The notes under the pieces are model-generated. The model was not told the DNA's origin and did no database searches. It saw nothing but the letters and a program-made list of their open reading frames with translations. Positions 1 through 26,540 of a stretch of 26,540 nucleotides of DNA are shown one piece after another. This stretch comes from a virus: positions 1 through 26,540 of the IMG/VR virus record IMGVR_UViG_3300035698_014748. One strand, given 5' to 3'. The position numbers and the translations under genes are program-made. The number at the start of each line of letters is the position of its first letter. The stretch's first letter is position 1.

Positions 1-62
1 GTGGAATCTACATGGTAAAGGAGAAATATCATGTGTTCTTATAGAAGATTATGGTCATCACC
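1..62. repeat. Left arm of 62-bp perfect inverted repeat
   Basis: Bases 1-62 are the exact reverse complement of 175-236, with a 112-bp spacer (63-174). The first mismatch is at the inner edge (63 against 174); the outer edge coincides with the window start, so the full arm length is unknown. The arm lies inside the coding sequence of the small gene at 152-277 and of its plus-strand copy. It may be an invertible switch or a fold-back join at a contig end. Confidence 0.95.
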
Positions 63-139
63 GAGAAGGTTCAGATTATAATTACAATTATAGTCAAGAG
101 ATTATCCCGGTTAATGAATTTATAAACGAAAGAATATAG
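2..139 (+). pseudogene. Inverted partial copy of the small gene at 152-277, carrying a different C-terminus
   Basis: The plus frame from base 2 is open to a TAG at 137-139 (45 codons), with its 5' end outside the window. Its first 20 residues (WNLHGKGEISCV...) are identical to residues 15-34 of the minus-strand gene at 152-277, because they lie in the inverted repeat. It then continues into a new tail, REGSDYNYNYSQE..., that looks like normal acidic/aromatic coding sequence. The original gene was therefore probably the minus-strand start joined to this tail, about 59 residues. No function recognised. Confidence 0.45.
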
Positions 140-151
140 TTATGGGTTTTT

Positions 152-277
152 TTATAAATAAAATTGAATCTGATGGTGATGACCATAATCTTCTATAAGA
201 ACACATGATATTTCTCCTTTACCATGTAGATTCCACTCTATTTCTTTATATGTTGTCTTATGGTGATAGATTTTCAT
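152..277 (-). CDS. Small hypothetical protein, 41 aa, C-terminus changed by the inverted repeat
   Basis: This ORF starts MKIYHHKTTYKEIEWNLHGK and ends HHHQIQFYL. Its ATG overlaps the TGA of the upstream gene (274-435) in an ATGA junction, so it is the last member of a translationally coupled run of small genes. Residues 15-34 fall in the inverted repeat; the last nine codons come from the spacer read in the opposite sense and end at a TAA within an AT-rich stretch. The plus-strand copy of the repeat has a longer, more protein-like tail, so this version is probably a truncated or alternative form. No domain recognised. Confidence 0.5.
   Translation of the reverse strand: MKIYHHKTTYKEIEWNLHGKGEISCVLIEDYGHHHQIQFYL
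175..236. repeat. Right arm of 62-bp perfect inverted repeat
   Basis: Exact reverse complement of 1-62. Inverting the 112-bp spacer between the arms would swap the C-terminus of the minus-strand small gene between a 9-codon and a 25-codon tail, both in frame. No recombinase gene is visible nearby in this window. Confidence 0.95.
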
Positions 278-435
278 TGTTTTTCTATAAATTGTTTCTT
301 ATATATTGTTGTTTCTTCACCACAACAGGTGCAAACCCTAACCTTTCTAACACTCACTGTGGAAGTTGGTTCCGGGTAATGAAACCTTGTTTTAGTATTA
401 CAACAATGACTTAAACTTTTTATCCTTCTTATCAT
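274..435 (-). CDS. Small basic Cys-rich protein, 53 aa
   Basis: An ORF starting MIRRIKSLSHCCNTKTRF and containing a CTCCG segment near residues 35-39. Four cysteines in two CC/CxxC-like clusters (residues 11-12 and 35-38) suggest a possible zinc-binding fold, but no family is recognised. Its ATG shares one base with the TAA of the gene at 435-638 (TAATG), and its TGA overlaps the next ATG by four bases, which is strong evidence that it is translated as part of the operon despite its small size. Confidence 0.6.
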   Translation of the reverse strand: MIRRIKSLSHCCNTKTRFHYPEPTSTVSVRKVRVCTCCGEETTIYKKQFIEKQ

Positions 436-638
436 TATTCAAACATTTCTTTACATTCAAGACAATAACCAGTTTCTTCAGCTTCCTCTTGCCACGTTAA
501 TTTAACACCGCAATTATCACATTCCGGGTCATTAGCTTTATCAATGTTTTCTTCATTGAGATTATACACTATATCACCCATACTATCTTGGGCCATAAGG
601 TATTTCTCGAATTCTTCTATTGTATATTTTTTACACAT
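435..638 (-). CDS. Small acidic zinc-ribbon protein, 67 aa
   Basis: An acidic protein whose C-terminal third carries two CxxC knuckles, CDNC and CLEC, spaced about 17 residues apart: the layout of a small zinc ribbon. The N-terminal part is predicted helical. Such mini zinc ribbons are common in large phages, but no specific function can be assigned. It follows the gene at 641-1123 by two bases and overlaps the next start, so it sits in the middle of an operon driven by the promoter at 1146-1176. Confidence 0.75.
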   Translation of the reverse strand: MCKKYTIEEFEKYLMAQDSMGDIVYNLNEENIDKANDPECDNCGVKLTWQEEAEETGYCLECKEMFE

Positions 639-640
639 AA

Positions 641-1123
641 TTATAGTTGTTTTATAAATTTAGCGAATATATTTAAACCAATTTGGTCATCAATGTGATA
701 ACAATTAACATATTTAGGTCCCACATATGAATTCTCGAATTCCTTATATTGTTTCTCTAAATCTGGGAAGTCTTTATATTTAAATTCTGGGTAAGGTATA
801 CTAGCACCATATTCAGCTGGTGATGGACAACCGCAATGACCACCACTTCTAATAACGATACCAATTTTATCAATATCACTACCCACTGGATAATCCATTT
901 CATGAAGTTCAACTGCTTTATCTTGTGTTAAACCATCATCGGTTTTTTCAACTGAAGCTACCCAATAATACCAAGCTCTCTTAAGAGTCCATTTACCTAT
1001 CTTACCAACAATGGTTGTAGGTACTTCACCTGAGATTTCACAGGTTTCAGTTTCTATTCCAGCTATATATAATTCTTCTTCAACGAATTTATTAGCATCT
1101 TTATCTCCGGCTAAGTTTTTCAT
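641..1123 (-). CDS. Conserved phage-type hypothetical protein, 160 aa
   Basis: The start is placed at the ATG giving MKNLAGDKDANKF. An ATG 33 bases upstream is in frame but lies inside the promoter -7 box (TATATTTG at 1146-1153), so it cannot be on the transcript. The protein has a compact alpha/beta look with a Trp/Tyr-rich region (WTLKRAWYYWVASVE, about residues 46-60) and a GHCGCP segment near residue 95 that could bind metal. Proteins of this pattern are seen in other phages without a known role. It is the first gene of its operon, followed by three small genes. Confidence 0.75.
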   Translation of the reverse strand: MKNLAGDKDANKFVEEELYIAGIETETCEISGEVPTTIVGKIGKWTLKRAWYYWVASVEKTDDGLTQDKAVELHEMDYPVGSDIDKIGIVIRSGGHCGCPSPAEYGASIPYPEFKYKDFPDLEKQYKEFENSYVGPKYVNCYHIDDQIGLNIFAKFIKQL

Positions 1124-1145
1124 TCTTTTATTTTTAATTAGATTA

Positions 1146-1176
1146 CAAATATACATAAAAAAAACGAGACTTCCAA
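1146..1176 (-). promoter_or_regulatory. Bacteroidota-type promoter for the 641-1123 operon
   Basis: On the minus strand TTG (1174-1176), exactly 20 nt, then TATATTTG (1146-1153), matching the Bacteroidota -33/-7 pattern TTG...TAnnTTTG. The leader to the ATG at 1123 is about 20 nt and A-rich, with no Shine-Dalgarno. The -33 element lies in the loop of the terminator at 1157-1189. Confidence 0.8.
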
Positions 1177-1189
1177 AAGAAATCCCGTT
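1157..1189 (-). terminator. Rho-independent terminator
   Basis: On the minus strand an 11-bp stem (AACGGGATTTC against GAAGTCTCGTT, with two G-T pairs), a 5-nt loop and an eight-T tract. It ends the transcript of the gene at 1219-1476, and the next promoter begins inside it. Confidence 0.85.
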
Positions 1190-1218
1190 TAATTAACTAG
1201 TTTTGGAAACTATCTTAT

Positions 1219-1476
1219 TTAAAATGAATCAAGTAATTTTTTCATCAACACATTTCTAGAGGTGAATCTTGATATACCTAACATTCCACATAAAAATTCA
1301 TGTTTTTCCATGTCATTCATAAGGTAAAAATATTGATTTGTTAAGTCACCCATATCAGATTTCTCCAATAATTGTTTAAAATCATCCATATCTATATCTA
1401 CTGGAACTTCCATTTCTTGGCGGTCACCATCTTCATCGAAGAACTTTACCTCGGCATAAATTCTTTTATTTTTCAT
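1219..1476 (-). CDS. Small acidic hypothetical protein, 85 aa
   Basis: Acidic protein beginning MKNKRIYAEVKFFDEDGDRQ; the first 30 residues look like two beta strands, followed by helices (DMDDFKQLLEKSD...). No family recognised. Its ATG overlaps the TGA of the HD-domain gene upstream by four bases (ATGA), so the two are co-translated, and a strong terminator follows immediately. It may be a partner of the HD hydrolase (inference from coupling only). Confidence 0.7.
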   Translation of the reverse strand: MKNKRIYAEVKFFDEDGDRQEMEVPVDIDMDDFKQLLEKSDMGDLTNQYFYLMNDMEKHEFLCGMLGISRFTSRNVLMKKLLDSF

Positions 1477-1961
1477 ATCTCAAATTTATTAAGCATGTTA
1501 TCAGCCTTGGTAAAGATACATAGTTTACCATATGTTGGTAGGTCTTCCATAGCTTTCACTTTCGCCTTACCCATCTTATCCATTTGCTTCATTCTCATGT
1601 GGTTTACCACCACTTCTTCAACAATAGCACTATCAGCACCCATAGCCTCGATGAATTCTTTATCCCTCTTAACCCATTTAGCACCAATAATCTCATGACC
1701 AAATGCTCTGAATTTCCCTTGTTTCTCTAAGGTCTTCTCAGCAGCAAGTAGTTTACCAATATCATGGTATAGACCAGCCATAATCAAATCAATATCACCA
1801 GTAGTGATAAGTCTATCAACCACAATTTTAATGTGCTCGAAGGTGTTATCTTCTGGATGCCATTGGGAATCTTCCTCATATGTCTTAAGTCGAGTAAGCT
1901 CGTCTTGTACATGTTGAGGTGCCATAGCCATTAATTGTTCAAATGTTGTAATTTTAGTCAT
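1473..1961 (-). CDS. HD-domain metal-dependent phosphohydrolase, 162 aa
   Basis: Contains a complete HD-superfamily signature: H43 (FEH), H66-D67 in YHDIGK, H89 (GHE), H121 (NHMRMK) and D154 (KADNM). This arrangement resembles the HD domain of CCA-adding enzymes and small stand-alone nucleotide phosphohydrolases, which remove phosphate from nucleotides, 2',3'-cyclic ends or similar substrates. The substrate cannot be read from sequence. The gene starts 4 nt after the -7 box of its promoter, so its mRNA may be leaderless. Given the kinase and RNA ligases in this window, a role in nucleotide or RNA-end metabolism is plausible (inference). Confidence 0.85.
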   Translation of the reverse strand: MTKITTFEQLMAMAPQHVQDELTRLKTYEEDSQWHPEDNTFEHIKIVVDRLITTGDIDLIMAGLYHDIGKLLAAEKTLEKQGKFRAFGHEIIGAKWVKRDKEFIEAMGADSAIVEEVVVNHMRMKQMDKMGKAKVKAMEDLPTYGKLCIFTKADNMLNKFEI

Positions 1962-1965
1962 AATA

Positions 1966-1996
1966 CAAAGGTACGTATATTTTTTTAATTATGCAA
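1966..1996 (-). promoter_or_regulatory. Promoter for HD-domain gene, apparently leaderless
   Basis: Minus strand TTG (1994-1996), 20 nt, TACCTTTG (1966-1973), then only four bases before the ATG at 1961. With the usual start a few bases after the -7 box, transcription would begin at or next to the start codon. Confidence 0.75.
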
Positions 1997-2000
1997 TTAA

Positions 2001-2480
2001 TTAACTAAATTTCTTAGCTAATAGTTCTCTTATTTCAACCCAATCAACGTAAGGTCTACCTTTTTCCGGGTATATCAATGGACAACCAAGTGCCGCATCA
2101 TCAATATAAACGTGACCATACACCTTGGCACTATCAGTCCAACCCTTCTGGGTTTTATTATTATTAACACCGTATAGTACGACACCATTAGCTTTTAAAA
2201 AATCAACAGCTTCTTCTAAGGTATCTTGGTTTCGCTTAATTACCCTACCATCTGGTTTTACTGACTTATGAATATATGGTTTATGACCCCTCATTGTGTG
2301 AAGAATTATTTTAAAACCCTTTTCATTAAGTTCTTTTAGTGTTTCTATTGCCATTGGAACTGCTTTACCAATTCTAGGGTACTCATGTTCTACAATTGTC
2401 CCATCAAAATCCACTGCAATATATATACCATTACCATTACGATTTTTAATCTTATTATTTAATTTTCCTTTATTTTCCAT
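2001..2480 (-). CDS. HAD-superfamily phosphatase, 159 aa
   Basis: Motif I is DFDGT (nucleophile D24, acid D26), motif II is LHTMR (about residues 60-64) and motif IV is YIDDAALG near residues 126-133, so a small HAD phosphatase without a large cap is expected; likely substrates are nucleotides or other small phosphates. The first 18 residues (MENKGKLNNKIKNRNGNG) are Asn/Lys-rich and overlap the end of the homing endonuclease gene by 22 bases. An older start of the same gene, ending at the same DFDG motif, survives upstream at 3183-3239. The present start was therefore probably supplied by the inserted endonuclease segment. Confidence 0.85.
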   Translation of the reverse strand: MENKGKLNNKIKNRNGNGIYIAVDFDGTIVEHEYPRIGKAVPMAIETLKELNEKGFKIILHTMRGHKPYIHKSVKPDGRVIKRNQDTLEEAVDFLKANGVVLYGVNNNKTQKGWTDSAKVYGHVYIDDAALGCPLIYPEKGRPYVDWVEIRELLAKKFS

Positions 2481-3121
2481 ATAAATCCTTTTGATGTCTT
2501 TGTTCTACCTTTTACGTTATGTCTTATTGCCATTTCATTACATTCATAATGTCTAGCCGCTTCATAACAACTATCCCATTCCCTAATAAATTCATTATTT
2601 AAACTATATTGTAATATTTTTTTACTATTTGGGTTTTTATATCCATTTTCATATAATTTTTTATGTGATTCACTCATCTTTTTTTTACTTTCATCAGAAA
2701 AAATTTTATTTTTAGACCAATGATTTTCACCACCCTGAGACTCACTCTTAATTTTATTTCGCCACTCTGGATGTTTTAAACCTAAATTAGCTTGTCTTAT
2801 TTTTTCTTTCGTTTCATTACTCCTTTTAACCCCTAAAGAAGAATCAGCTATTTTACATATATTATATTGAGGTTTTAAATTATCAATATAAAATTGTTCT
2901 CTACTTATTAAATCAAGTTCATTTTCAACTTCTTCCAAAATATAAAAAGTGAATTTTTCTTCACCATGCTTATTATATGACCTTTGAAGTTTCAAGTTTC
3001 CGTGATTACCCCTTTTCAATTCATAAAAATGACTTTTTTTTCTTTTCTTTAAATTATTTGATGAACCAACATATCTTTTACCATTATTTAAATTTTCAAT
3101 ACAATAAATTCCTTTTACCAT
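2459..3121 (-). CDS. GIY-YIG homing endonuclease, 220 aa
   Basis: N-terminal GIY-YIG nuclease: GIYCIENLNNGKRYVGSS (residues 4-21), catalytic-type Arg in the LKKRK run and Glu in ISREQFYI, then Asn in QYNI. The middle and C-terminal parts contain NUMOD3-like helices (SNETKEKIRQANLG, SDESKKKMSESHK) and a NUMOD1-like helix-turn-helix (YSLNNEFIREWDSCYEAARH) used for DNA recognition. This layout is that of phage free-standing homing endonucleases. It sits exactly between a truncated and a complete copy of the HAD gene start, marking its insertion site. A box shared with the other GIY-YIG gene lies 21 nt upstream. Confidence 0.92.
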   Translation of the reverse strand: MVKGIYCIENLNNGKRYVGSSNNLKKRKKSHFYELKRGNHGNLKLQRSYNKHGEEKFTFYILEEVENELDLISREQFYIDNLKPQYNICKIADSSLGVKRSNETKEKIRQANLGLKHPEWRNKIKSESQGGENHWSKNKIFSDESKKKMSESHKKLYENGYKNPNSKKILQYSLNNEFIREWDSCYEAARHYECNEMAIRHNVKGRTKTSKGFIWKIKEN

Positions 3122-3141
3122 TTAACTATGTTTTATTAACG

Positions 3142-3157
3142 TTATATTAATAAATAT
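3142..3157 (-). promoter_or_regulatory. 16-bp box shared by both GIY-YIG genes
   Basis: Plus-strand TTATATTAATAAATAT occurs here and identically at 13793-13808, 21 and 22 nt upstream of the two GIY-YIG start codons. It includes TATATTTA/ATATTTAT on the coding strand, close to the -7 box but without the final G. A promoter role is inferred. Confidence 0.4.
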
Positions 3158-3182
3158 ATACTTAGATTTAAAAAGTTAAATT

Positions 3183-3239
3183 TTATCCATCAAAATCTAC
3201 ACATATGTAGTATCCATTATCTAATTTCATATTACTCAT
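3183..3239 (-). pseudogene. Relic of HAD phosphatase start, cut at DFDG
   Basis: An 18-codon ORF, MSNMKLDNGYYICVDFDG followed by TAA. Its end matches the HAD gene at 2001-2480 (NGIYIAVDFDGT) and stops directly at motif I, where the homing endonuclease segment begins. Its ATG overlaps the TGA of the 2H-like relic upstream (ATGA), as expected for an originally functional operon gene. It is best read as the ancestral N-terminus left behind by insertion of the GIY-YIG gene. Confidence 0.8.
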
Positions 3240-3373
3240 ATTATACCTTTTTTAATTAATCTATGAATATATTTTGAATGTTCATAGTTCTTTTCGTTAG
3301 CATGTCCCAAACTAAGGTGTAACCCCCAGAAAGGTCTTTCCAATCCTAATTCTAATTCTTTTCTGATATAGAT
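3236..3373 (-). pseudogene. C-terminal relic of a 2H-like gene
   Basis: The minus frame from 3373 is open for 45 codons and reads RKELELGLERPFWGLHLSLG..., ending LIKKGII. It aligns along its length with the C-terminus of the intact protein at 4952-5440 (IRRELGLLRPFFGLHLTIGH, ...CLIKNGLVD). It has no start codon, two stops lie directly upstream (TGA TAA), and the first half overlaps the gene at 3312-3608 in another frame. It is a diverged, 5'-truncated paralogue, so the 2H gene was once followed directly by the HAD gene. Confidence 0.8.
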
Positions 3374-3608
3374 TTATCACCCACCCCATGAGGGGTTTCA
3401 CTTTGTTTTTAATATCTTTTTCAAATTCTCCACCAAGTTTATTCACCACGCCATTTTTAGCTTCATACCATATACCCATATAATTAAATTCAAACCCTGA
3501 ATCTCTCATACAAATACCTAAAATCTCACCATCTTTGGTTTTTAAACTAACACCAGAATAAACTTCCGTTAATAAAATCTCATTTTGTTCACCAACTTCT
3601 ATTTTCAT
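3312..3608 (-). CDS. Hypothetical protein, 98 aa, with out-of-frame tail
   Basis: The first ~75 residues (MKIEVGEQNEILLTEVYSGV..., GICMRDSGFEFNY, GIWYEAKNGVVNKL) look like a compact beta-rich protein and resemble short conserved phage/Bacteroidota hypotheticals. The last ~20 residues (QKRIRIRIGKTFLGVTP) are translated from the 2H-like relic in the wrong frame, so the original stop was probably lost when the segments were joined. Nine bases separate it from the gene upstream. Function unknown. Confidence 0.65.
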   Translation of the reverse strand: MKIEVGEQNEILLTEVYSGVSLKTKDGEILGICMRDSGFEFNYMGIWYEAKNGVVNKLGGEFEKDIKNKVKPLMGWVINLYQKRIRIRIGKTFLGVTP

Positions 3609-3618
3609 ATTTCAAATT

Positions 3619-4065
3619 TTACTTTTCAATGTTAAAAAATTCACTAGTACCATCTTCTAGTTTCGCATACTCACTTATAAAAGCTCTAGCCGCAACAAGG
3701 TCCTTATCTTGCTCTTCTTTTGACAAATCAAGATACCTAGTATTTACTAATACCATTCGTTGTTTCTTTTTTTCTTCTGGCTGGTCTAAATAGGTAAGTA
3801 CTGCCATACTCCACCCGTTATGTATAGCATCAGCTATTTCTTCAATACCTTTTTTTCCTTCACACTCCATCACAGAATAAGCATGTGAAGCACTCAATAA
3901 TGAAGCTATACGCCCAAATGAATTTTCCTCGGACATCCCATAATTATATTCCTTATCTAATGCAACTTCAATTACATCTGCAAAACCACCAATTATTTTT
4001 TTCATGTCAACATTTTTTTTAATGGTTTCGTTTAATTTTTCCCTTAATGATTTTTTTATACTCAT
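3619..4065 (-). CDS. RyR-domain-like protein, 148 aa
   Basis: The region from about residue 75 to 130 (EEIADAIHNGWSMAVLTYLD ... RYLDLSKEEQDKDLVAARAF) resembles the RyR repeat found in ryanodine receptors and in many phage and bacterial proteins: a His/Gly-Trp helix, then an Arg/Tyr strand and a final Leu-Ser-x-Glu-Glu-Gln-x-Lys-Asp helix. RyR modules are thought to bind nucleotide-like or other small ligands. The N-terminal 40 residues are a basic helix. It is first in its transcription unit, with the promoter at 4085-4115. The family call is by eye and moderate. Confidence 0.6.
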   Translation of the reverse strand: MSIKKSLREKLNETIKKNVDMKKIIGGFADVIEVALDKEYNYGMSEENSFGRIASLLSASHAYSVMECEGKKGIEEIADAIHNGWSMAVLTYLDQPEEKKKQRMVLVNTRYLDLSKEEQDKDLVAARAFISEYAKLEDGTSEFFNIEK

Positions 4066-4084
4066 AATAATATATTTTAGATAA

Positions 4085-4115
4085 CAAAGATACTAATATT
4101 ATTTCGATATTTCAA
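4085..4115 (-). promoter_or_regulatory. Promoter for 3619-4065
   Basis: Minus strand TTG (4113-4115), 20 nt, TATCTTTG (4085-4092); leader of about 15-20 nt to the ATG. It is back-to-back with the plus-strand promoter-like element at 4119-4148. Confidence 0.8.
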
Positions 4116-4118
4116 GTA

Positions 4119-4148
4119 TTGACTATTATTAATTTTTCATTATATTTA
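4119..4148 (+). promoter_or_regulatory. Promoter-like element for the plus-strand HNH cassette
   Basis: Plus strand TTG (4119-4121), 19 nt, TATATTTA (4141-4148), one base short of TAnnTTTG, 5 nt before the ATG at 4154. Confidence 0.5.
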
Positions 4149-4153
4149 TATAC

Positions 4154-4225
4154 ATGAGTGAAAAGAAAACTATATCAGTAACAATCAAACCAGAACACCT
4201 TAAAAAACTTGAAAAGGATAAGTAA
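4154..4225 (+). CDS. 23-aa RHH-like leader peptide or gene fragment
   Basis: A 23-codon ORF reading MSEKKTISVTIKPEHLKK and ending LEKDK. The pattern is that of the beta strand and first helix of a ribbon-helix-helix (CopG/Arc) repressor, but the second helix is missing. The HNH gene begins one base after its stop. It may be the stub of a repressor gene cut by the HNH cassette, or a small protein coupled to HNH translation. Confidence 0.45.
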   Translation: MSEKKTISVTIKPEHLKKLEKDK

Positions 4226-4226
4226 A

Positions 4227-4955
4227 ATGGGAACTAAAAAATATACACCAGAAGAAAAAAAAGAAGCTAGACGTTTATCCATAAAAAAATATAACGATAA
4301 AGTTAAATTAAAAAACAAAAAACGTTATGAAGATAATAAAGATGAATATAAAGAAAAAAATAAAGAGTATTATCTTAAAAACAAAGAAAAAATTAAAGAA
4401 AAAGTAGGGATATATAGAGAAAATAATAAAGAAAAAATTAAGAAATACAAAGAAGAATATTATAAAAATAACCTTGATTATTTTAAATCAACCAGAAAAG
4501 AGTGGTATAAAAATAATAAAGATAAAAAAGCATTATATGATAAAATATATCGCACAGAAAATAAGGAGCGTATATCTTATAATAAACGAACATATAAAAA
4601 TAGACGTTTAAAAGCAGACCCACTATTTAAATTAACCTGTAGTATAAGAAGAAGTATTAATGATTCACTTAGAAGGAAAAATTACACTAAAAAATCTAAA
4701 ACCCACCAAATTTTAGGTTGTTCATTCGAAGAATTTAAACTCCATATCGAATCCCAATGGGAATCATGGATGAATTGGGGTAATTATGGTAACCCAGATG
4801 ATGGTATTTTAGAACTTAATAAAACATGGGATATAGACCATATAATACCAATATCATCATCAAAAACGGAAGAGGATGTTATAAGATTAAATCATTATGC
4901 CAATCTTCAACCATTATGTAGTTATACTAATAGATTTATTAAGAAAGATAGTTAA
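4227..4955 (+). CDS. HNH homing endonuclease, 242 aa
   Basis: The start is the ATG giving MGTKKYTPEEKKEARRL; an earlier in-frame ATG at 4209 overlaps the leader ORF. The first ~130 residues are a Lys/Asn-rich run of short repeats (YKENNKEK-like) typical of DNA-contacting arms in phage HNH proteins. The C-terminus has the HNH core: WDIDHIIPISS (about residues 201-211), then NHYANLQPLC..TN. It is the only plus-strand gene for more than 4 kb, converges on and overlaps the 2H-like gene by 4 nt, and lies within the region rebuilt by homing endonucleases. Confidence 0.9.
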   Translation: MGTKKYTPEEKKEARRLSIKKYNDKVKLKNKKRYEDNKDEYKEKNKEYYLKNKEKIKEKVGIYRENNKEKIKKYKEEYYKNNLDYFKSTRKEWYKNNKDKKALYDKIYRTENKERISYNKRTYKNRRLKADPLFKLTCSIRRSINDSLRRKNYTKKSKTHQILGCSFEEFKLHIESQWESWMNWGNYGNPDDGILELNKTWDIDHIIPISSSKTEEDVIRLNHYANLQPLCSYTNRFIKKDS

Positions 4956-5440
4956 TCTACGAGACCATTTTTAATTAAACAGTGAATATATTCACTATGT
5001 TCTATATATTTTTCATTAGGGTGACCAATTGTTAAATGTAAACCAAAAAAAGGTCTTAATAGACCTAACTCTCGTCTTATATCATGTATCTCACCTCTAT
5101 TTTCTTCAGGGATATTTAACCACCAATGTGAACCAGATGTTCTAGGGTCTACTGATAGGGTAATTTCTATTTCTCTACCACTCCATTTAGCTTTAACTTC
5201 TCCCCACTTATCATTCATAGCAGATTCTCTATCTGATATTATCATTACGTGTGCACCACGTAATGGTTTGTTTAATGGAAGTGAATACCTTTTTTTGATA
5301 AACCAAGCGTAATATCCAGATATATCACTTTCAAAAACAATCATAGCAGTCTTCTTCCAATTCGATTGAGACTTGTGTTTAGTCGTCACATCCTTCGGGT
5401 CGAATACTATTTTTCCCTTCAGTTTTATCGTTGTTTTCAT
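4952..5440 (-). CDS. 2H-phosphoesterase-like protein, 162 aa (tentative)
   Basis: The start is placed at MKTTIKLKGKIVFDPKD; the frame is open further upstream, but that part overlaps another gene's coding sequence in a different frame. Two H-x-(M/T)-I motifs, AHVMII and GLHLTIGH, about 75 residues apart, resemble the paired H-x-T/S motifs of 2H phosphoesterases, which act on 2',3'-cyclic or 2'-phosphate RNA ends. The first motif has Met in place of Thr/Ser, so the call is tentative. A truncated paralogue lies at 3236-3373. With the kinase and RNA ligases nearby, a role in RNA end processing is plausible. Confidence 0.6.
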   Translation of the reverse strand: MKTTIKLKGKIVFDPKDVTTKHKSQSNWKKTAMIVFESDISGYYAWFIKKRYSLPLNKPLRGAHVMIISDRESAMNDKWGEVKAKWSGREIEITLSVDPRTSGSHWWLNIPEENRGEIHDIRRELGLLRPFFGLHLTIGHPNEKYIEHSEYIHCLIKNGLVD

Positions 5441-5692
5441 CTTCATTAATATTTTTAAAATCAGGGTTAGGTACCGATTTATTATATACCCTGATTGCGA
5501 TTGGTAACATATTAGGATTGAATTCATCCGGTTCAACATCACCAGATTCTTTTAATAAATGTGTGGCTTGGTTTTCATATAATTGAGCTATATTTCTTTA
5601 GCTTTACCATCTAAACCTTCTAAAAAACCTAAAGCGGACCATTTCTTAATAGTCTCTTCACGTATTTTCTTCATTTTATCTTCATCCATCAT
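5379..5692 (-). pseudogene. Frameshifted small gene resembling a T4-type capsid N-terminus
   Basis: Starts with MMDEDKMKKIREETIKKWSA and reads LGFLEGLDGKAKE, then hits TAG. Restoring one A in the A-run at 5593-5595 gives KENIAQLYENQATHLLKE followed by NMLPIAIRVYNKSVPNPDF and an acidic tail ending at 5379 (about 104 residues). The helix pattern KW..LG...GL.....NIAQL.ENQ resembles the start of T4 gp23-type capsid proteins. It overlaps the upstream stop by ATGA and the next gene by 62 nt. Either a sequence error or a decayed gene; its role is unknown. Confidence 0.6.
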
Positions 5693-6054
5693 GGTGTTCC
5701 TACTATCGTGAAATTAGTTGTTATGTACTCAGCTGGTCTAAGTGCTATCTTATAATCCATAAATACAGTGTTACCTTCGTGTCTTATTTCACCTACCGTA
5801 ATATCACCATCAGAGTTAACCGGGTCCACGCTACCAAAATATCTAATAAGTTTTGCTTCAAACCAATCTTCCGGGATATTAAACTCGTAAAACCACTCAG
5901 TTAGAATACCTTTAACCCTTTCTTCCCCAAACCCAAAAACATCTGTTACATCTGTTAATATATCATACCCATCAATCTCACGAAACTCTTCGTTCCAATT
6001 TCTTGTTAGATATCTGAATACAATTTGAGTATCAATATAAAGGTCATTATCCAT
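5689..6054 (-). CDS. Hypothetical protein, 121 aa
   Basis: Acidic alpha/beta protein starting MDNDLYIDTQIVFRYLTRNW; the middle has helical text (GFGEERVKGILTEWFYEF) and the C-terminus looks like beta strands (NTVFMDYKIALRPAEYITTN). No family recognised. It begins 4 nt after a -7 box and so may be translated from a leaderless mRNA; its TGA overlaps the ATG of the frameshifted gene that follows. Confidence 0.7.
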   Translation of the reverse strand: MDNDLYIDTQIVFRYLTRNWNEEFREIDGYDILTDVTDVFGFGEERVKGILTEWFYEFNIPEDWFEAKLIRYFGSVDPVNSDGDITVGEIRHEGNTVFMDYKIALRPAEYITTNFTIVGTP

Positions 6055-6058
6055 ACCA

Positions 6059-6089
6059 CAAAGATATAGAATAATGACCCAAAAATCAA
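6059..6089 (-). promoter_or_regulatory. Promoter for 5689-6054, apparently leaderless
   Basis: Minus strand TTG (6087-6089), 20 nt, TATCTTTG (6059-6066), four bases, then ATG at 6054. Same geometry as the promoter of the HD-domain gene. Confidence 0.78.
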
Positions 6090-6093
6090 GTAT

Positions 6094-6498
6094 TTATCTA
6101 AGTTTTAAAGAAGATTTTATTTTATCTTCCATACGACCCAAAGCTTCCTCTGGAACACCATGGACATTAACACCATCGTGACGATTTTCAACAACTAAAA
6201 ATATAGCAATATAACCATACTTAATACCCATTTTTTTGTATGTGTTAAATTCTTTCTCAGTTGTATTAGTGTTGGCTATAATAATTTCCTCAGTACCAAC
6301 CTTCATATTATCCTCACATTTAGTTTTACACGCATTGTGAGCAGCACCTAATTGTGATGCATCAAATTTGTATACACCAGCATACATGAAATAATCATCG
6401 GCACAACAAACAACACCAGTTAGACCAGCAATTGCTTTAGCTGCTGTTGATTTACCACAACCCGGTACACCTCTTAATATATATAATACTTTTCTCAT
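6094..6498 (-). CDS. P-loop kinase, N4BP2-L1/polynucleotide-kinase-like, 134 aa
   Basis: Walker A is GVPGCGKST (residues 10-18). CADDYFM (about 32-38) and the downstream YKFDASQLGAAHNACKTKC match the N4BP2-L1/AAA_33 pattern (DDYF...Y.FD...L..AH..C) of small kinases that phosphorylate 5'-OH nucleic-acid ends or small molecules. NTNTT and the C-terminal HGVPEEALGRM fit the strand and lid Arg region. The length is short but contains the full core. It follows the channel gene with a 1-nt overlap (TAATG). With RNA ligases in the window, a 5' RNA kinase role is plausible. Confidence 0.85.
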   Translation of the reverse strand: MRKVLYILRGVPGCGKSTAAKAIAGLTGVVCCADDYFMYAGVYKFDASQLGAAHNACKTKCEDNMKVGTEEIIIANTNTTEKEFNTYKKMGIKYGYIAIFLVVENRHDGVNVHGVPEEALGRMEDKIKSSLKLR

Positions 6499-7547
6499 TA
6501 CTTTAAATTATATTTTGCTAATATGTCATCCCACTCAGGACTTGAAATTGTATTCAAGATTGATGGGTTGAGTTTATTCGTTAAATCACTATTATCTAAT
6601 GATGCTGCAAATCCGTACATTTCCTTTGTGAACGGTTGTTCCATCACCTTAATGTCTTTATATCTGTCTTTAGATATGTAATACTTCAATATTGGTGAGT
6701 CGTATACAAAGGCATTCAATTCACCTGAATTCATAGCATCCAAAGCTTCTTCTGTATTATCAAATGATATGTATTTCACATCATTACTTTTTAGGAAGTC
6801 AGAACTGGTTGTACCATCTATAGTACCCACTTTAACTTTCCTTAATGCTTGGATATCAGTTATATTTTGTTGTAACTCAGATACTGTTAACGCAGTTGTT
6901 ATGTTACCATAAATTAAACCTACAATACCTAATGATACCCACATTAATAAAAAGGCCAATCCTTTACCTAGTTTACTTGTAACCAATTCACCGAAACCAA
7001 TTGTTGTTACAATTATTGATGTGTAGTAAGCTCCTTGGAATATACCCCACCAACCTTCATCTACTTCATCATTAGTTTTCCTTTCAACTAACCAGAATAT
7101 CGCACCGCAAAAGAATAGGAACCCTAATAGTATTATAACACCATTAAAAAACTTAGCACTGAAAAAAGCCGATAAGACTGATTTACTAGTATCTAAATTT
7201 GTTGCTACACTTATACTTGATATATAATAGGGTTGTGTGAAATTCACTTTCTGTAGTCGGTCACCCGTGATGGTCATTGAACCTAGGAAGAAATCTATTT
7301 CCCCCTCATCAATTTTACCAATTGTATTTTCATAAGAGGTATTTATTTCAACCAACTTATAAGGTTTACCTAATCGGTTTGACATCTTATCGAGTAAATC
7401 AATACAAACTCCACCCCATTGACCATCAGTTTGTTTTATAACAAATGGTACTGACTCTTTAGTTCCAACAAGTAAAGTGTCACGCACTTTTCCGTAACTT
7501 AACAATGTAATGGAAATTAAACTTAACAATAAAAATCGCTTTTTCAT
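6498..7547 (-). CDS. GluR0-like ligand-gated ion channel, 349 aa
   Basis: Domains in order: signal peptide (1-19); first half of a periplasmic amino-acid-binding domain (about 21-120); TM1 (134-154); pore helix and filter TTIGFGE (181-187); TM2 (196-220); second half of the binding domain (222-349). This is the S1-TM-pore-TM-S2 plan of prokaryotic glutamate-receptor channels such as GluR0. GSMTITGDRLQKVNF holds the Arg (R97) that binds the ligand carboxylate in this family, GTTSSDF (245-251) the phosphate-like loop, and AFVYDSP the acidic residue (D283) that binds an amino group. The GFG filter suggests K+ selectivity. Very unusual in a phage-like region. Confidence 0.9.
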   Translation of the reverse strand: MKKRFLLLSLISITLLSYGKVRDTLLVGTKESVPFVIKQTDGQWGGVCIDLLDKMSNRLGKPYKLVEINTSYENTIGKIDEGEIDFFLGSMTITGDRLQKVNFTQPYYISSISVATNLDTSKSVLSAFFSAKFFNGVIILLGFLFFCGAIFWLVERKTNDEVDEGWWGIFQGAYYTSIIVTTIGFGELVTSKLGKGLAFLLMWVSLGIVGLIYGNITTALTVSELQQNITDIQALRKVKVGTIDGTTSSDFLKSNDVKYISFDNTEEALDAMNSGELNAFVYDSPILKYYISKDRYKDIKVMEQPFTKEMYGFAASLDNSDLTNKLNPSILNTISSPEWDDILAKYNLK

Positions 7548-7570
7548 AAATATAAATTTTAATTAGATTA

Positions 7571-7601
7571 CAAAGATAGGAAAAATAAGTGACACTACCA
7601 A
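7571..7601 (-). promoter_or_regulatory. Promoter for the channel-kinase operon
   Basis: Minus strand TTG (7599-7601), 20 nt, TATCTTTG (7571-7578), leader of about 20 nt to the channel ATG at 7547. Confidence 0.82.
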
Positions 7602-7621
7602 ACTTTTAATAATAATATTTA

Positions 7622-8218
7622 TTAGTCATAACTTCCACCGCAGTCACCTGAGTCATATGAATCACTAGAATCTGAGCTATATGAATCATTAACATCAGAC
7701 CTATAAGATTCTTCAGGTGTTGGCTTATAAGACTCTTCAGGTTCTGAATAAGGTTCACTACCCGGATATACAGTTGGTTCTGTTACACCCAAATCAATTA
7801 CTTCCCCATCTACAAGAGAATCATTTTCGAAAGTAATTTCAAAACTATCAACAGGGTTAGTGACTATTTCATCAACTATTGTTTCTTCAGTTTCCATATA
7901 TACATTATCATAATTCGCATCATCAATGTATACCTCATCTAATGTAGTGTTATTAGTTGCAGCATCAAATAAGATTAGCATTAAAAGAACATCTTCTATT
8001 TCTAGACCATTCTCATCAAAAAATTCCCAATCATTGTTTGACCTACCAAGTTTATTTGGTTTAAGTTTAGCAGTATAACTTTTACCACTTTTAGTATTAA
8101 TCTTAACCTGACTTTTTATCGGGGTTGATTCTTCTTTCTTTTTTCCACCGAATAGTATTAGTAATAGTATTAGTAATAGAATTATCACACCTACTATAAT
8201 AATTGTAGTTAAACTCAT
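7622..8218 (-). CDS. Membrane-anchored acidic protein, 198 aa
   Basis: An N-terminal hydrophobic helix (MSLTTIIIVGVIILLLILLL, residues 1-24) followed by a Lys cluster (GGKKKEES) predicts an N-out, C-in single-pass anchor. Then a small basic beta-rich segment, an acidic helix region (DEVYIDDANYDNVYMETEE) and a low-complexity tail rich in Ser, Asp, Tyr and Pro ending SYDSGDCGGSYD. No known family. It lies 19 nt after the Tyr-rich gene and upstream of the channel promoter, so it belongs to the same envelope group. Confidence 0.75.
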   Translation of the reverse strand: MSLTTIIIVGVIILLLILLLILFGGKKKEESTPIKSQVKINTKSGKSYTAKLKPNKLGRSNNDWEFFDENGLEIEDVLLMLILFDAATNNTTLDEVYIDDANYDNVYMETEETIVDEIVTNPVDSFEITFENDSLVDGEVIDLGVTEPTVYPGSEPYSEPEESYKPTPEESYRSDVNDSYSSDSSDSYDSGDCGGSYD

Positions 8219-8237
8219 AATTTATTTAATTAATTGA

Positions 8238-9062
8238 TTAATAATAATATCCACCCCAGATTGGTGATACATAATATGGGTCATAATAAGACTCATAGTA
8301 ATAATCATCGAAGATTGGTTCTTCAACGTAATATGTTTCAGTACTATGTACCTCATCATAAGCTTCATCCTCATCAACAAAGCTTTCAACCACTTCTTCC
8401 TCTTCCTCTATCTGACGCTCCATTAGTGTTTTAAGTATATCAGCACCTTGCTCTAAGATGATGGTCATAACTTCTGTACCAGTGTATTCTTCTTCATCTA
8501 AGTCTTCAACGTGGAGATTAGTGTTAGCTATCTCAACCATATCATCCCAAATAAGACCAGTAGCTAATTCAGCTTCCCAACCAGTTTCTTCGCAGTTGAA
8601 TCTATTTTCATCAACCATTTCCATGAAAATTACATCCATTGGGTTTAACCCTTTAAATTCACAAACTGCGATTCTAAGGTCCTCAAATCTTTCTTGGTGT
8701 ATGTGTTCAATGAATGCTTCATCAGTTTTGAAGTCGAAGTATTTTGAATAACCAAATTCACCTTCTCCAGTATCAACAGCTGAATAAATTTTATAGATGG
8801 CTCTGAATTCATGTAACCTACCTAAGTAGTTCTCTAGAACCTTTCTACCACTCTCTGTTGGTAAATAACCTAAAGCATCAGCTGATACCCATTCTTTGGA
8901 TAACATGTGAACCAAAATAGGTTCTAACATTTGTTGTTCATCATCTAAAAGGATTGGATAACTATGTCCAAAGTTACAGATATTTTCTAACAAAAGAACT
9001 GAAGAATAATACATCTTCTGGTCTTTTGTTATAGTATATTTTTTTTCTTTAATATCAGTCAT
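8238..9062 (-). CDS. Hypothetical acidic protein with Tyr-rich tail, 274 aa
   Basis: Residues 1-190 look like a folded, mostly helical domain (KYTITKDQKMYYSSVLLLEN ...). The region around 215-240 is very acidic (RQIEEEEEVVESFVDEDEAY) and the last 20 residues are dominated by Tyr (YYYESYYDPYY, GGYYY). No signal peptide or family recognised. It sits 2 nt downstream of the ParB-like gene and 19 nt upstream of the membrane-anchored acidic protein, in a cluster with PspA-like and channel genes; this resembles bacterial PspA neighbourhoods with unknown acidic partners (inference). Confidence 0.7.
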   Translation of the reverse strand: MTDIKEKKYTITKDQKMYYSSVLLLENICNFGHSYPILLDDEQQMLEPILVHMLSKEWVSADALGYLPTESGRKVLENYLGRLHEFRAIYKIYSAVDTGEGEFGYSKYFDFKTDEAFIEHIHQERFEDLRIAVCEFKGLNPMDVIFMEMVDENRFNCEETGWEAELATGLIWDDMVEIANTNLHVEDLDEEEYTGTEVMTIILEQGADILKTLMERQIEEEEEVVESFVDEDEAYDEVHSTETYYVEEPIFDDYYYESYYDPYYVSPIWGGYYY

Positions 9063-9064
9063 AA

Positions 9065-9841
9065 TTAATCTTTTAAAATTGAAACTAAATTTTCTTTACC
9101 CATTTTGTAGTTGTACAACTTTTGAATTTCTTGTCTGAAATGTTCACGAGTGTTTTGGTCATGAAGCATACCACTACATTGGTGTAATTTACTTATCATT
9201 CTTTCCGGGTCGAAATTCTTATGAAAATAACAACTAGCTAATGCATCAATGAAGAATGTCTTATTAGCAAATGGTATATAATCATGGAATTCACACCAGT
9301 GTTCACAGAACTCAATAAAATTATAATCTTCACGTATTTTATAAGTACCTTCTTTAATATGAATACCTACGTTATGTTGACCAGAGCAAATTCTAATTAA
9401 TGATGTTATACTAATACTATACTCAGCATGTAATTCAAGTATGTGCATATAATTACCATCACCTTTAGTTGCGTAATGTTTTACGTAATCAGTGTTAGAC
9501 CAGTTCTTAGATGCATTGTTTAACGCTGGTGCATCTTCAATATCAGCCTCATCTGATACAATGAAATAAATGAATATCCCAAGTTCTTTACAAGCTAGAA
9601 ATCGATTTTGACCCTCTATGATAAGTAAATCACCTTCATCAGTGAATGCAACCAATATTGGATTGTATTTGGTTAAGTCACGTTTAGCTATACTATCACG
9701 AATTTTCTCGTAGTGAGTTGGTTTTCGATTTAAAGGTGAAAATTTGAACTTGGTGTAATTTTTTGTTCTGAACACTGTGGTGTCCGTAGTTTCGACATCA
9801 GTGTTTTGTGTTAAAGTGTTTTTTAAGTCTGTAAAACTCAT
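9065..9841 (-). CDS. ParB/Srx-fold protein, 258 aa
   Basis: A ParB-type N-terminal domain spans about residues 30-100: FSPLNRKPTHYEKIRDSIAK, NPILVAFTDEGDLLIIEGQN, then RFLACKELG. The EGQNRFLA segment is the ParB box II-type nucleotide-binding motif, found in ParB CTPases, nucleases and phage ParB-like proteins. The rest (about 110-258) is helical and Cys/His-rich (EFCEHWCEFHDY) without a clear helix-turn-helix, although SISITSLIRICSG could be one. Possible roles include DNA partition, transcription control or nicking. It follows the terminator at 9865-9893. Confidence 0.78.
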   Translation of the reverse strand: MSFTDLKNTLTQNTDVETTDTTVFRTKNYTKFKFSPLNRKPTHYEKIRDSIAKRDLTKYNPILVAFTDEGDLLIIEGQNRFLACKELGIFIYFIVSDEADIEDAPALNNASKNWSNTDYVKHYATKGDGNYMHILELHAEYSISITSLIRICSGQHNVGIHIKEGTYKIREDYNFIEFCEHWCEFHDYIPFANKTFFIDALASCYFHKNFDPERMISKLHQCSGMLHDQNTREHFRQEIQKLYNYKMGKENLVSILKD

Positions 9842-9864
9842 TATATATGGTTTTTAAAGGTTAC

Positions 9865-9893
9865 AAAAAAAGTGAGGGGAATTACCCCCTCAC
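9865..9893 (-). terminator. Rho-independent terminator
   Basis: Minus strand 8-bp perfect stem GTGAGGGG/CCCCTCAC with a short loop, followed by seven T. It ends the PspA-like transcript; the ParB-like ATG follows about 25 nt later, with no clear TAnnTTTG box between. Confidence 0.88.
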
Positions 9894-9911
9894 ATTGTTG
9901 GTTGTTGTATC

Positions 9912-10613
9912 TTACTTAGTACTTAAGAAGTCATCAAGCAATTTGCTATCTGAAGTTGGTGAAGACTCATTAAGAAGTTTTTCGATTTTAGCATCGTCAT
10001 CTTCTAAACCTTCATCAAGTTCTACCCAAGCTTCCGCTTCAGCATTATCCTCGTTGATTGTTCTTTGGATTTCTTCAATTTGTCCAGTAACACCTTCTAG
10101 ATTAACACCTGAAAGTTCTTTTGAAACTTCTTTATTAACTTTTGCCGCTTCTGATTGAGCTTTAATGTTAACAATACTATTTTCAGTTGTCTTAACCAAA
10201 GTTGAAAGGTCTTTGATTTTATTTTGAAGGTTATTACAAATCACCTCTTGTTTTGCACGAGCCACTTCTTTAGTCTTGGCCTCGTTCAACATGTTTTCAT
10301 GTTTGTTAAGCATAGCTATGATATACTTCTTACCTTCTTCTTCATCTTCAAACTCACCACCGTTTAATTTAGCTTTAAGTTTTTCAGCTTTTTGAAGATA
10401 ATTAGCAGCATCAGAATTAAATTTAGCTACATCACCCTTCATTTTGATTTCTAAAGCTTTCACCTTAGCTAGACCGTTTACGGCATCTGCGTGACTTGAT
10501 TTAAGTTCACGTACTTTTTGTTGTAACAATTCAACTTTGTCTTCGACAGCATCTAATACTTTGTTACCTTTTGATAAGAATATTGCGAATATTCGTTTTA
10601 GAAATTTAATCAT
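9912..10613 (-). CDS. PspA/IM30-like coiled-coil protein, 233 aa
   Basis: Starts MIKFLKRIFAIFLSKGNKVL, an amphipathic N-terminal helix, then DAVEDKVELLQQKVRELKSS and long heptad-type coiled coils to about residue 165, an Asp/Glu-rich C-terminal linker and a terminal helix ending KLLDDFLSTK. This is the size and order of PspA/IM30, the bacterial ESCRT-III-like proteins that coat and repair the inner membrane. It is followed by a terminator and preceded by the S74 lipoprotein gene. Membrane maintenance while the phage perturbs the envelope is a natural role (inference). Confidence 0.8.
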   Translation of the reverse strand: MIKFLKRIFAIFLSKGNKVLDAVEDKVELLQQKVRELKSSHADAVNGLAKVKALEIKMKGDVAKFNSDAANYLQKAEKLKAKLNGGEFEDEEEGKKYIIAMLNKHENMLNEAKTKEVARAKQEVICNNLQNKIKDLSTLVKTTENSIVNIKAQSEAAKVNKEVSKELSGVNLEGVTGQIEEIQRTINEDNAEAEAWVELDEGLEDDDAKIEKLLNESSPTSDSKLLDDFLSTK

Positions 10614-10657
10614 AATTTTAATTTTTAAGTTATTGTTAAGTTATTTATTATTATTTA

Positions 10658-11842
10658 TTATTGTAATCTAAGACTATCAATTGACGCTTGTTGGTCCTTA
10701 ATCGCTTCGATTAGAACTGGTACAAGTAAGTCATAGCTTATTAATTTTAAACCATCAGCATCAGTCGTTACAACTTCCGGTATAACTTTCTCAACATCTT
10801 GCGCTATTAAGCCAACTTGTGTTGTTGAAGGAAGACCTTCAGCTTCTACGAATTCTGTTGTATAAGAGTAGTTAACTGCATTTAGAGCTAATACCTCTTG
10901 TAAACCATAATCTACTGCTACGATATCTTGTTTAGCGTTTACATCACTTCTACGCCCTGAACTTCTACTTGAACTTCTACTTGAGCTTCTACTAGATGAC
11001 CCCCAACTTGAACCTGAACTTCTAGATTTAGATGCTGAACTTTTAGGTTTAGTTGAAGTTTTACCTTTAGTAAACCCACCTTTCTTAGCAGCGGTTGCCT
11101 TACGAGTAGCCAAAGCTTTCTGTGATGTCTTATGATTGTTTATTGATGAACGAGCCGCTGTACCAGTTTTACCTTTATTAGCTGATTTTGTTTTACTAAC
11201 ATACGGTTTAGTATTTTTAGTAACTGACTTAGCTGTTGTTGTTCTTTGTGCTGTTGTGTTATTTGCATATACAGTTCTAGATACCACTATTGGTTGTCTG
11301 TAATGCATTGGGTAATGACCCATGTAATAAGGTGAATGGTAATATCTTGGTCTTGGAGAGAATAACCACGCATAGAACATTGCATTACCTACAGATGAAT
11401 GTGAAGCATGATAACTGTGTCCAGCACCGTAAATTTGTTCACTACCAGCCATGTTGATGTTGTACTGACCATCTACACCTTTTTCTACTTCAACTGTACC
11501 GATATGTGTTACATCAGCTTCTGTACCAGTTGTTAAATCAAAACTTTTAGCGGCTGCTGTACCATCGTTTTCAGCTACGTTGATATAATCAACTTTTTTA
11601 TCACCGTTTAAGTCTAAGTTGTTAATCCCACCGTCTTTGTTCAATTCTGTTTCTAAAGATTCAGCGTTACTAACTTTACCATCTTGGAATAAGGCACCAA
11701 CCAGTTTAAAATCTAATCCATCCGCTGGATTGACTGAGGCAGTTATATTCACTTCTGGTTTTGGTTTTTCATGTGTCGTACATGATGTCGTTGCGAAAAG
11801 TATCATTGCAATACTTAACATTAAAATTGTTACTCTTTTCAT
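10658..11842 (-). CDS. Lipoprotein with C-terminal S74 self-chaperone domain, 394 aa
   Basis: Signal peptide with lipobox-like ATTSC (Cys21) predicts a lipid-anchored envelope protein. Residues 77-85 (DLNGDKKVD) form an EF-hand/dockerin-type calcium loop. The middle is Tyr/His-rich (YYHSPYYMGHYP) and then basic, Ser/Thr/Lys/Arg-rich with repeated RSSS units (about 190-298). The C-terminus (299-394) is a Peptidase_S74 intramolecular chaperone domain: SDVNAKQDI with the Ser299/Lys304 pair of the self-cleaving family, AVNYSY, QVGLIAQDVEKVIPEVV and a final coiled coil. S74 domains normally end phage tail fibres; here one is on a lipoprotein. Confidence 0.85.
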   Translation of the reverse strand: MKRVTILMLSIAMILFATTSCTTHEKPKPEVNITASVNPADGLDFKLVGALFQDGKVSNAESLETELNKDGGINNLDLNGDKKVDYINVAENDGTAAAKSFDLTTGTEADVTHIGTVEVEKGVDGQYNINMAGSEQIYGAGHSYHASHSSVGNAMFYAWLFSPRPRYYHSPYYMGHYPMHYRQPIVVSRTVYANNTTAQRTTTAKSVTKNTKPYVSKTKSANKGKTGTAARSSINNHKTSQKALATRKATAAKKGGFTKGKTSTKPKSSASKSRSSGSSWGSSSRSSSRSSSRSSGRRSDVNAKQDIVAVDYGLQEVLALNAVNYSYTTEFVEAEGLPSTTQVGLIAQDVEKVIPEVVTTDADGLKLISYDLLVPVLIEAIKDQQASIDSLRLQ

Positions 11843-11891
11843 AATTTGTTTTTGTTTTAATTAATACTTGTTATTTTATAATTGTGAGATA

Positions 11892-11922
11892 CAAAGATAA
11901 CAACTATATTTAACATATACAA
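11892..11922 (-). promoter_or_regulatory. Promoter for lipoprotein-PspA operon
   Basis: Minus strand TTG (11920-11922), 20 nt, TATCTTTG (11892-11899), then a leader of about 45 nt to the ATG at 11842. Confidence 0.82.
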
Positions 11923-11939
11923 GAAAAAAGTGATTTTTT

Positions 11940-12158
11940 TTAATTAAATCTTCTCAAGTCATCCTTAAATAGTTGAGTATTAGCCATATTAGCAACTAAC
12001 CATTTATAAATAACTCCTTGCATATTCTGCGGAACCGGGTAACCACCCATATATACTATATCAGCTACTATCTCAAATTCAGTTCCAGCTGGAAAAGAAA
12101 AATCGGTCCTATCGATGTTAGCTGCTTGTTTCAGTTTTAAAATTTTTTGTTTTATCAT
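11940..12158 (-). CDS. Small hypothetical protein, 72 aa
   Basis: Starts MIKQKILKLKQAANIDRTDF; a basic N-terminal helix, then beta-like text (AGTEFEIVADIVYMGGYPVP) and a C-terminal helix. No family recognised. It begins one base after the stop of the membrane/coiled-coil gene, so the two are probably co-translated. An A/T-rich stretch with weak A-run/T-run symmetry follows the stop (11925-11942), which may act as a weak terminator. Confidence 0.65.
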   Translation of the reverse strand: MIKQKILKLKQAANIDRTDFSFPAGTEFEIVADIVYMGGYPVPQNMQGVIYKWLVANMANTQLFKDDLRRFN

Positions 12159-12159
12159 C

Positions 12160-12396
12160 TTAATTATTTTTACTACTTTTCATTATTACATTAGCTGTGT
12201 GTAAATTCTCATTATCAACTTTTACTGATGCTAATTCACGTTCACAGTCTTTAAGCTTAATGGTTAAATCACCAATTATCTCATCTTTCTTATCTAATAC
12301 TATTGTTTTCATGATATCAAATAGGTTTGATATCATCATCAAACCTAACAACGAAATCAAACCTATTATTATACCTCCTATTAATAACCCATTCAT
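12160..12396 (-). CDS. Small membrane protein with coiled coil, 78 aa
   Basis: N-terminal transmembrane helix (about residues 2-24, LLIGGIIIGLISLLGLMMIS), then a charged helical region with heptad-like spacing (DKKDEIIGDLTIKLKDCERE). Size and layout resemble inner-membrane spanins (Rz-like) but no partner outer-membrane spanin is seen, so this is only one possibility. It is 9 nt downstream of the RNA ligase C-half. Confidence 0.65.
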   Translation of the reverse strand: MNGLLIGGIIIGLISLLGLMMISNLFDIMKTIVLDKKDEIIGDLTIKLKDCERELASVKVDNENLHTANVIMKSSKNN

Positions 12397-12405
12397 ATTT
12401 ACATA

Positions 12406-12891
12406 TTACATACCTATATTATCGTTCTCTTTTTCGAAAAACCAATTTCTAGCTCTAGTAGAAATTGCACCACTTATTTCCTTTGGTTCAAAACCATTAT
12501 CCATTATAGTGTCTAGTTCTTCTTTTATAACATCGTTGAATACCCATTTAAGGTAAGCACCAAGGTTTTTTCTAGAGAATTCTAATCCTTGTTCTCTAAG
12601 ATAATCTAATCCTTGTAAAAGTCTAGGTTCTGTAACAACAGTTTCAACTAATTCTTTCATGTTGTTAACTCTTTCAATATCAACTGGCACTTTTTCCTTA
12701 GTTTTAGTACCCTTGTGAAGTTCACCTTTAGTCTTGAACCAGAACCTAGATTGAGTCCAACCAATATCAATACAAGTCCATACAATACCTTCTGACACCA
12801 TATTAGCATCAAACTTAATTATTTTCTCAATATTAATATTAATTGGTTTATTATTAACCCCAACTTCTTTAATTTCTAATTGTAATTCCAT
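12406..12891 (-). CDS. RNA ligase, C-terminal half, 161 aa
   Basis: Carries motif IV VSEGIVW (residues 32-38) and motif V WFKTKGE (51-57), followed by the helical C-terminal domain of this phage RNA ligase family (VNNMKELVETVVTEPRLLQG, YLKWVFNDVIKEELDTI, ISTRARNWFFE). Motifs I-IIIa are in the separate gene at 13837-14676. Residues 1-30 (MELQLEIKEVGVNNKPININ...) have no counterpart in intact ligases and look like an extension acquired at the break. The ATG is 2 nt after the stop of the GIY-YIG gene, so it is translated with it. The two halves probably assemble into one enzyme. Confidence 0.85.
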   Translation of the reverse strand: MELQLEIKEVGVNNKPININIEKIIKFDANMVSEGIVWTCIDIGWTQSRFWFKTKGELHKGTKTKEKVPVDIERVNNMKELVETVVTEPRLLQGLDYLREQGLEFSRKNLGAYLKWVFNDVIKEELDTIMDNGFEPKEISGAISTRARNWFFEKENDNIGM

Positions 12892-12892
12892 A

Positions 12893-13771
12893 TTAAACTG
12901 TTTTTTTTATTTTCCAATTATTCATTGATTTATATTTCCTTGGTTTACCTTTTAATCTAATAATACCATCGATTATTTGTTCTGGTCTTGGGAATTGTAA
13001 CCCATTGTCCTTGCAAAACATTTTTAAATTCATTGTCTTAAATTCATTACCATATAAATCAGTTAATAAATAACCATTTGCGTTAGTATTACCAAATTCA
13101 CCGATTTTGAATCTGATATCATCTTTATAAACCCTATGAAAATTCCCAAACCAATCCTTTGCAGTTATCATATCTTTACGCATTTCAGATAGTTTATCTT
13201 TTGTTTGTTTACTATGTTTCTTACCATCGTTATAATGTTTATATAATGTTGGGTTACTATAATACTCAGATTTACTAACCATTTTTTTATCACCAGAATC
13301 TAACTCGATTACAGATACTAAACCAGTGGTATGTCCAGATAAATCACAATTATTATTAAATTCTTCTTTAGTAACTCTACATTTTTCACCTGTCATTACA
13401 TTAATAGCAATAACTTCATTATTCCTACCATACATAGGGTTTATTTCACCAGAAACATCACGACCAAAAAAACCATTTACATTAGCTAAAGATTCATTAA
13501 AATATAAATTTGAATTCACCACATCATTTTCTTTTTGGTAATTATATTCAGCTAATAGAGCACTTTCCCTAGTATCATGCTCAGATAAAATTTCATAATC
13601 AAATAAACCTCTACCGTTCAAAACTTCTAATTTAAATTTATTTTTCCATTTTTTACTTCTAACACTACCTAAATAACCATTTTTTAATTTAGATAATTTA
13701 GTAGAACCAATATAGTAAGGTGGTAAATTTTCACCAGAATAAATTATTTTATAAACAACGTATTTTCCCAT
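12893..13771 (-). CDS. GIY-YIG homing endonuclease inside the RNA ligase gene, 292 aa
   Basis: The nuclease domain is at the N-terminus: YVVYKIIYSGENLPPYYIGS (residues 4-23), the Arg/Lys-rich LKNGYLGSVRSKKWK, FDYEIL and the Glu of ALLAEYNY. The middle has a NUMOD-type segment (EINPMYGRNNEVIAINVMTG), and the C-terminus has KKHSKQTKDKLSEMRKDM (NUMOD3-like) and a terminal DNA-binding tail. It lies between the N- and C-halves of the RNA ligase, cutting the gene between motif IIIa and motif IV. It shares a 16-bp upstream box with the GIY-YIG gene at 2459-3121. Confidence 0.88.
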   Translation of the reverse strand: MGKYVVYKIIYSGENLPPYYIGSTKLSKLKNGYLGSVRSKKWKNKFKLEVLNGRGLFDYEILSEHDTRESALLAEYNYQKENDVVNSNLYFNESLANVNGFFGRDVSGEINPMYGRNNEVIAINVMTGEKCRVTKEEFNNNCDLSGHTTGLVSVIELDSGDKKMVSKSEYYSNPTLYKHYNDGKKHSKQTKDKLSEMRKDMITAKDWFGNFHRVYKDDIRFKIGEFGNTNANGYLLTDLYGNEFKTMNLKMFCKDNGLQFPRPEQIIDGIIRLKGKPRKYKSMNNWKIKKTV

Positions 13772-13792
13772 ATCAAACTTTTTAATTAATTA

Positions 13793-13808
13793 TTATATTA
13801 ATAAATAT
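13793..13808 (-). promoter_or_regulatory. 16-bp box shared by both GIY-YIG genes
   Basis: Identical copy of the box at 3142-3157, 22 nt upstream of this endonuclease ATG. It lies in the only non-coding stretch (13772-13836) between the ligase N-half and the endonuclease. Confidence 0.4.
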
Positions 13809-13836
13809 GGTATTATATGGAAATGTTTTCATAAAA

Positions 13837-14676
13837 TTAAAATTTTATATATAAAATACCTTTTGGGTTATCTATTCTTAGTTTATTAAATATATTTTTT
13901 AACTCACCTTTAAATCTATTTTCAAACCCATTAGATTTATCAAACCAAATTTTACCATTTTCATCACAATATGCTGTATTATTATTCATAACATCCAAAG
14001 CAAATGCTTTAGCTACTGGACATTCCTTTTCAACATCATCCACTAATGCAGCCATTTTTTCAGCGGCCTCTTTAGGTTTGTTAAAATCGATTGCAATTTT
14101 ATAGTTAGGGTAATCACATATATTAAATATCCTATATTCAGGTAATTTAATTTTAGCTAAATCTTCTTCATGAAGCCAAATATTACCTACCTTAACTCCG
14201 AAGATAACAAACATCTTATCAAGTTGGGTAATACCAACACCCTTTTGGATTTTCTTACCACACCATTCCCCAAATACTTTAATTACTGGAGTTCCAGTTT
14301 GTTCAGGTTCACTATCTAGACTAATTGGTGTAAACCATTTATTAGTCAATTTAGATAGTAATTCACCAAGTGGTGTTGTATGAACAAATGCTGCAAAACC
14401 AGCGTTATCATTGGTTGGTGTTATAATACTAGTTCTAGATTGAGCGTGGAATTCATATTCACCCTCTTCATCAGGAGTAAATACAATACCAGCATTAGTA
14501 CCATGAAGTTTCACCGTACCACGATAATTTAACGTTGGTAATTCTTTTTTCTCATCATGCATAGGTTGGTCATCTTCATCTTGACCGATGTATGTCGCTC
14601 TGAAAGTTACTTGATGAATTGCGTTCCTGAATTGTTCGATATCTGGAAAACGATAAAAATTTTTATCTTTACTCAT
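13837..14676 (-). CDS. RNA ligase, N-terminal half with nucleotidyl lysine, 279 aa
   Basis: Motif I is KLHGTN (K57, the lysine that becomes adenylylated), followed by HAQSRT (motif Ia), FGEWCGK (motif III, 135-141) and KMFVIFGVKV (motif IIIa, 154-163). Homology runs to VEKECPVAKAF (215-225), where intact enzymes continue with a short turn and motif IV EGIVW. Here residues 226-279 (ALDVMNNNTAYCDENGKIWF...) are an unrelated tail, then TAA and the GIY-YIG gene. Motifs IV-V are in the gene at 12406-12891. The upstream HNH gene overlaps the ATG by 8 nt. Confidence 0.88.
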   Translation of the reverse strand: MSKDKNFYRFPDIEQFRNAIHQVTFRATYIGQDEDDQPMHDEKKELPTLNYRGTVKLHGTNAGIVFTPDEEGEYEFHAQSRTSIITPTNDNAGFAAFVHTTPLGELLSKLTNKWFTPISLDSEPEQTGTPVIKVFGEWCGKKIQKGVGITQLDKMFVIFGVKVGNIWLHEEDLAKIKLPEYRIFNICDYPNYKIAIDFNKPKEAAEKMAALVDDVEKECPVAKAFALDVMNNNTAYCDENGKIWFDKSNGFENRFKGELKNIFNKLRIDNPKGILYIKF

Positions 14677-15373
14677 AATTATATTTATTTAAATTACCTT
14701 CATAAATAACACCATTAATCTCTCTAGTGGTTGCCCATAAAGGTTGTAAGTTACTTAATGCGTTTACAACTGCTGGTGATGTATCAGATGAAAAGCTACT
14801 TATTGGTATCTTATGGTCCACATGCCATTCACCATGATTATCCCAAGACATACCTTCGGTAAAAAGTTTTTCTAAATGTTCTTTTAATTCTAAAGCAGAA
14901 TAACCAAGTACATCTATTGTTTTACCTTCTTTAGGTTTACCTAACCTTTTTAAATGACTTTTTAAAATACTTCGCCAAGTTACTATATGTTTATTATTTT
15001 TATTCCAAGCTCGATTTTTAGCTAAAACACTTTCCCTATTTTTTAAAAAATAATCTCTACTATACTCCTTAACTTTATCTTTGTTATTATCACGATATTC
15101 TTTTTTAATTTTTTTAACTTTATCTTTGTTATTATCACGATATTCTTTCATTTTAATTAAACATTCATTCCGATTACCATAATAATATTTTAAAGCTTTT
15201 TCTTTAAGTATATCACCTTTACAGTTTCTTTTATTTTTACTTCTATATGTAGCTTGTTTAATTTTAATACAAACAATACAATTACTGTTTAAACCATCTT
15301 TACAACTATTAGCTTTATAATAATCAACCAATGGTTTAAGTTCACCACAATTTTTACATTTTTTTAATTCCAT
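14669..15373 (-). CDS. HNH endonuclease with zinc-ribbon start, 234 aa
   Basis: The N-terminus has a zinc ribbon (CKNCGELKP ... CIVC, residues 6-35). Then comes a Lys/Asn/Arg-rich repeat arm, including two near-identical EYRDNNKDKVK units encoded by a 33-bp direct repeat. The C-terminus has the HNH core EWHVDHKIPISSF followed by NALSNLQPLWATT. This is the common free-standing phage HNH layout. It lies immediately upstream of the RNA ligase N-half and overlaps its start, so it is intergenic rather than inside a gene. Confidence 0.9.
   Translation of the reverse strand: MELKKCKNCGELKPLVDYYKANSCKDGLNSNCIVCIKIKQATYRSKNKRNCKGDILKEKALKYYYGNRNECLIKMKEYRDNNKDKVKKIKKEYRDNNKDKVKEYSRDYFLKNRESVLAKNRAWNKNNKHIVTWRSILKSHLKRLGKPKEGKTIDVLGYSALELKEHLEKLFTEGMSWDNHGEWHVDHKIPISSFSSDTSPAVVNALSNLQPLWATTREINGVIYEGNLNKYNYE
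15071..15148. repeat. Direct repeat of 33 bp, 45-bp period, inside the HNH gene
   Basis: Two identical 33-bp copies begin at 15071 and 15116. They encode EYRDNNKDKVK twice in the linker arm of the HNH protein. The period is 15 codons, so gain or loss of a unit keeps the frame. Confidence 0.85.
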
Positions 15374-15421
15374 AATATATTTTAATATAAATATAACGGA
15401 ATTTAATAAAATTAAGGGAAT

Positions 15422-15652
15422 TTATACATTTTTTGTTCCATCGTATTTTATTTTAGTTAACCATTCTCTTTTTCTAACAATTGTTTTACTAGTGTTATCG
15501 TAATCATGATAAGAAGTGAACTTCTCACCATCCCACACACCAGTTATTTCGAGGTTCACTTTTTTTGTACCATGTTTACCACCCCTAATTGCAGTCGTAA
15601 AACAGGCATCATCACCCGGCTCTAAGTAGCCACCTATTTTAACGTAATCCAT
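15422..15652 (-). CDS. Small hypothetical protein, 76 aa
   Basis: Starts MDYVKIGGYLEPGDDACFTT; mixed charge, mostly beta-like, with a basic C-terminus (KTIVRKREWLTKIKYDGTKN). No family recognised. It has its own promoter (15683-15714) with a leader of about 25 nt. About 50 nt of AT-rich sequence separate its stop from the HNH start. Confidence 0.65.
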   Translation of the reverse strand: MDYVKIGGYLEPGDDACFTTAIRGGKHGTKKVNLEITGVWDGEKFTSYHDYDNTSKTIVRKREWLTKIKYDGTKNV

Positions 15653-15682
15653 ATCTTCTTTAACAGTTTAACTTTCATTATA

Positions 15683-15714
15683 CAAAAATAGGGATAATTT
15701 AGCATATATGCCAA
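15683..15714 (-). promoter_or_regulatory. Promoter for 15422-15652
   Basis: Minus strand TTG (15712-15714), 21 nt, TATTTTTG (15683-15690). The spacer holds the palindrome GCATATATGC. The element overlaps the terminator-like hairpin at 15684-15733. Confidence 0.68.
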
Positions 15715-15733
15715 GTTCACCCCTATCTTTTTT
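15684..15733 (-). terminator. Terminator-like hairpin
   Basis: Minus strand GATAGGG (upstream arm) can pair with CCCTAT and is followed by a run of T; the arms are about 28 nt apart with an inner palindrome. It lies just after the stop of 15748-16182. Weaker than the other two terminators. Confidence 0.45.
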
Positions 15734-15747
15734 GTGTATTTGTGTAA

Positions 15748-16182
15748 TTAATCTTCTTTCAAGAAGTCTTCGATTGCTTGAAGTTCAAGCTCACGCTTCA
15801 TTTCAGGACTTACTAGAGTATCAAGTTTACTCTCCAATTCAGCTAATTTTCTTTTCTTAGCACCAACTTGGATTTTTTCTTTTCTAGTTATAAGGTCAAT
15901 CTTCCATTGTTCAATAGTGAAACCACCCCATTTGAAATCGCTGTCAACACCTAATTCCGTTGCCGCTTCTTCATAAACTTTACCAGTTGATAGAAGAGTC
16001 GCTAGGACTTCAACTAATTTCTCAACCGTTGGTATAGTGTGTAAATTTACTTGTCTACCATCAGGTGTCTCGAAATTACAGTTAGTAATCCATGTAGGAT
16101 TTTTTAGTTTTTCTATTTCAGCTTTTTTCGCTTGTACTATTGCGAATAACTGTTTGATTTTATCATCTGCTTTATTAGCCAT
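15748..16182 (-). CDS. Hypothetical coiled-coil protein, 144 aa
   Basis: Begins MANKADDKIKQLFAIVQAKK, a helix with heptad spacing, then a small beta segment (TWITNCNFETPDGRQVNLHT) and a second helical region with heptads (KKRKLAELESKLDTLVSPEM) ending in an acidic helix. Proteins with this pattern occur in large phages, but no function is known to me. 25 nt separate it from the larger unknown gene upstream; it is probably in the same operon. Confidence 0.75.
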   Translation of the reverse strand: MANKADDKIKQLFAIVQAKKAEIEKLKNPTWITNCNFETPDGRQVNLHTIPTVEKLVEVLATLLSTGKVYEEAATELGVDSDFKWGGFTIEQWKIDLITRKEKIQVGAKKRKLAELESKLDTLVSPEMKRELELQAIEDFLKED

Positions 16183-16207
16183 TTTCTTCTGTTTTTATTT
16201 TTTGTTA

Positions 16208-17296
16208 TTAATATGTGTTATAATTTACTTTACTACCACTTTCTAATACGACCATTAAATCAGTGAAATCTAATTCGTTTAACTCATCTAAAGAGTAGAT
16301 TTTTTCATTACGCCCATACGTGTATGGTAATGATGTACATTCAATAGTATCACCTTTCATATTGATTGTATTTTCTTTTTGAATGTAATAACCTAAATGA
16401 GTTCTTTTGTACTCACCACCAGACCAATCAGTATCATAATCTTCATTTACATTACATTGAGTATATGTACCATCAGCCTCTTTAAGGTAGAAATAATTTC
16501 TCCAACCGCATTTCTTAACTTTTTTATGAGTTATAGTAAATGGTTTATGGTCTAAACCAATAATTTTAGTACCATATTTACTATCATTGTATTGTTCAAC
16601 CATATCAGAGAAGTTCTCAGCTGGTGTGTCAGTTAAACGTAATGCTAACTTAGTGAAACCTTTTTCATATTCAAATAGATTAGTTTCAGTGTTATAGAAT
16701 ACATGGCATTTGAATATGAAAAAGGTTTCATAATAATCTTTCTCATACCAAGTGAAACGACCTAAATACATAAGGTTTCTTTGGTCTTTAGCTTGATAAA
16801 GACAACCCGGTACCATTTCTTTTTTGGTTACCTTTTTGTCTTGTAAGTTACTGAACTCTTTTGAGTTTTTATACTCTTCAGATTCACATGGAAGTAAAGT
16901 TAATTCTTTACCAGCCCAACAATAAACGAATTCACCTTCTAATCCTTTACCTTTGATTGAAGAAGATTCTTGTAGGACAAATAAGAGGTTAGCAACACTA
17001 ATCTCGAATTCAAAACCTCTTGGGTCATAAACTCTGATATACTCATTACGAGCATTCCACCCATAACTTTGTCTTTGTCCACCAACACCTTTGTTTAATA
17101 CAAAACCTTCTGTTGGTTCATTAACAAAGTCACTTGCTTCGATTTTCTTATCACGCCATCCTTGCCATGATGTTTCTTTTCTTAAAACGCCTTTCTTATC
17201 TGTATAGATAACATAAGCTAAATTTCCAGTGTAGGTGTCACTTCTTTTTTGATAACCTACTTTAATTGTGTCTGGAATAAATGATTGATTTCCCAT
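16208..17296 (-). CDS. Conserved-looking phage hypothetical protein, 362 aa
   Basis: Starts MGNQSFIPDTIKVGYQKRSD; rich in aromatic residues and Gly, with WQGWRDKK, a NEYIRVYDPRGFEFEISVAN segment and repeated beta-strand text. No transmembrane segments, nuclease or ATPase motifs seen. The upstream region 17297-17393 (minus reading) contains the palindrome GTTATATTAATAAC and T-runs but no TTG-N20-TAnnTTTG promoter, so it may use a different promoter class. The pattern resembles unassigned proteins of large Bacteroidota phages; the function is unknown. Confidence 0.75.
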   Translation of the reverse strand: MGNQSFIPDTIKVGYQKRSDTYTGNLAYVIYTDKKGVLRKETSWQGWRDKKIEASDFVNEPTEGFVLNKGVGGQRQSYGWNARNEYIRVYDPRGFEFEISVANLLFVLQESSSIKGKGLEGEFVYCWAGKELTLLPCESEEYKNSKEFSNLQDKKVTKKEMVPGCLYQAKDQRNLMYLGRFTWYEKDYYETFFIFKCHVFYNTETNLFEYEKGFTKLALRLTDTPAENFSDMVEQYNDSKYGTKIIGLDHKPFTITHKKVKKCGWRNYFYLKEADGTYTQCNVNEDYDTDWSGGEYKRTHLGYYIQKENTINMKGDTIECTSLPYTYGRNEKIYSLDELNELDFTDLMVVLESGSKVNYNTY

Positions 17297-17393
17297 AAAT
17301 ACTTGGTTTTTTAATTGTTATTTTATATGTTATTAATATAACAAAAATCTTCAAAAAATAAAGGTTTTCGAGTAAGTTTTTTATCTTTTTTTA

Positions 17394-18302
17394 TTAATGT
17401 TTTAACCTGAATACCACGGTGTTACCAACACCTCTTAATACATCAAAATCAAAACCCATTGAATTGAATTCTATTTTTAAATCACCTAGATATGGAACCT
17501 CAGTAAATTGACCAAAGAAGTTACATAGTGGTTGATGACCTCTGGTAAACATATTGAATATTCGATGTTCCTCACCATCAGGTAAAGTAACTTTCGCATC
17601 AATGTTATCGTTATGTGCAACGAACAAAGATACTATAAATTCACCACCATCACTTAGTAGTTCCTTTATATCTTTTAAGTAACCCATCCTTTGGTTTTTA
17701 CTAAGGTGTTGGAATACGTTACCCGAATAAACTAAGTCTATTTTACCTTTAATATCACTTGGAATTGATTTACCATCACTTTTGAATAACCTAGGGTGTT
17801 CAAAATGTGGGTGTATATCAATAGCCTGATAATTATCACCATTATATTTTTCTGTTATATATTCAGTTATATTCCCAAGTCCCGGCCCTATTTCTAAAAT
17901 CTTAGCATTAGGATTAGTAGTTAAATATAAATCAAGGAATTCTAGTGTCATTACTTTGTGGTTGTGCTCAAGGCTATTTGCATTGATTACTTGATTATCC
18001 ACTGTATCACCAGAGGGTGCTATAGCCAAAGATTTTGATACCTCAACAGCTCTTTTCCAAAAATATGTGTTATCTATATTATCTGGGTGGAATTTTCCCA
18101 CCATTAAATCATCTACACCAATTATACCATCTTCTAATCTAACTAAGTCTTCTGAATCATTATTAATAGCCGAAACAATTGATACTGTTTTATTATCGAA
18201 CTCTATTTCTAATTCATTAATCTTATGTTCATTACAGAAATTAAAGTGTGCTTCAACAGCTTCGTTCCTCTCTAAAAATAAATCAAAATTCCTATTCTCC
18301 AT
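17394..18302 (-). CDS. Class I SAM-dependent methyltransferase, 302 aa
   Basis: Motif I is ILEIGPGLGN (residues 135-144), preceded by a helical N-terminal region (1-130) with no recognised domain. AIDIHPHFEHP fits the acidic motif II loop, and DLVYSGNVFQHLSK the post-strand-4 region. This is the Methyltransf_11/25-type Rossmann fold. No target-recognition motif for DNA (such as NPPY) is present, so the substrate may be a small molecule, sugar or protein. 13 nt separate it from the DNA ligase upstream, suggesting one transcript. Confidence 0.85.
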   Translation of the reverse strand: MENRNFDLFLERNEAVEAHFNFCNEHKINELEIEFDNKTVSIVSAINNDSEDLVRLEDGIIGVDDLMVGKFHPDNIDNTYFWKRAVEVSKSLAIAPSGDTVDNQVINANSLEHNHKVMTLEFLDLYLTTNPNAKILEIGPGLGNITEYITEKYNGDNYQAIDIHPHFEHPRLFKSDGKSIPSDIKGKIDLVYSGNVFQHLSKNQRMGYLKDIKELLSDGGEFIVSLFVAHNDNIDAKVTLPDGEEHRIFNMFTRGHQPLCNFFGQFTEVPYLGDLKIEFNSMGFDFDVLRGVGNTVVFRLKH

Positions 18303-18315
18303 ATTATTTTTTATT

Positions 18316-19716
18316 TTAAATTAATCCTTTTGCTGCTGCTTCGATTGCCTTAACTGATTCCAATGAGTCACAAGTATCTTTATCGTCTCTTAGAATCTTG
18401 AATACTGGGTGAAATAAAGAATACTCACCTTTACCATTCCAAGATAGACCACAACATTTAACTTCTACCATAGTACCAAGCAATTCATCTTGGTTCTCGG
18501 TGATATGTTGCATCATATCCTCTTTCATACCAGTTGGTCTTGTTATTAATAAACCATCAGACGTTTCACAAGTTAATGAAGATACAACGTCAGAGTTTTT
18601 TCCTGTACCCATATTGAAACCAGTAATCTTAAGGTCTAAAGCTATTTCAAGCTTCATTTTAATTTGCCATGTTGGTTTACCATCTTTCCAAGTACCATCA
18701 CTAAGTTTAACTATAGTACCTTCTTCACCACGATTCAACATTTCTTGGAAGTGAGCTAACGCTTCTTCATATGTCTCAACCTTAATAGACTCTACCATTT
18801 TAACCATTGATGGTTTATAAACATCCATCATTGTTTCTAATGTAGTACGTCTTTCATAATAAGGGGTTTTTGATTTGTTGTCGTAGTATTCATCTACTGT
18901 GATAGTATCCCATACAGTATATCTAATTCTAGATAAAGCTTCAGAGAAAGGCATGTGCTTAGATTCGAATTTCTCGATTTTCTTAGCTGTCTCTACTGGT
19001 CCACGTTCTTCACGTTTCTTTGTAATATCAATCATTGAGGCTACAATACCATTTGCTTCGTAACGTGATACACCATCGATGGTTAGTTCACCATTAAGTA
19101 CACAATCACCGAAACCTTTAAGTTCTTCAACAAATGTACAATTATCTAATATGGTTGGTTCACCTTGACGTGATTCCATTTCAACTTCACCACCACGGAT
19201 AATAGCATTACAGTATCTACCGTCCATTTTAACGTCACTGAAGGCATAACCACCCTTCTCGAATATCTTCTTAACCAATTTGATTTCAAACGGTTTAGCA
19301 CCCATGTAAGGGGTCTTCTCGATGAGTTTAGGGAATATCTTATTGATGTTCCTAGTTCCCATACCAATTTTACAATCTTTTTCAATGATACGTTCTATAA
19401 TGTAAGCATCATCTTTTGATAACCTAGATAATAAACTTTTAACGAAGCTAATAGCTTTATGACCTGTTAATAATCTATTATAAATCCTATCTAAGTTACC
19501 GATAGCATCTGATAATGATATTTCTCTACCACTAAGACTTTCCTTTAAAGTTCCATATTCTGGAATTTGTTTCATATAAAATTTAACTCGTTTTGAGTTG
19601 GCAAAATAAAGTACTCTTTCTAGTAATTTATTATCCTTGTATTTACCAAGGATTTCCATTTTCTTTAATGTTGAGTTAGTTGATGATATTTCATCGAAAA
19701 TATTTTTTATTGTCAT
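18316..19716 (-). CDS. ATP-dependent DNA ligase, T4 gp30-like, 466 aa
   Basis: N-terminal helical DNA-binding-type domain (1-140), then the nucleotidyltransferase core: motif I DVKMDGRY (catalytic K163), SRQGEP, VLNGELTIDG (motif III), YTVWDTIT (IIIa), GEEGTIVKL (IV) and WQIKMKLE (V). The C-terminal OB domain has LDLKITGF, VEVKCCGLSW and FHPVFKILRD. Length and order match T4-type DNA ligase, which seals nicks during phage replication. It appears intact, unlike the two RNA ligases. A promoter lies inside the end of the truncated rlmN-like gene upstream. Confidence 0.95.
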   Translation of the reverse strand: MTIKNIFDEISSTNSTLKKMEILGKYKDNKLLERVLYFANSKRVKFYMKQIPEYGTLKESLSGREISLSDAIGNLDRIYNRLLTGHKAISFVKSLLSRLSKDDAYIIERIIEKDCKIGMGTRNINKIFPKLIEKTPYMGAKPFEIKLVKKIFEKGGYAFSDVKMDGRYCNAIIRGGEVEMESRQGEPTILDNCTFVEELKGFGDCVLNGELTIDGVSRYEANGIVASMIDITKKREERGPVETAKKIEKFESKHMPFSEALSRIRYTVWDTITVDEYYDNKSKTPYYERRTTLETMMDVYKPSMVKMVESIKVETYEEALAHFQEMLNRGEEGTIVKLSDGTWKDGKPTWQIKMKLEIALDLKITGFNMGTGKNSDVVSSLTCETSDGLLITRPTGMKEDMMQHITENQDELLGTMVEVKCCGLSWNGKGEYSLFHPVFKILRDDKDTCDSLESVKAIEAAAKGLI

Positions 19717-19720
19717 AATA

Positions 19721-20209
19721 CTATAAATTAGATTTATACAAAAATAATAATAATAAATGGATTAAACAAGTAATTGCTTCAGGTTTATTAATTCCAACTG
19801 TAGATATTAATAACTGAGCATTAGAGTATACCGCATTTAACATCTTAATTGCCTTTTCAACTTCCTCGAAGTTTAGTAATGGTTCACCCATTGACATGAA
19901 CATGATTTGTAGTTTAGCGCATCTAGTATTTAATGAACCAATTTCATCACCTTCAATACCATCAATAATATGGGTTACTTGAGATACTATCTCTTGAGCT
20001 GTAAGGTTTCTGACAAATCTATTACCAGTTCCACAAAAGGTACATCCAACTGGACAACCACTCTGCACTGAACAACAGATAACTGTTCGTTCCTCGAAGG
20101 AACCATATTTGTATAGAACAGCCTCAGTGATAGCATTCTCAAATTCATATACATATTTCCACACATTACCTTCTGAACTGGGGAAAACTTTTACATTATC
20201 AGCTATCAT
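19721..20209 (-). pseudogene. 3'-truncated RlmN-like radical SAM gene, 162 aa
   Basis: Contains the RlmN/Cfr-type cluster CPVGCTFC (Cys-x3-Cys-x2-Cys) in CSVQSGCPVGCTFCGTG, then RNLTAQEIVSQV, MFMSMGEPLLNFEEVEKAI and LLISTVGI, all characteristic of RlmN, which methylates C2 of A2503 in 23S rRNA and A37 in tRNAs. RlmN is normally about 350 residues; here homology stops near residue 140, and the last codons (LIHLLLLFLYKSNL) are AT-rich junk overlapping the DNA ligase promoter. The region holding the catalytic C-terminal Cys is absent. Likely inactive, although it retains a perfect promoter. Confidence 0.8.
19739..19769 (-). promoter_or_regulatory. Promoter for DNA ligase
   Basis: Minus strand TTG (19767-19769), 20 nt, TATTTTTG (19739-19746), leader of about 20 nt to the ATG at 19716. 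It lies inside the last codons of the truncated rlmN-like gene. Confidence 0.75.
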
Positions 20210-20234
20210 ATTATCTTTATTAAGTTTGAAGTTA

Positions 20235-20265
20235 CAAATATACGAATTTAAATCCAGATAAACAA
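20235..20265 (-). promoter_or_regulatory. Promoter for rlmN-like gene
   Basis: Minus strand TTG (20263-20265), 20 nt, TATATTTG (20235-20242), leader of about 22 nt. It is divergent from the plus-strand pair starting at 20296, whose own upstream has ATATTTATA at 20276-20284 as the only candidate signal. Confidence 0.8.
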
Positions 20266-20295
20266 ATTTTTTTAGATATTTATAAAGAAAAGACT

Positions 20296-20577
20296 ATGAA
20301 AAGATTTTTTAATTGGATATTGAAATATAAATATAAAATAGCTACAGCTGTTGGCCTTGCAGTTTTATTAAATTTCTTAGGAGATAAATTCAATATTGAT
20401 TTATTTACTGGGATAACAGCAGTTATTGTTAACGCTTTAATATTATTCATATATATTATCTCATGGGTTGGTATCAAAAACACTTGGGTAAGGGATGATG
20501 ATAAGCTAAATGCTATTATATTTAGTGCTTTTAATGTTGGTGCTACAATATTAACAATCTACTTATTATTTAGATAA
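20296..20577 (+). CDS. Small membrane protein, 93 aa
   Basis: A basic start (MKRFFNWILKYKYK) followed by three hydrophobic stretches: IATAVGLAVLLNFLG, FTGITAVIVNALILFIYIIS and AIIFSAFNVGATILTIYLLF. Predicted to span the inner membrane. No family recognised. Its TAA shares a base with the ATG of the next gene (TAATG), so both are co-translated. This pair forms a plus-strand island in a minus-strand region. Confidence 0.75.
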   Translation: MKRFFNWILKYKYKIATAVGLAVLLNFLGDKFNIDLFTGITAVIVNALILFIYIISWVGIKNTWVRDDDKLNAIIFSAFNVGATILTIYLLFR

Positions 20578-21032
20578 TGACTTTAACTACAATATTAATA
20601 TTAGCCGGAATTGGAGTATTACTTAGCATATTAGCTGGTGTAGCTAATTCTATTATGGATACACTTAATTTCAAGTATACTGAATCTAAATTCAGTAAGA
20701 TACCTGAAACATCTAAATGGTACTGGTGGTTAAATACACCGGGTGTTACTTGGAGAAATAAATATAAGAATAGAGACCCAGAACAAGGACCAGCTTTTAT
20801 AGGTTCAACAACTATCTTTGTTTGGGTTACTGATGCTTGGCATTTCTGTCAAATGGTTATGTTAAGTTCTTTCCAGATGATGATTGCTTTATCAATAACA
20901 ACCTTATATAATGTGGTATTTCCAGTACCAATGTGGGAATTTATATTAATGATATTAGCTTTCTTTGGAATCTTTAAATTTGCATTCTCAGGGACATTTG
21001 AAGCCTTTTGGAGTACTATTTGGAAGAAGTGA
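20577..21032 (+). CDS. Membrane protein, 151 aa
   Basis: An N-terminal transmembrane helix (TTILILAGIGVLLSILAGVA), then a hydrophilic, aromatic-rich region (KWYWWLNTPGVTWRNKYKNR; PAFIGSTTIFVWVTDAWHFC) and two more hydrophobic helices. The W..NKYKN...PAF..ST..FV..TDAWHF pattern resembles an uncharacterised Bacteroidota membrane family, suggesting acquisition from the host (inference). It faces the minus-strand gene at 21033-21299 tail to tail with no space for a terminator. Confidence 0.75.
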   Translation: MTLTTILILAGIGVLLSILAGVANSIMDTLNFKYTESKFSKIPETSKWYWWLNTPGVTWRNKYKNRDPEQGPAFIGSTTIFVWVTDAWHFCQMVMLSSFQMMIALSITTLYNVVFPVPMWEFILMILAFFGIFKFAFSGTFEAFWSTIWKK

Positions 21033-21299
21033 TTACTTAGTCGTTATAATACCAATATAAGTACCGATAGCACCAGCTATCAAGAATGCCATTACTGGTT
21101 GCCATTGTAAATTAATCATAGCCGTTACACCTAATGATATAGTAACCAGCCAAGTTATACCAACACCCCAACCACTTAGAATAGCTTTTTTCCAATCCTT
21201 ATCAGCAGTGTGAATCATATTTAGTGTTCTAAAGTAAATGAAGAATATCTGTGTTACAAATATAATACCACTAATCATCCACACATTAAGTTCAATCAT
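21033..21299 (-). CDS. Small membrane protein, 88 aa
   Basis: The start is the ATG giving MIELNVWMISG, which overlaps the upstream TAA (TAATG); a GTG two codons earlier is in frame but less likely. Three hydrophobic segments: WMISGIIFVTQIFFIYF, GVGITWLVTISLGVTAMI and VMAFLIAGAIGTYIGIIT. A TADKDWKKA loop lies between the first two. No family recognised. Confidence 0.7.
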   Translation of the reverse strand: MIELNVWMISGIIFVTQIFFIYFRTLNMIHTADKDWKKAILSGWGVGITWLVTISLGVTAMINLQWQPVMAFLIAGAIGTYIGIITTK

Positions 21300-22002
21300 T
21301 ACCACTCACTCCTTCCTTCACTATCTTTATATACTATTCTATCTTCAAAGACCCATATGAAAATAGCTTGATTACCTTCATTTTCCTCATCTGTTATTAT
21401 TTTCTTATCATCACCACCCACCGTTAATTGATGAAATATTAAATTTCTATTATAATCACATTCTTTTCTATGGTCAAACTTTAGGTGCTTCCCAGTAACT
21501 TCATTAAACATGAAACAAACTTCATAAACTGGTAGACAAAAAATGTTATTAAGACGCATAGCGGTAGGGCTAGATAAATCTTGATAACACGGGAATTTAG
21601 TTCTCTTTTTATTTATAAATTTTTCAATCGGGTGATAACTATCCATCACTCGTTGGCTGTGATGCATATGTAAATCCATACTATTGGTAACATCTATTAC
21701 AGTGAACATATCATCAAATTCAACATCCGATTTTAACCTTTCTATTTCACCATGTAAATCATCAATAACATTATCTATATACTTTTCTATTTTTTTCTTT
21801 CTAAACCTCTTAGCTGTGATATGAAACCACTTATATTCATAAGGTTCCTTATCCAATCTATCACCATTCGTTGTGTATCAGATATATATTGGGTCTTTGT
21901 TTCCCTATTAATACGTCTTAATGTAGTCCAAACACAATCATATCCGTGATGTTCAGAATACCACTCATTTTTAAATAATAAATGTTTACCAAGTAATTCC
22001 AT
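21299..22002 (-). pseudogene. Hypothetical gene with a probable frameshift, about 234 aa when joined
   Basis: The 5' part (from ATG 22002) reads MELLGKHLLFKNEWYSEHHG and YDCVWTTLRRINRETKTQYI. The 3' part, in another frame, has only a TTG start at 21856 but stays open back to a TGA at 21878-21880 and reads TTNGDRLDKEPYEYKWFHIT, then HGEIERLKSD and a beta-rich end. Joining the frames near 21856-21880 by one base gives a continuous protein, more likely than two genes overlapping by 70 nt. The middle has His-rich DLHMHHSQRVMD. Function unknown. Confidence 0.6.
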
Positions 22003-22015
22003 ATTTTTTTATTAA

Positions 22016-22047
22016 GCGGAATGTACCCCCGTAGGTATACATTCCGC
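22016..22047 (-). terminator. 10-bp hairpin after the RNA ligase C-piece
   Basis: Perfect stem GCGGAATGTA/TACATTCCGC with a 12-nt C/G-containing loop, 5 nt after the ligase stop. The following minus-strand bases are A-rich rather than T-rich, so it may be an mRNA-stabilising hairpin or a weak terminator. Confidence 0.55.
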
Positions 22048-22052
22048 GTAGT

Positions 22053-23042
22053 TTATAACATTTTGTATAAGACTTTGTTATCGAAGTCTAACATATAAGA
22101 CTTAACGGATTCAACTTTTTTGTCTTTCAACGCAAAGTATAACCCAGTGAAGCCCTTAACATCATTTTTTGTTGTTACTTCGAAAACAGCCTCCGCAAAC
22201 TTCTTTCTTTCTTTAGGTTCAATGCTCTTTGGTAATCTAAGGATTAATTCATCCCAAGTTACTTCCAACCTCACTACCAAAGCATCATAACCAACTTTCA
22301 ATTTGAAGATTTCTTCCTTTCTTTCTGGGAAAGTAGCAGCAAATTCTTCAATTTCGTTAGATTTCACAACACCCATGATGTTATGTTCACCAGTTTTACT
22401 TTTCAAGTGATGAACAGCTACATAAGCTGGGTTTTTGATTTTAACCCTATTGAAGTCAGCATCGATTACAACGTAACCTTCTTCACTCCAAGGCATACCT
22501 TCAAAAGTCCTAATTAAAGCACCAGCGTCCATCGCATTGATATCAAAAGCTTTCACTAATGGTACACCATCGAATAGACGTTCAACATCCCTTAATTTTT
22601 CATAATTGAATTCCTCTAATGTATCAACATTTCTAATACCCAATAGAGTAACAGATGATGTTGCGTGAGGTTTAACAACTATATTATATGGTGTTGTTAA
22701 TTCAAATGCATATGCATGTCCTTTTACAAGGAAATCTAAATCAAATGATTCGTTGTTATTTGAGTTAATTCCATTGAATTTACCTCTCATTGAACCAATT
22801 GCATTCCAGAAAAGGTCAGCGAATGTAGTACCAAACTTGTTGTTTACTTCACCGTCAGCCTCTGGTGTACCAGTAGTACCAACACACCATATTTCTTTAT
22901 GCCAATCCCAATATAGTTGAATCATTGAATTATGTACCAAGATACCATTAGCAAAGAAATTATGCGTTTCTTTGGTTTCAATATCGTACCTCTTAGATTT
23001 ACAATCTATTTTCTTTATATTTTTAATTTTAACCACTTCCAT
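22053..23042 (-). CDS. RNA ligase 1-like, C-terminal piece with split-intein C-part, 329 aa
   Basis: Residues 1-38 are an intein C-fragment: RYDIETKETHNFFANGILVH (block F/G) ending in His37-Asn38, followed by the +1 extein Ser39. The extein then gives the rest of a T4 Rnl1-type ligase: SMIQLYWDWHKEIWCVGTTG, motif III YAFELTTPYNIVVKP, motif IV EEGYVVID and motif V VKIKNPAYVAVHHLK, then a helical C-terminus. The N-piece is at 23185-23778. Trans-splicing would give an enzyme of about 389 residues, near T4 Rnl1's 374. A 142-nt relic-bearing gap separates the genes. Confidence 0.93.
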   Translation of the reverse strand: MEVVKIKNIKKIDCKSKRYDIETKETHNFFANGILVHNSMIQLYWDWHKEIWCVGTTGTPEADGEVNNKFGTTFADLFWNAIGSMRGKFNGINSNNNESFDLDFLVKGHAYAFELTTPYNIVVKPHATSSVTLLGIRNVDTLEEFNYEKLRDVERLFDGVPLVKAFDINAMDAGALIRTFEGMPWSEEGYVVIDADFNRVKIKNPAYVAVHHLKSKTGEHNIMGVVKSNEIEEFAATFPERKEEIFKLKVGYDALVVRLEVTWDELILRLPKSIEPKERKKFAEAVFEVTTKNDVKGFTGLYFALKDKKVESVKSYMLDFDNKVLYKML

Positions 23043-23047
23043 ATTAA

Positions 23048-23155
23048 CTATCGTTTTATAATTTCAAACTCATCTAAAGAACAACTCTCACCATCCCATC
23101 TAGGTAGTTCCCCACCATACCCTTTAATTGTATGATACACCCACCATCGTAATGC
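23048..23155 (-). pseudogene. 35-codon gene relic between the split-intein genes
   Basis: Frame open from 23155 to the TAG at 23048, reading ALRWWVYHTIKGYGGELPRW then DGESCSLDEFEIIKR. The composition (Trp, Tyr, Gly, acidic end) is protein-like, but there is no ATG and a TAA lies directly upstream. It may be the tail of a gene once inserted between the two halves; no family recognised. Confidence 0.4.
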
Positions 23156-23184
23156 TTATATAATACCATAATTTACCCATATTA

Positions 23185-23778
23185 TTATTTATTTATTAAA
23201 AATTCATCTTCTTCGGTTAACTCATCTACCCTACGGTAACATTTTAACTTAGGTAACCATACTTTATGATTAGCTGTTAATTTAATAGTGGTACCTTCTT
23301 CTAATTCTATCTCAAACCAGTTATTAATGTTCTTCTTAACGGAATGACCTACTATTTCATCATACACCTCTTCACCTTTCTCAACATCATAAGATAAAAC
23401 CTTACCTGAATATTCTGTTTCACATATTTCCTTTATAGTCATCTCACCATCCTCAGTAATTAATATAGTATCTTCATGGCAACAACCATCTACTTTTTCA
23501 AGTATTCTAGCTGTGTTCCAATCTATCTTAGCGGCATGACCTTCTTGTGTATTGAAGAACTTTCTGAATGCTAAAGACATCACTTTCCATGTATCTCGTT
23601 CAAGTATAAGACCTCTACAATCTTGTACTTCATCAAAACCCATTGGAGATTCCAATTGAGAGTATTTCAGTAAAATTTTCTTATCATGTACGTTACATTT
23701 AAGTTTAAAAGAATCAATTGCTTTAGCAAGTCCGTGTTCCTTAATAAATGTAACGATTTTTAATTCTCTTTTTTCCAT
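23185..23778 (-). CDS. RNA ligase 1-like, N-terminal piece with split-intein N-part, 197 aa
   Basis: Residues 1-98 are the start of a T4 Rnl1-type RNA ligase: DCRGLILERDTWKVMSLAFR, KFFNTQEGHAAKIDW and motif I EKVDG with the nucleotidyl lysine K95. At Cys99 an intein N-fragment begins: block A CCHEDTILITEDG, and block B GTTIKLTANHKVW with the conserved TxxH ending at His171; it ends EFLINK with a real stop. 99 residues is a typical split-intein N-part. Insertion lies directly after KVDG, splitting the catalytic motif from the Ser that starts the other piece. No endonuclease domain is present. Confidence 0.93.
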   Translation of the reverse strand: MEKRELKIVTFIKEHGLAKAIDSFKLKCNVHDKKILLKYSQLESPMGFDEVQDCRGLILERDTWKVMSLAFRKFFNTQEGHAAKIDWNTARILEKVDGCCHEDTILITEDGEMTIKEICETEYSGKVLSYDVEKGEEVYDEIVGHSVKKNINNWFEIELEEGTTIKLTANHKVWLPKLKCYRRVDELTEEDEFLINK

Positions 23779-24080
23779 TATTTCTTATTTTTACTTCTTT
23801 TAACACTATCACTAATTTTCTTTTTATGTTCCTCAGAATGTCTTTTACCTTTTCTATTTTTACTTTGTTTTATTTTTAATTCATTAGCTTTATCAATACC
23901 CATTATTTCTTCATATGTTTTACCTTTATGGGGAGATTCTTTACCTTCATTGGGTATACCATTGTCCCATGAAGCACTTGTAGACCAATCACCATCTTGG
24001 CCTGATGTAGTTGTTTTAGCAGCTGCACCTAATACTATTGTAGTTACTATAAGTAATATTATTGTTAAATATATTCTCAT
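23778..24080 (-). pseudogene. Signal-peptide protein start fused to a homing-endonuclease tail, 100 aa
   Basis: Residues 1-21 are a signal peptide (MRIYLTIILLIVTTIVLGAA), followed by TTTSGQDGDWSTSASWDNGI, a start typical of secreted Bacteroidota surface proteins. At about residue 46 this changes to GKESPHKGKTYEEIMGIDKA and then KRHSEEHKKKISDSVKRSKN, the NUMOD3-type DNA-binding tail of GIY-YIG/HNH homing endonucleases. The endonuclease core and the rest of the secreted protein are missing, so this looks like a deletion between an inserted endonuclease and its target. It ends one base into the RNA ligase start. Confidence 0.75.
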
Positions 24081-24091
24081 ACTAATAAATA

Positions 24092-24134
24092 TTAAAATAA
24101 AGTGTTAGTTGTTAAACCAGACACTTTATTTTAA
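24092..24134 (-). terminator. 14-bp AT-rich hairpin, probable terminator
   Basis: Perfect 14-bp stem (plus-strand TTAAAATAAAGTGT against ACACTTTATTTTAA) with a 15-nt loop. The GGDEF stop codon lies in the stem, and the minus-strand trailing arm ends in T-rich sequence. It separates the GGDEF operon from the fusion relic and ligase N-piece. Confidence 0.6.
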
Positions 24135-24545
24135 TGTTTTTCTAACTAATTTAGCTTCTAGCATTTTACTATCAGCTTTATTAATCGATTCAAACATATC
24201 ATCAGTTAATTCAGCAACACCAATAGTATAGTAGCTATTATTAAAAATAGCGTTACGTCTATTAGTAAATAAAATGAACTCATCACCAGCATAACGCACT
24301 AAGAATTCGTCTTTCAGTACTAGAATACTTTTAATCGCTTCCTTAATATATTCATCACCGAAAGTGTGACCCTTTTTATTAATTTCGTGTAAATCATTAA
24401 TATCGATGAAGAACACCCATTCTTTATCAATTTTATTGATATTTTTATATAACCAATTACGATTCAATAACCCAGTTAATGAATCATGGTAAGCCAAGTA
24501 TTTTAGCTCCTTATAATCACGTATGGTATTTATAATCGAAAACAT
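24126..24545 (-). CDS. GGDEF-domain protein (diguanylate-cyclase-like), 139 aa
   Basis: HDSLTGLLNR (residues 20-29) is the standard opening of GGDEF domains; FIDIND (46-51, metal ligand D48) and INKKGHTFGDEYI (55-67) follow, then RYAGDEF (84-90), where AGDEF is an accepted active-site variant. YTIGVAEL and a final helix complete a compact domain. The guanine-binding loop is one residue shorter than usual (INKKGH for INDxxGH), no RxxD inhibitory site is visible, and there is no sensor domain. It may make cyclic dinucleotides or act as a non-catalytic binder. It overlaps the gene upstream by 29 nt. Confidence 0.85.
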   Translation of the reverse strand: MFSIINTIRDYKELKYLAYHDSLTGLLNRNWLYKNINKIDKEWVFFIDINDLHEINKKGHTFGDEYIKEAIKSILVLKDEFLVRYAGDEFILFTNRRNAIFNNSYYTIGVAELTDDMFESINKADSKMLEAKLVRKTLK

Positions 24546-25283
24546 AGTTAAATTCTTTCTTTGTTAAATGTGTCCAAAAGGACTTATTATTAATATGGAA
24601 CATAACAGCCATACAATCTCTTTTAGGTCGTACAGACAATCTATGTCCCTCTGTGAAGCCTATTGCGTGTTCCCTAAGAAACGGTGCGTGTTGACCTACT
24701 GAGTATTCCCTGAGTTTGACACCAAACTCGGTTAGTGATGCGGCACTCCACAATTCAAATGTAAATTGAATCGCTGGTATCCTTCTAAGTCCTTCTTCTG
24801 AGCAACCGGGTTTACCAGTTGAGTTTCTATAAACACTAAGTGATTTAGCTTTATGGTATTCAACATTTATATTTGACCTTCTCATACCATTAAACTTAAT
24901 GAAAGTTAAAATCACATTAGCCATAGCCAACGGGTCTTTAACTATATCATTATACGGTATAATATATTTAGGCCCAGCATGTCTACCATATTGTCCTATT
25001 AACTTATAATATTTAGTAATCTCAGTATCAAAATTTTCCTTAATGCAGTCATTACAATCACGTAGTAATAGAATGAAAGTATCTTCAGGTGTTATTTCAC
25101 CTTCAATTATCTCATGTCTTTTTACCAAAATAGGGTCTAAATTTCTATCGACACCCAAAGTAATACCATCCCTATCATCAATACACGAGGTATTATGACC
25201 AATAGTTGGGTAACCCGTTAAGAGTTCAATAAAATACCTATTAAAGTATTACCACTATGATTATAACTAACTAAATAATTCAT
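24517..25283 (-). pseudogene. Sulfotransferase-like gene with a frameshift, about 255 aa when joined
   Basis: The start reads MNYLVSYNHSGNTLIGILLN and hits a TAA at 25218-25220; adding one T there (run at 25220-25221) continues as LTGYPTIGHNTSCIDDRDGI and into the long frame ending at 24517. YNHSGNT is in the place of the 5'-phosphosulfate-binding loop of PAPS sulfotransferases, LLLRDCNDCI the 3'-phosphate-binding Arg region, and KYIIPYNDIVKDP the YEDLvkdP motif. The last ~110 residues (STGKPGCSEEGLRRIPAIQF...) are unfamiliar and locally more GC-rich than neighbours. Substrate unknown. Confidence 0.65.
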
Positions 25284-25284
25284 T

Positions 25285-25482
25285 TTAACAATCTTTGCTT
25301 CTATCTACTTGTTGGGTTTGACTAATAGCTAAAAACCTTTGACATACCGGACAGATAATATAATTACCATCACGGAAATCATGTTTAATATCACTATTAT
25401 TATATTCTAACTCAGTACTACAATACCCACAAGTTTTAAGTATTGATTCCCTTTTTCGTGTACCTTTTTTAATTATTTTCAT
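25285..25482 (-). CDS. Small zinc-ribbon protein, 65 aa
   Basis: A basic N-terminus (MKIIKKGTRKRESILK) followed by CGYC (residues 18-21) and CPVC (44-47), a standard two-knuckle zinc ribbon with about 22 residues between. The tail is polar (SQTQQVDRSKDC). Its stop is next to the ATG of the sulfotransferase-like gene (TAAAATG), so the two are co-translated. The function is unknown; possibly nucleic-acid binding. Confidence 0.75.
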   Translation of the reverse strand: MKIIKKGTRKRESILKTCGYCSTELEYNNSDIKHDFRDGNYIICPVCQRFLAISQTQQVDRSKDC

Positions 25483-25531
25483 AATTTCTTATATGTATTT
25501 TTTCACTCACTTTACCTAATGTTTCCATTTG

Positions 25532-26527
25532 TTATAGTTTATGTATCTCACGATACTTGTTTGCGTAATCAATACACACATCTAAACAATTACCACGACA
25601 TATTTTATCCTTGTTACAGTCATGGTTATCAAACCACTCTTTTCGCTCCTTACGCATGTTTGGACCTACTTTACCAACAGCACCACCTTTTTCCCTCATG
25701 TAAATCACACATGGGAAGTGGTAATCACCAGCAATTACTGAATCATCCAAAACTAATGGACACCTCTTGTAATCAGCATCTGTACGACCCCTTACATTTC
25801 TACCTTCAGCAAAATGCGTAATTCTGTAGTTCAAAATTGGATGTGCGTCTCTGATTTCTTGTTCAATTTCATTTAACCTATTAAGTGGTTCATTCCATTG
25901 AGCAGCTGAGATAATTCTAATATCGGCAACACCTAATTCATGAGCAAACCTGATAGTATCTAATGTTTTATCAATATTATCAGGAGAAAATACAGCACCA
26001 ACAGTAACATAACATAATTTTGATATCTCTCTGATGTTATCGATTACTTTTTCCCAAGAACCTTTAACTTCACCAGCCATCTTATCACCATCTTCAGCAC
26101 AACACGCATCTAATGATATAGAAAAATCATTTACCCCGGCTTCGATTAACTCTTTATAAAGCTCTAACTTATTAGAACCATTAGTTGAAATAGCAATCCT
26201 TTTAATCCCTTTTGACTTGGTATATTTGATTATCTCAACAATGTCTTTATGTAGTGTTGGTTCACCACCAGAATACCTAATATTCTCTAATGGACTACTT
26301 TCACACCAATAATCAACATTTTGTTTTATTTCATCTAATGAAAGTTCTTTGATTTTTCTATCACCATAGATTTCATCTTTTAAACCCCTACAATATGGAC
26401 ATTTAAAGTTACAATATTCAGTTATAATCATTTCACATCTTTGCATTTGTGAAACTTCTGAAGTATTTTTAACTCTCTCATCAGAAAGGGTGTAAAACCC
26501 TATTTTGTTTAAATTATCAGTTTTCAT
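25532..26527 (-). CDS. Radical SAM protein with C-terminal Cys-rich (SPASM-like) region, 331 aa
   Basis: The cluster motif is CNFKCPYC (C39, C43, C46), with YSGGEPTLHK (SAM-binding GGEP) and ISTNGSN and SISLDACC strands of the radical SAM barrel. The C-terminus has further cysteines (KRCPLVLDD, FPCVIYM, CNKDKICRGNCLDVC), which probably bind auxiliary iron-sulfur clusters as in SPASM/twitch enzymes that modify peptides or sugars. The substrate is not evident; no precursor peptide was recognised beside it. 49 nt of non-coding AT-rich sequence separate it from the zinc-ribbon gene. The ATG is 13 bases from the window end. Confidence 0.88.
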   Translation of the reverse strand: MKTDNLNKIGFYTLSDERVKNTSEVSQMQRCEMIITEYCNFKCPYCRGLKDEIYGDRKIKELSLDEIKQNVDYWCESSPLENIRYSGGEPTLHKDIVEIIKYTKSKGIKRIAISTNGSNKLELYKELIEAGVNDFSISLDACCAEDGDKMAGEVKGSWEKVIDNIREISKLCYVTVGAVFSPDNIDKTLDTIRFAHELGVADIRIISAAQWNEPLNRLNEIEQEIRDAHPILNYRITHFAEGRNVRGRTDADYKRCPLVLDDSVIAGDYHFPCVIYMREKGGAVGKVGPNMRKERKEWFDNHDCNKDKICRGNCLDVCIDYANKYREIHKL

Positions 26528-26540
26528 ATTATTTATTTTA

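What the first reader, a model, noticed from the sequence alone, without database searches (positions are those of the whole stretch)
22053..23778. Naturally split intein at the catalytic KxDG motif of an Rnl1-type RNA ligase
Seen: the N-piece ends K95-V-D-G followed by Cys99 and intein blocks A and B, then a stop; the C-piece begins with 38 residues ending HN, then Ser and the rest of the ligase with motifs III-V. Piece sizes (99 + 38) match split inteins. Known: fractured genes with split inteins are described in phage-like metagenomes for helicase, ribonucleotide reductase, IMP dehydrogenase and polymerase genes; I do not recall an RNA ligase 1 host. Inference: neither piece is active until trans-splicing rebuilds the adenylylation site, so splicing could control ligase activity.
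Basis: partly seen in the sequence, partly recalled or inferred. Interest (0 to 1): 0.9.

Follow-up and report, generated by a model that had tools for sequence, protein, structure and literature searches.

The report
Split intein inside phage RNA ligase
A phage gene for an RNA-repair ligase is cut in two at its catalytic lysine motif by a self-splicing protein element that should weld the two proteins back together, and this element belongs to a mobile family, not found described before, that in every case seen sits in the same kind of enzyme, from RNA ligases to DNA ligases.

Summary
On the minus strand, 23778-23185 encodes ligase residues 1-98 ending K95-V-D-G plus a 99-aa IntN. 23042-22053 encodes a 38-aa IntC ending H-N, then Ser and the rest of the ligase. 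In silico joining gives a 389-aa Rnl1 (PF09511 51 bits) and a 137-aa intein (PF14890 64 bits). It is not an assembly error: ten distinct phage alleles are split at the same point, and 49 distinct relatives have an uninterrupted ligase, junction exactly at KxDG|S/T.

It behaves as a mobile element. Filled alleles are scattered on the ligase tree, inteins are more conserved than their host, and a free-standing Vsr-like endonuclease gene lies between the halves in some phages, decayed in others, lost here. Regulation of the ligase by splicing has no direct support.

The larger result: this intein belongs to a clade of 48 (bootstrap 98) found only in ligases: Rnl1, PF09414 RNA ligases, ATP- and NAD-dependent DNA ligases. 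Most sit exactly after Kx[DH]G, two lie two residues further on, and five sit at a nearby KTDExR-type site. A scan for the intein motif alone returned 41 distinct inteins, all in ligases. No splicing was tested.

The parts
23485..23778 (-). N-extein: Rnl1 residues 1-98, ending with motif I K95-V-D-G98
   Evidence: continues directly into the C-extein in 49 intein-less relatives
23185..23484 (-). IntN, 99 aa, Cys1 to Lys99 plus TAA stop; block A CCHEDTILIT, block B LTANHKVW (TxxH)
   Evidence: TIGR01445, PF14890; alignments A1, A2, A4
23043..23184 (-). 142-nt gap between the halves, stops in all frames; relatives carry a free-standing endonuclease gene here; none remains in the window
22929..23042 (-). 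IntC, 38 aa, own ATG; block F RYDIETKETHNFF, block G ANGILVHN
   Evidence: TIGR01443; alignments A3, A5
22053..22928 (-). C-extein: Ser+1 and the remaining 290 residues of Rnl1, plus stop
   Evidence: phrog_562 E=3e-23, TIGR02308 partial match; AF2 model best PDB match T4 Rnl1 2c5u, low-confidence model
6094..6498 (-). P-loop polynucleotide-kinase-like protein, possible RNA end-healing partner (inferred)
   Evidence: phrog_2071, phrog_505 polynucleotide kinase, phrog_6931 185-274
1473..1961 (-). HD phosphohydrolase matching the N-terminal half of phrog_6931, whose C-terminal half matches the kinase; possible end-healing partner (inferred)
   Evidence: PF01966 and phrog_6931 22-151

Best explanation
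The gene is an Rnl1-family RNA ligase invaded by a naturally split intein. Two proteins are made separately, 197 and 329 aa. IntN and IntC associate and splice by the standard class 1 route: Cys1 takes the N-extein as a thioester, the chain moves to Ser+1, Asn38 cyclises, and an amide bond forms. This joins KVDG to S, rebuilds the adenylylation motif around Lys95, and yields a 389-aa ligase. The element is maintained as a mobile genetic element. An endonuclease gene, ancestrally between the halves, would cleave intein-less ligase genes and repair would copy the whole insert in; the window copy has lost that gene and persists because only exact deletion restores the ligase. The intein belongs to a clade that spreads among ligases of the covalent nucleotidyltransferase superfamily. 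I infer that the cross-family moves happened because the DNA encoding Kx[DH]G is the shared core of the target. Shown here: anatomy, exact junction, empty sites, split state in ten alleles, purifying selection, scattered distribution, ligase-only clade. Inferred: splicing, homing, cross-family jumping, RNA-repair role.
For: Profile hits on both pieces and stronger on the joined products. 49 distinct empty-site relatives with the junction exactly at KxDG|T/S. Ten distinct filled alleles, all split. dN/dS medians IntN 0.083, IntC 0.087, extN 0.165, extC 0.223; IntN identity to the window 78-84% (L002 58%) versus C-extein 52-60%. Filled alleles scattered on the extein tree: 9 changes, at least 7 forced. 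Filled/empty pair L005/L035 identical at 149 of 150 nt up to the junction, after which the +1 codon is Ser in the filled and Thr in the empty allele. Endonuclease gene between the halves: near full length in L005, L042, L051, L065, L066; truncated in L002, L044; absent in L050 and the window, with Vsr/3r3p-like and homing-endonuclease matches. Ligase-only clade: an HMM trained on Rnl1 alleles alone ranks 31 ligase inteins above every other host; tree of 88 inteins gives a pure ligase clade of 48, support 98; scan by intein motif alone, 41 of 41 distinct inteins in ligases; exteins confirmed by Pfam/PHROG.
Against: No splicing, cleavage or ligase activity was measured. The window allele has no endonuclease gene. 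One clade member (L271) is contiguous, so the split is not universal. L183 joins the clade on a long branch with a weak profile score (22.8), and the Rnl2-like KLHG|S inteins of L009/L080 fall outside it or score low, so motif I was invaded more than once. The endonuclease family is also found beside some non-ligase inteins. Some deep branches inside the clade are weakly supported.
Confidence: 0.85

Rival explanations
1. Splicing is a regulatory switch: phages keep split inteins at the catalytic lysine of ligases so that the enzyme is assembled only under certain conditions or times of infection.
For: The intein interrupts the nucleophile motif itself and the halves are separate genes; the clade is confined to ligases; intein parts are under stronger purifying selection than the ligase; intein kept in the window and L050 without an endonuclease gene.
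Against: 49 distinct close relatives do without it; scattered distribution not tied to lineage; endonuclease gene between the halves; strong selection is expected anyway for an intein that must splice out of a useful enzyme; no regulatory element was identified.
Confidence: 0.12
2. The ligase is a dead gene: the two ORFs are decay products of an old intein-containing gene and nothing is spliced.
For: No endonuclease gene in the window copy; other genes in the window look broken, a PF09414 RNA ligase and an RlmN-like ORF.
Against: Both ORFs open and intact; all splicing residues present; dN/dS about 0.08-0.22 in all four parts; same split in ten distinct alleles.
Confidence: 0.04
3. Assembly or sequencing error splitting an ordinary contiguous intein.
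For: Metagenomic contig; a related contiguous intein exists (L271); L054 shows frameshifts elsewhere.
Against: Separate start codon for IntC, stops in all frames of the gap, and the same split point in ten distinct alleles, with full-length endonuclease genes between the halves in some and, in the more distant ligase inteins L138 and L192, on the opposite strand.
Confidence: 0.01
4. The ligase-only clade reflects vertical descent from an intein already present before the ligase families diverged, rather than jumps between families.
For: The intein tree largely groups by host family (Rnl1, ATP DNA ligase, KxHG RNA ligases).
Against: Empty sites dominate among Rnl1 relatives, the intein is more conserved than its host, and distribution is scattered; PF09414 ligases carry it at two different sites.
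Confidence: 0.05

Closest known systems
Fractured genes with split inteins and free-standing endonuclease genes in phage-like metagenomes (Dassa et al. 2009; held only as a citation, e.g. in PMC3229294, PMC6892783; content from own knowledge)
   Same: Enzyme gene cut by a split intein at the usual endonuclease insertion point, IntN about 100 aa, IntC about 38 aa; relatives carry a free-standing Vsr-like endonuclease gene between the halves
   Different: Host is an RNA ligase; to my recollection the described hosts include helicase, IMP dehydrogenase and ribonucleotide reductase genes, not ligases. The window copy lacks the endonuclease gene; the clade spans several ligase families at one motif
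NrdJ-1 split intein (PDB 8ubs)
   Same: A solved split intein that both pieces match by sequence, similar piece sizes, IntC ending THNFFANDILVHN (from memory)
   Different: Sits in ribonucleotide reductase; falls with the RNR inteins outside the ligase clade; score 27.6 against 61-197 for the top-ranked ligase inteins
Halobacterial ATP-dependent DNA ligase intein (PMC4071816, 2014)
   Same: An intein in a nucleotidyltransferase-superfamily ligase
   Different: Archaeal, one genome, no statement found that it is split or that it lies at KxDG; relation to this clade not tested
MIJ3 phage DNA polymerase B split intein with HNH endonuclease gene (PMC6892783)
   Same: Phage gene pair with split intein and an endonuclease ORF between
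   Different: Polymerase host, HNH endonuclease
T4 RNA ligase 1 (PDB 2c5u)
   Same: Family of the spliced product; motif I KEDGS aligns to KVDGS
   Different: T4 Rnl1 is one uninterrupted gene (own knowledge)

Membership tests
Naturally split intein | N- and C-terminal splicing domains on two separate ORFs in complementary positions | tested here: met
Naturally split intein | Splicing residues: Cys1, block B TxxH, penultimate His, terminal Asn, +1 nucleophile | tested here: met
   C99, TANH, H37-N38, S39; conserved across seven aligned alleles
Naturally split intein | Trans-splicing activity | not testable with these tools
   needs co-expression
Fractured gene (split intein plus free-standing endonuclease gene) | Endonuclease gene between the halves | tested here: not met
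   absent in the window (142-nt gap, no homologue); present in L005, L042, L051, L065, L066
Fractured gene (split intein plus free-standing endonuclease gene) | Endonuclease of the EDxHD/Vsr-like family (in relatives) | tested here: inconclusive
   phrog_3339 homing endonuclease E=5e-16; Vsr E=0.011; 3r3p (I-Bth0305I by own knowledge) E=0.12 over the expected region
T4 Rnl1 RNA ligase (PF09511) | Passes family cut-off when exteins are joined | tested here: met
   51.3 bits vs 28.3
T4 Rnl1 RNA ligase (PF09511) | Nucleophile motif KxDG restored at the junction | tested here: met
   KVDG|S; empties KxDG|T/S; alignment to T4
T4 Rnl1 RNA ligase (PF09511) | RNA ligase activity | not testable with these tools
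   needs enzyme assay
Ligase-restricted intein clade (proposed here) | Intein more similar to other ligase inteins than to inteins of other hosts | tested here: met
Ligase-restricted intein clade (proposed here) | No non-ligase members in the collection searched | tested here: met
   41 of 41 in the intein-motif scan of IMG/VR; 48 of 48 in the tree clade; metagenome collection not searched

The most novel reading that the evidence does not exclude
A mobile split-intein clade specialises in the catalytic lysine motif of the covalent nucleotidyltransferase superfamily and moves between deeply diverged enzymes (T4-type RNA ligase, PF09414 RNA ligases, ATP- and NAD-dependent DNA ligases) because its endonuclease reads the DNA of the shared Kx[DH]G active-site codons; one intein lineage tracks an active site rather than a gene.
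Probability: 0.6. Interest if true: 0.85.

Novelty: new variant of a known kind. Interest (0 to 1): 0.76.

Why it matters
Inteins are normally described as tied to one site in one gene family. Here one clade is found across four ligase families, all enzymes that use the same lysine chemistry, which makes cross-family homing directly testable with defined filled and empty alleles. It supplies several dozen uncharacterised split inteins with Ser, Thr or Cys at +1, useful for protein engineering if active. It also shows stages of endonuclease-gene loss at one site (full, truncated, gone), and one group of contigs holds two RNA ligases interrupted by different split inteins, a natural test of orthogonality. 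For annotation, it explains why phage ligase genes can appear as two separate fragments.

Tried and rejected
Assembly error: rejected by ten distinct split alleles and 49 empties. Endonuclease remnant in the window gap: the 35-codon open stretch in 23043-23184 has no homologue in the loci held. Rfam over the whole window: nothing at gathering scores, so no recognised group I intron there; the relaxed scan of 12300-15500 gave only sub-threshold hits. Search of GTDB genome contigs with the N-piece alignment: no relative. Named phages: no clade member seen among hits in 50,697 records; nearest inteins 28-40% identical; the six hosts inspected look like UvsW-type helicase, UvsX, RNR, a clamp-loader subunit and an unidentified gene, none with a Kx[DH]G junction. 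Structural modelling of a one-chain analogue (L271) was dropped because fragment rows misaligned; AF2 models of the two pieces have low confidence (pLDDT 62-64) and serve only as fold hints. Dassa 2009 and Carvajal-Vallejos 2012 were not held, so their host lists rest on memory.

Full report
Observation. The window is a 26.5-kb IMG/VR virus record. The 142 nt between have stops in all frames. Intein models TIGR01445 and TIGR01443 pass their cut-offs on the two pieces. Joined in silico, the 137-residue intein scores 63.6 bits for PF14890 (36.6 and 27.9 on the pieces alone) and the 389-residue exteins 51.3 bits for PF09511 (26.8 on the N-piece, no hit on the C-piece). The joined ligase matches phrog_562 at 4.7e-41 and aligns its KVDGSM to T4 Rnl1 KEDGSL.

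Empty and filled sites. Related viral contigs give 49 distinct intein-less Rnl1 genes in which the N-extein runs directly into the C-extein at KxDG|T (34) or KxDG|S (15). Ten distinct filled alleles, the window included, are all split with the same two end points; every IntC has its own start. All ten have Ser at +1 (Fisher p=5e-5 against the empties, not corrected for relatedness). In the pair L005 (filled) and L035 (empty) the 150 nt before the junction are identical at 149 positions, and the first codon after it is TCA versus ACC, as expected if the insert brought its own Ser codon by co-conversion (inference).

Mobility. The filled alleles are scattered on the extein tree: 9 changes of state, at least 7 forced by well-supported branches, and no more clustering than shuffles (quick tree with some long branches). 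Yet IntN is 78-84% identical to the window in seven of the eight other alleles compared (L002: 58%), while the C-extein is 52-60% identical. Median dN/dS is 0.083 for IntN, 0.087 for IntC, 0.165 for extN and 0.223 for extC (many pairs are saturated at synonymous sites). Between the halves lies a free-standing endonuclease ORF of about 300 aa or longer in L005, L042, L051, L065 and L066; a truncated one in L002 and L044; none in L050 and the window. L054 carries it in two frames, and its N-extein is also frameshifted, so sequencing error is likely. The endonuclease matches phrog_3339 (homing endonuclease, 5e-16) and, weakly, Vsr and PDB 3r3p over its C-terminal region. This is the arrangement called fractured genes; the window copy is an endonuclease-less stage.

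The wider family. Searching with the intein parts returned loci in other ligases, each interrupted right after Kx[DH]G. An HMM trained only on seven Rnl1 alleles ranks 31 ligase-site inteins first (61-197 bits); the best non-ligase intein scores 54.5. Within the host-blind sample alone, 8 of 9 ligase-site IntN exceed all 73 others (two of the eight are near-copies). A second pattern (block F plus G), derived from the intein and blind to host, ran to completion: 57 stretches, 42 distinct, one spurious; all 41 remaining are in ligases (three of them judged by C-extein only). Of these, 32 lie directly after Kx[DH]G, one two residues further on (L317, KVDGQS|C), and five at a KTDExR|C-type site upstream of motif I in PF09414 RNA ligases. 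Joined exteins were confirmed for representatives: PF09511 Rnl1 (L138, L192, L308), phrog_562 (L067), PF09414 and/or phrog_968/24030 RNA ligases (L136, L143, L270, L288, L291, L310, L317, L326), ATP-dependent DNA ligase PF01068 (L141, L260, L290, L293) and NAD-dependent DNA ligase PF01653 (L304). L137 (KPDG|S) matched no family.

Tree. With 71 inteins, 31 ligase inteins form one clade (support 97); with 88 inteins the pure ligase clade has 48 members (support 98). Subclades largely follow host family. Of the Rnl2-like KLHG|S inteins, L009 lies outside the clade on the tree and the L080-type one, not placed on the tree, scores low, so motif I has been invaded independently as well. Of 29 distinct inteins scoring above 90 against the ligase IntN profile, 28 are split and one (L271) is contiguous. 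In L138 and L192 the endonuclease ORF lies on the opposite strand between the halves, which a contiguous reading frame could not contain.

Function. The spliced ligase would restore Lys95, the site of AMP attachment in this superfamily (established for T4 Rnl1; own knowledge). The window also encodes a polynucleotide-kinase-like protein and an HD phosphohydrolase that match the two halves of phrog_6931, consistent with an RNA end-healing and sealing set as described for large phages (PMC7824862). The role in repairing host-cleaved tRNA is inference.

Structure. AlphaFold2 models of the two pieces are low confidence (pLDDT 63.5 and 62.2). The best PDB matches of the N-piece are inteins, those of the C-piece T4 Rnl1 (7e-6); IntC on its own is predicted with very low confidence.

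Literature. In the open-access library I found no report of an intein in an Rnl1-type ligase. One halobacterial DNA ligase intein is reported (PMC4071816). No member of the clade was seen among 50,697 named phage records with three IntN queries; of the nearest intein hits, six were inspected and none is at a ligase motif I. The original fractured-gene paper was not held.

Verdict. Observation confirmed. A real split intein in a host gene for which no earlier intein report was found, best explained as a mobile element whose product must trans-splice to make the ligase. The clade across ligase families is the new and more important point; splicing, homing and cross-family movement remain untested.

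Noticed in passing
window 12406-14676 (-): A second, PF09414/phrog_548 RNA ligase is also in two pieces: N-part 13837-14676 and C-part 12406-12891, with a GIY-YIG ORF (12893-13771) between. Its KLHG|T motif is intact and no intein was recognised; no Rfam intron hit.
   Followed up: partly
L284, L285 (genomes of L080, L084, L085): The same contigs carry two fractured RNA ligases: Rnl1 with a split intein of the ligase clade and a phrog_548 ligase with a different split intein lineage at KLHG|S.
   Followed up: yes
L288, L297, L310, L326, L327: Clade members inserted at a KTDExR|C-type site upstream of motif I in PF09414 RNA ligases, a second site in the same family.
   Followed up: yes
L304: Split intein at KLDG|C of an NAD-dependent DNA ligase (PF01653).
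   Followed up: yes
L271:3731-5251: Contiguous 127-aa mini-intein at KLDG|S of an Rnl1-like ligase, the only clade member found unsplit among 29 checked.
   Followed up: partly
window 19721-20209 (-): RlmN-like radical SAM ORF that appears truncated at its C-terminal end.
   Followed up: no
window 23778-24080 (-): ORF just upstream of the ligase N-piece joining a signal-peptide-like start to a NUMOD3 fragment; its stop overlaps the ligase start codon by one base.
   Followed up: no
window 24126-24545 (-): GGDEF-domain ORF (139 aa, PF00990) in a phage contig.
   Followed up: no
window 1473-1961 and 6094-6498 (-): HD phosphohydrolase and P-loop kinase that match the two halves of one PHROG (phrog_6931).
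   Followed up: partly
window 23043-23184 (-): 35-codon open stretch without a start (ALRWWVYHTIKGYGGELPRWDGESCSLDEFEIIKR) in the intein gap; no homologue among the loci held.
   Followed up: partly
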